From: Phytophthora colocasiae
Lineage: Eukaryota > Oomycota > Peronosporomycetes > Peronosporales > Peronosporaceae
NCBI GenBank assembly: GCA_018806915.1
Contig: JAGKQI010000061.1
Coordinates: forward strand, 496,001-560,000
DNA length: 64,000 nt
Direction: 5' to 3'
In this document: positions 1 through 64,000 of the stretch, one piece after another
Numbering within the stretch: the stretch's first letter is position 1
Layout: each line of letters opens with the position of its first letter
Program-made: the position numbers and the translations under genes
The notes under the pieces: model-generated
Databases searched by the model: none
Seen by the model: only the letters and a program-made list of their open reading frames with translations
Told to the model about the DNA's origin: nothing

Positions 1-25
1 ACTCATCGTTGGAAGTGCGGTCAAC

Positions 26-946
26 GCCGACGCACACGTCGGCGGATTCTCCAACCGCATCCTCTGGTACTGTAACCCAGTACCAGTACGTGTCAAGACG
101 TTCAACGTCTCGACACTCGGTGTCTGCACTGCAGATACACCCGTCTCAGTCCCGGACTGAGACTCGCGCAGCTCCCTGAGCTTGCGCCGCGAAGATCTAC
201 CGTGGAGCCCGGCTCCAGGCGCTCCACGTCCAAGGCATCGCACCTTGGACGGGACGTTATCGCAATCGTCAGCGGATTCCTTCCGCTGACTCGCACTATC
301 AAGCCCTGCTTGAGTGCCGCTCATCGCGTGCAGCGCTGCCGCACGTGAGCACGCAGGTTGTTCGGGTGCTGGGCGTTTGCAACCGCCAGCACCTCCTGCC
401 GCGCAGTCGGTTCCCTGAACCGCTGCGCCTCCATCCGCTCCCGGAGCGGATGAAGCAACCCCATCGTCGACTCCCGGAGTCGACGTGCTCTCGCTAGCTT
501 CCTGCGCTAGCGAGTGTTCGCTTGTACACATATCATCCGTTCCCAGAGCGGATGTACGATCGCTAGTTCCCGGAACTAGTAGCGACTGTTCGCCTATACA
601 CGTCTCATCAGCTCCCGGAGCTGATGACCGATCGCTAGTTCCCGGAACTAGCAGCGAAGCGCCAGTGGCGTCAGCTCCCAGAGCTGACGCACGCCTTTCG
701 GTTCCCCGAATATTATTTGCTTCGTCAACTCCCAGAGTTGACGCGACGTCGTCGGCGCGACCCTTGGGGCTTGAAGTACCTCCAAGGATACCGGTAATAC
801 CGGTATTTTACCTTCTCTCAGGTGAATGCGATTCACCTGACCATCACTCATGTGACAAACATCATTCAGATGTTTATGCGTCAGGTGATTCACATTCACC
901 TGACCATCACTCATGTGACCGCGACCCTTCGGCTCAGATTTCTGAG
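26..946. repeat. Array of short hairpins downstream of gag-protease
   Basis: A run of perfect or near-perfect inverted repeats. Arms (left/right start): 64/80 (7 bp), 143/155 (9), 227/243 (9), 268/282 (9), 432/444 (9), 465/477 (9), 491/506 (8), 534/549 (6), 563/573 (7), 606/618 (9), 634/645 (8), 669/681 (9), 697/706 (5), 723/735 (9), 788/800 (7), 818/831 (10), 857/869 (7), 881/896 (8). Many loops are exactly CCG or CCA, flanked by CTC...GAG or GTTC...GAAC. Two copies of an 18-base segment starting GACCATCACTC occur at 838 and 902. The stems are far more numerous than chance allows. Small ORFs here on either strand look like by-products of the palindromic structure. No promoter or terminator function can be shown. 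Confidence 0.9.
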
Positions 947-2560
947 TCGACACATTATTTTTCTCCCAACGTCGCTCGGAGTCGTTGATGGTCGCCGGCG
1001 GCGATCGGAGGCAGCGGCGGCCGCTGCTGCCTCAACTGGGGATCCGCATGCACCGGCCGGTGCATGTGTAGCACTGACAGGGCCATCGCTCTCTGTCGCG
1101 CATGTGTTGTTGAAGCGTACGAGCGTACGCTTCTCCCAGTTGATCACCGGGTCATGCCGTGCAAGCCACGGCATGCCTAATACCAAGTCGAACTTATCGT
1201 CTAGATCCAAGACGATAAGATCTTCTACAAACGTCCTTCGTTTGTAAGAGAAGCACACACGGACTACGCGCTTCTCAGTCCTCACGGTGGCACCTGTTGC
1301 CAACCGCACCTCCAACACGCCGCGAGGCGTGTCGGCCTCCTTGAAGTCAAACCTACGAAGACTTCCCTGCCGAACAAAGTTGTTCGACGCGCCCGAGTCC
1401 ACTAGGGCACGAAGAGAGTTCGCTCTCTTCGACATCACGTTCAGGATGACAAGGTTTGGCTTGTCATCTTGCAGCTTACAGCGAGAAACCTTCTCGCTGG
1501 GGGCAGCAGTCCTCATCGTCGCGTGTCCAAGCTCGACACGCGAGACTGCATCACCAGTAGGACGCCCCGCGCCTACTGGTCCTTGGCGTTTTTTTGAACG
1601 CCCGCCCGCTGTGCACTCGCGTGCATAGTGACCGATGTTACTACACTTGTAACATCGAACCTTGACGTTCTTACGCTGCTGTTGACCAGCAGTCGTAGCA
1701 CTCGAGAGGTCCATAGGTTCCGGACCTCCCGTCTTCGCAACGGGACGCGCCGGCTTTGGCGCGTTCGCATGGAGTTTAGCTTGACGCCGGCTAAACTCCT
1801 CTTGCATTGCAAGGCTGATCGCCTCTTCGAGAGTATTCGGATACTCTCGGAAGCGATACGTCTTGACGGGACCATCTCTTAGTCCCTTCATGAACGTGAC
1901 GACCTTGGTCGCCTCGTCGATCGGGTTGGCCACTATGTTCGATACCAAGTATCGAGCACGCTGGGCAAAGGTGTGAACATCATCCTTGCCCTGCTGCAGA
2001 TCGAGAAACTCCGCTCTCGATCTGAACTCGTTCTTCGGAGGCTCAAACGCAAGTTTGAGTTCCTCCTTGAACACCTCATACGTGCTGAAGCACGTAGGAT
2101 CCGAGAGTCGGCGCCCATAGGCCCAACTCCTCGCACGTCCGCCAAGACATGACATGGCGAACGCGACCTTCGACATCGGATCGACGATACGTCGAGCCGC
2201 AACTGCTGTGTCAAGTTCGACAAGCCAACGAAGGAGGGTCTCGTCCTCCTTCCCCGTGTAGGTACTCACGTGGAGTTTCAACGACTCCACGCGTGGCTTA
2301 GGGGAAGCCACCGAGGCAGCAACATCTCGTTGCTCCTTAACAATGTACCCCAGAGCAACACCGTGTTGCTCTGTCGGCGATAGCGTACGAAGCATCGTCG
2401 CTACCGCTGCCTCTCCAATGACTTGTGAAAGTCTTTGGAGAGCTTCCCACTCTGGATCTGACAGGTGGGCGCAGTCCGTGCGCGTCTCGGACATGTGAGG
2501 GGTCCCAGCGGATCCCTCATCCATTGGGGAGTTCTCTACCCCGCGTTCGTATGACTCCAT
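911..2560 (-). CDS. Gag-protease polyprotein of the hairpin-rich gypsy element
   Basis: This 549-residue ORF is intact. Residues 1-90 are a variable leader containing the motif EWEALQRLSQVIGEA. Residues about 95-270 form the capsid-like retrotransposon gag domain (W, Y/F and LxxGL-type spacing). A CCHC zinc knuckle, CYKCSNIGHYAREC, lies at about 302-315 (DNA 1615-1657). An aspartic protease follows, with the active-site motif DSGAS at about residue 387 and a downstream VLGMPWL motif. The C-terminal tail is Ala- and Arg-rich. Gag would form the virus-like particle and bind RNA; the protease would cut the polyprotein. The ATG at 2560 lies inside a 10-bp hairpin about 50 bases from the candidate LTR. 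Codons throughout the ORF are arranged so that neighbouring segments are reverse complements. The stop at 911 may be the natural end of this ORF or a break before pol. Confidence 0.85.
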   Translation of the reverse strand: MESYERGVENSPMDEGSAGTPHMSETRTDCAHLSDPEWEALQRLSQVIGEAAVATMLRTLSPTEQHGVALGYIVKEQRDVAASVASPKPRVESLKLHVSTYTGKEDETLLRWLVELDTAVAARRIVDPMSKVAFAMSCLGGRARSWAYGRRLSDPTCFSTYEVFKEELKLAFEPPKNEFRSRAEFLDLQQGKDDVHTFAQRARYLVSNIVANPIDEATKVVTFMKGLRDGPVKTYRFREYPNTLEEAISLAMQEEFSRRQAKLHANAPKPARPVAKTGGPEPMDLSSATTAGQQQRKNVKVRCYKCSNIGHYARECTAGGRSKKRQGPVGAGRPTGDAVSRVELGHATMRTAAPSEKVSRCKLQDDKPNLVILNVMSKRANSLRALVDSGASNNFVRQGSLRRFDFKEADTPRGVLEVRLATGATVRTEKRVVRVCFSYKRRTFVEDLIVLDLDDKFDLVLGMPWLARHDPVINWEKRTLVRFNNTCATESDGPVSATHAPAGACGSPVEAAAAAAASDRRRRPSTTPSDVGRKIMCRLRNLSRRVAVT

Positions 2561-2609
2561 ACGAACGAACAGCAGTCGGTCGTGGGACGGACTACAAAGT
2601 GCTACCAGG

Positions 2610-3071
2610 TGTAATGGGTCTACCTAGACCTATTAGATGGCGTACACGTGCGCTTACGTGTATGAGGAAGCGTGCAATTAGAATAGACTTAATTTAAGTA
2701 TACTTATTTATATAAGTATAATTAAATCAAATATAACTAAATTAAACTGCAAATTACCGTAAAATGAGAACTGTTATTGAATTTGGCATAAGCCAATTAT
2801 GGACCTCCTAAAACTGTTTGTTATCTATTTCTAAAGGGTCTGCCAACGTGTGGTTGGCAGAAACTCTGCTCAGTGATTGGTAGAAATCCGTTACTTTCTA
2901 CCAATAATATGCACAAATGCACACGAACCACCCAATAATGTGGTTCGCCCATGTATCCATTGGTGTGTACAGCACACCAAGGTCTGAGGCCCATTTCCAA
3001 CCTCTAACAGTTATCCTAACTGTTAGAGTTACAAGTGGTACAACCACTTGTACGTGTAACCCCGTTACACA
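2610..3071 (-). repeat. Candidate 5' LTR of the hairpin-rich gypsy element
   Basis: A 462-base segment beginning TG and ending CA, placed between the gag start and unrelated sequence. Just inside it (minus strand, from 2607) is TGGTAGCACTTTGTAGTCC, a plausible tRNA primer-binding site because it opens with TGG. The segment is AT-rich in the middle and has hairpins at 2617/2625, 2643/2656, 2839/2853 (9 bp), 2876/2895 (11 bp), 2924/2940 (8 bp), 2960/2973 (8 bp), 3002/3017 (12 bp), 3030/3043 (10 bp) and 3054/3064 (7 bp). The boundaries are inferred, as the partner LTR is outside the window. Confidence 0.5.
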
Positions 3072-3319
3072 TGTGAAACCGGAGTGATAGGATGGAAGGT
3101 GTGGAGATTTTGAAGATGTTGAATAGGGATCGAATCTGTGGAGTAAGTATGGGGAAGAACGCTGATCTTTGAAGTTGGAAAGATTACGTGGAATTGAAAA
3201 GAGGCCAGGCTGGAGTCGGGATCGCGTGGCGAAGTACCGGATCGTGATAAAGAATATGTAAGCGTGCTGATCGACTCCAGGTTCGGCTGATCACCTCCGG
3301 ACTGGTCGAGATCGCGAGA

Positions 3320-5897
3320 TCAGGGAGTCCCAGGAGGTGTAGGTGGAGCAGGCGGGTTAAACTTGTTTTCGAGCCGTGGGATCTGCCGAGACGGGTGGTC
3401 TGCCGGCTGATCGCGGTAATGGTTGCGCCAAAGGTCCTCTTGATCGCATTCTGCCAACGCAGAGATCAGATCGGTGGGCTCCGGTCGGTTCAGAGTCGGC
3501 TGGGCCAGGTTAGCCATTCGGGAGACCGATCCGGGGTACCAGTATACCCGATCACGGATAGTGGGGAAGTGCAGGAAGTAGGGATCGAGCAGAAGATCGA
3601 TGTCCGCCCACATCGCCCGCATGATGGGCAGGAATCGTCCCAATAGCAGCCGCCAACGTTCTCCGGTGCGGCTACGCCGTTGCCGACGTTCGAGGTAATA
3701 CCGATGGAGGTCAGGATCAGCCTCATACATCGCCTTCGTGATCTCGAGATAATGGGTCGATTCCCAGTAGGCCTGCAGGTGATCTGACTCGAAGGCTGCG
3801 TAGGCATCCGCGATCTGCCCCAACGGAGTTCCAGCACGACGATGTAGACCGAGATCGAAGATGAGGGGGGCCGGTCGGTTGCGGAGCACCTCCCAAGGTC
3901 GGGTAGCAAGTAGGGCCCAGTGATCAGGCTAGCCAACCATCCGACCCCGGCTCGGGAAGGGCGATTAGCCGGTGATCTCGCTGGGTAGAGGAATCCGGGA
4001 GGTAGCAGCAGCCTCTTGGACAATGTGGAGAGGATCATACCGACGATCGCCAAAGTTCCGATGAACATCGGATCCCACGGGAAGACATCACCAGCCGCAA
4101 ACTGCCGGACGTTCGCATACCCGGGAATAGACGAGCTGATCGCGAACAGAGGAGGGTGCAGCTGGGGGCGCGGCGAGCCGCCGGGAGAGCCGCCACCCGG
4201 AGATCCCCCACCGGGAGGGCTCCCGCCAGCTGGACTACCCCTCGGGGATCCCTGAGGAGAAGTGATCGGAGTCTGTGGGGAACTGCCGCCCGGAGGTGTC
4301 GGCTGCGCCGGAGGCGTCGAAAAAGGAGCAGACCCCCCTTGATCACCGGATGCTGGAGGAGGATTTCCATGCCGGCAGTGCCACGACAGCGATCGGAGTA
4401 TCGTAGCCCGAAGAGCGTCGTCGGATCCAGCGCCAGAATCCTCTTCGTCATCGTCATGCTCCGGATCGGGTTTGCGTTTGGACCGATCCGAGCCACCCTT
4501 CTTCGGGGAAGGTGCTTCCACGGTCACTTGCGAGGTGGCCTGGGTGCGATCTGTTTCCTCCGCATCCGGCCCAGTCGGGATCGCGGGTTCAGGACCCAGA
4601 TCGAAGGGGTCTGGGCCTTCCTCGTGCTTTTCTTCGAGCTCGGTCGCCTGGGCCTGGCCACCAGGTTGGTCTCCAGCGGGAACGTCAGGTGTGGCCGCGT
4701 CGTGATCGGTCGGGGGAGGCTCCGTCCGCGAGGCCTTGTGCGGGGGCGATGTAGCAGGAGATGGGGGCGGACTGAGAGCACGCTTGACCCCCCGTTCATC
4801 TTGAGCAGCGCGGAGCCGAGACACCATTTCGGTCAGGACGTTGGTAGTCGCCCATACGTTATCTTCTGCCTGATCGTAGTTCTCCTGCAGTGCTTGAAGA
4901 CTCGCTTCTAACTCCTGCACTTCGGCATGGGTACCGATCAGATCATCCTCTACGACAAACAGAATATGAGTGATCATGTTCAGGTGGAGGGGGATCTAGA
5001 CTATATGCGTACCTAGACGAGTGGATCGCTGTCGCTCGGTGCTGAGATCCGTCTGTGCCCTGTCGCGATCTGCGAACGCTTGGTCTCGTTCCACGAGTAG
5101 GCGATCCCGCTCCGAAGTGACTCGGTTCAGTTCGGAATTAGCGTGGGCGAGTTGATCGGTGACCAGGTCACGTTCGGCAGCGATACTGGTCAGGGAAGCG
5201 GTCGCTCGGGCGGAGTCCGCCAAGGCTCGATCTCGCTCAGCCAGGGCCAATCGGGTGGGAGCCCCGGTCGAAGGCGTGGGGCTGGAATCCAGTTGGAGAT
5301 GTGCAAGATCAGCCGAGATCCGGTTGTATTGGCCTTGGCGGTGACGGAGTCTTGCTTCGCCTCAGCCAGATCGCAAGCATGGATCCGGGCTTCCGCCTGG
5401 AGATCCTGGATCTCGTTAGTGGCTTGTTCCATCTCGTCAGTCAAACGAACCCGGTCCTCTGTAGCTCGATCTAGGTCTGCCTGAGCAGAGTTGAGACGCC
5501 GCGCGAACTCGTCGCGTTCCGATCGGAGCTGGTGAACCTGCACACGCAATCCATCGAGATCAGAGGCTTTCTCCGCGAGATCAGCGATCTCGCGCTCCAG
5601 ACGCGCGATCTCGCCCTGCTGGTCCACCCGGAACCGCTCCATGGCGTCGACATGCGCCCGAAGTTCCATGGCTTCACGACTTAGCTGATCGCGTTCGCGC
5701 ACCAGGCGATCCCGCCCTGGACTGCCCGGCATCGGCCCAGCCTCACCGGATGAGAGCGGGCGCGCGTGGTCTGGAGCCGGACCCGACGAACGTCGCGAGA
5801 TGTCGGAGTGGGGAGATGGCGGACCGTCAGGAGATCTTGGGGAGTCGGGAGGTGTGGGCAGATAATCGCTCCCCGGATCACTTCCTTGCTGACTCAT
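3320..5897 (-). pseudogene. Decayed coiled-coil, Pro/Ser-rich ORF of a retroelement
   Basis: The reading frame starts at 5897 and runs leftward through several frames (5897-5190, 5250-4996, 4977-about 3890, 3889-3320), so at least three frameshifts break a protein of about 850 residues. The N-terminus is acidic and Pro-rich (YLPTPPDSPRSP). A long heptad-rich coiled coil of Arg, Glu, Asp and Leu follows, then an acidic linker and a Pro/Gly-rich stretch (GSPPGGGSPGGG type). The C-terminal region (3889-3320) is helical, aromatic and Arg-rich, ending PPAPPTPPGTP. I recognise no catalytic motif. Its place beside an LTR suggests a structural or gag-like protein carried by the element. An unrelated host gene is possible but less likely. 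Confidence 0.5.
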
Positions 5898-5937
5898 GTG
5901 GGCCGGAGAAAGTCGGGTGATGGTGGTCGAGGTGCAG

Positions 5938-7482
5938 TGGGGTCACTTGTGTCTTGAACAGAAGATTGGAGAATGAGAAGTGGACCGAGACGGACCAACT
6001 TGCAGGCTGGGGGCGGATGTGGTGAAGCACGAATAAGAAATCCGAGAAAAGGCAACGTCAGGCCCAGAGAGAGTCGGATCAAGCGACAGGGGCCTCTGGC
6101 GAAGCAAGATGTCAGTTGATGGCCCCAGATTGCGCGAACGATGGCTGACGAATGGATCCAGATCGATGTTCGTCTCGATCTCGCCAGCGATGACGGATGT
6201 CTTGGTCGAGTGAGACTAAGTGATTGGAGAACCCCGCCGCACGGTCCCGCGTAGCGGCTCAAGGTCGGAGGAGAAAAGGCGCCTTGCCTGAGATCACATG
6301 AGAAGGAGATCAAGGCAGCAGAGGATCGGGACCGGTGCGATCTATGGTGGGCCGGTGACAACACAACCGTGAGATGCTGCCGAGGGGACATGATGGCAAC
6401 ATTGGTCACATGGGGAGCGGTGGTCAAGTCCAGGAAGATCAAGACCTGGAATGTCGACGACACAGGCACGCGAGATCAAGTATGAAGGTTGCTGATCGAG
6501 ATCATTGTTCAAGACGGTGAACCAAGATCGATGATCGAGATGGTTGATCGAGATCGGCTGATAAGCAGATCGAGATCGGCTGATAAGCAGATCGAGATCG
6601 GCTGATAAGCAGATCGGATGATCGAGATCGACAGATCGACAGATCGACAGATCGGCAGATCGGCAGATCGGCAGATCGACAGATCGACAGATCGGCAGAT
6701 CGACAGATCGGCAGATCGACAGATCGGTAGATCGAGATCGCGATCAGGGGTTAGGTGAGATCGAGATCGAAGATCGGAGGGGCAGCTGTGTAGCCGGATG
6801 TCAGGTGATCGTAGGATAGCAGATGAGGATGGGACTAGTAGACATAGGAATAATCATAAACAGAATCGAATTTGCTCTGGACATCACAAGTGCCTTTGTT
6901 CAAGACCGGAACTGGGAAGTACATTGCCCCCGGCATCAAGAAGGTAAGGAGAAGAGATCTAGCATAGAGGTTAATTCTGGATAATACATTGGCCAGTTTT
7001 ACCCTATCTAGTGATCTATCCTTTACGTGCGAACTACGGATCGGAAGGAATTGGCTGCTTGGCCTGACGATCTCGTCGACTCTCAACCCATCAAGACACC
7101 CGCTATAGGAAGCGGCAAGCATCGTAAAGGAAGGGACCGGATCCCCAACATTGGACCTTTGGAAGACCTGGATCGAAGACCAGGCGACCGGATCAAGGCT
7201 CGAGAACTCGCCTGTGACCCGGATCAACCCCTCCGAGGTAGAGTGACGTATTCCCACGCTATCTCACCACCCCTGCGTCACCCAAGACATTCTTCTCATC
7301 CCAAGACATCTTCAAAAGTTACCTGGAAGAGCGTAACCCGCCTACCGACGGGTACACAAGGTGAACACTACACGCAACAAGATCACGGATCATCGGGGGA
7401 CCCCCTCCGTTAGTCGGTGTCTGGGCGCAAGTGGCGATCGCGATCGGCCTCAACCAGATTTTGGCCAGATCCGCTCCACCAC
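5938..7482 (+). repeat. Long LTR (about 1.5 kb) related to the LTR at 58.6-60.1 kb
   Basis: The right 700 bases align with 59447-60142 at high identity, including shared blocks such as GATGGGACTAGTAG / GATGGGATTAGTAG, and both end GATCCGCTCCACCACA. The left part (around 6017-6098) aligns with about 58700-58795. The start at about 5938 is estimated from a shared TGGGG. It carries a GATC-rich tandem repeat at 6545-6740. The right edge abuts a TIR-like pseudogene, which it interrupts. Confidence 0.7.
6545..6740. repeat. GATC-phased tandem repeats inside the LTR
   Basis: Three tandem copies of a 22-base unit, GATCGAGATCGGCTGATAAG plus CA, from about 6545 are followed by a run of about a dozen 8-base units alternating GATCGACA and GATCGGCA to about 6740. 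The homologous LTR at 59.2 kb has a different 23-base repeat at the corresponding place, so this region turns over quickly while keeping GATC in every unit. Confidence 0.9.
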
Positions 7483-7920
7483 AGTCCTTCATGCCAGGCT
7501 CGTCAAACATGAACGACACAAACGACGTGTTGGCACTGGCAATGCGCGTGCCATTGTCGACCATCGTGTCGTTCCCAGCATTGTTGTCATCGCGGTAGTA
7601 TCGCCGCCACACCATGGACCAGCCGATCCACGCTGGGCTTGAAGCTCATGCCGTTTGTCATGAAGTAGAACTGCTCGTTGCGCGCCAGCGAGTAGCGCGT
7701 GTCTAGCCCTCGGTCCAGGTCGTTCAGCACCACGGGGAAGATCGGGCGGCCCTTATACTCGGCGAACGCCAGCTGATCGCGCAGCAACTCGTTGTCGATC
7801 ATCTGCTTGGATAGGAAGCCTGTGACGCTCTAACCCATGCCCCAAGGTGGAAGGAGACGCCGCCATTCTCGCATGGCGCTGTGGAAGCCTGCAACCTGAC
7901 TAGCTGCAGCAGCCTGCGAC
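7483..7920 (-). pseudogene. TIR-domain-like gene remnant cut by an LTR
   Basis: Read leftward from 7920, the frame gives a fragment containing REWRRLLPPWGMG, an in-frame TAG, then FLSKQMIDNELLRDQLAFAE, YKGRPIFPVVLND and LARNEQFYFMTNG. The pattern (FLSK, a polar loop, RDQLAFAE, a hydrophobic IFPVVL strand) resembles the second half of a TIR domain. After a frameshift near 7600 the sequence continues with MFDEPGMKD and ends exactly where the LTR ends (7482). One stop, one frameshift and the insertion make it non-functional. TIR domains mediate self-association or NAD cleavage in signalling; the assignment here rests on motif resemblance only. Confidence 0.45.
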
Positions 7921-8639
7921 TCATGCAGTCGCTCGTAAGCCACCTGAGATATCCAGCAATTTTCACTTTAATAAATCGGCTTTTACATTTTTACAGCGGT
8001 TCCTACTTAAATAAAGGTAAAACACATGTAAAAAGCCAGCACTGCTCCCAGTGATTGGGCGTAACTTTAACGAAAAAAGAGGTTACCACTGGTACATGTA
8101 CGCCGGATCATCTCTCTATGTTGGGCGCAGACAGCGCCGGTTCCCAGACGACACCGCAACAAGCAGCACGGTGCCAATCTCAAGAGCCGATCTCGCTGGC
8201 ATAACCACAGCACGTGGCTTTGGTCGAATGGCTCAACGGAGCATGTGCCAGCAAGGCAGCGAGGCAAGCAGCGAGAGCGGTAGTAGCAGAGAGGCACGCG
8301 CTGGCCGCCGTGAGTGGCGGATGGCATGAGGATGGCGGACAAGATCTACAGCGGCACAGGGGGTTTCCAGGGACCGAGAGGAAGGAGCGTAGGTAGGTTT
8401 GTTCGCTAACTGTAATGACACTTCGCTTTTTACTACAACGAGCTCAAGCGTGCTACACTCTAACACCTAATGGGCAAAACAACCCCAAGCAACACAAGTG
8501 AAGTAAACTATCTGGCTCGGACCGGCGATGACGCCATATCCGACCCAGAAGTTATGCATTTACCATGTCATGGTACTATAGCAGCAGATCTTCCGTTGCA
8601 ATTGTCATCGCTAGCGCCTCCTCACTCACGTGATCTGCT
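7921..8639. other. Interval without a recognisable gene
   Basis: I see only short, incompatible reading frames (for example minus 8067-8342 and plus 8214-8396), none with a recognisable motif. Part of 7960-8040 is AT-rich with near-repeated words. It may be the 3' flank of the Crypton relic or decayed host sequence. Confidence 0.4.
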
Positions 8640-8640
8640 T

Positions 8641-9785
8641 TCACAAGTACATGTGTCGTCCGTCATGATGATTATCCGAGATGGCATGGCCTCGAAGATA
8701 ATAGATCCAAAGTAATAGATCCAAAGCACTACATTGAATTATTGCTACGACGGTTCTGACATAATCTATTGTATATAGTGACGTAGGAAATTTCCTCTGC
8801 TCGTTTTGGTCTCGCCGTATACAATTGCAACAACATTGAAAAAATGCCTCGTTGAACACCTTGTCAGCCGAATGCAGCGGCAAGTCTGATATTCTGTAAA
8901 ACCCTGCAGGTAAAAGGCTTGACACGTCGATAATGTACTTCAACTGCAACATTACATTTTTGGCGCGCGAGTGACGCATGTGATGCTCTGGTTGAATATC
9001 GTGCTGCTTACTAAGCAGTCGATATGGTCGAATACCAGAGTTCTTGTCTCCAAAATGCCACAAGTTCCACGTAGATTTAACGCTAGCACGGGCAGGAAAT
9101 TGCCAGTTCGACGGTACAGAATGACAAAGTTGTCCGTCATTCCAATTCCAGGACTTCCATGCTGGTTGTGGCCCACTGTCGATTTCTTTGCTAACGTTTT
9201 GTGTATCAGGCCGCATCAACAAGCCACTTATGGCTTGTTGAAACTCAAGAACAAGCTTCGTTTTCAGCGCCTCAAATCTAGTGTCAATTTCATGCAATCA
9301 CACTGGAACAACTCCATTAACAACGAAATTTTGACGTAGCTCGTTGGTCACCTTTGATGCGGTATCGTTGGGTAAAGTTGTAGCCATGTCCTCTCACATT
9401 TGACTGATCTCGGCGCGAATGTCAACTACAGCAAACTGTTCTGAGCTAAATGGCAATCCGGTAATCATTCTTCCACAGAGTTGATCAGCACCTTCCCCGA
9501 AATGTATGCAGCGGTCCTTCAGTTTGCCGAGACTTTGTCCCATACGGACACTGGAGTTGGACCATTAACTTGTCCTAATGCATAGGAGCTATTTCCTTTG
9601 CGAAGACTATGAGTACCGATATCATCAACACTACAGTCTAGTGCTGATAATTCATCTTTTATAAGAAGCAAAACGCACCCAAATCGATTTTTTGTTGTCA
9701 TTCCCAAGGAAAAGTTGCTGCCCCATGCTCCGGACACGAAAAATATGGACAGTGATAGAAAGGATTGGACAGTGAGCTGGCTCGT
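8641..9785 (-). pseudogene. Crypton tyrosine recombinase, catalytic and C-terminal part
   Basis: From right to left: a frame with GCVLLLIKDELSALDCSVDD and then DIGTHSLRKGNSSYALG, the H-x-x-R box of tyrosine recombinases. The next segment, LKDRCIHFGEGADQ, matches the place where the family has a catalytic Tyr (DRYI type); here the codon at about 9509 is TGC, so Tyr is replaced by Cys. In-frame stops follow near 9395 and 9310. The last 218-residue frame (9297-8641) has PSNWQFPARASVKSTWNLWH, like the GCR1_C-type DNA-binding domain at the C-terminus of Cryptons. The enzyme would have excised and integrated a circular element. Lost Tyr, stops and frameshifts make it inactive. Confidence 0.7.
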
Positions 9786-10073
9786 TATGACGTTTGCGCG
9801 CTTCAAAGTAATTTGCGAAGTGAGTTTATTAAAGCAAGCAGTTCCTCGAGCTTACCTCCTAGTTCTACTTGCCTCAGTACGCTCCAGCTCCCCAGCACCA
9901 ACCATTGGTGCTTGTTGATGAAGGTCGCTGTTGACGCGGCACACATGCAGTTGTATATGCAGCCCGATGTTGACGCGGTCTTCCAGGTGTACATGTAGAT
10001 GTCGGTAGGTCGCTGTCTGCACGTCGTCGCGTCGGCGACAGCAGTGCCAGGTCGTCTGATACAATACCCCGAA
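9786..10073 (-). repeat. 3' LTR of the 4.5-kb gypsy
   Basis: It is 288 bases and matches 13965-14252 apart from single differences near 9811, 10044 and the last three bases (GAA against ACA). In element orientation it begins TTCGGGGTATT (TGTGGGGTATT in the other copy) and ends AAACGTCATA. Confidence 0.9.
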
Positions 10074-10269
10074 CTGCCCCCAAAACGACCAGACGCAAAC
10101 TTGGTACCTTCCGATAACCTTCGAATCACATTCCCCTTGACCGTTTCTGAACACATGTAGCCATGTCCCGTCGTATGTACCCAACTTCAACGGCAACGTG
10201 TTGAACTTGTACCCTATCACTGCGATTGGACATAACTCTACAACCAGACACCCTTGAATCGCCAAATTC

Positions 10270-13200
10270 CTACTGGAGCTCCTCCACATTGCGGTCCTCC
10301 GCAGACTTGGCCACCAGCGCCGGAACGCCACGCTTGATCGAATGGGCGGGTTCCCAGGAGTTCTCAGCGTCTTGTAGACCACGCCAGGCAATAAGCAGCT
10401 CCAGCTCGCCAGACGCCGTGTTGAATCGGTGCAAAACTATGGCTCGGACTTCTAGAACAATTCCTTGCAGTGACACATGCTCACGGATCTCGGCGGTCAC
10501 GTCGAGGTCTGCATCGTAGTAGAACTTCAGCCTTGATCCATGAACGTCATACTCCGCCCCAGTGAGTAGATGACGGATGAGGAAAGAGTGAGGGAGGGCT
10601 TTTTGACAACCTGGAATGGCCCGACCCGACGCACCAGCAGCTTGTTACCCTGCAGACGCTTGTCCACCCTGGACCACAGCACGTAGTCCCCTTCACTGAA
10701 ATTGCACACGGTGCCTTTGGAACGAGCCATTGCAGCTACGCGTTGCTGCTCACGGCGGTCACGAACTACGCGATGCATTCCGTGCAGACTCTGTCGAGTC
10801 TCGACAGCCTCTCGTAGCTCAGCCTTCTCCATAGGAAGGTTTCGCAGTACTCTCTGTAGGTACAACCACAACATCAAGGGAAGATGCTGCAGGTAGGCCT
10901 GTGAATAGCTCTACCGGGGCACAGTTGCCTAGCGAGAACACTGGAGTGTGATTCAGGTTCGCCTGAATGATAGGAAGTAGGTGTACCCAATTGCGGGTGT
11001 CCAGCCGGCTCTCCAATAACATAACACGCAGGACTTGAACAATATCCCGGTTCACTCGCTCGACGGTACCATTAATCCACGGCGTATACACCGGAGCGAA
11101 CTGGTGCGTCGCACCAAGCCGCTCTGCCACCAGCTCCATCACTTCGTTCTTAAAATGCGAGCCATTATCAGACATCCATGAAACCGGAGCCCCGAACCGT
11201 TTGTTCCAATCAAGAATAGCTGCCACTGCAGTCTGACTGTCCGCTACATCTGTCGGTACAAGCTCACAGTAGTGGGTAAGTTCGTCCTTGAGGACCAGCA
11301 CGTACAAAGTGTCACCGTAGCCGTCACCGAGGTATAGGTAGTCGAGATGCAGGTACTCGTTGCGTTTAGCCACTGGTCGGTCTACAGTCGAGTTCCTTTG
11401 GATCACTTGACCGCCTTTGACGTGCTTCCATAAGAGGCACTGGTTGACAAACCGAGTGACCATTTGGCGGGAGTTTAATAACACGAAACGGCGATCCAGG
11501 AGCTCCACCATCACGTTCACACCTCGATGCCCTTGGGTGCCGCAATGCGCCGCCACAAACAGACGCTTCAAATAATCCTTCGCCTCTGAAGGTAACCACA
11601 GCTTCCCGTCCACTTCGATCCCATCACTAACCGTCACAGCACTGTCAGGTTCATTTCCGCGATACTGTTGCTGTACGCGAACGATCTCAGCCCGCGTCGG
11701 CCACGTGAACTGGTCATTCTGCAACGGACGGAGCTATGGGAGAGTTTGTGCAGATCGTGTAGTCACTCTACGAACTGCTAGCGGCTTAGATGCATCGAGT
11801 TGCGCAGGTTGGCCCCAGCGAGAAATTATATCCGCCTAGAGGTTGGTCTCGCCAGCTATATGATGAATCACATACCGGCAACCCACTAGTTTCAATGCCC
11901 AGCGCTGGAGCTTTCCCTTGATGTGTTGTTTCACTTCTCGGTCAGGCATAAAGATCTGGATCAGGTTCGAGTGGTCACAGTACGTGTGGAAACCTTTCTC
12001 ACGGACGAGCATGTAGTCTAGATCTCCACACGCTTTCACAATTGGGTACCCCTCCTTCTCAACGATCGACCAGTTGTTTTGTGCACCTTTGAACAGGCCA
12101 CCTCGACAGATCAGCAATTCATGTTGTTGCTCCTCCACAGGGACACCATCCTGCCAGTTCAGTACCTGAGTCAATACCAGTGCGTACCCGGTGAGCGAGG
12201 CATCGGAGAACATACAAACTGTCGCACCTTTGTCCGGAAATGCTAATTTGCACGAGCGTTCAACCATCATGAGCGTCTCGCGAAACGCCTCGGTCTCTGG
12301 GGCACTCCATTCCAGTATAGCTCCACTCAGCTGAGCTTTCCTACGCCCACGAGACTGCATCACATGCTCCAGTTTCTCATACAGAGGCGATGTGATGCGT
12401 GAGTAGTCCACCATCGAGTCTCTCTGCCAGTTGAGAGCACACATAAAATGTTGGAGCGCGGCTCCAGTGGGGGATAATGACATCTGCTGCAACGCAGCCA
12501 ACCGCTCGGGATCGTGCTCAACACCTTCTCTGTCGATCAGTTTTCCACACCATTTAACTCGCTTGGCAAAAAGTTAGCACATGCGAGCGTTTAGCTTTAA
12601 CTCCGCTGGCGTAGAATACCGAAAACGTTCGTCAGATTCTCGAGATATTCACTCGCAGTGCGTGCAAACAATAGCACATCATCTATCCACACCAATACAC
12701 TCCGGTACAATAGGTCCCTCAGAACTTCGTTCATCTGAGCCTGGAAATGTATTGCCGAATCACTAGCGCCTTGAGGTACGCGAGTTGGCGTGAAAACTCC
12801 ATTCTCTGTCACAAAACTGAATATCTCTCTACTATAGTATAGCTCTTCCTCGGGTGCGTCAAGCACCAAACACTCGATGGAATCTAGACGCAACGGTCCT
12901 GCTGCTATCACAATCTCTATGTCTATCAGGATCTTCTCATGACACAACATCGAGTTTCCGCCGGCTACAACAACTTCCAGAGGCGGTTCAATTGCCACAG
13001 TAGGCAGCTCGGGCATCAAGTCGCGTAACTCAGCCATCACCGGCCGACCTATAATGTTAACGTCCGAACCTGTGTCCGGGCAGAACGGTAATTCCATCAC
13101 ACCGTTCACAATCGCGTTACGGAACTCGAGTTCGCCTTCAGTAAGGACCCTCTTGACGCCCTGAAGAGGTCGGTTATGCGACCTATTCACTGCACTACCT

Positions 13201-13412
13201 TCTTCCTTTGAGCGCAGAGATGTGTTCTGCTTCATTTCACTCTGTATCAAATAGTACTGATGTTGGCGAGTTGCTCTCTCAATCATCAAGTCATGAAGGA
13301 CGATATCATCGGTCTTCGCTTGCCGATGTGTCAGGTCCACCATCCGAGTCAAATCAACCTTCACGATCTCGGGGGTTACGTGTTTCAGCAGCAGCTTGCA
13401 CCTCATCTTCAT
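10270..13412 (-). pseudogene. Pol fragments: protease, RT, RNase H, integrase, chromodomain
   Basis: Successive frames from right to left. 13412-12597: aspartic protease (PFCPDTGSDVNII), then FTPTRVPQGASDSAIHFQAQ and LVWIDDVLLFA, the RT catalytic pair with WIDD in place of YVDD. The N-terminal RT fingers are missing between them, an internal deletion. 12501-11836: RNase H-like, VCMFSDASLTGYALVL. 11724-10819: integrase with AAHCGTQGHRG, HLDYLYLGDG, SDNGSHFKN and the Glu in GTVERVNRD, so the DDE triad is present; the zinc-site Cys is Trp in CLLWKHVKG. 10877-10527: integrase C-terminal core. 10500-10270: chromodomain (LLIAWRGLQDAENSWEPAHS). Frame changes separate the pieces, so no full polyprotein can be made. 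Confidence 0.85.
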
Positions 13413-13931
13413 TCACTGTCGGCCAGCCTCACCAACAGCCGGTCCCCGGCCCAACATGCCTGTCAAGCCATTGTCTTCAACCAAACAGTCAAAATTCATG
13501 AAGTATTTGGCGATTCTCGCCTCAACATTAACCTCCTCCAAGTCCATCTTCAATTCTGTGAAGAGCCGAGCTACATCAGGGACTCGGTCATTCACCATTC
13601 CACCAACCTTACGCTTCATCTCTGCCAGAAGCATAGCATCGGTAACACTCTCCAATTCTCTCTTCAGAATGTAGTGAGCTACATGCTCGAGCACCCGAGG
13701 TTTCAATGACGTCCGGATACTTCTTGCCACGGTTTCTGGGACTTCGCTCGTGGTCGAGCATCTCTCAGCGATCTTGGTCTCATACCACCTACGTTCTCGG
13801 ATGAACGCAGTGATCGCAGCTTGACTCCACACCGCAAGCTCAGGTGCAGTAACCACCTCAAAAATTGGCTGCGGTACGGTCATCTTGACGTCGCCTTCTG
13901 CGTCGTACTCGTAATCCACCAAGCCCGGCAT
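13413..13931 (-). pseudogene. Gag fragment of the 4.5-kb gypsy
   Basis: I start at the Met at 13931 (MPGLVDYEYDAEGDVKM); the upstream part of the open frame is LTR sequence. The protein is helical and charged, with WSQAAITAFIRERRWYE and a long amphipathic region, as in gypsy gag proteins with a short matrix-like start. It ends after about 170 residues, without a CCHC knuckle, at a change of frame near 13413. Confidence 0.6.
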
Positions 13932-13964
13932 TGCGATGCTTATTCTTGTCGTCAAAGAATTCTT

Positions 13965-14252
13965 TATGACGTTTGCGCGCTTCAAAGTAAGTTGCGAAGT
14001 GAGTTTATTAAAGCAAGCAGTTCCTCGAGCTTACCTCCTAGTTCTACTTGCCTCAGTACGCTCCAGCTCCCCAGCACCAACCATTGGTGCTTGTTGATGA
14101 AGGTCGCTGTTGACGCGGCACACATGCAGTTGTATATGCAGCCCGATGTTGACGCGGTCTTCCAGGTGTACATGTAGATGTCGGTAGGTCGCTGTCTGCA
14201 CGTCGTCGCGTCGGCGACAGCAGCGCCAGGTCGTCTGATACAATACCCCACA
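13965..14252 (-). repeat. 5' LTR of the 4.5-kb gypsy
   Basis: It is 288 bases and in element orientation begins TGTGGGGTATTG and ends ACGTCATA. It is flanked on the outside by the target duplication CTCGT (14253-14257). Short frames shared by the two LTRs are not genes. Confidence 0.9.
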
Positions 14253-14590
14253 CTCGTAAGGATTAGCGTACACGTGCTTCCCAGATTTCTCTGCACCCAT
14301 TTGGTCTCCTTTGTGGCCTTGCTCTTCAACAATAAGACTGTCACCACTCCACTCAATGGGCTGCAACATTATGGCGTCTATAGATTAGGCTCTGCTCATC
14401 AAATTCCATATAAGCACAAAGGAACTTCATCCAAACGTCACAGTAGCCCAAGATTGCCCTGATCGTGTCGGAGTGTTCATCATAAGCTTCCAAACACTTC
14501 CAAATCAGCAGCCGACCCCTCAGAGCGATCGGAGGCGAAGAAAACCAGTGGGAACTGGGAGTGACCCACATTAAACAGCAAAGCTACCTA
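14253..14590 (-). pseudogene. Crypton recombinase, N-terminal part
   Basis: Minus-strand frames here carry LRGRLLIWKCLEAYDEHS and MKFLCAYMEFDEQSLIYRR (14571-14353). After a frame change comes LQPIEWSGDSLIVEEQGHKG, leading into KHVYANPYE at the gypsy boundary. These match the core of an oomycete Crypton recombinase upstream of the H-x-x-R box. The start is uncertain and frameshifts are present. Confidence 0.6.
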
Positions 14591-14661
14591 GGGAAACTTT
14601 CCCTTGCAACACGTGCAGTTTCTCCTGTCGAACGTACTACGGCTCTTGTAGTGACGGTCTA

Positions 14662-15897
14662 ATGGAGGGACAAGGAGATCCACCGGACAAAAGCGGAGAA
14701 AGAGGAGGAAACGATTTATCAAGACGACCTTTGGTAAACTTGGGGGATCAGCCAATAGTGAAAACAGAGAAGTTTAATCACAGTGACAAAGCGATGCCGA
14801 AGACGGAGCTCTACGAGAAGAAAAACAAGAAAAATGAAGAAAAATCTCGACATGTCTCTTTTAAGGATCGTGAAACTACCAGTAGCATGTCAGAACCAGA
14901 GCCGGAACCGAAAGAGAGCTCGTCAAACGAATGGGAGGACGATACAGAGGAGCAGTTATCATTTCCCGAGCTGTTTGATATGTTCACTGCACGAATTAAT
15001 GCTACGGTGTCCAATGCTGAGCCTCCGCACGGAGGTCGTGGGCAGGACACAGATGAAGAGTGGATGCAACAAATGTTTACGCTGGTGTTCGAGCAGAATA
15101 GCAAAGAAGACCTACCCGTTGACAAGCAACACTTACCAATTCTCCAGGAAGAGGAAAAAGAGGGTCTTATGCGTCTATACTGGGCTGAGGTTGATGAAGG
15201 AGAAGTAACCTGCCAGCAGTGGAAGAATAGGCTGAGAGACCTCACGAAAGCTGTATACCGATCTAGAAAATCTCTCCTGGATTGCATTGAACTGCGTGAA
15301 AACGAAATCAAAGTGAGATTGGCGACGGCAAATGACCCCTGGACTCGTAATCCAGTGGTGCAGAAAGAACAGGAACAGGATGACGAATCGATGGAAGGAA
15401 CCAGAAGTTCGCTTCAGAAACGACGTGTACACGTACACAGAAATTAATGAAATGCGAGAAGTTTTTACGGAGCCCCATGACTTTCCAACCGAATTGAGAC
15501 TGCCCACCGAGATGGAGAAGAAAATTACTAAAGTTCTTTTGGAAGGTAATATACTGGCTCAAGGTCTACCGCAATTTCTCAAGCGTACATGCGATAATGA
15601 CATGTTGAGAGCCATTTAGAACACAATCTACGCTCAAGTAGAAGGAGAACTGTACTTCCACTTCTCGACAGATTTTCCCATATACCCAGATTTTCAAACT
15701 CGTGAACGCTTGATTCACGCTATCCTCATGGGTGCCAAGAGGTTGGGATTTGACACAGAAAAGTTAACTCAAATGCTGGGAGAAACAAAACAAGTCTGTT
15801 ATAATCCGCAACAGCAGACTGTGCATTTGTTCTTCTGGACAAGAGAAGCTGGAACTGGATGGGCAAAAGTGTTTGGCTTCATTCCTTTTCGAATATA
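14662..15897 (+). pseudogene. LINE ORF1, 5' part
   Basis: ATG at 14662 opens a 261-residue acidic frame (Glu/Asp/Ser-rich, EPEPEPKESSSNEWEDDTEE) with LVFEQNSKEDLPVDKQHLPI and a helical region. A frameshift near 15400 continues it as VYTYTEINEMREVFTEPHDF, then a stop at 15617, then FHFSTDFPIYPDFQTRERLI to FGFIPFRI at the pogo boundary. The region has the helical build of LINE ORF1 proteins, but I recognise no named domain. Across the pogo insertion the frame resumes as GGLFLEMPVQMKITRVIPPS. Confidence 0.6.
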
Positions 15898-15920
15898 AGG
15901 CAAACGGCCAATTTAAGGCC
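15898..15920 (+). repeat. pogo left terminal inverted repeat
   Basis: The 23 bases are perfectly complementary to 17325-17347 and are flanked by TA. Confidence 0.95.
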
Positions 15921-16074
15921 ATTGGATCAGTTTAAGACCGCAGATTTTTTAACCAATAGAAGTATGTAAACGAAAATAGAGAAGTAGGACTGGATAAAAA
16001 TATTTTCCATGTGTTTATCCCAAAACCTTCGAGTTCTGATCTCTTGTTTTGAGCCTTCAGTTCGCCACTTCAAC

Positions 16075-16740
16075 AATGACCAAGCCAACGACAACAAAAG
16101 AGCAAAGTCCAAGAAGGCGACAGAGTTACACACCAGCACAGAAGGCGGAAGCAGTATTAGCGTGCAAGAGAGGCAAATCCGTGGACGATGTCAGTAACAT
16201 CACAAAAACCCCGCGCGGTGCATTCGTCGCTGGGTGAAGATCGCTAAAGACACTTCCGCCGACTACAGCGAGGCTACGACCACCCCGAGGCGCGGACCTC
16301 CGCCACAACTGTGTTTTGATGCTGAAAACAGTATTTACGACTGGATCATTGGAAGACAAATGCAAGGACCGCCAGTGGGTCGTCAAGAAATAATCCAACG
16401 GGCTGGCAAAATATCATTACTTGTGTGGGGCGGTGGTTGGAGAAGGATGGTACCGTCGCTTCAAGGATCGATTTCCAGCTATTGGCGCTAGAAGATCTCA
16501 AAACGTGACAAAAGCGCGCAACACGGTGTCAATTGAAGACATTACTAGTTTCTTTTAATCGCTGACAAAGGTTATGATCGAGAATGAGATCAACTTCTCG
16601 ATCAATATTTCTAGCGGCTTCAAAACGTGTGGAATTTTCCCGCTGTCACTGGTGAAAATGCACAGTAAGCTCCAAAACTTCAGGCGGAATGGATTACCTG
16701 TGCACGTTCATATTGCATCATGGCTATGGGTAAGAGGTTG
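16075..16740 (+). pseudogene. pogo-type transposase remnant without the DDE core
   Basis: The frame starting MTKPTTTKEQSPRRRQSYTP (ATG about 16076) contains a CENP-B/pogo helix-turn-helix (SYTPAQKAEAVLACKRGKSV). A frameshift near 16220 leads on to a second DNA-binding segment with EGWYRRFKDRFPAIGARRSQ (about 16449), the Tc5-type HTH signature. The sequence then jumps to SGFKTCGIFPLSLVKMHS, the usual C-terminal tail, with none of the roughly 200-residue DDE domain between. It could not catalyse transposition but could still bind ends. Confidence 0.75.
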
Positions 16741-17324
16741 TTCAAAGTGACTTGCTGATGCTGCCACCACGAAAACAGGTCAATCGAAAAGGAAAACGAC
16801 CACTACACAAGGAAGAATTTTGACACAAGAGCTTCTAAACGTTTACGCGACAGCTGAGGTGCCAATGCGGTGTTCGCAGCCAACGAAACGCAAGCAACAC
16901 AAACAACCGAGTAAGTACATTCGTTATACCCTCATCAAGCGTCTACTGATCCGGGACCTGAGCTTTACGAAATGGCTCTGTAAGTATTGTGTTTTTAAAT
17001 AACCCTTTATAATATAATGGTAATTGATAAAATGTAATTAAGCAGGTTTGCTTCGAACTTAAATAAAATTCAACTGTATATTTTTCGCCGCAATTTCGGA
17101 TGCTGCTGCTTACTGAAATCAAGTCAAATTGCGGTCATAAACTGATTTTAGTGCAAAATGGATGTGTTTGATAAACGAAAATAACTCCACCTTCCACTAC
17201 TCATTTAGACCACCACAGCGTTCTAAATTTAGCTGAAACAGTGCCCGTTATGGATCCAATGTCATTTTTGCCATTGGTCTTGTAGTTTCGAAGTTATTGT
17301 GTTTCAAAGTCGAGATTATTTTAC

Positions 17325-17347
17325 GGCCTTAAATTGGCCGTTTGCCT
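17325..17347 (-). repeat. pogo right terminal inverted repeat
   Basis: The reverse complement of 15898-15920 with no mismatch. TA follows at 17348-17349. Confidence 0.95.
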
Positions 17348-17349
17348 TA

Positions 17350-17789
17350 GGCGGTTTGTTCTTAGAAATGCCCGTCCAGATGAAGATCACACGAGTGATA
17401 CCCCCGAGCTGCGCAGCAAACGAATGTGGCAACGTCAAGTTGGAGTAGATGGGATGACAAATGAAAAACGGCATGACAGATACCGGGTGAAGTTTTTAAA
17501 TGTGTCTCGATTCATGGATGAAGCAGCACTGGATGCGTATATTCGCTCAAATTCAGTGGCACCTACGCAACATTCCAAGAACCAAAATATGGGAGGCAGA
17601 CATTTCAAACGGGGATTTTCTTTAAGTCTCCTGGATGCCCAGCGTTTCTGGAGAAGATAAGATTCATTGACTGGATGGGAAAGAAGATACTAGTTCATCA
17701 CGCAGGAACAAATCCAGCTCCACCTTGCTACAACTGTGGAAATCCTGGTCACACTGTTGTTCAATGCAAGTCCAAGCATGATGCGCGAG
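17350..17789 (+). pseudogene. LINE ORF1, 3' part with CCHC zinc knuckle
   Basis: After the pogo element the LINE frame continues, with a frameshift near 17440, through HDRYRVKFLNVSRFMDEAAL and GIFFKSPGCPAFLEKIRFID. It then enters a zinc knuckle, PPCYNCGNPGHTVVQC (about 17733-17770), typical of RNA-binding ORF1 proteins. The knuckle runs straight into the perfect inverted repeat at 17790. Confidence 0.65.
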
Positions 17790-19155
17790 ACTCATAACTT
17801 CCTCTGTTGTAACTGTGATACATCCATCACAGTTACAACAGAGGAAGTTATGAGTCTTGATCGGCACAAATCAACCATCACAAGCATTCAGGAACTTGAA
17901 CAAATGTGGGAGGCACAAGCAGAAGTAAAGATACAGGAACAGAGCGTAGTTTCATTAAAGGAAAATAATTTGGGGCAGAAAGCACCGAAACAGAGCAAGG
18001 AGGGACAACCTAGCCAGCCTGGCTCAGCCAAGCAAACTGATGAATGGCAAACTCCTTCAAGAAAGCAAAGTTTTCGACCGGGTAGATCGATCCAAGAGGC
18101 CATACGAGAAGAACGAGACAGGCAACAGGAAACCATTCCGAGTGACCTCATTGATGTTTGTAGTCCCACAACAGACGAGGAAGATACTGAGGACAACGCG
18201 GAATCAACAAGAATTGTGGAGTTAAAAAGGCCTGAAGTGTTATCCAAGCAAACACGGCTGATTGAAGAAGCCGTTAATAAGAGTAAGATGAATCCGCAGA
18301 CGGACCAACAGGATTTGATGGAACCAGATGAATTGGAATTCAAGGAAACTCTAACTGGATATGATGTACTCCGATACTGCGGGCTCAATCCTGTATCTAC
18401 ACCAGCCACAGGAAACTGTCAGTTCTACGGTATTGCTATGGCTCTGCTAAATAGCAAGTTTGAAACTACAGCTAAGACTGCTATCGAGAATATCACCGCA
18501 AAGGTGAAGAAGGGACTAGTGATGGCGGCACAGCATGGATTTGAGGTGGAGTTTCCGCATGAGACCCGAAAGGCGTTACTAAGCTCAAATATGACAAGAG
18601 CAGGCGAACACACCATTAATGAATCAAAGGAACGTCTCCAGGAGTACCTCCAGGACATTGGCAGCTCAAGTTCAAAGTCGAACGCGTTCCTTTCGCGTTC
18701 ATATTGGGGATCGGAGTTGACACTGTTGATGATAGCGAAATTGCTGATGAAACCGATTTATCTTGTGGTCGGACGAGAAGGTTTGAACAAAGCCAGCTAT
18801 CAGATCTTCCGACCAATGCAGAAGACCACAAAGACGCATAAGCTGGATTCAGCTGGAGAATTCAACTTCAGACCCGACGAAGCCGAGAAATGGATCACTG
18901 AATTGAAAAAAACACAGGAAAGAGGCAGCCAAAACAGGTCAATTCCCCGTAGTACTACATTCTGGAGGAGTTCACTATACTTGGTTAAGATTTGGAGCGC
19001 CTTCCGAGACAGAATTGAGCAATTTCTTCTTGACTGACAGTGACCAAAAGGACAACGGCGAGTTCACAAACTCCGGAGGGAGTGAAATGGTAGAACCTAC
19101 TGAAAACACAGCAGACGTTAAAAAAGAGGACAATGCCAGAAGCTTGAAGATGTAG
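17736..19155 (+). pseudogene. LINE-encoded OTU-type cysteine-protease-like region
   Basis: A 433-residue frame (17736-19037) starts with the duplicated Cys-rich peptide, passes through a charged Gln/Glu-rich linker, and reaches TPATGNCQFYGIAMALL (GNC Cys codon 18417-18419). This is the active-site box of OTU cysteine proteases; the usual Asp before Gly is Thr here. The partner His box, GGVHYTWLRFGAP (His codon 18973-18975), is in the +1 frame, so one frameshift between about 18900 and 18970 separates them. After it the frame runs to a stop near 19155. OTU enzymes cleave ubiquitin or polyprotein bonds; a role in processing LINE proteins is inference. Confidence 0.7.
17790..17857. repeat. Perfect 31-bp inverted repeat with a 6-base loop
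   Basis: Arms 17790-17820 and 17827-17857 are exactly reverse complementary; the loop is ACATCC. It lies in LINE coding sequence next to the CCHC knuckle, and both strands of the arm encode a Cys-containing peptide (HNFLCCNC). The stem is too long for chance and fits a local fold-back duplication. Confidence 0.97.
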
Positions 19156-19244
19156 TAGCAGCTATCCAGGAATCTTGCCTGACGAAGAAAGAGCGCGAAG
19201 AGTTAGCTGATATTCTAATCCAGGGTGGAGAAAGAAAAAGGGAA

Positions 19245-20135
19245 TTGCTAGCCGTACCGACTCAAGGCCCTCATGGCCTTACCCCAGGACTTCAAAAAAT
19301 ACTTATTGGTTTGGATTGGGAAGAACAATCTCAAGTTCAGTTGCTCACGTGGGTTACTGGTAAAGACACGGCAACACTGAGAAATTGGCAGCATCGGTTG
19401 CGGGAGGAAGAAAATATTAGTCTCTCACCACTTGACGATGGAGATGTTGAGATGGGTTCACGAGATTCCACATGGAGCCCAGGTCAGGATTCTGACGATA
19501 TTAGTTCAAATGAATCAATGCTGGAGGAGAAGAAGGAACCTCCGGATGGCTATGGGAAACGGTTTGTTACTGAGGGTAAACAAGGTGACAAGCTGAAAAG
19601 GGAGGAGTGGAATGCATTTGAGTCACGCTGGAACAACTTTAGTAAGACTGGGTTCCCCAAACTCCCAGGGGATGAAGCCACATGGCAAAGAGCTGTCACA
19701 GCCCATCCAACTGTATTAATGGAGTGGATGCAGCAAGTAGACTCGCCTGAATTTATCCTGAGAACACTCAAAGCCCGGACCATTCTGGACTGGACAAGAC
19801 AAAGTCGAATTGATTGTCTCTTAATGGGGCTAAATGACCTAAAATCCGTAGTGGAAGATCAACGAGCCAACGGAGGAACAGTTGACACTGAAGCATTAGA
19901 TTCGATGCTCTCATGGATTACGTTCTTTAGGGATAAACGTGATACCATGGAGGACGATGGGTTTGTACATTCCGCCGAGCTATGGGGAGTGCTGAAAAAA
20001 CTGAAACCCCATCGAGTCAAGTTACTACAGCTTTGCCGAAAAGGAAAAGCAGACATATTGTCTAGGAAACTGTTAGCTGCATTTGCTTATGCTCCTGAAT
20101 TGGGGCGGACGATTGGGGAATCAGATTCAGTATAA
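19245..20135 (+). pseudogene. LINE linker region, unrecognised
   Basis: A 296-residue open frame, acidic at first (SLSPLDDGDVEMGS), then helical and Trp-rich (MEWMQQVDSPEFILRTLKAR, LDWTRQSRIDCLLMGL). It lies between the OTU-like part and the endonuclease and was probably continuous with one of them. I recognise no domain. Confidence 0.5.
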
Positions 20136-20305
20136 TTTGCTACGGCGAGTGTGTTGGATTGTCTGGTTCAAGCTTTTCAACGTCATCCACGTTTGAAGAA
20201 AGCGTTCTATGGCAGTAATTCTGATGGTGACTGGACAGCTTAAGAGTCACTTCTTGCGCTATGGCATGACGATGTGGAGGAGACAAGTAGGGCCTAAATA
20301 AGAAT

Positions 20306-23134
20306 ATGATGGTCGACCAAGCTGAAACGTCAACCACCGATCTATACATGTATACCGAGTTACAACACCAAGGAGAGTTGTTTTACGGTTCCGGATCGAG
20401 GATAGGTGGAAGAACTCGGCATCGAGCTGAATTACAGGTGATTACACAAAACTTACAAGGATTTGCTAAAGAGCGTCGACTGGGGTGGTTACGTGGATGG
20501 AAACAACGGACCGATACTGCTCCTGCAGACGTAATTTTCGTACAAGATACAATATAAGAACAGAAAAAGAAATTGAAGAGGTTATGGCTATGTGGAATTT
20601 GGTTTTGGGCATTAAAAACCCAAATCATCCGACTAGCTATTGGACAGTGATGGATGAATCTTCTGGAGGCGTAGGTATACTCATGCAACCCCATCACGCA
20701 GAAAAAGTTAAGTTCTGGAAGCAAGAAGAGTGGACAGGCAGACGATTGGCTCTGCGGTTTAATGATTGGACACTGATCAACATTTACGCTCCTGTTAGTA
20801 CAGATAAACAAACACTTCTATGAAGATCTCGAAGTATGGGTCGAAAACGCAGAAAATATGCTTCTAGGTGGAGATTTTAACGCGGTTCTGCAGCCTTCTC
20901 TCGATGGTATCACGAAAGGATTGCGGAGCGGGAAATCATGTGAAACTTATGAGTTGAACAATCTCGTTGAACATTTAGATTTACTAGACGCCGTTCATTT
21001 GACTACTCACGCCGAGGAAGACAGTGTCCCAGATCCATTGACTCATTTTAGCTTTTGGAGAGACCACAGCGCGAGTAGAATTGATCATTTTTATCTCAGC
21101 AACAACATAGCGGGAGTAGTGCAATGGGTAGAAGCCCGTCTCCCGGTTTCGAAGTCAGATCATCAAGAAGTTCGTGTATGGCTAACATTACAAAATCCAA
21201 GACGAACTAGATCAAATAGGTCAAACTATCCTATCCAAACTGCGTCTCCAGATTGGGTGAACCAACAAATTCGAAAACGACTACAGAAGCTGAAGGTTGT
21301 TTTCCAACAACAAAGTTGCCCAGCCCGGGCGTGGGATACATTTGCGACGCAAATTTCGGTGATGCTAAAGGAAGTTGCGCGACAGGATTCTGATAGAACA
21401 TCAGTTTACTACAACAGCCTTAGGGCAAGTTTGAATCGTCAGCATAAAAATCGAGATGACTATAGACAGACTTACAATAACGCCAGAACTCGTCAAAGTC
21501 AAAACTCTTTTGGAAGGATGCTGCAACCGACCCTCACCAATTTGAAGGGGTTTTATAAAAGGCACGCGGACTGGCAACGCGATCAAACTATCTCGAATAT
21601 TGTACCATCCCCAGATCATTTTTACCCAGAGGATATGTCGATTGCAGAAAAAATGGCTAGTGAATGGAATGGAATTATGGGAGGGTCTCATGCAAGAGTA
21701 GACCCATCGGCGATGGAAGAAGAACTCCGTAAGTTTCATACCGTTCCAGAAGCACCGAGGCTTTCATCTGACGAAAACCGTTCGCTTGTCAACCCTATTC
21801 TGGACGATGAGGTCCTATCCGCAATTAATCAACTACCTAGAGGCAAATCTGGAGGTACAACTGGGCTTTCCCACGATTTTTTCAAAGACTTCAAAGTGGA
21901 AATGGAAGAATGTTTAACGCTGGTTTACCGAGCAGTCCAAAAAGGTGCGGAAGTGCCTAGCACGTTTCTTGATGCGGTTGTGGTTCCACTCAGGAAGAAA
22001 GGACCGGCCAATCTCACTTCTCAACACTGCATATAAAATTCTTGGGAGAATTTACGTTGAAAGGATACATCGCTTTTTACCAAGGATAATTAGCTCAGCC
22101 CAACAAGGATTTGTAAGGGGTAGACTAATGACAAAGAGTGTTACTATGGTTCAAGCAATGCTCAAGAGACTCATTGATGATCCAGAGTTAGATTGGGCTG
22201 ATTCTCCAGTTATCGTGTGTTTAGACGAGAAAAAGGCGTACGACACATTGGATCGGAGCTTCATGATAACTTCACTAGCGGAATTTGGATTTCCACAAGC
22301 GTTTCTTGATGTTCTCCACAATTTGCATTCCGGAACCAGAGCCAGCTACATGGTAAATGGAGAGGAATCTTCGAAATGGGTGGTAAACGCTGGGATCCGG
22401 CAAGGGTGCCCACTAGCGCCGTTGTTATTTATTTTGGCTATCGATTTTATTGGGAGAGCTATCGTTGACCATCCGGAAATTACAGGCTTGGAAATACCTG
22501 GATCCGGAGGATGTAGGCATGTCTTCAATGGGTTTGTTGATGACTGTGCTGTATTTCTATCGGCATCACGACAGATTGAACCGTTAAACCACCTTCTTAA
22601 ACGTTTCGGTGAATTATCTGGACTAAACGTTCAACCTCAAAAGAGTATAGTGATACCCCTTAACGCTGCATGGGATCAAGGAAGATGCCATGGATACCCA
22701 GTATTAGCAAAAGGAGGAGTGACAAGCATCTTAGGCTACCAATTGGGGACGCATGATACAACGCAACATAATTGGGATGTTCGGGTTCAAAATATCAAAA
22801 AACGACTACAAGTGGCTACAAGTGTTACAAATTCCGTTAAACAGCGAGTTATGTTGTTCAATGCGGTAGTGCTGCCCGTAATATTATTCACTGGGATGCA
22901 TATTCCTGTATCGAAGTCGATATTGCGGCAACTGGAACAGCTCCAAAAGCGATTTATCTGGAAAGGGACTACAAGAGACGTTATTACGCGACATAGGATA
23001 ACACCAGGATTGGTGTTCGCTCCAGAAGATCAAGGTGGACTCGGTTTACAAAGTATAGAGCAAGCTCTGTTGATAACACGAATCAACCAGGCTGAGCAAT
23101 GGATACAGTGTACACCTGATCATTACCAGGCGGC
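20306..23134 (+). pseudogene. LINE endonuclease-reverse transcriptase, 5' part
   Basis: Endonuclease: LQVITQNLQGF and VIFVQDT (20306-20557), WTLINIYAPVSTD (to 20823), LLGGDFNAV (about 20860), SRIDHFYLS and SKSDHQEV, the signature residues of the apurinic-endonuclease fold. RT: LPRGKSGGTTGLSHDFFKDF, DRPISLLNTAYKILGR, AQQGFVRGR, VIVCLDEKKAYDTLDRSF, GIRQGCPLAPLLFILAID, and the catalytic FVDDCAVFLS (DNA about 22533-22556). Frame changes lie near 20540, 20823-20858 and 21990. The sequence is cut at 23134 by the copia element within DHYQAA and resumes at 28460. The enzyme would nick target DNA and prime reverse transcription there. Confidence 0.85.
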
Positions 23135-23440
23135 TGTTGCAACATCAAATTCGTGCAAGCATTACTCCGGCGATATGCGTCCAGAAGAGAGCGACGGACG
23201 GGGAAAACATCTACTGCGCATGCTCATTTCAATCCAGCTGAGAGGACAGGCAACGAGTGCGATCGTGGCCTCCAGCTACTTCACAAGACCACCACAGAGG
23301 AGACCAAGGGGATAGCCTTACATGTAGTTCGAGTTCACAGCTTCAGTTCTCTATCATTCTCACTTTTACCTGCTAACCAACAAACAACTTGAGTCTCCTA
23401 CATCGCCGCACTCTTCCGTCGACTTCCTACCTTTCCATCA
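23135..23440 (+). repeat. copia 5' LTR
   Basis: 306 bases, TGTTGCAAC...CTTTCCATCA. It differs from the 3' LTR at a handful of positions, including one extra A near 23205 and a small change near 23283. Confidence 0.95.
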
Positions 23441-23460
23441 GGTTATGAGCCCAAGTCACG
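23441..23460 (+). other. copia primer-binding site (internal tRNA-Met type)
   Basis: GGTTATGAGCCCAAGTCACG directly follows the LTR. It does not begin with TGG but resembles the complement of a methionine-tRNA anticodon arm (CAT in the complement), as used by copia of Drosophila, where a half-tRNA serves as primer. Confidence 0.6.
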
Positions 23461-23970
23461 ACTCGCACTAAAGAGTGAACAAGTCCTACGACCCGGCTGT
23501 ATTGAAGACTATCGAAACCGAATACCCGCGTTTCCTGATCCCTGTGATACCTGATCCCCGGGATATCTGATACCTGATTCCTGCGACGTGTGAGAATCTG
23601 CGACGTGCGACAACTTCAACTTGTTGCAGTCGTCGTACAGCGTCCAGGCTACGCATCTGGAGATATGAATCGAACGAAGAAATGAAGCGCCCAGCACAAC
23701 GAAACCTTGAACAAGAGCTGGAGGATGCCGCCTACGAACAACCCATGAAATCAGGCCCCACGTGATCAAGGAGTGCTGAGGTTGCGTACCTGCGAGCAGA
23801 AGTCGCTGAGCTGCGTCAGCAAGCCGCTGCTGCAACCACATGGCTGGAGAGCTCGAGAAGATGAGGGGCAGACTTTGCCCAGATGATGAACCGACAGGCC
23901 GCCGCGCAACCGAAGCTCCAGGCAGAGCTAAGCTGAGCTGAGGCCCACGCAAAGGCGACGCCTGAGCTGT

Positions 23971-24681
23971 ATGCTGAGATTTCTCAGCTCAAATCCAAGC
24001 TGGAAGCGTTCAAAGCCAGTGCAACCACCAGCACCACCTGGCCAGCAAGCACCTACACGTACGACACCTAAAATCAAGGACGTACTATGCCGTAAATTTG
24101 GCGGGAACGAGGTATACCCTGGCCTCGGTTCCGGGTTCGAGGATTTTATCCTTGAATACGAGCAAGCGATCTCCACCGAGTCGCTCCTCAACCACTCTAC
24201 TTGGACCTCGCAGATCAAGGCGTCTGTGCTGGTTAACTTCTTAAAGGACAAAGCCGCGCGATTCTTCCACTCAAACGTGACGCAGTGGCGCATAGAAAAG
24301 GCGGACTTTAACTACATCGACTTCAAGGCTAAGCTCTGTGCAGAGTTTGGGTGCAAACTGAACCAAGTACAGCTTTACAAACGCTTGACGTCCTCCAAGC
24401 GTCCACAAGACTCGTGGACTGAATACCTCGACTACCTGAAGTATGTCAATCGCCTCATGACAGGTGATCACAGTCTGCTGTTGCTGGAGACGTTCTGCGC
24501 AAATGCTTGTCCGGAATTGTCCAATACCCTAACCGCTCAGATCGACCGCTCAAATATTAATTACCTGTTGGAAGCTGATCGCATCCTGTCGCTCTTAGTG
24601 GACCTACGGCGACGGGCGGAAGCGAGGCCAGCCAGCACGAGCTCAACCCTCCTCCGAGCAGCCGGACAAGAAACGGAATGA
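23971..24681 (+). pseudogene. copia gag
   Basis: A 236-residue frame with FGGNEVYPGLGSGFEDFILE, a UBN2-like capsid region and LYKRLTSSKRPQDSWTEYLD. The usual copia CCHC knuckle follows in another frame as CYVCDEATAGRHVR, where the spacing is damaged. A frameshift near 24690 separates gag from the rest. Confidence 0.75.
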
Positions 24682-24959
24682 TGGGCATCACCAGGAGAAC
24701 CAGCCGCGCGAGCCAGCAACAAACAGAACTCGCGTAACACCAATGGTCAAGCTCACGTCGCGTCGGCAAAGCCCGCTGGGAAACTAGTGTGCTATGTTTG
24801 TGACGAGGCCACCGCGGGCCGGCATGTCCGGACCTAAAGAAGGTAAAGGCTGCAGAGAAACGCCAAGGACAAGCTCACAGCGCTACAACCACGAATACCG
24901 ACACTGTCAGCAACGATGCAGAACAAGGCCACATCTGGCATGAAGCCTCGAGTAAGCCG

Positions 24960-27900
24960 AATACCCGGCCGCTCCAGCTTCCGGAGTGGATTCGACTCTG
25001 GTGCAACACCACCTGTGCACCGACCGAAACCTGTTATTTGGTGTGGAGCCTGCAAAACTAACTATCAAGGTCGCGAACTCTGAAACAATCACGTCTTCGC
25101 TCAAGGGGAACTGCCTACCCAGACTACAGTCGGCGGAATCAAGCGCAGTATTTTACTTACAAACGTGTACTACTGTGAGCAAGTCGGGAGAAATCTACTG
25201 TCGTTGTCGCGGCTCCGGTCTCGAGGACTCCGTTTCATGTTTGCAGAGACGTGTACATTTCTCTCGCCGGACGGGACCGTCGTCGGTGAAGCCACCGAGC
25301 GAGGAGGTCTCTGGGTCGTTAACGCGGCAACAATGGGCACTCACAGCTCTGACGCGCAGGCACTCTTCGTCAACGTGAAAAAGGACTCGCTGCAGCAGTG
25401 GCACGAGAGACTCGGCCACGTTAACTTCCAGGACTTGCTGCGAATGGTGAACAACAATCTGGCAAATGGTGTCGAGCTTGCAAACAAAAAGATTACCTTT
25501 TGCATGGCCTGCGCGGAGGGCAAGCAGTCTCGGAACGCGCAGCCCAGCCACCAGGATACCTCGGACTCGGCTCCAACGGATGAACTCGGCGCGGTGATAT
25601 GCATGGACCTGAAGGTGGACCTGAAGCCCGATCGCAATGGCCATCGTCATGTACTAACCATAGTTGACCATGCGTCTAACTACAACCAAGTATTCCTGTT
25701 GCACACAAAGGACGAGACATTCGACAAATTTTTACTCTTTGCAAATGAGTTCCAGCGGCAGGTACGACTCAAGATCAAGGTCCTCCGTACCGATGGCGGG
25801 GAGGTTCTGAACTCGCTGTTTAAAGAATATGCCAGTCGGAATGGGATCCGGCTGCAGACCACGCACCCAGACACGTCCGCGTCCAATGGGAAAGCTGAGC
25901 GCTTCCACAGGACTCTGATGAACTCCGCACGCTCCATGCTCTGGGCGTCGTCACTGCCTCAACGCTACTGGGGAGACGCTGTGCTTTACGCCTCCTATAT
26001 CCGCAATAGGGTCCCAACCAGAGCAAACGCCGACTATAAGTCTCCGGTCGATGTGCTGACCGGAAAACATCCTCGCGTCTCCCACATACTTAAGTTTGGG
26101 TCTAAGTGCACGGTATTCGTGCCTCGAAAGTCCGGTCGAAGCCTGCAGAAACGTGCCGAAAAAGCCATTGTGCTTGGCATCTCGACCACCCAAAAAGGCT
26201 ACCGGCTTCTAATTCCAAGAACCAAGCGCTTCATCACCAGCCCCGACGTCCAAAACATCGATAAGCTGGACATACAGGACCCCCTTACAGCAGAGGTACT
26301 CCGTAAGCTTCACGACGAGCACTCCGACGCAAGCACCACCAGCACTGATACTTCTGTTCGAGCTACAGAGCAAGAAGGCACGCTAGAATGCAACGAACAA
26401 AGTGAAGAAGATGATGAAGTCGGAGTTCCTGACGACTTCGGACGGCCAATCCCCGCTGGAGTCCTCCGACGTGTCTTTGGAAAGCGTGAGCACAGTGAAA
26501 CTACTGACTTTGAGCTGCCACAGTCGTTTATCGACACCTTTGCAGGGCCTGCGTACGCCATGATGACAATTAAGGCCTCGGACCGTGAAAAGGAACCTCA
26601 GTCAGTGGCAGAGGCAAAGCGAAGCAAGCATTGGGCCGAGTGGAAAGCCGCCATGGACAAGGAACTTGCTGAGCTGGACGCCAATGGCACCTGGGAACTG
26701 GTCAGGCACCCGACGGAGCCAACATCGTAACGTCTAAATGGGTCTACAAGATGAAATTCAATAGTATCGGCGAGCTGGAGCGGTTCAAAGCCCGCTTGGT
26801 GGCACGTGGATTTACCCAGAGGTACGGTGTCGATTTCGAGTCCACATTCTCGCCTGTTTTGAAGATCTCGAGTTTACGATTCATTGTGATGCTAGCTGCG
26901 ATCTGGAAGGTCAAGGTCCGCCAAGGTGACGTGCCGAATGCGTACAAAGTCAGCCCTGGACAAACCGATATATCTTAGGCCACCCACTGGAACAAGGGGC
27001 AACAACGACCATCGCGTATGGTTACTACTAAAAGGGCTGTACGGCTTAAAGCAAAGTGGAAAGCTGTGGAATGAGCTCATCGACTCATTCTTACAAGCAC
27101 AGGGCTTCGAGAGATCTCGCATGGACCCCTGCCTTTACTTCCTTTGGCACCACGGCGCACTCTGTGTTCTGGGGCTTTACGTGGACGACATCCTGATCGT
27201 GAGTCAGAATCCGACTATATCTGATCAAGTGATGGCGAAACTCACCGAGCGATTTGATATCAAGGACCTCGGCAACGCTCAAAAGTGCCTTGGGATCTGG
27301 ATTGGTTACTCTACGGATGGAATCACTATTCACCAGCAGACTACGCTGGATCTGCTCGCAAAATAGAGAGATGGACCAGTGCAAAGCGGCTTCGACCCCT
27401 ATGGACGTCAACCATCGCTTCTTCGAGGAGAACGGGGACCCGTTTCAGAACACCACACTCTACCGTGAAGCGATTGGCAGCCTGCTCTGGATATCAAACT
27501 GCACGCGTCCCGACATCGCCACTGCGACCAACTGTCTCTCTCTCGTTTTGTTTCGTGCCCAACATTGGTGCATTGGAACGGGGTAAAGCGAATTCTCCGG
27601 TACCTGCGAGGTACTACCGACGTTGGGCTGTTTTACAGGAGTTTGGGAACGGCATCGCATCAAAACTACAGCCGATCATCTACTCCTGACGCAAACTGGG
27701 CTGGCGATTCGTCGGGCAAAGTCAACGAGTGGCTCAGTTCTCCAGATCAACGGCATGACCATCTCATGGTCGTCGCGCGGAAGCAAACTACTGTCCTGTC
27801 AACTATGGAAGCGGAATATGTTGCCGCGTGCTCTGCTGTTCAAGACTGCATCGCGATTCGCCAACTCCTTCAAGAGCTTGGGCTCATGCAGCAGACCGAC

Positions 27901-28143
27901 AAACTTCTTCTTCGCGTGGATAACCAGTCAGCGATAAAATCGATGGAGAACGCAGTTACCACGCAGCGCACCCGCCACCTACACATCAAGTATCATTTCA
28001 TCCGGGATGCAATCACCAACAAGAAAGTTCAAGTAGAATATTGCCCGACTCAGCAGCAGCTTGCTGATATCTTCACGAAAGCCACCGATCGCATCATTTT
28101 CGGACGAATGTGCAGCATGCTTCGCCTCACAAGTCATGCTTGA
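24960..28143 (+). pseudogene. copia pol: protease, integrase, RT, RNase H
   Basis: Protease near 24990: the DSGAT box is there but a one-base shift separates it from HHLCTDRNLLFG. Integrase (25165-26730): zinc site HERLGHVNFQDLL with CMACAEGK, catalytic Asp in VICMDLKVD, Asp in RTDGGEVL, Glu in NGKAERFHR, then a GKHPRVSHILKFG motif. RT: FKARLVARGFTQRYGVDFES (26780), KGLYGLKQSGKLWNELIDSF, catalytic LYVDDILIVSQ (about 27175-27205). RNase H: DANWAGDSSGKVNEW, STMEAEYVAA, RVDNQSAIKSMEN, RHLHIKYHFIRD, LADIFTKA, ending at 28143 just before the polypurine tract. Frameshifts or stops lie near 26730, 26975, 27365 and 27580. Confidence 0.9.
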
Positions 28144-28150
28144 GGGGGAG

Positions 28151-28454
28151 TGTTGCAACATCAAATTCGTGCAAGCATTACTCCGGCGATATGCGTCCAG
28201 AAGAGAGCGACGGACGGGGAAACATCTACTGCGCATGCTCATTTCAATCCAGCTGAGAGGACAGGCAGCGAGTGCGATCGTAGCCTCCAGCTACTTCTAG
28301 AACCACCACAGAGGAGACCAAGGGGATAGCCCTACATGTAGTTCGAGTTCACAGCTTCAGTTCTCTATCATTCTCACTTTTACCTGCTAACCAACAAACA
28401 ACTTGAGTCTCCTACATCGCCGCACTCTTCCGTCGACTTCCTACCTTTCCATCA
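28151..28454 (+). repeat. copia 3' LTR
   Basis: 304 bases, direct repeat of 23135-23440, followed by the target duplication GCGGC and then LINE sequence in frame. Confidence 0.95.
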
Positions 28455-28459
28455 GCGGC

Positions 28460-30573
28460 ATGGCATTTTTTAGCCCATCCTGCGGTTGCCACGTCTCGTG
28501 ATTGCTGTGCTTTTACGCCTACCACGGAAGAGCAGCTTAAGAACGCTCAACGACAAACCTCAAGGAAGACAATTTCAACAGTACAAGGAATTGGACGACT
28601 CGAGCTTTGGACAGATCTCACTGAGCAAAATAAGAATGGTATAATGGCCCAGAAATTAAAGAGCCAAGTGCATGCTATGAGAGAGACAATTGTTTGCTTC
28701 TGGGTGGGCACCGGCACGATCAAATGCATACTCAAAGGAAGATCAACTTTTAGTCGTGATTCGTTGGCAACAGACTATTGGAGAACGAGTAAATGGGCTA
28801 TAAATGCGTACATTATTGATGGTAATGGTAAACCGCTCCACGAGAAGGATTTCCCCTTGTTTGAACCGAGTACACTGATAAAATTGAGAGTTCGAATGGA
28901 ATCTCCAGGGGTTTATTTGCTGACACCACCTTTAAGCACACGTCCCTTTACTATTCGGCATTATGGTCAATTACGGCGTTGGTGTACGAGTTTATTTGCC
29001 TGCGTTCCAGACAAAGTATGGACAACAATTATCGAACCGATTCGACCTCGCAATTTCCCATTATTGAAACAGCTATATACATGACAGGCCAAGAGTGAAA
29101 GAATGGTAATCGCCACACTCACCACGCGCCCAAACTATCCTGTTTTTTTTTTAGAACAGGACGCACGCAGTTGGACTTGGTCTGTGGTAAATCGGGATCC
29201 TGATCCACAATTTGATGAAGACGCACAACAATTGAAATTTGAGCAACGAACGACTGGTTTAGCATTTGAACCAACACCCCTGCTACATCCAACACCATGG
29301 ACAGCAACCCGCGAAACCAGATCAAGTAAGCTCCGACAAACCATTCGTAAAAGTCGATCTAAACGGATTCGCAAATGCCGGACAGTGTCAATCATTAGAG
29401 TTCTGGAAAAGATGGATTTAGGAGCACAACGTAGTGCCTGGGCGAGGGGTGCACAGAATCAACATCCCGAACAAATCTGGCAAATCGATGGCGTTTTAAC
29501 GGATTATCAAAGATGGACATTATACCGAATATGCACCAGGACATTGAATTTATACCATGAAGGTTGGCCGGAGAATCGTCAGTGTACATATCAGTTGTGT
29601 ACCACGAACAAAGAGACAATTGAACACATAGTCTGGGAATGCCCAAGAGCCCAAGATGTTTGGCAAGAATGGCTCCCTAAATGGCTTGGCCATTATCCTC
29701 ATCGAGAGGAGCTTGATAGGCTATTACCACACCTGGCTTCTAGGACAGCAACTTCCCCAATTTCGTAGATGAGGCATCACGAACTATTCCGTTTTGGGAA
29801 TCAGGGCATGATGAAGCATTGCAAGTAATATGGAATATTTGGACAACGTCTACTGTACGCAGTGTACGCTGTGGATTATTCGAAACAAGGAAATTTTCGA
29901 ATACGAAAACATTTCAGGCCAGGAAGCCAAACGGAGACTCACGAAACTCGCAGATTTTCAAACAAAAGCGGTGATCAAGGGACTAACCTCCAGACCTAAT
30001 ACCTATGAGTTGGGATTTCAAGTGGCTGAATGTTATGCCGTTTTCAGTGCGATTGTACCTTCGGATCGACCGATAGCGCTGATAAGTCGGACACTACTCG
30101 TTCACTCGGTAAACATTCCTGAATCACCAGGAAGACGGGGAGCTTGGGCTATTGCCGGGGATGAACCAGAAGGAGACTGTTTGATTGGATTGCTACAAGA
30201 AAAGCTGGATATGACGGAAGTCAATATGGCGAAAAGACTTATTACGAGTGCTTTGGCTCAGTTGAAGAAAGAGAAGCTAATGTCTACAGTACAATTAAAG
30301 CTGCAAGGTGTCCAACACGTGCTCAAAGCACTCCGAGAGGACTTGGATGTTAAGCAAGGCTTCAATGAGATCGTATCTATCACGTGGGGATCAAGCCACA
30401 AGACAGCAACTAAAGCAATGATCGCACTCATCCAGTCAAAACTATCAAAGTTCCCCAATCAAACACTTCGTCGTGACTGCGTTCCACCATCACTCTGGTA
30501 TTTCGATGGAAACAGGCGAACATCAGGATACAAAGGTGATAAGGCAACTGCTTCAAGAATACCAGGACTCTAG
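28460..30573 (+). pseudogene. LINE ORF2, 3' part (after the copia insertion)
   Basis: Once the copia and one GCGGC are removed, the LINE frame runs on as AAWHFLAHPAVATSRDCCAF without a break. 28644-29084 is helical and aromatic (HYGQLRRWCTSLFACVPDKV). After a frameshift, 29103-29768 ends with a Cys/His zinc motif (CTYQLCTTNKETIEHIVWEC), typical of LINE ORF2 C-termini. 29830-30573 is a further frame of unknown fold starting LDNVYCTQCTLWIIRNKEIF. The protein ends at 30573. Confidence 0.7.
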
Positions 30574-31029
30574 TAATCTGCCAGGTAATAAGTAGCTATG
30601 GAAATATTAGGGAGTGATGTATAGTTAGTTTCTAACGTAATTACATGACCTCCTCAACACACAAATCATAAGCTTCAAAGCAAGCATTCCAAACCCCGAC
30701 ATCTTTAAGTCTCGTTTTCCTTCATTAATCTTCAACAGCCCTCGCTTCTTCGTCTTCTCATAGCCTTCCAACACGTTTTGCAACTTTGTGTTTAAAGTTT
30801 TACCAAAAATCGGTCAAATGAGAGTGATATACGTCGAGTAATGCGCTCCGGAAACCGCGAACATTAGAGATCGATAAAGGTTTAGCTGGGGCACTTTCAG
30901 CTGAGAGGTTCTCACGATCGCAAATATCACCGGGGCTGCATAAATGTCCAAAAAATTCGAGTACGACTTCGTTTGGTAGTGGTATTTTGTCGCGTCGTCT
31001 GTATCAGTTGCAGCGGATGTATGTTTATT
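30574..31029. other. Boundary between transposon block and gene island
   Basis: About 450 AT-rich bases with no gene or repeat I can recognise. It holds the LINE 3' end and the 3' flank of the minus-strand gene that follows. Confidence 0.5.
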
Positions 31030-34000
31030 TTAATCACGTTTTAAATCCTGTCCTGGAGTGCCTTGCTGCATTCTCATACTATCTATTCCTTTCTCCCAGC
31101 TCAGCGTCCATTTAACTTCATCTTCAAGTCGTTCGTGAAGACTCTCAAGAAAGCAATGAGTTGCCTCACCACAGAACTTGACATAGTCGCCATAGGCCAA
31201 GTCTCGCGCTCGGACGAGAGCCCGATGGGCAGGGGTGAGAAGAGTGACACACGAGCCATCGCTCGATACCAGCGGAATACAGACCAAATCTTGGACGCTT
31301 GAGTCAGCTTTGACAGTGGAGGAAGTAGAGTCCAAGCTCAGCCCAGCTGAATCCTTGGCTAGAATGTCCGCCTTCACCTCCTCCCACAATAAATTCACGC
31401 CAAAAGAAGGGATACCAGGCCACGACCGCAACGGGAAGCGAGAGGTTTCGCCATTTTGCGTCAACTTCTGCTGTTCCACCGCCGTCCTCTTCACTTCTTT
31501 TGGGTCACCGCGTTCGTTCACTCGAGCCACTTTACGTAGGCGCTTCAGGGACTTGCGCTTAGCCTTCGGAAGCTCCTCGCCTGCAAATGGCTTGAGATCG
31601 CCCAACGACAACACAGACGAGTCCAGGAGTTGCATGAGGCACTGGCAGAGCTTCACGAGTCTTGCTTCAAACGCCAGTGAGAGTTGAATCTGCCCTGTCA
31701 GGAATTGAATTCGGAGATTGAGCAGAGCGAGTCGAGTTGACTCAGAACGTACGTGTTCACGTTCCTCTAACTCGCGCAGCAGCTGCGCGTTGTTGAGGCT
31801 GCAGAGGTTTGGTCGTAGCTCCAATGTGTGCTGGATCTTGAGCTGCGTATACGACTGGTACTGATCCTCAAAAGCAGAACCAACCGTCGTGATACTCCGC
31901 TGCATTTGCTGCTTGGCCTGCTCCACGAAGTTCAGTACCACAATTCCCGGTACAAGACTCAGCAAATGCGTGAATGAAGCCACTTGCTCTCGGTACGAAA
32001 CTTCCTGTTGCACCACGAAGGCGTGTGCTTTCTCCAGTTGAGTGAACAGATACTCCTCCAAAGCAGCAGGGATACCCGACGGTGGGAGATCCTCCAATTT
32101 CCCTTCCTGCTGATAAAGCGTCTTCGTCTCTTCCTGGCATCTCACGCCGACTTGGTTAGCAAACTCCAAGAAGGGAACAGCTGGCTTCTGGTCCTCTTCG
32201 TCCACTACCTCAACGTCTCGTATCACTTGTTTAACCCCTTCTTCTTGCCCTACGGATGGATCAAACTCGATAGCCTTCGGTTCCAGCTGGCTGGGGCATC
32301 GTAAGAATCCAAAATACATTCCTCGGTGATAAATCTTCGCTCGAAGCTGCAGAAGAATTCGTAACGCGTAACCCGTAAGATCTGGTTGACGATTCCCTTG
32401 ACTGACAACGGAGTCTAGAGAGGACAGCAGCTCATCGATTGCAGCAGAACGTGACTCGCACCGCGTCATTTCCGAACGATACCGCTCTTGTGCAGCGCGG
32501 CGAGGGAGCCCGAACTTCTGTCCGAGTCCTTCCTTCATCGCCAGACTCTGTATACACACCTGATACCGAGCTTTGAAGTCCTGCCATGTATCCAGCACTT
32601 GAGCCTGTTTGGTACTGATGTCCAGAATCTGCCTCTCTCGCTCGGAAATTTGATCTCGGGCTTGTGCTTCGACTGCAGCGAGTCTCTCTTTGGCAGCTGC
32701 GATCTCCTCCGGGTGGTAGTCGCATCCACTGATGATCTCACAGCTCGTCAAGTCGGGGAAAAGCTGCGACGAACACGCACGAACGAAATCTTGGCAGGAC
32801 GATAATAGGCTGGTGATGTCGCTCTCAGTCATACCACGAAGCACAGCCACTTTCTCTTTTGCCTCCCCTTTAAACACACCCAGACGCTTTTTGGCCTTGA
32901 CTTCGAGGCCCTGGAGAGCTGCCAGACTTAGCTGGAGAGGAAGTTGCGCTTGGAAGCTGATCTGCGTCATTCTGGTGTGCTCCACGTGCTCCAGAGCCTC
33001 CTTCATCTTACCAGCGAATGCTAATTGCTGCTCGTCTACCTTAATCCAAACGCCTCGCAGATGTCGCTCTAGTCGCTGTTGGTGGTTCAGAAGCTCTCCC
33101 ATTCGAGGCTGGTATAATTGCACATCTACTCGCCCTTTACGTGGCCAGTGAACACGCAGTCTCTCTTCGAGTAACATCGCGGAGCTTGCATGGCGTTCAT
33201 CACGAATCCCTTCTGACTGCGAGCAAGTGTTGGTTGCATCCAAGTCGTATTTAGACAAAATCGCCTCTCGGAAGGAGGCAAGCAAGCCCTCGACAGTGCT
33301 ACTGGGGACATTCAAAACCAGAAACTCGGTGGTGACTTTTTCCAGAACCGCTTGCTGTTGTAAATCCGAATCAGCCTCCATCGTGTTGACCCCATCGACC
33401 TGCTGGTTTGGTTCACCTTCACGTGGTTCAGTTGGCTCATTAGATGCTTCGGCTGGCTCCGAAGAGTCTTGGTCACCACTCTCGTCCTCCGTTCGCTCCA
33501 AAATACCTTGAGCTAACACAGCTAGAGAGACAGCGACAGCCAGTTCCAAGCCAGAAGTAGTCCGAAAAGTATTCTCTTGTGGCGGTGGCTCTGATTCAGA
33601 CGCAGATTGCTCTGTCATGGTGGTATCCGAACCGAGGCTTAGCATCTTGTCAATATGCTGCACACTGAGGAAATAGTCCAGGTTGAACGTATCGTCGTTC
33701 GTAACACGAGTCAGTTGTCTCAACCCGAAGAAATCGCACAGACGCTGTAGATACAGCAGCCGCTGTTTGCCGATAGCGACGATGTTGATATCTGCGGCCA
33801 GGGAAAGCCGCTTGTCATAGGCTCGGTATTCATCTTCAATGAGCATCAAGAAACTCAACGAACGCTGGAACTCATCACGTAAAACGGAGTCTGTAGGCGA
33901 GTGGCGAAGACGGGCGCAACTCTGAGTGAACTTGGTCTCGAGCTCTGCCAAAGATTCTTCGTTGTTATCCTTGAGCGTATCCAGTAGATCCATCACACTT

Positions 34001-36201
34001 AAGTTGACGTACTGAACCTTGTCGGCACTCTCCTCCATGCACATCACGACTCGAAGGAAGAACTTGGCGAGCTTCTCGACTTGGTCATGCAGTAGCGCAC
34101 TCTGCTGCTCCATTCGCTTGCCCATTTCCTCCACTAGTAAGAGACTTTCCTGTTGTCTTTTGCCCATCAGGTCGTCACACTCACGGGTGATCACTTGATC
34201 TACGATGGAATTGGCTTGAGTCTGCAACTGAAGCTGGTCGGCAATAAAATGCAAGTGCTGCTGCCACGATTCACCCAGCTCAGACACATAGAGGAGAGTC
34301 CCAAGACGTCGCTGGACCTTTCGAATTGCCACGAGATCCACCAAACTACCACTGCTTTGACTCGGCTCATTCGTTTTACCACCGAACATTGCAGAGCTCT
34401 TTCTCATGCTCTTGGGACTATTCAGTATGGCTGACACTGACGGGGGAGAAGAGATTGTTTTCTCACTCGCAACTCCAGTTGATGTGTTGATTGGGCTCAT
34501 CGTTCCAGTACGTTTAAGTGGTGATGGCGACGTTGCTCCACTGGCCTGAAGAGAGGCAAAGTTCTGGGTAATTGCGTCCAACTGGGCCAGAATATCTTCC
34601 AGTTCTCCCTTAAAGCTGTCGTTCATCTCTTCCAGGTTTATCAGCATCGAAATTTGAGTCTGTAGGCCTGGTAACAGCGCCATGATCTCGCCTTTGGAGG
34701 CTTTGCGGATCTTCTCCAGTGTTGACTGCACCGCCTTCCGCTCAGCTTCTTTGCCTTGCTTCTCCATCACACTTTCCAAGGGTAGAGCGCTAAGTAGAAC
34801 CCCCACAGAGGCCACTACCGGCTCCAAGTTCTCACCGTAGATGAGATCTGCGATGCAGAGCTGCTTTGCGAGCGCATCTAACTCGGTCTTCAAACCTCCA
34901 GCCGTACGGAAAAAGTCCTCCATGGAGTCGTCACTGAGCAGTGTCACTAGAGTCCTCTTGGCCTCTTCCACTGCTCCTTCTTTCGCCATTGCTCCAAAAC
35001 CATGGAGTTCCAGACGCAGAGCCTCCCGTAGTGTCTTGGCAGCTTCTCCTTTGGCTTCGTGTAGTTTTCGTAGGTCTGCAAAGAAGGACTGGTTCTTGTC
35101 TTCTTCAAATTGCTGCGCAGCACTCAACTCCTCTAAAAAACCGTTTACTTGGCTCGAAGTGAGAGAAGCTCCAGCGTCTTCTAACTTCTTCAGAACATCC
35201 AGACGCTGCTCGCGGTGAACTCTTTCCTGGAAGACACGAATCTGCTCAAGAGCAAGCTGTCGTTCCTCTGGGTCAGTAAAGAGAGACGAGTTGAGCGTCT
35301 CTTGAAACTTAGCAATAGCGCTATCGTGCCGTAAATGGCGCCAGCGAATCTGCCCCTGCTCCCACGAAAGTCTGGCGTCCAGGAACACATCTACATTGGC
35401 CGTGTCCATTCTTGCTACCAGATCCGCATAGACTCTGCGGTTGCAGATCACAACTGTATTCACCTCATACGCCTCCGCTTCGATAATGCGCTCCACTTCA
35501 GGTGGCAATGCGTGTGCAGTTTCCATCAGAGCGCACGTCAGTCTCTGCAGGCCGAAGTGGATGCGATGGATCCGAGTTTGCTCAATCTCCTCCAGTCCAA
35601 CAGCGAAGTGGGCAATCTCGTCGGTTCTCCGTTGGCAAACAGCCTCTAACTCAGTCCACATGGACAGAATGCTCTCGTTGTCGGACGTCAGTAAGAGTTG
35701 ACTGTTTGTTAACGCAACCTTTGCGTCTCGAACCCCCTCGTCAATCGCAGCAAGAACTTCCTTCACATGGTCAGCTGCTCGGATGATGGCGACTTCCACG
35801 TCCTCGCTGATGGCCTTAACCTCCTCTCCATACTGCATTTGTGCCTCCATGTGGCGATCACGACGACGAACATCGTTCAGTTTGATCTGGCTGGGACCTT
35901 CCGAGGCGGATTTGTGCTGTATCTGGTTGTCTCCAGAGCCTACGACAAAGTAGTTGTCCTCCAGCTGCCGAACCTCCGAAATCATCCGAGCTTCCTCACT
36001 AGATGGTGGCAAGGCCTCCAAGGTGATGCGATCTCGAGCGAATGACTGCTGAGGATCCTCTTCATCATCCCTGAGAACTTTTTCCTGCTCCTCCTTCAGG
36101 TAAAGCGTGGCTGAACGCACCTTCTTCTGGCTGAGGACGTCCACGAGCTGCACTTCAGCGCGAGACTTGAGCGCCATGGCAGACGCCTCCAACGACGCCA
36201 T
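31030..36201 (-). CDS. CCDC180: CCDC180-like flagellar coiled-coil protein
   Basis: A single-exon 1723-residue ORF. It is almost entirely alpha-helical and charged. The N-terminal third (about 70-330) resembles the DUF4455 domain of CCDC180, with NRRVYADLVARMDTANVDVF, ARLSWEQGQIRWRHLRHD and DPEERQ. A Ser/Pro-rich linker (about 560-620) and an acidic low-complexity spacer (about 870-960) separate helical blocks. The C-terminal block (about 1130-1480) resembles DUF4456, with a conserved Tyr/Phe-rich patch RAKIYHRGMYFGF. The length is close to the roughly 1700 residues of animal CCDC180. The family is found in ciliated organisms and is linked to cilia and flagella; here it would serve zoospores. 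Assignment is by domain pattern; a different large flagellar coiled-coil protein is the alternative. Confidence 0.7.
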   Translation of the reverse strand: MASLEASAMALKSRAEVQLVDVLSQKKVRSATLYLKEEQEKVLRDDEEDPQQSFARDRITLEALPPSSEEARMISEVRQLEDNYFVVGSGDNQIQHKSASEGPSQIKLNDVRRRDRHMEAQMQYGEEVKAISEDVEVAIIRAADHVKEVLAAIDEGVRDAKVALTNSQLLLTSDNESILSMWTELEAVCQRRTDEIAHFAVGLEEIEQTRIHRIHFGLQRLTCALMETAHALPPEVERIIEAEAYEVNTVVICNRRVYADLVARMDTANVDVFLDARLSWEQGQIRWRHLRHDSAIAKFQETLNSSLFTDPEERQLALEQIRVFQERVHREQRLDVLKKLEDAGASLTSSQVNGFLEELSAAQQFEEDKNQSFFADLRKLHEAKGEAAKTLREALRLELHGFGAMAKEGAVEEAKRTLVTLLSDDSMEDFFRTAGGLKTELDALAKQLCIADLIYGENLEPVVASVGVLLSALPLESVMEKQGKEAERKAVQSTLEKIRKASKGEIMALLPGLQTQISMLINLEEMNDSFKGELEDILAQLDAITQNFASLQASGATSPSPLKRTGTMSPINTSTGVASEKTISSPPSVSAILNSPKSMRKSSAMFGGKTNEPSQSSGSLVDLVAIRKVQRRLGTLLYVSELGESWQQHLHFIADQLQLQTQANSIVDQVITRECDDLMGKRQQESLLLVEEMGKRMEQQSALLHDQVEKLAKFFLRVVMCMEESADKVQYVNLSVMDLLDTLKDNNEESLAELETKFTQSCARLRHSPTDSVLRDEFQRSLSFLMLIEDEYRAYDKRLSLAADINIVAIGKQRLLYLQRLCDFFGLRQLTRVTNDDTFNLDYFLSVQHIDKMLSLGSDTTMTEQSASESEPPPQENTFRTTSGLELAVAVSLAVLAQGILERTEDESGDQDSSEPAEASNEPTEPREGEPNQQVDGVNTMEADSDLQQQAVLEKVTTEFLVLNVPSSTVEGLLASFREAILSKYDLDATNTCSQSEGIRDERHASSAMLLEERLRVHWPRKGRVDVQLYQPRMGELLNHQQRLERHLRGVWIKVDEQQLAFAGKMKEALEHVEHTRMTQISFQAQLPLQLSLAALQGLEVKAKKRLGVFKGEAKEKVAVLRGMTESDITSLLSSCQDFVRACSSQLFPDLTSCEIISGCDYHPEEIAAAKERLAAVEAQARDQISERERQILDISTKQAQVLDTWQDFKARYQVCIQSLAMKEGLGQKFGLPRRAAQERYRSEMTRCESRSAAIDELLSSLDSVVSQGNRQPDLTGYALRILLQLRAKIYHRGMYFGFLRCPSQLEPKAIEFDPSVGQEEGVKQVIRDVEVVDEEDQKPAVPFLEFANQVGVRCQEETKTLYQQEGKLEDLPPSGIPAALEEYLFTQLEKAHAFVVQQEVSYREQVASFTHLLSLVPGIVVLNFVEQAKQQMQRSITTVGSAFEDQYQSYTQLKIQHTLELRPNLCSLNNAQLLRELEEREHVRSESTRLALLNLRIQFLTGQIQLSLAFEARLVKLCQCLMQLLDSSVLSLGDLKPFAGEELPKAKRKSLKRLRKVARVNERGDPKEVKRTAVEQQKLTQNGETSRFPLRSWPGIPSFGVNLLWEEVKADILAKDSAGLSLDSTSSTVKADSSVQDLVCIPLVSSDGSCVTLLTPAHRALVRARDLAYGDYVKFCGEATHCFLESLHERLEDEVKWTLSWEKGIDSMRMQQGTPGQDLKRD

Positions 36202-36332
36202 CGCAGCGCACCTCTCTGTCTCTCAAACGTGTTGTAACGGACCTGCGACTAAAAACAATACTATGATGGATCTAACTGCGTTGTATATGGAGGTATCGCT
36301 TTACGATGGGCGTTCGTCACTATCCAGGTAAA

Positions 36333-37224
36333 TTAACTCGTCCACCACGAAGACAAGCCCAGTCCGTCCTCATCAATAGTGCCCTGATGAAACAAAGCCA
36401 CAGTCAAAACAAAATAAATGCAATAAGGAAGCACAAAACTCACCAGGATGTGAATAGCAGACGGCGTGGGGTCGTTGTCAGACAGATCGACACTCGAGGA
36501 CCGTCGACGCGCCAGAGACTGCCGCATGTCGCCAGCGCTGATCTCCTTCTCTGCCTTGTCCGTCGCTTCTGTCGTCGTGGCTTGGATGCCTGCAGTTCAT
36601 CACACAGAAATCCTGTCACTCTACAGTTCCCACGTATTAATACTACAAAAATTCTCTCTTGCCTTTAGCTGTCTTGGTCACTCGAGTGAAGTTGATGTTG
36701 GTCACTCGAAAGCGGATCTCCTCGTGCAGGTCCATGTAGAACTTCTCCTGCCCCTCCGAGTACTTCCACACCCACAGTCTCTCCGCCGTATCACTAGAAA
36801 AAAAAATATATCAACAGTAAATAGTCAGTCAGTCAGTGTCTTTACTATAGTTTTTTCTCTCTTACAAGTAGGACGGCGTCTGTAGTGCGTAGGACGGGAT
36901 GATAATATCCTGCACAAAGTCCATCGAGACGCGGATGTGCTCCTCTGTGCAGCTGACGATGCGTCCTTTAAGCACTTCCCCAACGAACGGCCTGAACACA
37001 ACCATGCGGAACTCCACCTGCGAGTGGGAAGTGCCGTCCGACGGATGGACGAACGCGTCTCCGATGCTCACAAAGTCGTAGAGCGTGATACAGAGCCCCA
37101 CATCAGCAATGACTTTATTCGCGTACTTTCGGTCCACCTCCTCTATCAGAACTTGCGTGTAGTCGGCGTCAAACAGCTCCGGGGCCACGGGAATCACGTC
37201 CGAGATGCGGGTGAGTACGAACAT
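36333..37224 (-). CDS. RPC8: RNA polymerase III subunit RPC8 (Rpc25/POLR3H)
   Basis: Four exons on the minus strand: 37224-36866, 36793-36663, 36589-36444, 36383-36333, giving about 228 residues. The N-terminus MFVLTRISDVIPVAPELF, VIADVGLCITLYDFVSIGDA and VEFRMVVFRPFVGEVLKG identify RPC8 rather than RPB7. The second exon gives DTAERLWVWKYSEGQEKFYM; the last ends GTIDEDGLGLSSWWTS, the conserved tail. RPC8 pairs with RPC9 as the stalk of Pol III and helps start tRNA and 5S transcription. Exon phases all agree. The second intron has a GC donor (GCAAGA) instead of GT. Compared with human (204 residues) there is a basic/Ser-rich insertion before the tail. The start codon is 212 bases from the divergent CDF gene. 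Confidence 0.92.
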
Positions 37225-37436
37225 TATTGAGCTTTTATTAAGATGACTGGAGATCAGAGAATCGTACTACCAACAGAAAAATGTACCAATTATTAGGTAC
37301 ATGTAGTACGTTACACCTTGTCAAGTTCGCACTTCGCTTGCTGGACGTGTGTTCCGACCACTCGCGATCTGTCCAAGCAGCCCTCATTACTGTACTACCT
37401 TATACTACCTTTACACTACCTTTACACTGCTGTCCA

Positions 37437-38878
37437 ATGGCCGAGTCTACGTCGCTTAATTCTCCGTCCTTGCAGCGCTCTCCGCTGTCGCCCAACGGCT
37501 ACGGATCGCTTACTGTAACCCCCGGGGGCACCAAAGTGGACGATCGGTACCGTCCGTCGCAGGTCTCACACGCTTTCCTGCTCAAGAAGGAGGCGGACGT
37601 CGAAGCGCAGGGTCCACCCTCACCCTCTGGTGCTACTCTACGCGTTCAGGCCGCCATCAACGTGTCCCTGGCTGCCAATGTGGTACGTTCTACATTTCGT
37701 TCTACACTTACGTTGGTCGACTAAGTAGTCGCTTGAATGATTCTACCTATACACGAAATTAGGCACTGGCAATTGTTAAGATCTACGCGGCCTTCACTAG
37801 TGGTTCATTGGCTGTGTTATCATCACTAGTGGACTCCATCTTGGACCTCACGTCTCAAGCGCTTTTCTGGTACTCGGACAAGCGGATGCACACACCCAGC
37901 GTCCAGTATCCGGCCGGTAGAAGGAGGTTGGAGCCAATTGCAGTGATTATTTCAGCTACGCTAATGGGGATGGCAGGTGAGATGCAGCAGCTATGGATTT
38001 TCTGTCATGTGGTTAATTAATTAACCCCCCCCCCACTGTTGGTCTATTGCAGCTATTGAAGTGATTCAGCAGTCGGTGGAGGCGCTCGTGAAGGGCTTCA
38101 ATGGCCACCAACGAGAGCTCCAGATCTCTTCCTTCACTATGCTCGTTCTCCTGGTTGCAATCGTCATTAAGCTCATTCTCTGGTATTTCTGCGCCAAGAT
38201 TGCTTCCCACTCGCCTTCTGCTGATGCTCTGGCTCAGGTAATCGCCGCCACTCAATCTCTTCGCAGTTTGTTTAACAAAACTGGTTGGTTGGTCTCTGTA
38301 ACACTAAACCCATTGATTACTATTTGCTGTCTGCAGGACCACCGCAACGACGTCTTCAGCAACACAGTGGCTGTGGCTGCTGCCTTTGCGGCCCATTGGC
38401 ATTCGAGTCTCTGGTATCTCGATTCCGTCGGTGCTATCGTCATCTCAGTGTACATCGCTGTCAGTTGGCTGGCAACCGGAAAGGAGCAAGTGGAGCGTCT
38501 CGTTGGTCTGCGTACGTACTACTTTTAAGTAACTCACCAACCAGAGGGCTATCGTCTGTGTTAACTGTTGCCTGATGTTCTGCAGAGGCTGATCAAGAGT
38601 TTATTGACCAAATTCGCCTACTGGGTGATGTCCACCACCCGATGATGAGGACGGACATTGTGCGGGCGTATCATTTTGGTAACAATTACCTTGTGGAGAT
38701 GGAGGTTATCCTGCCAGAGGACATGTGCGTGAAGGACGCCCACGACATCAGTCTCAGCCTGCAGGATAAAGTGGAGGAGCTGGACAATGTGGAGCGCGCG
38801 TTCGTGCACGTTGACTATCTAGAGCGCAACTACGACGAACACAAGGACCCCACGCTCCGCCGCAACGACTCGCCGTAG
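37437..38878 (+). CDS. Cation diffusion facilitator (Mn-type CDF metal transporter)
   Basis: Five exons: 37437-37682, 37763-37976, 38053-38237, 38337-38511, 38586-38878; 370 residues, all phases consistent. A Ser/Pro-rich cytosolic N-terminus (about 60 residues) precedes six membrane helices. Helix 2 carries SLVDSILDLTSQ, a DxxxD metal site as in Mn-CDF proteins; helix 5 has WYLDSVGAIVISVY. After helix 6 comes the cytosolic ferredoxin-like domain, with DVHHPMMRTDIVRAYHFGNN and VERAFVHVDYLE. The family exports divalent metal by proton exchange across vacuolar or Golgi membranes. I chose 37437 as the start because MAESTSLNS opens a typical tail; an in-frame ATG at 37281 would add 52 unlikely residues. 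Confidence 0.9.
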
Positions 38879-39275
38879 AAACTTACACGAATAACGAACT
38901 TCCTTTGGATCCTTTTGTGTTGAAGTGTGTCTTTGCTGGAACCACACCGAGACAGCTGTACAGGATGTGATAGGCTTAATAGTGCTACTCGAATTGACTT
39001 TCGACGTGCGGCTGGTATAGCTAAGGCTTTCACCACACAAACTCCCCGACTATCGCTAGATATTCTGAGTCTTGGCCGAGCTTTACCTAGTAGTGGTCAG
39101 AGATGGCCTGCAGACTCCCCAGGTGTGTGGTAGTTGCCCCTTCATATGACGCCTGCTGTCACTGAAGATCACTCGCGGCCTTCAAACAGCGAGAAGAACA
39201 AGATGCAGTCTTGACTCAAGCTGTTCTACTCGAGTAGAACGTCCGTCGTCTTATTAGCGCTTCGTTCGAGCTCAG
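38879..39275. other. Intergenic, no gene seen
   Basis: 3' flank of the CDF gene and upstream region of the LPMO gene. I see no gene in it; the core promoter of the LPMO gene lies at its right end. Confidence 0.6.
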
Positions 39276-39292
39276 TCACTTTTCAATTTGCC
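39276..39292 (+). promoter_or_regulatory. Oomycete Inr+FPR core promoter of the LPMO gene
   Basis: TCACTTTTCAATTTGCC fits the oomycete initiator (TCAYTYY) joined to the flanking promoter region (CAWTTTNYY) with no mismatch. It lies 33 bases before the ATG, the usual place of the transcription start. Confidence 0.8.
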
Positions 39293-39324
39293 TTCGCCCA
39301 GCAACCACTTCCAGTTCAACAATC

Positions 39325-40104
39325 ATGCAAATCGCTTACACTGCAGTCGCCACCGCAGCACTCGCCTTCAACTATGCCGACGCCCATGGATACGTTTCCA
39401 AACCTGCTGCCCAATTCGTTGACCCAACATCGTCCACGAGCTACGTCAAGACCATTACAGCCGACGTCAACGGCGCCTTTGGAGGCCTCAAGTGGGACGA
39501 CAACCCCGTGGCCAACGCCGCCACTTTCACCTCAGCGTTCCCTAACTCCGGCTACTCATCACTACGCAACATGCTCGATCAGCAAGTCACGGACTGCGCC
39601 AACACGAAGACAGACGTTTCGCCAGTCGACGTCTCGGGGCTCACTGTCATGAACTGGCAGAACGACCAGGAGCAGAAAGGCTTCATCGACTCGCACCACG
39701 GGCCGTGCGAAGTCTGGATCGACGATACAATGGTGGACCACCAGGATGACTGTGTCGCCACTTACGGCTCGTCATACCCTGCCAACGTCAAGGCGGATTT
39801 CTCCCAGTGCTCGGGGGATTGCACCCTGCGCTTCTACTGGCTGGCGCTGCACGAGCCCAACTGGCAGATCTACAAGCAGTGCGTGCCCATCGTCAACAAC
39901 TCTGGGACGCAGAGCCAAGTACAGGGCACAGTCGTTCCTGCCACGGAAAGCGACAGCGGATGCCAGAACCGCGCGCTTCGTACGGCTGAAGATGCTCCTA
40001 GGCACTTGGCCAATGGAGCGAAGATCAACTGGACGGACAACCGATTCCTGCGCGCGTTCAACGAGTTCGCTTTGAGCTTCCAGACGGAGGAAACGGACAA
40101 TTGA
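39325..40104 (+). CDS. AA17-family lytic polysaccharide monooxygenase (secreted)
   Basis: 259 residues, single exon. A signal peptide (1-20, MQIAYTAVATAALAFNYADA) is followed by HGYVSKPAAQF, so the mature protein begins with His, one ligand of the copper histidine brace. A second brace His is likely in DSHHGPCEVWID. Several Cys suit disulfides. The sequence matches the AA17 family described from Phytophthora infestans, copper enzymes that oxidatively cleave pectin (homogalacturonan) during plant infection. The family knowledge is established; substrate here is inferred. The C-terminal tail from about 195 is a low-conservation extension. An exact Inr+FPR promoter precedes it. Confidence 0.88.
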   Translation: MQIAYTAVATAALAFNYADAHGYVSKPAAQFVDPTSSTSYVKTITADVNGAFGGLKWDDNPVANAATFTSAFPNSGYSSLRNMLDQQVTDCANTKTDVSPVDVSGLTVMNWQNDQEQKGFIDSHHGPCEVWIDDTMVDHQDDCVATYGSSYPANVKADFSQCSGDCTLRFYWLALHEPNWQIYKQCVPIVNNSGTQSQVQGTVVPATESDSGCQNRALRTAEDAPRHLANGAKINWTDNRFLRAFNEFALSFQTEETDN

Positions 40105-40335
40105 GCCAATGCAGTACAAGCGAAGACAGCTGTACTATACTAGTCGTAGACCTGTTGCAGTACGTCCTCAGAGGTTGATGTCATAGTGCGTAATAGAATT
40201 TGTGACAGCAAATCATCGAGTGCATACATGTCCTGTATCCATCTTCAGTCGACTGGTGAAATGGCTACAACTGCAACGGAAGATTTCAATTCGAATAGAC
40301 GCAAAGCTAAACTTGAGCACAACAGAGCGAAATAA

Positions 40336-40668
40336 ATGCCAGAAGCAGCGAAGATCGAGAGCTCATCCGAAATCACAGAGCAGGAGTATCGTAAGATCTC
40401 GTCGCGTCCTCACCTCAAGCACAATGATATGACGGCGGAGGTGTGCACAGAAACCATCGAGATCATCACCATGGCGTGTGATAAGCACGTTCCAGTGAAA
40501 AACTACGAGGCAGCAGCGCAACTCATCAAGCAGAGTATGGACAAGAAGTTCGGATCGTCCTGGCACTGCTTCATCGGCGAAGGTTACGGCTTTGACATCA
40601 GCTACCAGCAGCGACACATGTTGTACCTGTACGTGGGCGAGATCGGAGTACTAGTCTACAAATGCTGA
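40336..40668 (+). CDS. DYNLL: Dynein light chain LC8 type
   Basis: 110 residues. The C-terminal 85 residues are nearly invariant LC8: TIEIITMACDKHVPVKNYEA, KFGSSWHCFIGEGYGFDISY and HMLYLYVGEIGVLVYKC. The N-terminal 20 or so residues are an acidic extension beyond the usual 89-residue protein. LC8 is a dimeric hub bound by dynein intermediate chain and many other partners through short motifs. In this organism it serves cytoplasmic and flagellar dynein. The ATG at 40336 is the only candidate. Confidence 0.95.
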   Translation: MPEAAKIESSSEITEQEYRKISSRPHLKHNDMTAEVCTETIEIITMACDKHVPVKNYEAAAQLIKQSMDKKFGSSWHCFIGEGYGFDISYQQRHMLYLYVGEIGVLVYKC

Positions 40669-40884
40669 CTAATTTGCGCTGTAAGGAATCTATACAACCG
40701 CTACAGACTCTTTCAATGACAGAGAGCTTTTGGTTGCTCTTGCTCGTCTTCTTCATTTGCTAGTGTTCGTTAGCTATTGTACTCTTGCACTATTGTGTCT
40801 ACGAGAATTAATAAGGTGCTGGGCCTCTCGTTACTAAAAACCTACGACAACCACTTGGTGACACAGAACAACTCGGCAACGGAG

Positions 40885-41295
40885 CTACACTGCTTCGTCT
40901 TTATCTATGAACTTGGTGGGCAGTTCCAGAGTCTTCTTGGGCGACAGGTTAACCTCCGTTCGACGGTCTCTGGCTTCCATGGCTTTCACGAACTCCTTGC
41001 TCTCCAACTCCAAGAATGGAAGTCCGTACCGTCGATTACGTCTATCAGAGTCGTCCTGTGCCTTGGCTGGTTTCTTGTTGAAGCAACCGCGAGCCTCCAG
41101 TGCCATTAGCAGTCCACAGATCAGGAACATTGCGCTGTACATGCCGCCGACGATGTAGCAATTGACCTCCGCACTGCTGGCGCTCACGTGCAGTCCATGG
41201 ACAAAGTGCGGCTGGAATCGTAGAAGCAGACCGAAGACAGGCATAAGCAGCATTCCAGCAGTCGACAGCGCAACGGCAGCGCAAAGGAAGCTCAT
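40885..41295 (-). CDS. Small two-helix membrane protein, RNase-kappa-like
   Basis: 136 residues with two membrane helices, about 5-27 (LCAAVALSTAGMLLMPVFGL) and about 47-66 (YIVGGMYSAMFLICGLLMAL). A short loop with VHGL and a conserved-looking NCYIVGGMYSAM precede the second helix, resembling RNASEK (ribonuclease kappa / V-ATPase accessory). The basic, charged tail of about 65 residues is longer than in animals. RNASEK associates with V-ATPase and endosomal uptake. Similarity is weak; an unrelated small membrane protein is possible. Confidence 0.45.
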   Translation of the reverse strand: MSFLCAAVALSTAGMLLMPVFGLLLRFQPHFVHGLHVSASSAEVNCYIVGGMYSAMFLICGLLMALEARGCFNKKPAKAQDDSDRRNRRYGLPFLELESKEFVKAMEARDRRTEVNLSPKKTLELPTKFIDKDEAV

Positions 41296-41529
41296 GACAC
41301 ACAGTCCCTTCCTTCTCTAATAATGCAGTCTTGAAAATTGAATGGACCAATCATAGTGCTGTGTTGTGTACCCATCTCATAGATACTTTTTCATCCATTG
41401 TTGTCAGAAACGTGATTCCGGTGTCCTATCAATGCTATTCGGTGAGGTTATCGTCCGTCTACCTTGCTATGGTAGTATATTCTACTATAGTTCAAGACGA
41501 TCGATATTTCTCAATCTCTCTCTCTGTGT

Positions 41530-43197
41530 CTACGCGCGTGAGGTGGCAGGTGCTTTGTGGTCTCGGAAGCTCTTGAGCTCAGCCAGACGCACGAAGCGGT
41601 GGTAGATGAGCGGATGCAGTTGGCTCAGTCGTCCCGGGTTCTCAGCAAAGCACACGAACAGCGTCTTAATGACAGCTGCAATCACTTGAGTCGCCAGAGA
41701 AATGGTCGTGTAGCACAGTGTGAAAGCAGCCAGCGTGAAGAAAGTTGCGTGAGATGACGCGCCAGCAAGGGCCGACGCGGTCAGCGCGCTCATGACACCT
41801 GCCCAGCCGTTTCCGCCCAGCAACAGGATGCGACTCGTCAAGTCATCGTCGACAATTGCCTCGACACCGTGGTGCTCCATCAGCTTCCAGGCGTCATGTG
41901 CAGCCACGTAATACGGTTTGTTGTAGCCCGCAATGTGCACGAACGAGTACTTGTGGTACGTGCGAATGAAATTCTCCACTCGCTCCGAGCGCAGCGACAG
42001 AAAGCGCCGCGACAGGACGGACTCGTCTCGTCGAGCCCAGCGCAGGGCGTTCCACACGAGATGAGCTACCGGACACAACAACGAGCCGATACAGATAGAT
42101 CCGAAAGAACTAGACATGGCGCAGCGCGCGTAGTGCAGCACTACCTTGCGGTCAAGGTAGTCAGTAACGGGATCTTGCTGCGCTTGGCCATTGCCGTCAT
42201 CATTAGGCGAGTCGTGATCCGAAACGGCCTCGCGGACGTCGGGCGAAATCGCTGTAGATTCATTGCGGTAGTACCAGATCATGGTCGTGCCGGAGGCCAC
42301 AATGGTGATGATGTTCTTGAACACGTTGGACATCCAGTAGAAGTGAAAGACCAGGTAGATCATTGAGAAGTTCCAGGGCGACAGCTCCCGACCGACAAAC
42401 CCGATAGTTGTGCAGATCCAACTGGCCCAGATGGTGTACGCGACTAGTGTAACACAAGTAGCATATGCAAGAGCAGGATGCGCGACTAGGAACTCGACAA
42501 CCAATTCGAAGAAGACTGCCACGAAGTCCAAACCGTGGTTGGACCGCATGTACCACACCAGATCCAGCACCACGACGCCCGTGCACACGATACCCCAGAA
42601 CATCCCGTCACTGGACTCCAGCAGGAACAGCATGGCAGCCAGAGCTGAGAGCCCAGCCATGGAGAAGAGACAAGAGCCCTGTACGAAGCGCAACTTGGAG
42701 TAGAAAATAAATAGCAGCAGCCAGCCCAGAGCGAAGAGCACGTTGACCACACACAGCGAACGCAGCGCCACTCCCACATCTGCGTCATCTGGAACCAGAT
42801 CTGAGTCGTCTCCGGAGTCGTGCAGGCCGCTTACAACACTATTGCGTTCTTCCTCCTGTTCCTCTTGTTCCCCGGCCGATCGGATGCTGCCAGTGGCCAG
42901 CAGCAGCAGAATCAGATGCAACACGAACAACCCTGCGAACGGGACGTCTCGGAACATGAGTGGGGCGTGCAGAGACGGCAGTGGGCGCTCGCCACTGGCC
43001 GAGTCCGTCATGGAGAGCGGAATGAGCTTCGAAGCAGACGCCAAGTCGTAGTCTTCGTCATCTTCGTCCTCGCGCTGTGGTGATGGGGACAGAGACAGGT
43101 CTTCCATAGCGGCAACAGGGGACGAAGGCGCGTCCAGCGGCCGGTCATTAGCGTCGTCGATAGCGATGCTCGACGGCCGCGCGGTGGGCGTCGCCAT
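41530..43197 (-). CDS. Choline-transporter-like protein (CTL/SLC44/PNS1 family)
   Basis: A 555-residue single-exon gene. A hydrophilic, acidic N-terminus of about 80 residues precedes ten or so membrane helices. Family marks are FHFYWMSNVFKNIITIVASG and the conserved C-terminal block YSFVHIAGYNKPYYVAAHDA, then WKLMEHHGVEAIVDDDLT and LFVCFAENP. CTL proteins carry choline or related amines across plasma or organelle membranes; substrate cannot be told here. A long loop after helix 1 (EQEEQEEERNSV) is unusual. It is divergent from the BART gene, with 557 bases between start codons. Confidence 0.85.
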   Translation of the reverse strand: MATPTARPSSIAIDDANDRPLDAPSSPVAAMEDLSLSPSPQREDEDDEDYDLASASKLIPLSMTDSASGERPLPSLHAPLMFRDVPFAGLFVLHLILLLLATGSIRSAGEQEEQEEERNSVVSGLHDSGDDSDLVPDDADVGVALRSLCVVNVLFALGWLLLFIFYSKLRFVQGSCLFSMAGLSALAAMLFLLESSDGMFWGIVCTGVVVLDLVWYMRSNHGLDFVAVFFELVVEFLVAHPALAYATCVTLVAYTIWASWICTTIGFVGRELSPWNFSMIYLVFHFYWMSNVFKNIITIVASGTTMIWYYRNESTAISPDVREAVSDHDSPNDDGNGQAQQDPVTDYLDRKVVLHYARCAMSSSFGSICIGSLLCPVAHLVWNALRWARRDESVLSRRFLSLRSERVENFIRTYHKYSFVHIAGYNKPYYVAAHDAWKLMEHHGVEAIVDDDLTSRILLLGGNGWAGVMSALTASALAGASSHATFFTLAAFTLCYTTISLATQVIAAVIKTLFVCFAENPGRLSQLHPLIYHRFVRLAELKSFRDHKAPATSRA

Positions 43198-43754
43198 CTC
43201 TCGGTGTCTAGAGACCTTTACGTACAGTATTGCGGGCAGTTAGTTGAGCAAAAGAGCTATAAAAAAGACGCAGGCCATTCGGAGTCCCTGCTATTTTGTT
43301 TAAAACAATATTTAGTTTGACTCCAGTGATGATTGGGGGAAATCCCCCAATCTTCCTGCGCGGCCTGCAACTTGCTAGATATAGACAAGACCTGTAAGCG
43401 AACACACCATGTTGCTTTCGCTGCGGAGGCGCGCATGTAGCGCCCATACTACATCGACGTAATGTAACGAGCAAGACGCAGCGCACCGAACAGGCCAGAG
43501 CTTTTGGACGCGATGTAGCCATATGTATCGTTTTTGTGACGTTAATCCTGACAAAAAGAATATACCGGTATGCAACCCAGCTGTCGTCATCTCGCACCGC
43601 TTTTTGCAACGTGGTCTTTGTATTGAGCATACAAAAATCAAGTGTCGTCGCCTCAAGAAGAGACACAACCTCATTCGGGCACTATCCGACTCGCACGCCG
43701 TGATCCTCCTCGCCTCCTATCGGATAGGGACTCCCTAAGGGTATATATTAAACC
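43198..43754. other. Divergent intergenic region
   Basis: Upstream region of both the CTL and BART genes. It holds a perfect 10-bp hairpin (43331-43340 / 43343-43352, loop AA) of the form GATTGGGGGA. A TATA-like GTATATATTAAA lies just before the BART start codon. The minus ORF at 43208-43666 has no recognisable content and probably is not coding. Confidence 0.5.
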
Positions 43755-44498
43755 ATGGCCAACTTCGACGCCATCGACCTGCTGCTGCGCTACGAGACGC
43801 CACTCGTCAAGGACATGGAGGCAGACGATGATGTGCTCGAGTGGGTGGCGGCCCATGTGGGCAGTGAGGACTTCCAGGAGAACATCGACAACTTCTGCGG
43901 GGCGAATGCGGGCCACTTCTCCATCCTTTTAACCAAGGGAGGGCCCTCCGCTGCCGACTTGGACAAAGTAGAACCGTCAGTGATTGGGTCTTTTTCTTCT
44001 TTCTAACTGCTGCTGTGCTGATACTTTGGATGGCTGAATCTTTGTATTTTTTTATTTTGCATTCATCTTCTTTGCAGGACGTGGAAGGAGCTGCACGAAG
44101 CGTTCATTGACACGGCCAACGCCAGTATCGAGGCTTTTCTAGCGGAACGAGGCTTCACTATGGACCAGTATAACACGCGATGCGACGAGGAGATTGCGCT
44201 GTCGGAGGAGCGACAGCGACACACGAGACTGAGCTTCTTCGTGCAGATCCTATTGGCCTGTTGCGAGTACGAGCAGTTCCTGAACCTCATGAAGCGCGTG
44301 GCAGATCCAGAGTACTACGACAAGAAGGAGCTGCAGTACGAGGCGGAGAACCTCGTGTACGAAGCCGAGGAGAAGGGAGCCACCAACGCGGAGCGAGCGG
44401 CAGGCGCACAGGCGTTTTTGGACTTCTTCCAGGCCAATCCGGACTTGACGCTGGACGAGCTGACGCAGGAGTTCCAGAAGAAGATGCAACTCACCTGA
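43755..44498 (+). CDS. BART-domain protein (ARL2BP/CFAP36 type)
   Basis: Two exons, 43755-43975 and 44078-44498 (donor GTCAGT, acceptor TTTGCAG), 213 residues. The N-terminal 130 residues are a helical BART domain: VLEWVAAHVGSEDFQENIDN and WKELHEAFIDTANASIEAFL with LAERGFTMDQY. The C-terminal half is charged helix, ending LDFFQANPDLTLDELTQEFQ. BART domains bind ARL2 or ARL3 GTPases in ciliary traffic and tubulin folding. The CFAP36 likeness is structural; ARL2BP is the alternative. Confidence 0.75.
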
Positions 44499-44788
44499 AG
44501 CCTCCTGCGCCTCCTTTGATCGGCTGCACATCTGTTTGTATCATTTAACCATGAGCCCAGTCCAGTAGTTCCAGTAGACGCACACGCACACGTTGCACCC
44601 CACTCAGCACAACTAGCGAGGCGGCACGAGGCCTAGAAAGCCGACGCGGATAGAGCGTGCGGCCGTCAGAGGATCAATCGTTGTGTTTTTTTTGGCAGGA
44701 GTAGCCTACCTGCCACTGTTAGTAGAAGAAGAAGACAAAGTGAGATCGAAGTGAAGATCAATGACCACAAAAACAAAAAGGATCTTGT
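44499..44788. other. Convergent 3' flanks, no gene seen
   Basis: 290 bases between the stop codons of two convergent genes. It has a T8 run at about 44687-44694, but no gene. Confidence 0.5.
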
Positions 44789-47227
44789 CTAAATGTTGTT
44801 GTCGTCGTCTGAAAGAACTACGACGCTGAGCAGTGGAACGTCCGAGTGGAAGCTACAGGCCATTTCGGCAAGGTATCGACAATCAATTGCAGAGCGGGCA
44901 CTCTCAGCTTCAACATCACATCTGGATCTTGTCAGTAAGCGTAGAACGTCCTGCCAAATGAGTTCCTGGAATCGAGTGCGAACTCTAGCACTTGTGTACG
45001 TTTCTCCCTTGCAGTCCTCTAGAGCTTGAGTCAGATAAATCTCTCGGAAATCTTCCATACTCAGTCGTTTCTCGTTCGTTCCAGGAGTGAGAGAGCTTCC
45101 ACGTTGCTCGAGGAATGAGAGAAGTGCTGCTTCCCCACGTTCTAATGGAGTCACATGCTCGTAAACTTGCAGGAAATTGATGATGTCACTCTCTGACAGT
45201 TCGTGGTTCCCTTCCCTGTCGAGGCAATCGAAAACTAATTGAAGGTTGGTATCGGTCGAGGTCGGAGTCAGTTCAGCTCTAGTCTTCTCACTCTCACTCT
45301 CAGGCTCAGCTTCTTCTACTTTGGATGCGTCTGGATGGGATTCAGAGCGACCTGGATGTTTGGCTGATATTGTCACGACGTATTCACCAGCGCTAAGAGT
45401 TCTGACCATCTGACCGTTAGAGATAAATTGTCACTGAGTCAGTACACAGACACTGAAGGATCTACACACGAAAGCCATACCTGCTTGCTAACTACCCCGT
45501 CGTGGTTGTGTAGAATCTCGAAAGACTCGTCCACATTGATATCAACCATCGAGAAATCGGATTCCACTGCAGCAATACTCACGTCCAAGTCCATTTGAGG
45601 CCCTTCAGATTCACAGCGAGTGGAGTACGAAGGCGAGAACGTGATGGTCGTGAAGGATGGAATACTGATCGCTACTGTCATCATCACAGTACCCCCTTCA
45701 TGGAGAGAAATCTGCCTCATTCGCTTTTCATATCGACAGCCAAGAGAGAGTGACCACACGACTGGATCCAATGCAGAAAGTTGCTCCCAGGATACTCGAA
45801 GTGCCGACGGGTCTTCTTGGTCCCAATCGAATGCTGCAGCATCATTGGCTTTCATAACTTTGAGGAGGTATTCTCCAGATGAGTCATGCAGAATGACTGA
45901 GCCTTTGCCGCTGGGAATTGTCACTTGAAATGCGCGATGATGATCGTCAATGTTTCCAAATGTGAAAACAACCAACGTTAAACTTCCTTCTTTGTCTTCC
46001 GATTGTCCGTGAGATAACGAGGCTTCTACTACCTCTTGAAGTTGGACTTGTTCAGCGGTTCTGTCGTACAAGCAAACCCTACAGCAAAGAGTTTAGAGAA
46101 TTAGGTTATTGCAACAACATGGATATCTCGGCTTTAACTTACCAAGGTGATCCAGTCAATTCTCGAAGGATATTCATCGTTGAAATACTGGTGATCGCTG
46201 CGTAGTCCCCTTTTAACTTGGCATAAGCTTTGTGAAGAAGAGAAGCATACAACTCTCCATGTATGTTACGTGCTGTCATGATGCCTCGTCCAAGTGGAAA
46301 TGAAGGAAGAAACAGGTCGACTAAGAACTGCTGCCACCTCAGCCCTCGATCACACAGCGCCACAGGAACAACCATCATCCTTTCAACTTGACTCGCAGCA
46401 TTCAACGTCGGGAACCACCGAGGAAGCCACAACTTGCAATAAGGAGCGACAATCGATAACGCACACAGAAATGAGTCTTGAGCAGGAAGGCCTGACGTAA
46501 ATGAAACCCTCGAAGCCAATTCCACCTTAGTTTGGCTCGTTTTAGGGACCACAAAAATCCACGAGGAATCGACGACAGTACGCACGTGTTCCCACCTACA
46601 GAGGCCATAAACTGCAGCATCAGCATCCGATAGTTGGTTCGAAGCGTCTGGATCATAGAGAGCCTTTGTCTGAGGAGGGAAAGTGGGGTCGATAAAGCCA
46701 ATCCCGAATTGCTGAAAGTGTCGATTGATTTCTGCGCAGGCTTGAGCTACTTCAGCTGTAGGTCGACACGGGAGCAATTTCCATTTGGAGACGTCGAGAA
46801 ATGTGCGATTACTGTGCCGCAATTGCTGGTCAATTGTCTTGGCAGTTCTTTCTTGTGCTTGGACAATTGCGTCTACGGAGGGGGTGACGACTGCTGTCAC
46901 GGCGTATTGAACACGCACAAACGCTCGCTTCCGCCTCTTCCTGACCAGATACGCAAGCACTCGGCGTTCAAATGGCTGTAACTCGCACTCGAAGGCCATT
47001 TCCAGTGTAGATTTCTGCAAAGTACCGGAGACTGGGTCAGGACGGTGGAGTTTGATGCTGGCAGACTGGCTGAAGTCCACTCGGAACGTGACAACGTCAA
47101 AGCCAGCGTTCTCAGCGACATATTGGAGCGCAGTCGTAGAAGCGTAGGCCCCGTCCTTCTCAGTGGATCGCTTCTGGAGATCTCGCTGGGTTACGAACAC
47201 GGTCACTTTCTCGTGAATCTCCTGCAT
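44789..47227 (-). CDS. Calpain-like protein lacking the active-site Cys, with EF-hand
   Basis: Three exons, 47227-46143, 46078-45481, 45409-44789; phases agree, 767 residues. The centre has the calpain core signature FGIGFIDPTFPPQTKALY and W.HV, followed by SGLPAQDSFLCALSIVAPYC. In active calpains the equivalent box is (G)DCxFLxAL; here Cys is missing (QDSFL), so the catalytic dyad is lost. A beta-sandwich-like region (VVWSLSLGCRYEKRMRQISL) resembles calpain domain III. Near the C-terminus DREGNHELSESD is a plausible EF-hand loop. It may be a regulatory pseudoprotease. It diverges from KATNAL2 with 96 bases between start codons; an upstream exon cannot be ruled out. Confidence 0.65.
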
Positions 47228-47323
47228 CTGCGTAAGATCCGATAACCTAATTTGGACTTGGTCACGAAACCAACGCGTTGTTACCAGTATCCTCCTGGTA
47301 CTTCTCCACCTTCGTCCGTCGCA
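47228..47323. promoter_or_regulatory. 96-bp bidirectional promoter interval
   Basis: The start codons of the calpain-like gene (minus) and KATNAL2 (plus) are separated by only 96 bases, so both genes must share this interval for initiation. I see no clear Inr+FPR on either strand. Confidence 0.4.
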
Positions 47324-49035
47324 ATGAGCTCTTTAATGCAACTCAAAGTGCAGAATGAAAGCCGACTGGCGGTAGGCTGCACCATTGGTTATTCACTTGA
47401 AAGCTGGGCGTCTGACTGGTGTTAACGTTCAGGAGGAGAAGCGCTTGATTGATCGTCGGCGCAACGTCCTGATCCTGATGCTGCAGCACTGCACTGAGAA
47501 CGGATACTTGCAGACAGCTGAGAAGCTGCAGCAGGAGGCAGGCGTTGCTCTCTCCAAGTTCGAAGTGGTCGAGAACTTGGACTTGCTGCGGATCGTACAA
47601 GTACGTGGATCCCTGAAATTCTGGAGGTTTTCTCTCGCAGATCATTACTTTCATCCACTGCTAGGAGTACGAAGACTTTCAAGAGATCAAGTTCGGCAAA
47701 CGCCCCAAACTCGTTCGACGACTGTCGCCTGATGGCCAGGAGAGAGCTCGATCTGCGAACGACAAGAAGGCTGCAGCTGCGGCCAAGAGAGCTCGTCGCA
47801 ACGAATACTCGTCCCCGAACATGCCAACGGAGGCGCGAGTGGAGAATAACGCAGCCATGAGAGCCATTCACATCAACAACGGACAGACTGGACCCAGTAG
47901 AACTGCTAAAGAGGCCAATGCCCCAGAAGATGAATCGACTGTCGATTTGGGACTTGTAGGACACAAACCGACGCAGAACCAGACCAGGAACTCCAAGTCC
48001 AAGAAATCCCAGCCAGCAGATGAACAGCAGCAGGAAGAAAGCATTGAGGAGCGACTTCTTAAGCCTTTACCTTCATTCGCCCATGACTTGGAACTTCGAC
48101 CGCTAGCAGAGACGATCACAGGCGAGATCTTCCAGAAGAATCCGGACGTCCGATGGAGCGACGTCATCGGCTTGCACGAGACCAAGCGGTTGCTGAAAGA
48201 GGCCGTCGTTATGCCTCTCAAGTATCCACAGCTCTTCCAGGGGTTACTATCCCCTTGGACAGGGATTCTGCTTTACGGTCCACCTGGAAATGGCAAGACG
48301 ATGCTAGCTAAGGCTGTAGCGACTGAGTGTCGAACAACTTTCTTCAACATCTCGGCCTCCTCCATCGTCAGCAAATACCGAGGAGACTCAGAGAAGCTCA
48401 TCCGGATGTTGTTCGAGTTGGCACGACATCACGCTCCATCCACGATCTTTCTGGATGAGATCGACTCGATCATGGGGCAGCGAGACAGCGGCGGAGGCGG
48501 CCAGGAGCACGAGGCGAGTCGTCGCATGAAGACGGAGCTGCTGATCCAGATGGACGGTCTCTCCAAGACCGACGACGTCGTCTTCGTACTTGCAGCGAGC
48601 AACTTGCCGTGGGATTTGGACGCTGCGATGTTGCGGAGACTCGAGAAGCGCGTGCTGGTGGATCTGCCGTCGACTGAAGCTCGGCAGTCGCTCTTCTCTT
48701 CTCTGCTGGAGCCCTACACACCTGATTCCTTCGACTTCAACGAAGCTGTGAAGCTCACTGAAGGGTATTCCGGTGCTGATATTAAACTCGTAGCGAAAGA
48801 GGCTTGTATGGCTCCAGTACGGAGGCTAATGGAGAAACTCGAAGCCACTGAAGATTCGGAAAGTCTCCTTCCAGCAGGAAATCAAAGCAGAGACGCGTCT
48901 GCAGCAGATTGGAAGAAGTTACTGGGCCATATACAATCTGAAGATCTCCTAACTGCTCTACAGAAGACTAAACCATCAGCACAGCAGCTATTGAGGAGGT
49001 ACAAGCAGTGGCAGATCAAGTTCGGGTCCACGTAA
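47324..49035 (+). CDS. KATNAL2: Katanin p60-like AAA ATPase (KATNAL2)
   Basis: Three exons, 47324-47371, 47433-47600, 47665-49035; 528 residues (human 538). Exon 1 encodes [16 protein letters not shown]. Exon 2 holds the LisH motif ([20 protein letters not shown]). An Ala/Arg-rich linker leads to the AAA module: [14 protein letters not shown], Walker [14 protein letters not shown], pore loop [10 protein letters not shown], Walker [12 protein letters not shown], sensor [15 protein letters not shown] and arginine fingers in [10 protein letters not shown] Vps4-type C-terminal helix closes it. The enzyme severs or remodels microtubules and is needed in ciliary and basal body biology. I start at 47324, since it joins in phase and matches the KATNAL2 N-terminus. 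Confidence 0.92.
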
Positions 49036-49251
49036 AAAAGGCAACTACATAGTAAAAATATGTAGCCATTTATGTCACTTAATAGAGGGATGTTTGTGTC
49101 ATAAGTGAAGCGCAGGATTTAAGCGCGCTTCTTTTTTCACGCGACCTTCGTGCAACCTACCGGATCAACGGCCCGCCGCCAGTCGTTAACAGCGCTGGCC
49201 GCACCACTCCTCGCATACTACTGCACTACCTCATCGACATCTAACGCAAAA

Positions 49252-49732
49252 ATGGTAAGCTAGTAGTTCCTCCCGGGAATGCAGGCGCAGCGAGAGTTTG
49301 AGGAGAGAATGCCACATGGACGTAAAGAGCAGACGCGTGCGCTGCTCCTCCGACCTTCGCTGCGAGCGACGGACGCCCAGAGCGCGCGCAATTACAGGCC
49401 AAAGTCGAGCTCCGTTAAGATCCACAGGCCGCTTTTTGCCGCAATTTGGGCGCCCAGAGCGCTGTAAAAGCTCTCAACAGTTAATTAAAGGACGAAAAAG
49501 ACTAACTGGAGGTTTGGAATGGACAAATTAGGATGCCCCTCGTGACTACATGCTGGCTAAGGTCGTGAACGTCCTCGGACGCACGGGTAACACCGGTAAC
49601 GTGACCCAGGTGCGCGTGGAGTTCCTGCAGGACGACAAGCGTAAGATCATCCGCAACGTCAAGGGCCCCGTGCGTGAGGGCGACATCCTGTGCCTGCTCG
49701 AGTGGGAGCGTGAGGCTCGCCGCCTGAGATAA
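49252..49732 (+). CDS. RPS28: 40S ribosomal protein S28
   Basis: Two exons: the first coding exon is just the ATG (49252-49254), followed by a 277-base intron (donor GTAAGC, acceptor AAATTAG), then 49532-49732. The protein is 67 residues: [57 protein letters not shown], an exact S28e fold. It lies in the 40S head near the mRNA exit. The intron lies directly after the start codon, a pattern known in ribosomal protein genes, and may boost expression. A start at 49550 (MLAKV) would lose the N-terminus and is less likely. Confidence 0.95.
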
Positions 49733-50295
49733 GCGGATTCAGCCTGTGCAGCCACGCTTCGGCTGCAGTTTTCGAGCGAGAAGAGATGGGAACTTTGTAC
49801 AGAGCAGGTGGAGACAGCGCAGCGGGCAACTGTTGACAGGAAGCCGCACTTTTCGCCGTCTTTGTGGCTGTTCGTGGAGAATCCGTCGACCTTTGCTGGA
49901 AATGACTGCAGTGTTCAGGAGTTCGGGACTGGAGAAGGGGGCGAGGACGCCAGTCTTTTACTAGGCCGACTTAATTCGCGCTAATATTTCGATGAGAACA
50001 AACGTCTCCAGGGTTGAGTGTGTTGTAGCTGGGGGTTGAAGACGTTGCGGGTGCTTTGCATCTTGTTGATATGGTACTGCTTCAACGAGGCACCTGCAAT
50101 TGCAGCATTTTACATGCTGCTGATACCTACTTACTCTACTCTACTACTGTCCTTCCAGGCAAGCAGGTTTTGTCACCACGCAATACGAATTGTCGTTGAC
50201 CAGACAGATACTTCAGCGTAGAGCTGCTGACTTTTACTCTGAAATCGGCACCACTGCCTAGAAAGCTGGAGAGCGGCCCGCCACTGCTCCTACCT
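49733..50295. other. Convergent 3' flanks of RPS28 and LIS1
   Basis: 560 bases without a recognisable gene; 3' UTRs of both genes probably lie here. Confidence 0.5.
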
Positions 50296-51808
50296 TTATA
50301 CACACTCCCACACGTTGATGATTTTGTCGATGCCACCGGAAATAATCAGTGGAAGGCTCGGGTGGACGTCCAGGCATGTTACAAAGTGGCTGTGGGCCTC
50401 GTCCAGCGTCCGTACACACCGACCAGTCTGTTCAATGGCAACAAAAGCGTCAGCAACACAACACCAGACAGCAACACACTAACCAATTCAGGACCCACCT
50501 CAATGTCAAACACTCGGATGGTCTTGTCCTCGCCAGCACTGAGCACATATTTGCCGCTGGGGTGAAAGCGAACTTCTCGCACCCAGTTCTCATGACTAGC
50601 GAACAGCATCAACTGCATACCGCTGAAGGCTTCCCACAGACGTACTGTGCGATCACGGGATCCAGAAAGTAGGAACTTCAAGCGGCGGACAGCAGGAACA
50701 CTAGCAGCTGAAACTGCTCCAGTAGGTTCTCCTGCGCTGCTACCGGTCATGTCGTGGTTGTTGGACGCTGGCGTAGCACTTCCGTTGGCTGGAGCGAGCG
50801 CACCGGTCGCTGCAAGTTTTTTGGCATGAGCCTTCTCAATCACCTGCTCCTGCACAGTCTTGGCAAACCTCACACTCTCCACCACGTGCTCGTGTTCGCG
50901 GATAGACTGCAACACGCGCATGTGCTGCAGGTCCCAGAAGAGAATGGATCGATCATTGCCACACGAAGCCAAGTACAGTCCATCGTCACTCACAGCCACA
51001 TCACGCACCCAGTCGGTGTGTCCAGCATTGAGCGTATTCACACAGTATCCAGTGGAGAGCTCCCATACTTTGATGGTGTTGTCACGGGAGCACGAATACA
51101 GTCGGTCACTTGCAAGATCTGGGCCAAACACAATGCCACAGACGTTGTGGTCGTGTCCACGCAGCGTCCGCAGACATTCGTAGTCTCCGTCACTGGAGAA
51201 ATCCCATATCTTAATGGACAGATCCGTAGATGTTGAAGCTAGCAACGATCCAGAGCCATTGAAGGCCAAAGCTTGTACCGGATTCGTGTGGCCTTTGAGC
51301 GTGCGCTCGTACTCGCCTGTCTCGAAGTCCCAGACCTTGACAGTAGCGTCTTCACTGCCCGAGACGACTACACTGAACACAGGGTGGAAGGCCACACAGG
51401 TGATAGGTGATCTGTGGCCTGAGAGGGAGAATTTGGCTGGTGCTCGCGGCAGGAACTCGGTGCGTTGACGGGCGCCCAGTACGTCCCTGCGACTGAGCAC
51501 TCCGCCCAGCTTGGCGTTCTCCTCCAGCTGCGCCACTTTCGTCTCCAGCTCCATGACTTTGCGCTGTAGACGGATGACTGACGTCCACTTCTTCTCCAGT
51601 AGACCTGCGTGCTTTCCGTCGCTGGATTTGGTCACATCTGCCTCTTTCTCGAAGGCGGCGGCAGTGTCGGCGAAGCGCTCGCCCATGCCCACGAGGTAGT
51701 CGAGCATGGCCTGGTGGCTGAGGAGGGGGTTAGCAAGGGGGGAAAGGTCATTTAAAGGATATACAGACAGACGTACAGGTCCTGCCGCTGCTTGTCTGTG
51801 AGCACCAT
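50296..51808 (-). CDS. LIS1: LIS1 / PAFAH1B1, dynein regulator
   Basis: Three exons, 51808-51777, 51717-50499, 50427-50296; 460 residues. The N-terminal LisH (MVLTDKQRQDLHQAMLDYLV) is followed by a coiled coil (AGLLEKKWTSVIRLQRKVME) and seven WD40 repeats (FSLSGHRSPITCVAFHPVFS ... DATVKVWD; LSGSRDRTVRLWE; last repeat IISGGIDKIINVWECV). LIS1 binds the dynein motor ring and supports its activation. Compared with the usual 410 residues there is an Ala/Ser-rich insertion of about 45 residues (GALAPANGSATPASNN) between WD repeats 5 and 6. The ORF upstream of 51717 in the same frame is intron sequence; exon 1 at 51808 restores the true LisH. Confidence 0.95.
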
Positions 51809-53047
51809 GACGCCGGGAGGAAGACTGGTCTAATTGTAACACGCCTGTGTGAAGACGGACAGAAATGGAGACTAATGTTACCGATTGGTAACCTAATGTA
51901 GCAAAGGTTTAGTCGGTTGTAGTAGTCGACCTAAAGACTACTGCTACCGACTGAGATGAATTACAGATGTTGCACTGCTCAATCGGTTGCAGTAGGAGAA
52001 GCCAAGCATGTTCTGTAGTCTGTTGAATCAAAGTGACATGGCCGACTTGTCGATCTACACAGCTTCGATTGCTCCTGCCAAGCGGATCGGTGCTGTTCTT
52101 GACGATCGCATTCATAGATTTTCGTGTGTACAAAGATTTCCGATTCGATCAACAAGAGTTTTTTTTTACAAGCACTCAAAACGACCGACGTCCAATGCAC
52201 GACAGCGTCGATCGTCTAGCCCTCTCTTGCTGATTGCCACCACCTTGTCTGGCGCTACGTCCAACGCGTTTTCCATTGTCTGGAATTCATTGCAGGACGG
52301 AACTTTCGACTGCCGATATACGAGCTGCGTCATTTTTGGCGAGTTCTTTGGGGGCAGACGACTGGCGACATCTGCCTGGAGCTCGTGGTCAGAGCTCTCG
52401 AACCTATTTCGGCAACCACGCTCTTCTTCACCCTCTGAACCTGCATTGATCGCAGAATGCGACCTGCTGCCAGCACGGCATCATCTGCTTGATCCGACTT
52501 CTTAACGCACGTGTCGACAATGGCACCACCGCTTGTCTCGACGTGAAGACGTTGTCTATCTCGTACGAAAGCTCTCGTTGGCGGTGGTTGTCTCCACCGG
52601 AGCCAACCAACGCAACGCACAATCAACGCTGTGCATTTTGCCTCTGCGATAGCTGGCAGACATGACAATAATGATAGACTTTTGCTCTCGGATGGCTGAG
52701 CACTTCGTCGAGACAAGACTTGACTGTAGCTCACCCATTGACAGGTGTTCAACAGTCCAAGCCGCAGTTTGTGGACGAGATGGCAAAAGCTAGTCGAGTC
52801 GCGCTTTTGTTGTTCGTGCCGCTAGTCCAGCTGGCGATGCAGAGACCATGAAACGACTTGTCTTCAGTATATGGTGACGTCTGTCACTGCCGTTTCTGAG
52901 TTAGTGGGGACGAACAGAGCGTTTTGGTGCCTGGTATCCAGTCGCGGCATGGGGGCATCTGGCGCTGGCGTGTGTCCGTGACACCTTGTGGTCGTCGACC
53001 ATGCGGATTATCCGTGGGCGTGTCGGAACGCACCGAGGACTGCGAGG
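51809..53047. other. Intergenic with an unrecognised minus-strand relic
   Basis: Over 1.2 kb with no confident gene. A minus frame at 52752-52330 reads AKCTALIVRCVGWLRWR, LHVETSGGAIVDTCVKKSDQ and ADDAVLAAGRILRSMQ, which looks protein-like (periodic, few rare residues) and seems to continue after a frameshift as KMTQLVYRQSKVPSCNEFQT to about 52200. I do not recognise the family. It may be a pseudogene. Confidence 0.4.
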
Positions 53048-53067
53048 GCTCATTCACCAACTTTCCC
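53048..53067 (+). promoter_or_regulatory. Oomycete Inr-like core promoter of the thaumatin-like gene
   Basis: GCTCATTCACCAACTTTCCC matches the Inr (GCTCATTYY) well and the FPR only partly. It lies about 50 bases before the ATG at 53099. Confidence 0.6.
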
Positions 53068-53098
53068 GCTGCGACCACCTTCTTCCTACGTCGTCAAA

Positions 53099-54001
53099 AT
53101 GGTTCAAATTGCTGCTTTTGCCGGCGCTTCCGCCGCGGTGCTCGCGTCCGCCAACGCCTTCACGGTGACCATCACCAACGGATGCTCGGGGGACATTGAG
53201 CTCTACACGCGTCTCGCCAGCGTCTACACGGACGAGAGCGAGACCATCGCGCCTGGCGCCTCAGTGGACAAGACGATCGAGAAGGGATTCGAGGGCCACT
53301 ACCGCAACGGCACGAGCGACGCTGCTACGCTCATTGAGTTCGCCACCAAGGGCGACCTCGACTTGGCCTGGTACGACATTGGCATCATCCCCCCGCGTCT
53401 CAACCCTGGCTACGAGTACTGCACGAGTCTGCAGGAGTGCCAGCAGCACTCTGAAAGTGGCATTGGCTTCAACACTCCCGTGCAGGTGACCCCCACGTCC
53501 AACACGGGCAAGGACACGTGCGAGCAGATTGAGTGTCTGGCTGACGGCTGCGAGGACGCCTACAACTTCCCTAAGGACGACGGCAAGACCCACTCGTGCG
53601 CGTTCGGCACGGACTTCGTTGTGACGTTCTGTCCCTCAGGCGACAACACTCAGCAGCAGCAGCAGACCACGTCCGGATCGGCTTCGACCACGCAGGATGC
53701 CGCTCAGCAGCAGACCGGATCAGCTTCGACTACTGAGGAGGAGACTCCCGCTCCGGAGACCACTGCGCCCACTGTGACAGAGGCCCCTGTGACGGAGGCC
53801 CCTGTGACGGAGACTCCTGCTACTGACTCCCCCGTGCAACAGGCCTCTGCTGCCTCGGACAACGGTGCCGGTAAGGTGCACACGCAGGAAGATGGCGAGT
53901 CCGAGACGATTTCGCCTGACGTTACTCAGTCGGAGACTGCTACTCCAGAGGTGACTCCTGCGTCTACTCCTGCTGCTACTAAGTCCAAGTACTGCGTCTA
54001 A
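53099..54001 (+). CDS. Secreted short thaumatin-like protein with mucin-like tail
   Basis: 300 residues. Signal peptide 1-20 (MVQIAAFAGASAAVLASANA), then a thaumatin-fold domain of about 165 residues: FTVTITNGCSGDIELYTRLA, IEKGFEGHYRNG, DLDLAWYDIGIIPP, and C-terminal Cys-rich YNFPKDDGKTHSCAFGTDFV ending VTFCPSG. The Cys pattern suits the small thaumatin-like class. The tail (about 185-300) is Gln, Thr, Ser and Pro rich with EAPVTEAPVTETPATDSP, likely O-glycosylated and perhaps wall-anchored. Such proteins are secreted in oomycetes; function may be glucan binding. I use 53099 rather than the upstream in-frame ATG at 52988 because a signal peptide and an Inr precede it. Confidence 0.8.
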   Translation: MVQIAAFAGASAAVLASANAFTVTITNGCSGDIELYTRLASVYTDESETIAPGASVDKTIEKGFEGHYRNGTSDAATLIEFATKGDLDLAWYDIGIIPPRLNPGYEYCTSLQECQQHSESGIGFNTPVQVTPTSNTGKDTCEQIECLADGCEDAYNFPKDDGKTHSCAFGTDFVVTFCPSGDNTQQQQQTTSGSASTTQDAAQQQTGSASTTEEETPAPETTAPTVTEAPVTEAPVTETPATDSPVQQASAASDNGAGKVHTQEDGESETISPDVTQSETATPEVTPASTPAATKSKYCV

Positions 54002-54181
54002 GCTCTGTGTCCTCCCTCTTTCGACCAGATGCAGGTCGTACAATTTTTCCAGCTGTCCATAAGCTATTACGCGTAGGAAGAGATTTAGAAGTGTACTATT
54101 TTTTTTTCAACTGTCAAAACCATTGAGTTCTAGTATGCTTTATTCTAGCCAATCACTGTCGTCCTCTGCCTTTTGATCTTC

Positions 54182-54198
54182 TCATTCTTCAATTTGGA
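54182..54198 (+). promoter_or_regulatory. Oomycete Inr+FPR core promoter of the isochorismatase gene
   Basis: TCATTCTTCAATTTGGA fits Inr (TCAYTYY) plus FPR (CAWTTTN) except the last two bases. It lies about 20 bases before the ATG at 54217. Confidence 0.75.
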
Positions 54199-54216
54199 TA
54201 CGCAATAAGGAAGAGA

Positions 54217-54921
54217 ATGACAGCTCTAAGCTCCGCCTCGAAGCGCCTAGGACGGCTCCTGCCGCAGTCCAGCGTCCTCTTCGTGTGCGACATCCAGGAG
54301 GTCTTCCGTGGTCTCACGTTCCAACTGCCGACGGTCATCCACGGCACCAACTCGATGGTCTGAAGACGAATTTCAACGACTTTTCCCTCTTGGATCTCAC
54401 CTTATCAACGTATTCTACCTCTTTTGCAGGTCTCTGCAGCCAAACTACTGAACCTGCCAGTGGTAGTGACGACCCAGTATGGATCTCGTCTGGGTAGCAC
54501 TGTCTCGGAGATCTCCAAGAACCTCGAAGACGCGCAGGACGTCAAGATCTTCGACAAGATGAAGTTCTCCATGCTCGTGCCCGAGGTAGAACACCACCTG
54601 ACCACCAACATGCCGCAACGCAAGTCCGTGCTGCTCTGTGGAATTGAGACCCACGTGTGTGTGTTGCAGACGTGTCTGGATCTGCTGGACAAAGGCTACG
54701 ACGTACACGTGGTCTCGGACGCCGTGTCTAGCTCCACGAGCTACAATCGCTCCATGGCTCTGGAGCGCATGCGCCAGTCAGGCGCCTACATCACGTCGGT
54801 GGAGTCAGCCATTTTCCAGCTGGCTAACGACGCCAGCAATCCCGAGTTCAAGAGCATCTCCAGACTCATCAAGGAGCACTTGAAGGTGGATAACGGCTTC
54901 GACACGGGCGCTCGCATCTAA
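54217..54921 (+). CDS. Isochorismatase-family hydrolase (ISOC1/2 type)
   Basis: Two exons, 54217-54357 and 54430-54921 (donor GTCTGA, acceptor TTTTGCAG), 210 residues. The fold's triad is visible: Asp in SVLFVCDIQEVF, Lys in IFDKMKFSMLV, Cys in LLCGIETHVCVLQTCLDLL. The closing region VVSDAVSSSTSYNRSMALER and SVESAIFQL is typical of ISOC1/ISOC2. The natural substrate is unknown. Salicylate-lowering isochorismatases are known as effectors in Phytophthora; here there is no clear signal peptide, so a cytosolic or mitochondrial housekeeping enzyme is more likely. Confidence 0.85.
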
Positions 54922-55042
54922 GACCCGACCCAGAGATACATGACGACGACGTGACACGAAAGAGATGGCTTCGGTGCAGATTATCCATCAAACACGAAGC
55001 GTGTGAGTGTGTATATTTCCCTTTATTCATTGATATTTATGT

Positions 55043-57389
55043 TCAGGTTTGTTTCTGGAAGAAGTCGAACAGGGTCTTTTTGGTGGTGCCAGACGTCTTA
55101 AGTATCCGGGTTTTCTTGGCACTGTTAGTGCTAGGCCTCACCACTGGGGCTGGTCTTTTTCTAGGCTCAGGCGCACTTTGAGGGGTGGCTTTAGTAATGA
55201 GTGCTTGAGATTCCAGGAACTTGGACACTGGAGTGGACTGCGAGTGTTTTGCGATGAGATCCTTCATCGATGTTGACGTAACCTTCGTTGCCTTGACTAC
55301 TGCAGTTGAAGAAGACAGTACCCGAGCTGAAAAATCAGAAGTGTCGTTGGTCTTCTCCGGTGTATCGTTACTGGAGTTCTTCACGTCTGTCTGTCGTGTT
55401 CGAGTCGACGACGTCAACCATTGTGTTCCAGACTCAGTTTCCTTTACTTGAGTAGATGCAGAGCTCTTGTAGATGTTTATCAATCCTTGGAGCGATGCTA
55501 CACGTTCGTTTGCCTGCAAGCGCTTCTTGTTTTCAAGTTGCTCGGCAGTTAGTTCAAGTGGAGGCCGTGAGACTTGTCGTGGTGCAACGTACGTGAGGAA
55601 GCCTCCATCGGATGTGCAGTCAGCGCTTGATGATGCTCCAACGCTAGGAGCGTTAAATGACCCTTGTTCCACTTTTGGTTTGTCACTTTCCCACTCCTGT
55701 AGCCCCTCGGAAAGACTACGAAGCGATCGTGCACAGATTTCACCCTTGTATATCTGCTCCACCACCTCACGCGAGCGAACTTGACCGAGGAAACTCTTCG
55801 TCGATGTCACCAATGTGTGTAAATCTTCCTGTGGTGTTGCTAGATCCACCTCATGCTCAACTGGCGCGATACCCAACGACTCTTTCGCTCGTTGCAGGAT
55901 GTCAGGGAAGCAGTTGCCATGGCTTTCGTTGATGAGAAACTCACAGCAGTGCTGCTTCGGGTTGAAGACGATGTGGTGAAAAAAGATAGTCTCAGCTTTC
56001 AGGAACTGCTGCATGAAGTCCGTTGGGATTTTGGTGCCAGAACTTGACAGCTTGCTCACCAACCGCTGGACACGCAGGTGGGCAGGAGCGCCACGGAAAT
56101 TAAAGATGTGCTTCACTGCCGTCTGCATGAAAATGAATGAAGGTTAGTCTGAAAGCAACGCAACAGTTTTTTTGAAAAAAAAAAAAACTCACAGCGAAGC
56201 CCACGTTGGGGAGTGAGTCGATGAAATCACAGCCAGCCAGGATGCACACTTGGACGAGCATTCGAGTTGGTTCTTTCTCCCCTGAAGTGAGGAAGTGAAT
56301 TTTCTTGAGCAATGCGGCAGCTACAGATACGACGCAGAGTGAGATGAAGAGAGCAACTCGACAGGTGATCAAAGCAACGTACACGAAGCTTTAGAATTCT
56401 TGTGGAGAATGGATCGCGATACAGCCTATAGGACAACGCGTGCACATAGTAAGTAGCCTTGTCAACTACGATTGCAACTTTGCAGAAGTGTTCGAACCTG
56501 CGCGGAGCCGTCGTCTTCGAGTTTGACGAGGACAGGGCTGGAAACGTTAGCAGTGAGGCCGTACACCACCACGTCCGAGTCTTCCGTCACAATGCCTGCC
56601 GCCAACCCTTCCTTGCACATCCATACCATCTACCCATTCGCTGTATTAGAGTCCCTAATGCAGACACGAACGAACGTACAGAGAAAGACAAACCTGCGCG
56701 TCGGCTTCGAACGGAGCCACCACAAACGGAACGTGAGCAGCTCGCAGCGCTTTCATGACGTTAGCGATAATTTGCGGAGTGATCGAAACGGACTGTGTAC
56801 ACAACGTATTAGACTTTAAAAGGCCGAATCCAAAGACTGCGACACCAACGCACCCTCTGGAAGAGCTGGTAGGCCTTGTTCATTTCCTCCTGTCGGTCAC
56901 TTCCTTGCAGTCTCTTGGAGGCAGCCAAAGCCTGCAATGCACGTTTACGGTTCTCCTCCTTGTAGCTCTGCCTCTTCTCCTGCGTCGACGACTGCACCAG
57001 TGAAACATTTAGTCAGTATTCCATCACTTTGGCGCGAGTACAATTCCAGATTCAATACCTTGAGAGGCAGCCGCTGGCCGTCAAACACGAGGATGACCTT
57101 GGCCACACCACAGCTGCGCATCATGTCCACTTTGCGCAGCATATACTGCACGTATTTGTCCGTTTCTCTTCCAGTTGAGAGTTCGTACGCGCAGCCATAG
57201 CAACTGTAGCAATGCCAACAGGTTAATTGTTACGATGTGTGAGCTTCTCTACCTACAATGTTTTATCCCAACGTACGCCTTGTGCAGCCACGAGAGCGCA
57301 TCAACTACTAGCGTTTGACCAGTAAAAGTCCGCAGATGCGTCCGGTCTACAGCCTCGTTGAGCCCGCGCAAGAAACCTTCGATGCCCAT
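55043..57389 (-). CDS. EXO1: EXO1-like 5'-3' exonuclease (XPG/Rad2 family)
   Basis: About seven or eight exons on the minus strand. Exon 1 from 57389: MGIEGFLRGLNEAVDRTHLR and VVDALSWLHKA. Then CYGCAYELSTGRETDKYVQY with KVILVFDGQRLPLK (57203-57055), helical arch exon (56997-about 56860), PFVVAPFEADAQ (about 56815-56693), MCKEGLAAGIVTEDSDVVVY (to about 56492), MLVQVCILAGCDFIDSLPNV (to about 56190), and 56122-55043 with TAVKHIFNFRGAPAHLR and a long Ser/Thr-rich tail. The metal-binding acids in FDG, EAD, EDSD and GCDF are present. EXO1 resects DNA ends and acts in mismatch repair. The tail ends KTLFDFFQKQT, a PIP-like box with Lys for Gln. The boundary between the fifth and sixth exons is not resolved. 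Confidence 0.85.
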
Positions 57390-57635
57390 TTAAGTATTGT
57401 GAGCTCTAGGACCAAGCCTTCTAAACAGACTACGAGTCATTACATAAGAAAGGTTTATCCAAAGTGCAAGAAAAAAGTGCAATGGGCCTGAGCTCCGTTT
57501 TCGAACCAAGCACAATTAAAAAGTGTTTTTTTACGAGCAACCTTGTTGAGTCATCAACCACACCTCACGCCACTTGGCCCTAAGGAGCACCGCCCCGTTA
57601 CAGCTAGTAACACTTTGTAGTCCGCCCACACGACC
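57390..57635. other. Intergenic boundary to the right transposon block
   Basis: 246 bases upstream of the EXO1 gene, no gene seen. The DNA changes from gene island to transposon relics here. Confidence 0.4.
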
Positions 57636-57930
57636 ATGAACGACGCTTCCAATTTCAACAAAGGGGCTGGTGCTGCCCTCGAGCATGCCAGCTTCCCCCA
57701 CTTGTTCCGTCTTCGAGTGGGAGGCTCTACACCGTCTTGCCGCGGTGACCGGAGAAGGGGTCATCAAGACCTTGCTGACTGCCGGAACAGAAGAAATTCT
57801 TCACCACGACGACGATCCAGGTGCCCCTCGTCGGGGTCGCGGCGCTCGCCGCCGCAACGATGGCATTCCAGAGCACCAACAATACTATGTTTGTTGGTTT
57901 GGCCCTATGCCCGACAGCTGGGAGCCGTGA
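57636..57930 (+). pseudogene. Gypsy gag N-terminal fragment
   Basis: In one plus frame the sequence reads FEWEALHRLAAVTGEGVIKT, closely like EWEALQRLSQVIGEAAVATM in the gag of the hairpin-rich element (minus 911-2560). The upstream start MNDASNFNKGAGAALEHASF is in another frame, so a frameshift lies near 57700. Only about 90 residues remain. A hairpin AGCAAC-ACTT-GTTGCT near 57932 resembles one in the related gag. Confidence 0.6.
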
Positions 57931-58059
57931 GCAACACTTGTTGCTGATGTCATGGGGATTGTAGAAGCGATGCATCAGCACAGACGGATCCGGGCGGTCC
58001 TCCTGGCACCGCAGCGAGCCGCGTCTAGCCTCGTACATGGACTAGCGGTAAAGCCCGAT

Positions 58060-58338
58060 CTACCGACTCTTCTCCTCCGTCAGCGGATAGTACTTCATCA
58101 AGATTTGTGCCCACTCTTCCACGCTTGGTCGTGGCATTTTGTAGCCACGACAGCCCGCACAGCCTTCAATATAGTGAACGTAGCAGCACGGGCGATCCTC
58201 ACTCCAGAACAGCGCGCAAATCCGGTCGGCCAACTCCCCCAAAGCGTGGCGCTGATGGATCTCCTCCCGCCCCTCGATCGTGGCCATGGAAGCGCGCCCA
58301 TTGTGTAGGCCGTACACATGGCACATGAAGCTGCTCAA
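58060..58338 (-). CDS. Unrecognised 92-residue Cys/His-rich ORF
   Basis: An open frame with MCHVYGLHNGRASM, WSEDRPCCYVHYIEGCAGCR and MPRPSVEEWAQILMKYYPLT. The Cys/His spacing might bind zinc. It lies between a gag fragment and a gypsy LTR and is probably a piece of a transposon protein. I do not recognise it. A C-run at 58367-58378 follows upstream. Confidence 0.3.
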   Translation of the reverse strand: MSSFMCHVYGLHNGRASMATIEGREEIHQRHALGELADRICALFWSEDRPCCYVHYIEGCAGCRGYKMPRPSVEEWAQILMKYYPLTEEKSR

Positions 58339-58652
58339 GCGTCGTCAACGCAAAGGAGTGGTGGCTCCCCCCCCCCCCCAAGCAACCGCCATGTGCGGAA
58401 GGTTTGCTGGACGGATGGAGCCCTTTGCGCGGACGTTGGTAGAGAGAATAGTGGGAAGAGAAAGTCTTCACGTATATAGCCCTGGATATTGTCAAAGACT
58501 CGGTTTAACCGAGCTAATTCGAGTTGTAGCTACCGTATAACCGGTGTCAATTCCGACGTCTGATATTTTCCGATTGCCCATAAACCTGCGGCATAAAATG
58601 GACCTCCCCGGCCGCTAAAAGTACGCAATACACAACCATTCGTTCAACGACA
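58339..58652. other. Relic sequence without a recognisable gene
   Basis: It contains a run of about 12 C at 58367-58378 and a 7-bp hairpin, CTCGGTT-T-AACCGAG, near 58500. Short frames only. Confidence 0.4.
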
Positions 58653-60142
58653 ATGGGGCGGGTCAAGCTACGTGAAGACGGAGGCCGCAAGCCACGGCAG
58701 TGTGGTGAAGCGGACGAAAAATTTTTCCCGGAGAGGCGATGTCAGCCACGAACCCGAATAGAGTCGGAACGAGCGACAGGGGGGACCTGTGATCGCCAGA
58801 TCTGGGTCGAATCAGACGAAGGTACGATGGGTCCCGCCGGGAACAGGCAACGGAGACACCGGCGAAGAAGCAAGTGGAGCGGTGTTCGTGGGTGATCCGA
58901 ACCCTGCCGTGGTGTTCGTGGGTGATCCGAATCCTGCCGGAGGAAGAATGGGGAAATCAAGGATGTTCTCGCGCGATCAACGATGACGGGGCCCCAAGCG
59001 AGCACGATCAGCTTACCCTGGCGCCCCGAAGCCTCTAACAGCACGATCCAACTTCCCCGGGCGGCGACGAAGCGAGATCACGCAGGATCGCGCAATGATC
59101 CTCTCCCGTGTAAGTACGAGATCAGCTCCGGATCAAGGTCAACCCCAGGCGCGACGCAGACTCTTCTGGTGGCCTGATCCGGATTCATTGAAGGATCACC
59201 AAGCGGGATCAGGCAGCGATCGAGTCCCGATTAAGTGCGAGATCAAGCTTCGGTTAAGTGCGAGATCAAGCTTCGGTTAAGTGCGAGATCAAGTTTCGGT
59301 TAAGTGCGATATCAAGCTTCGGTTAAGTACGAGATCAAGCTTCGGTTAAGTGCGAGATCAAGCTTCGGTTAAGTACGAGATCAAGCTTCGGTTAAGTACG
59401 GAATCGGCTCAAGATCAGGGTTAGGGGAACCAAGCTAGGGATCAGCTCTGTAGCCAGTGTCATGTGATCGAAGGATAGTAAATCAGGATGGGATTAGTAG
59501 GCATAGGAATAACCATAAACAGACTCGAATTTGCCCTGAACCACTCAAGTGTCTTCGCTACGCCTGGAACCGGGAACTACATTGGCCCTACAAGCGTCAG
59601 GAAGGTAAGGATACGTGACCTAGTATAGCGGTTAAGTCTGGATAATATATTGGCCAGCTTTGCCCTATCTAGTGAACTATCCTTTAAGTGCATACATCGG
59701 ATCGGAAGGAATTGGTTGTTTAGCCTAAGGATCCCGTCGAATCTCACCCCCTCAAGACCCCCGCTATCGGAAGCGGAAAACAACGAAAGGAAGGGACTGA
59801 ATCCCGAACATTGGACTATTGGAAGACCTGGATCAAGAACCAGGCACCCGGATCAAGGCTCGAGAACTCGCCTACGACCGGGATCAAGTACCCCGAGGTG
59901 GAGTGAAGAACTTCCACGCCGCCTCAAACCCCTGCGTCACCCAAGACCTTCTTCTCGTCCCAAGACATCTTCAGAAGTTACCTGGAAGAGCGTAACCCGC
60001 CTACCGACGGGTACACAAGGTGAACACTACACGTAGCAAGATCACGGATCATCGGGGGACCCCCTCCGTTAGTCGGTGTCTGGGCGCAAGTGGCGATCGC
60101 GATCGGCCTCAACCAGATTTTGGCCAGATCCGCTCCACCACA
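58653..60142 (+). repeat. 5' LTR of the right-hand gypsy (about 1.49 kb)
   Basis: The end is sharp (CCACCACA at 60142, then A and TGG); the start is estimated from alignment with the copy at 5.9 kb. It contains the 23-bp tandem repeat at 59241-59401 and, at 59447-60142, a block shared with 6780-7482. Confidence 0.75.
59241..59401. repeat. Seven tandem copies of a 23-bp GATC-containing unit
   Basis: The unit is GATCAAGCTTCGGTTAAGTG plus CGA. Copies begin at 59241, 59264, 59287, 59310, 59333, 59356 and 59379; the fourth has T for the first G and some have TAC for TGC. Strict 23-base spacing is kept. Confidence 0.95.
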
Positions 60143-62463
60143 ATGGTGCGCGTGCCCGGATCTTCTGGTGACTTCGGATATCACCGTGAGTCCCAAGAAG
60201 ATGTCAAGATTAAAGAAGAACAAGGGGAAGAAGTGCCTACGAAGGTTGGATCGACGGAGGCACCGATGAAAACAGAAAGATCCACAGATCAGCAGAGTTC
60301 TGGGAGGATCTCTACTGACAGGCACGAGGCAGACCTGGATCGCAATCCAGATCTCGAAGAAAAACCTCGAATTCCTCCCCAGGCCCCGTTGAGGGCCATT
60401 GCGGATCTCGACGAGAATCGAGATCCGCACACGAGCGATAAGGAATCAGCAAAGCTGAAACCTAATCTGCTCACCAAGTCCACTGTTGCCTCAAGATCTA
60501 CCAAAAAAAAAGAAGATCAAGAGCACCCGGACGAAATTGAAAGCTCCAGACTCAGAGCCAGAAGATGTGATCAACCCAGGATCAACGATCACCAGGGATG
60601 CGATCGAGCAGGCCTACTACAGGAAAAGGCTAAGCGAGACCTTGCTTAACGATCCCGTTCTCACGATCATACAAGTCCGCCAGATCGGTAACCTCACCGG
60701 ACCAGTGTCGAAGCCCCGGACTAGCTCTGACCGCCTGAACGCGGTGAAGATCCTACTTGATCTGCTCCAAGAAGCTGGTTTGGTGGCTGGAGAGTTCGAC
60801 CCGAACTCTCTATTTGACTTGGAGCTGCAAGCGATTCAATCTGCGACCCAGGATCTATTCGATTCCCTCAAGATCTTGGTCGGCGAGCGCCCACTGACGC
60901 CCGACCCAGGCTATCAGACTGGGTCGTCATGCTACGCGTCAGCGACCTCGGAACCAGACTCAGATAGCCCGAGAAGGCTGCAACGCATGTCGTTAGGGCC
61001 CTCCGGCGCCAAGTTCCTGAAATCGCGTATGAAGAAACAGGATACACGATCGGTGGCTGCGAAGCTGGAGGTCAAGATGCCCGATCAGCAAGAAAATCGC
61101 CGGATCCGGACGGACCAGACCGCGCCGACGACTAACTCCACTGGATCGAGCAACAAGTTGGACGACTACTTTCAAATAGCGATGGATCGTTTCTTGAAAG
61201 AACGGAATCTCGCGACACCCCGATCGCCGATCAAAGGGGAGTTAGATGTTGAAATGGAGTCCGTCACGGCCTCGGATCCGGATGCATGGGAATACGATCC
61301 GGACGATCTGGGCATACCAAGTTCCGGGGGACAGATGTCGAGCCGAGCCACGATCGCATCCGCGGCGATCGGTCAAGGAGGATCGTCGATGATCCAGCGG
61401 GTCCGGATCTCAGCGATCTCGGATCTGAAAGATTTTGCGGGTAAAGATCTGGACGAAGATCGCGCTCGGGCCTGGATCAGTAAAGTCAAGTCGGCGTTCC
61501 AACGCGATCAGGCTACGGAAGAAGAGAAATGCCTCACGTTTGCAGATCTGATGGTGGGACCGGCAAAGAACTGGTACAGGCAGCTCAGTCGAACGACGAA
61601 AACCAAGTGGGCGGATCTGTTGGACAGTTTCCAGACCCAATATTGTGGGTTGGGTATGTCGGTCGCGTGGCAATACTATCACGCTCGCAAGCGATCGGAA
61701 GAAACCCCTCTCGATTATCTCTACCGGCTCAACGTGGCGGCTTTACGTGCTAGACTGAAGATCAGGACGGGAGCCCTAAGGCCCGCCGAGAACATGTGGA
61801 CCACTACATAGAGACATTGGGAGATCCGGAGTTAGCTGATCGGCTGACCCTACTCCGACTGGAGTGACGTCGAGGAGCTGGAGGAGGTACTCCGTGCCGG
61901 GAACGGGCGAAAAGCAGGCAGCGTAAATCTGCGTTCGGATCGAAGTACAGACAAAAGGCACCGGCCAGTGCCCCGGCAGCTCCCACCCGAGCGGTGGTAC
62001 GGGCGATCCAAACTCAAGATCCGAGCTCAGAATCAGAAGAAATATCCGGATCGGATGGATCCGATTCTGAAGGCGATCTCCGGAGGATATATCTTGCCGC
62101 GTCAGAAGACAAGCCGATCGGTGCTGGGGCGCTCCCCACCAACAGGATCAGTTGCGATCACACACGAACGTGCAGGACCGAGGCCGGACCACGGATCGCA
62201 GACAACCAGATCACGATAGAGGTCGCTGTTCGCATTGTGGGTCGCGGAAGCACACGGATCTGGACTGCTGGAGACGTCTAACCTGTGACAAGTGCGGAAA
62301 GAGGGGCCACCCAACGGATCGCTGTCTATATACATGCCGTGGTTGTGGGGAGATCCATGAAGCTGGAGAATGCCCCATGGAAGAATTCTACAACCAGATC
62401 CGCAAGTGGTACGATCCGACCCGACATGCCGGACTGTTTCCCGAGAAGGTGGAAAGATGTTAA
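60143..62463 (+). pseudogene. Gypsy gag with zinc knuckles, frameshifted
   Basis: ATG 60143 opens MVRVPGSSGDFGYHRES. At an A9 run (60503-60511) the frame changes to one that continues to 61811: ITRDAIEQAYYRKRLSETLL, ISAISDLKDFAGKDLDEDRA, RAWISKVKSAFQRDQATEEE, YRQLSRTTKTKWADLLDSFQ and ARKRSEETPLDYLYRLNVAA, the capsid-like gag domain. After more frame changes, 62152-62463 has CSHCGSRKHTDLDCW and CDKCGKRGHPTDRCLY with CRGCGEIHEAGECP, two to three CCHC knuckles. The copy is decayed, unless the A9 slip is programmed. Confidence 0.85.
60144..60160 (+). other. Candidate primer-binding site
   Basis: TGGTGCGCGTGCCCGGA begins two bases after the LTR end and opens with TGG, as for priming by a tRNA 3' end. 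The gag ATG (60143) overlaps it by one base, an unusually tight layout. The tRNA is not identified. Confidence 0.5.
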
Positions 62464-62640
62464 ACTAGGACGCTCGCCGGTTTGGAAACCGGTACGAGCC
62501 GAGCGTTCTGAGTACTGCATCTATGCATATGTGAACAAGAAATCGAGAGATCAAGATAGGGAGAATTCGGATCTGCGCGGTAATACATGTAAGTTGCATT
62601 CGTATACTGCTAAGATCGCGAGTCTTCCCCGGATCGATGA

Positions 62641-64000
62641 GTTCTCGCGATCTGGTGCGGAAGTGGCCTTGGATCTCAAAGAAGGAGAATCCAGGGTTAC
62701 TGGAAATACCACGCACCAGGAAAATGGTTCCGCCAAGCCAAGATCTCAGGCAAGATTAATCATGAAAGAGCGATCTTGCTCCTGGACACTGGCGCCGAGG
62801 TATCCATCTTGGATACCACCTTTGCTCGTAAGGTTGGGTGCCACTTTGACACTAGTCAGAGACAGGAGTGTGTTGGGATCGGTGATAATGTGTACACCAC
62901 CGAGGGAAGAACGAGGATCAAGATCACGCTTGCAGGATACCTGGTCTACTTTTTCGATATTTGGATCGGGGATCTATCCGGGCAAGATGCGATCCTGGGT
63001 ATGGATTTCATGATCCCGGCTGGGGTCCGGATGGATCTTGCGAAGGGATCGATGTGCTTACCTAATGAAGTGGGGATCCCACTTAGTGGTCGCAAGAGAT
63101 TATACGGGGAGAAGGTAAGATCGGTAAAATTGGAAGAAGATCTACATATCCCAGTTGGGGGATCCGAAGAGGCCGCATCGAGAGTGAAATTATCGGCGAC
63201 GGAGAAATTGTGGGTGAACAGGGGCGACCAATGGGTCCCCACCGTGGTAAATGGACCCGGCCGAACTCGGTACTTAGTGATCACGAATTTGAGCGAGAAG
63301 ATTTTACGACTGGATCACAGATTACATGTCGGGATGGTACTTGATCAAGAAAAAGTTCCTCGCTACCCCGGGTTTGTGTCGGTCGGGTCCCGGCGTTACA
63401 TGGAGTGGCAGAATCTAGCTCTAGAAGCGACAGTGGACGCAAGACCGGAACCTCAGGAAACCGTAGAGATCCCCTTACCGTCGGTCGAACGGCCGACCTA
63501 CGTTACGCCGCGATCTATACTCCGTCGAGGTGGGGCAATCAAGACCGATCCTGATCCTGCACCAATATCGACATTGGAACCGCGATCACCGACCGATACG
63601 GCCGAAGTCAAGGTCGCATTCATCGATCCCCAACCGGATCCCATGGATACCCCACCGATCACGATCAGTTCCGACAAGGCCCCGAGTGGCGAAGCTGGGG
63701 GCGGTGAGACTGAGACGAATGGTGAGACTGAGACGAATGAGAGCTTGCCAGATCAGGCCCCAGGTCGGACAGATCGGACATGTGAAGAGGAAATCGAGGT
63801 AAAAACAGAAAAACCAGATTTTCAAATCGAGATCCAACATGTATCCGACGCCGATGCCGCCGTCCCCATGGTTAAAGACACCCCGATCTTGACAGCCAAG
63901 GACGATAGGCTGCGTGATCAATCAACGGATGAACCGGATCCGACATCTCCTGAAGGGATCGAGAACGCTGATCAGACCCACTTACACGAAAGTGGCAATT
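62641..64000 (+). CDS. Gypsy aspartic protease and linker, open at the window edge
   Basis: After a stop at 62638 the frame is open to 64000 (more than 450 residues). It includes YWKYHAPGKWFRQAKISGKI, the protease box RAILLLDTGAEVSILDTTFA (about 62770), CVGIGDNVYTTEGRTRIKI and ILGMDFMIPAGVRMDLAKG. A beta-rich domain follows, then an acidic, Pro/Thr-rich linker. The protease would release gag and pol. No RT appears before the edge, so the linker is long. The start is unclear: it should be read through from gag. Confidence 0.85.

What the first reader, a model, noticed from the sequence alone, without database searches (positions are those of the whole stretch)
1..3071. A retrotransposon made of hairpins: dense short inverted repeats through LTR, gag and spacer
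Reading both strands I find an inverted repeat roughly every 40 bases. At least 28 have perfect stems of 9-12 bp with loops of 0-10 bases, for example 143/155, 268/282, 818/831, 1112/1125, 1445/1460, 1771/1790, 1997/2015, 2351/2364, 2544/2558, 2876/2895 and 3002/3017, plus some 40 of 5-8 bp. With equal base use I would expect about 0.1 such 9-bp stems (loops 3-9) in 3 kb. The field covers LTR, coding and non-coding sequence and stops at the inferred element edge (3071); the copia, LINE and other gypsy elements here do not show it. Possible meanings: selection for a highly folded genomic RNA (packaging, silencing escape or dicing), a mutational process such as repeated fold-back template switching by RT, or an array of DNA sites. 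I know of no described retroelement family with this property.
Basis: seen in the sequence. Interest (0 to 1): 0.93.

Follow-up and report, generated by a model that had tools for sequence, protein, structure and literature searches.

The report
Retrotransposon carpeted with short hairpins
A jumping gene of a Phytophthora water mould is filled from end to end with about 150 short fold-back sequences that its active copies appear to have kept paired, even where that ties together amino acids of its proteins; our literature searches turned up no retrotransposon like it.

Summary
Window 1-3069 is the 5' part (sense = minus strand) of an 8.3-kb Ty3/gypsy element of a Phytophthora (460-bp LTRs, 98.5% identical; 5-bp target repeat). 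The whole element, LTR to LTR, carries 115 perfect stems of >=8 bp (loops 0-10) against 1.3 in dinucleotide shuffles; codon-preserving shuffles of gag-pro and RNase H-integrase give about 0.9 where 21 and 30 are seen. The adjoining DNA lacks it.

In 43 further copies, variants shared by >=3 copies are 1.9-2.7 times rarer in stems than in spacers, also at third codon positions, while single-copy variants are about equal: pairing mattered while copies were active. Loops are exactly inverted in some copies, once in both LTRs of one insertion, a footprint of template switching. Proteins of close relatives show compensatory amino-acid changes at paired bases; distant relatives do not. G-U is not favoured inside the stems and both strands fold equally well.

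I read this as a clade-specific, maintained carpet of short hairpins, made or repaired by fold-back template switching in the retrotransposition cycle. Its benefit is unknown; a neutral by-product of template switching is the main rival. Nearest analogue: coding palindromes in nematomorph mitochondria.

The parts
1..3069 (-). 5' 3.07 kb of an 8.3-kb Ty3/gypsy element; sense strand is minus; it continues to C34:490771 outside the window
   Evidence: LTR pair and target repeat; domains
2610..3069 (-). 5' LTR, 460 bp, TG...CA, 98.5% identical to the 3' LTR at C34:490771-491230
3070..3074 (.). target-site duplication, sense ACATG, repeated directly after the 3' LTR
2600..2607 (-). probable primer-binding site (sense TGGTAGCA, 2 nt after the LTR); role recalled, not tested
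   Evidence: sequence
911..2560 (-). gag-protease frame: Retrotrans_gag, Ty3_capsid, CCHC knuckle, RVP_2
1..807 (-). Ser/Ala/Pro-rich linker frame leading towards RT, with repeated hairpin modules (cores such as CTCCGGGAG)
25..3052 (.). hairpin field inside the window: 44 perfect stems >=8 bp, loops 0-10
3002..3028 (.). LTR hairpin, 12-bp arms; loop at 3014-3016 inverted in copy L008 and in L047, by position the other LTR of that insertion
818..840 (.). 10-bp hairpin whose 3-nt loop (828-830) exists in both orientations: 22 of 44 rows one way, 10 the other, 7 other letters, 5 gaps
1997..2024 (.). gag hairpin, 10-bp arms; 8-nt loop 2007-2014 exactly inverted in copy L013
2544..2567 (.). hairpin at the gag start, 10-bp arms; 4-nt loop 2554-2557 exactly inverted in copy L031
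1553..1580 (.). gag hairpin with compensation between relatives at pair 1558/1575 (V/T against A/A)
1008..1033 (.). palindrome at the end of gag-pro with compensation between relatives at pair 1011/1030 (A/A against T/V)
143..163 (.). 10-bp stem, 1-nt loop (linker)
605..627 (.). 11-bp stem, 1-nt loop (linker module)
1047..1066 (.). perfect 20-bp palindrome (10-bp arms, no loop)
1112..1133 (.). 10-bp stem, 2-nt loop
1771..1799 (.). 10-bp stem, 9-nt loop (gag)
2351..2373 (.). 11-bp stem, 1-nt loop (gag)
2876..2905 (.). 11-bp stem, 8-nt loop (LTR)
3030..3052 (.). 10-bp stem, 3-nt loop (LTR)

Best explanation
A clade of Phytophthora Ty3/gypsy elements carries a maintained, sequence-independent carpet of short hairpins (arms 7-13 bp, loops mostly 1-9 nt, one per about 44 nt) over its whole length. 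Shown here: the carpet exists and is far above chance; it belongs to the element and not to its surroundings; variants shared by several copies avoid the stems while single-copy variants do not; loops flip orientation; at a few base pairs that decide amino acids the two arms differ together between related elements. Inferred: during reverse transcription the nascent or template strand folds back, the enzyme copies one arm from the other and sometimes inverts the loop, which creates and perfects stems; and elements whose single-stranded form (genomic RNA or cDNA) stays locally folded are the ones that go on amplifying. Why folding helps (packaging, shielding from small RNAs, orderly cDNA synthesis) is open.
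For: Density against shuffles; even over all parts, 16-22 helices per kb; no stem >=8 bp in the first 3.7 kb of L039 and few in the rest of the window. Sites with a variant in >=3 other copies: stems 34/1251, spacers 143/2020, loops 39/315; third codon positions of gag-pro 6/167, 36/337, 10/43; sites with a single-copy variant 0.209, 0.194, 0.267; the deficit in stems holds with stems taken from each of 8 copies, p<=1e-4 each. Exact loop inversions at 6 hairpins, 4 of them with >=3 changed bases, among 132 loop definitions tested, some nested. A separate scan of 3-8-nt windows found 17 exactly inverted window-copies of 367,516 in or beside hairpins (they include repeats of one loop in several copies) and 0 of 179,765 outside. 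L008 and L047, by position and spacing the two LTRs of one insertion, both carry the inverted loop, so it predates or accompanied insertion. Cells with a second Watson-Crick pair between relatives: gag 61 against 23.7 (sd 3.7) permuted, pol >=70% identity 19 against 4.4 (sd 1.6), pol <70% 51 against 64.9; seven slid controls exceed their own permutations by at most 12.7 (gag) and 4.4 (pol >=70%). Stem codons of pol are better conserved than spacer codons only in close relatives (0.870 against 0.807; distant 0.607 against 0.617).
Against: Within this genome covariation is weak: 3 pairs and 15 cells, permuted mean 4.7, but the -2 slid control has 19 cells. Among variants in >=4 copies, 15 transitions leave a mismatch and only 4 columns are compensated. 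Between relatives the excess rests on few pairs (7 further pair types in gag, 3 in pol >=70%), and single slid controls have as many or more types or raw cells (gag -3: 9 types; pol +9: 21 cells against 16.6 permuted). One-sided changes (774 cells) outnumber compensated ones (92) in gag. The full-pairability test by codon choice showed nothing (183 of 595 against 185.7 permuted). In the 3' antisense frame, at 49-88% identity, the signal is weak (50 against 42.8, sd 4.5). Lower shared variation in stems could also mean that paired bases mutate less in the replication intermediate. No DNA from another species could be read.
Confidence: 0.5

Rival explanations
1. Neutral by-product: this element's replication is unusually prone to fold-back template switching, which makes and homogenises inverted repeats; no function, the hairpins survive by conversion (one model offered for nematomorph mitochondria).
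For: Loop inversions; stems nearly all perfect, 13 internal mismatches in 153 helices; no G-U preference; equal folding of both strands; unrelated arm sequences; same logic in PMC6649704 (discussion) and PMC8604942 (passages).
Against: Unbiased conversion should not lower the rate of inherited change at synonymous or non-coding stem sites (my reasoning), yet it is 2-4 times lower. Compensated pairs are rare among recent copies, so conversion looks slow. It does not say why only this element is affected.
Confidence: 0.3
2. Selection for a folded sense genomic RNA alone (packaging, RNA stability or shielding from small RNAs), by ordinary point mutation.
For: Stem sites are constrained in active copies. 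Among copies, transitions that leave G-U (118) exceed those that leave A-C (88) relative to the spacer expectation 118.6 to 134.5, p=0.003.
Against: Inside stems G-T 1 against A-C 7; first mismatch inwards 25 against 30, outwards 26 against 24; between relatives 129 against 116, p=0.75; sense and antisense fold equally, p=0.44. Does not predict loop inversions.
Confidence: 0.13
3. Array of DNA sites or cruciforms used by a protein.
For: Dyad symmetry is present on both strands alike.
Against: Arm sequences differ from stem to stem and loops vary from 0 to 14 nt.
Confidence: 0.04
4. Chance, composition or assembly artefact.
For: None found.
Against: 115 stems against 1.3 expected; the field is present in all 43 other copies read, on many contigs.
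Confidence: 0.01

Closest known systems
Coding palindromes in mitochondrial genes of Nematomorpha (PMC6649704; abstract, discussion and the first of three parts of the results read)
   Same: Many perfect inverted repeats inside protein-coding sequence, both arms encoding conserved residues, few imperfect repeats, gain and loss, template switching named as a possible maker and keeper.
   Different: Animal mitochondria; repeats of >=15 bp, mean 43 bp, 110 in four genomes of about 15 kb. Here an LTR retrotransposon, arms of 7-13 bp, about one per 44 nt, also in LTRs.
Template-switch mutations that make and keep hairpins (PMC8794818, abstract, start of introduction and outline; PMC8604942, passages)
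   Same: Arm homogenisation, compensatory changes and spacer inversion are their described products; inverted spacers of the same kind are seen here.
   Different: There they are events in rRNA genes or yeast genes through DNA replication; here they would act over one whole element, probably in its retrotransposition cycle (inferred).
Genome-scale ordered RNA structure of RNA viruses (recalled; only a search listing seen)
   Same: Folding over the whole genome far above shuffles.
   Different: Here both strands fold alike, stems are perfect short hairpins, and G-U is not favoured inside them.
Ty3/gypsy LTR retrotransposons of Phytophthora
   Same: Gag, CCHC, protease, RT, RNase H, integrase and LTR organisation; the listed gag relatives are 56-97% identical, nearly all named ones from Phytophthora species.
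   Different: The neighbouring gypsy element in L039 has no stem >=8 bp, and the rest of the window few. Whether the named relatives carry hairpins in their DNA could not be read.

Membership tests
Ty3/gypsy LTR retrotransposon | Two near-identical LTRs with TG...CA ends and a short target repeat | tested here: met
   460-bp LTRs, 98.5% identical, TSD ACATG
Ty3/gypsy LTR retrotransposon | gag with CCHC, aspartic protease, then RT - RNase H - integrase in that order | tested here: met
   Pfam hits; positions
Template-switch-driven coding palindromes (nematomorph type) | Perfect inverted repeats in conserved coding sequence, few imperfect ones | tested here: met
Template-switch-driven coding palindromes (nematomorph type) | Long arms (tens of bp) in mitochondrial DNA | tested here: not met
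   150 of 153 helices have 7-13 pairs; contig with LTR elements and cellular genes
Template-switch mutation | Spacer (loop) inversion between perfect arms | tested here: met
Template-switch mutation | Homogenisation of arms among recent copies | tested here: inconclusive
   3 pairs, 15 cells; a slid control reaches 19
Genome-scale ordered RNA structure | Folding energy well below shuffles | tested here: met
   mean -85.3 per 200 nt against -63.2 in mononucleotide shuffles, one shuffle for every fourth window
Genome-scale ordered RNA structure | Selection on the RNA strand (sense better than antisense, G-U tolerated) | tested here: inconclusive
   strands equal, p=0.44; no G-U preference; one test in favour, p=0.003, one flat, p=0.75
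Genome-scale ordered RNA structure | Structure formed in living cells | not testable with these tools
   needs chemical probing

The most novel reading that the evidence does not exclude
A clade of LTR retrotransposons whose genome is edited over its whole length, cycle after cycle, by fold-back copying during reverse transcription, and whose surviving copies are selected to stay folded, so that nucleic-acid pairing dictates pairs of amino acids in its gag and pol proteins.
Probability: 0.42. Interest if true: 0.93.

Novelty: new variant of a known kind. Interest (0 to 1): 0.86.

Why it matters
No retroelement with such a property turned up in nine full-text searches (listings). If the reading holds, it gives a natural system with about 150 hairpins per copy and dozens of young copies in which creation, repair and loop inversion by template switching can be counted. 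It would also show pairing forcing linked amino-acid changes in proteins. It makes the question of whether template switching alone, or selection, keeps hairpins perfect directly testable on existing genomes. Tools that judge genes or non-coding RNAs by covariation or inverted repeats could misread such elements.

Tried and rejected
DNA of relatives outside this genome: viral contigs and genome contigs gave no relative. Covariation by full pairability under codon choice gave nothing. Base pairs with more than one Watson-Crick type in the copy alignments at first suggested several covarying pairs; with permutation and slid controls 3 pairs remained and no clear excess. Clusters of substitutions as signs of new stems: of 64 clusters 14 gained, 31 lost and 19 did not change their inverted match, so fresh stem creation was not shown. 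Palindromic potential of the protein sequence is raised in the window's gag (22 sites against 5.3 in shuffles) and in some of 22 relatives, but shared ancestry could explain that, so it is not used. Regular spacing: the gaps are about as irregular as random placement. Rfam and tRNA scans of the window were empty. Attempts to fetch a more distant gypsy family of the same genome as a control did not complete, so the controls are the rest of the window and the gypsy element in L039.

What was left out of counts: one search used the 120 listed gag relatives (of 431 found), another the 120 listed pol relatives (of 5215; split at 70% identity into 59 and 61), another the 120 listed of 736. BLAST pieces under 60 residues were dropped. 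One search printed 24 of 25 stems (one skipped for a shared codon). Copy alignments used 36 loci or 43 loci (on) plus the window copy; L001 and L009 were left out as the window's own copy. These loci are a part of the 97 and 88 matches. Columns with fewer than 20 letters were skipped, fewer than 15, loops with fewer than 10 copies. Four inverted loops were removed from the counts, not from those.
Full report
WHAT IS THERE. The window is a stretch of contig C34 of an unnamed 92.5-Mb genome. The best protein matches of its gag are Phytophthora citrophthora proteins, so the host is most likely a Phytophthora, an oomycete. Window 1-3069 is the 5' part of a Ty3/gypsy element read on the minus strand. 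Its LTRs are 460 bp and 98.5% identical; the other one ends at C34:490771, 5.2 kb before the window start. The insertion has a 5-bp target repeat ACATG, a probable primer-binding site just inside the 5' LTR, and a purine-rich run before the 3' LTR (roles recalled). Pfam finds gag, Ty3 capsid, CCHC knuckle, protease, RT, RNase H, integrase and an SH3_Tf2-1 domain.

THE HAIRPINS. Window 1-3071 holds 44 perfect stems of >=8 bp with loops 0-10. The whole element holds 115 (85 of them >=9 bp) against means of 1.3 and 0.57 in 30 dinucleotide shuffles. Codon-preserving shuffles leave 0.9 and 0.87 stems where gag-pro has 21 and the RNase H-integrase frame has 30. With a scored definition there are 153 helices covering 43% of the element, with a median start-to-start distance of 44.5 nt; 150 of them have 7-13 pairs. 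Density is similar in LTRs, gag, linker, RT, integrase and 3' region (16-22 per kb). Gaps between hairpins are about as irregular as random placement. In gag-pro, RT and RNase H-integrase, stems that tie third codon positions to third ones are the rarest phase (18 of 79). The 3.7 kb beyond the 3' LTR holds gypsy RT and integrase sequence in the other orientation and no stem of 8 bp. The rest of the window, with copia-like integrase sequence and cellular genes, has 21 stems in 60.9 kb where shuffles have 7.9.

COPIES. Forty-three other copies were read in part (loci). They belong to one family, mostly 92-98% identical at the DNA level, and all show the field. Stems were taken in turn from eight copies. 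Sites with a variant shared by at least three other copies were 1.9 to 2.7 times rarer among stem sites than among spacer sites, and 3.8 to 5.7 times rarer than in loops. At third codon positions of gag-pro the counts are 6/167 (stems), 36/337 (spacers) and 10/43 (loops) with the window copy as reference. The share of sites with a variant seen in one copy only, mostly younger than insertion (inferred), was about equal in stems and spacers (0.209 and 0.194; loops 0.267). I infer that pairing was constrained while copies were active and is not afterwards. Less mutation of paired bases in the replication intermediate would look similar.

LOOP INVERSIONS. In copy L013 an 8-nt loop is the exact reverse complement of the commonest form. 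In L031 a 4-nt loop is inverted, in L008 a 3-nt LTR loop. One 3-nt loop occurs in both orientations (22 and 10 of 44 rows; the others differ or have gaps). Two further cases (L024, L040) involve only two changed bases. A scan of 3-8-nt windows found 17 exactly inverted window-copies of 367,516 in or beside hairpins, which include repeats of one loop in several copies, and none of 179,765 outside. On a copy tree the two-way loop needs 5 changes; 300 label shuffles gave a mean of 8.9 and a minimum of 6, so it follows descent in part and has flipped, or been exchanged, more than once. The inverted LTR loop of L008 is also in L047, which by orientation and an 8.3-kb spacing is the other LTR of that insertion (the middle was not read), so it arose before or during that retrotransposition. 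Spacer inversion between short perfect arms is a described product of template switching in yeast (PMC8604942, passages).

OTHER ELEMENTS, THROUGH PROTEINS. No DNA of relatives was reachable, so I used bases that the amino acid alone fixes. Among the 120 listed gag relatives, base pairs of the window's stems show 61 cells with a second Watson-Crick pair against 23.7 (sd 3.7) when partners are permuted (51 against 22.2 in the 110 below 90% identity). Seven shifts of the partner by whole codons give differences from their permutations between -9.4 and +12.7. Among 59 pol relatives of >=70% identity it is 19 against 4.4 (sd 1.6), shifts between -2.4 and +4.4, though one shift has more raw cells (21). 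Among 61 more distant ones, including Globisporangium, it is 51 against 64.9. Two pairs stand out. Gag codons 330/336 are V/T or A/A (bases T-A 17, C-G 22, others 5); codons 512/518 are A/A or T/V (G-C 25, A-T 14, G-T 4). Stem codons are better conserved than spacer and loop codons in the closer relatives (gag, 98 relatives of 65-80% identity: 0.79, 0.715, 0.647; pol: 0.870, 0.807, 0.779) but not in distant pol relatives (0.607, 0.617, 0.611). So the hairpins appear to be a shared property of a clade of these elements in several Phytophthora species. The excess rests on few pairs, and one-sided changes are much commoner than compensated ones (774 against 92 cells in gag).

RNA OR DNA. Inside 153 helices there are 13 mismatches: one G-T, seven A-C, five others. 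The first mismatch beyond the stem is G-T or A-C about equally often (25 and 30 inwards, 26 and 24 outwards). Sense and antisense fold equally well (-85.3 and -83.9 per 200 nt, p=0.44). These speak against selection on RNA pairing by point mutation alone and for copying of one arm from the other. One test points the other way: among copies, transitions leaving G-U are 118 against 88 leaving A-C, where spacers predict 118.6 to 134.5 (p=0.003). Between relatives the same test is flat (129 and 116, p=0.75). An unexplained detail may bear on it: single-copy changes in loops are strongly one-sided on the sense strand (G>A and T>C at 38 of 181 sites, C>T and A>G at 6 of 134, p=1.4e-5; stems show the opposite trend, p=0.09). 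That would fit damage or mispairing in minus-strand synthesis at unpaired loops, and so hairpins formed in the cDNA stage; this is inference.

HOW IT WORKS. I commit to a two-part reading. Fold-back template switching in the retrotransposition cycle makes and perfects stems: its footprint is shown, the enzyme and stage are inferred. Pairing is then kept by selection on active copies: shown as a deficit of shared stem variants, cause inferred. The main rival leaves out selection, as considered for nematomorph mitochondria (PMC6649704, discussion read). It predicts normal rates of inherited change at synonymous stem sites, which is not what one search shows, but the weak covariation within the genome leaves both models short of proof.

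KNOWN OR NOT. The element is an ordinary Ty3/gypsy retrotransposon by anatomy. The hairpin carpet was not found for any retroelement in nine full-text searches (listings only, except the papers named above). The library lacks most subscription journals, so this is no proof of absence. I file it as a new variant of a known kind.

Noticed in passing
L039:4221-5879 (+), C34:491221-492879, outside the window: Between integrase and the 3' LTR the element has a long frame on the strand opposite to gag-pol, cut once by a stop here. Its second part has 736 relatives; of the 120 listed nearly all named ones are hypothetical proteins of Phytophthora species; no Pfam hit. A conserved antisense or separate gene of these elements.
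   Followed up: partly
window 1-3069 and family copies: Single-copy changes in hairpin loops are strand-asymmetric (G>A and T>C in excess on the sense strand, p=1.4e-5), with the opposite trend in stems. Unexplained.
   Followed up: partly
17788-17857: A single long perfect inverted repeat, 32-bp arms with a 6-nt loop.
   Followed up: no
9894-9912 and 14073-14091: The same 8-bp hairpin occurs twice, 4.2 kb apart, perhaps in the two LTRs of another element.
   Followed up: no
1-807 (-): The linker before RT is length-variable between copies and built of repeated S/A/P/G peptide modules whose DNA forms hairpins with related cores and different outer arms.
   Followed up: partly
60400-60926: Three stems of 8-12 bp within 530 bp, more than usual outside the element; no family hit for the frame 60459-61808.
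   Followed up: no
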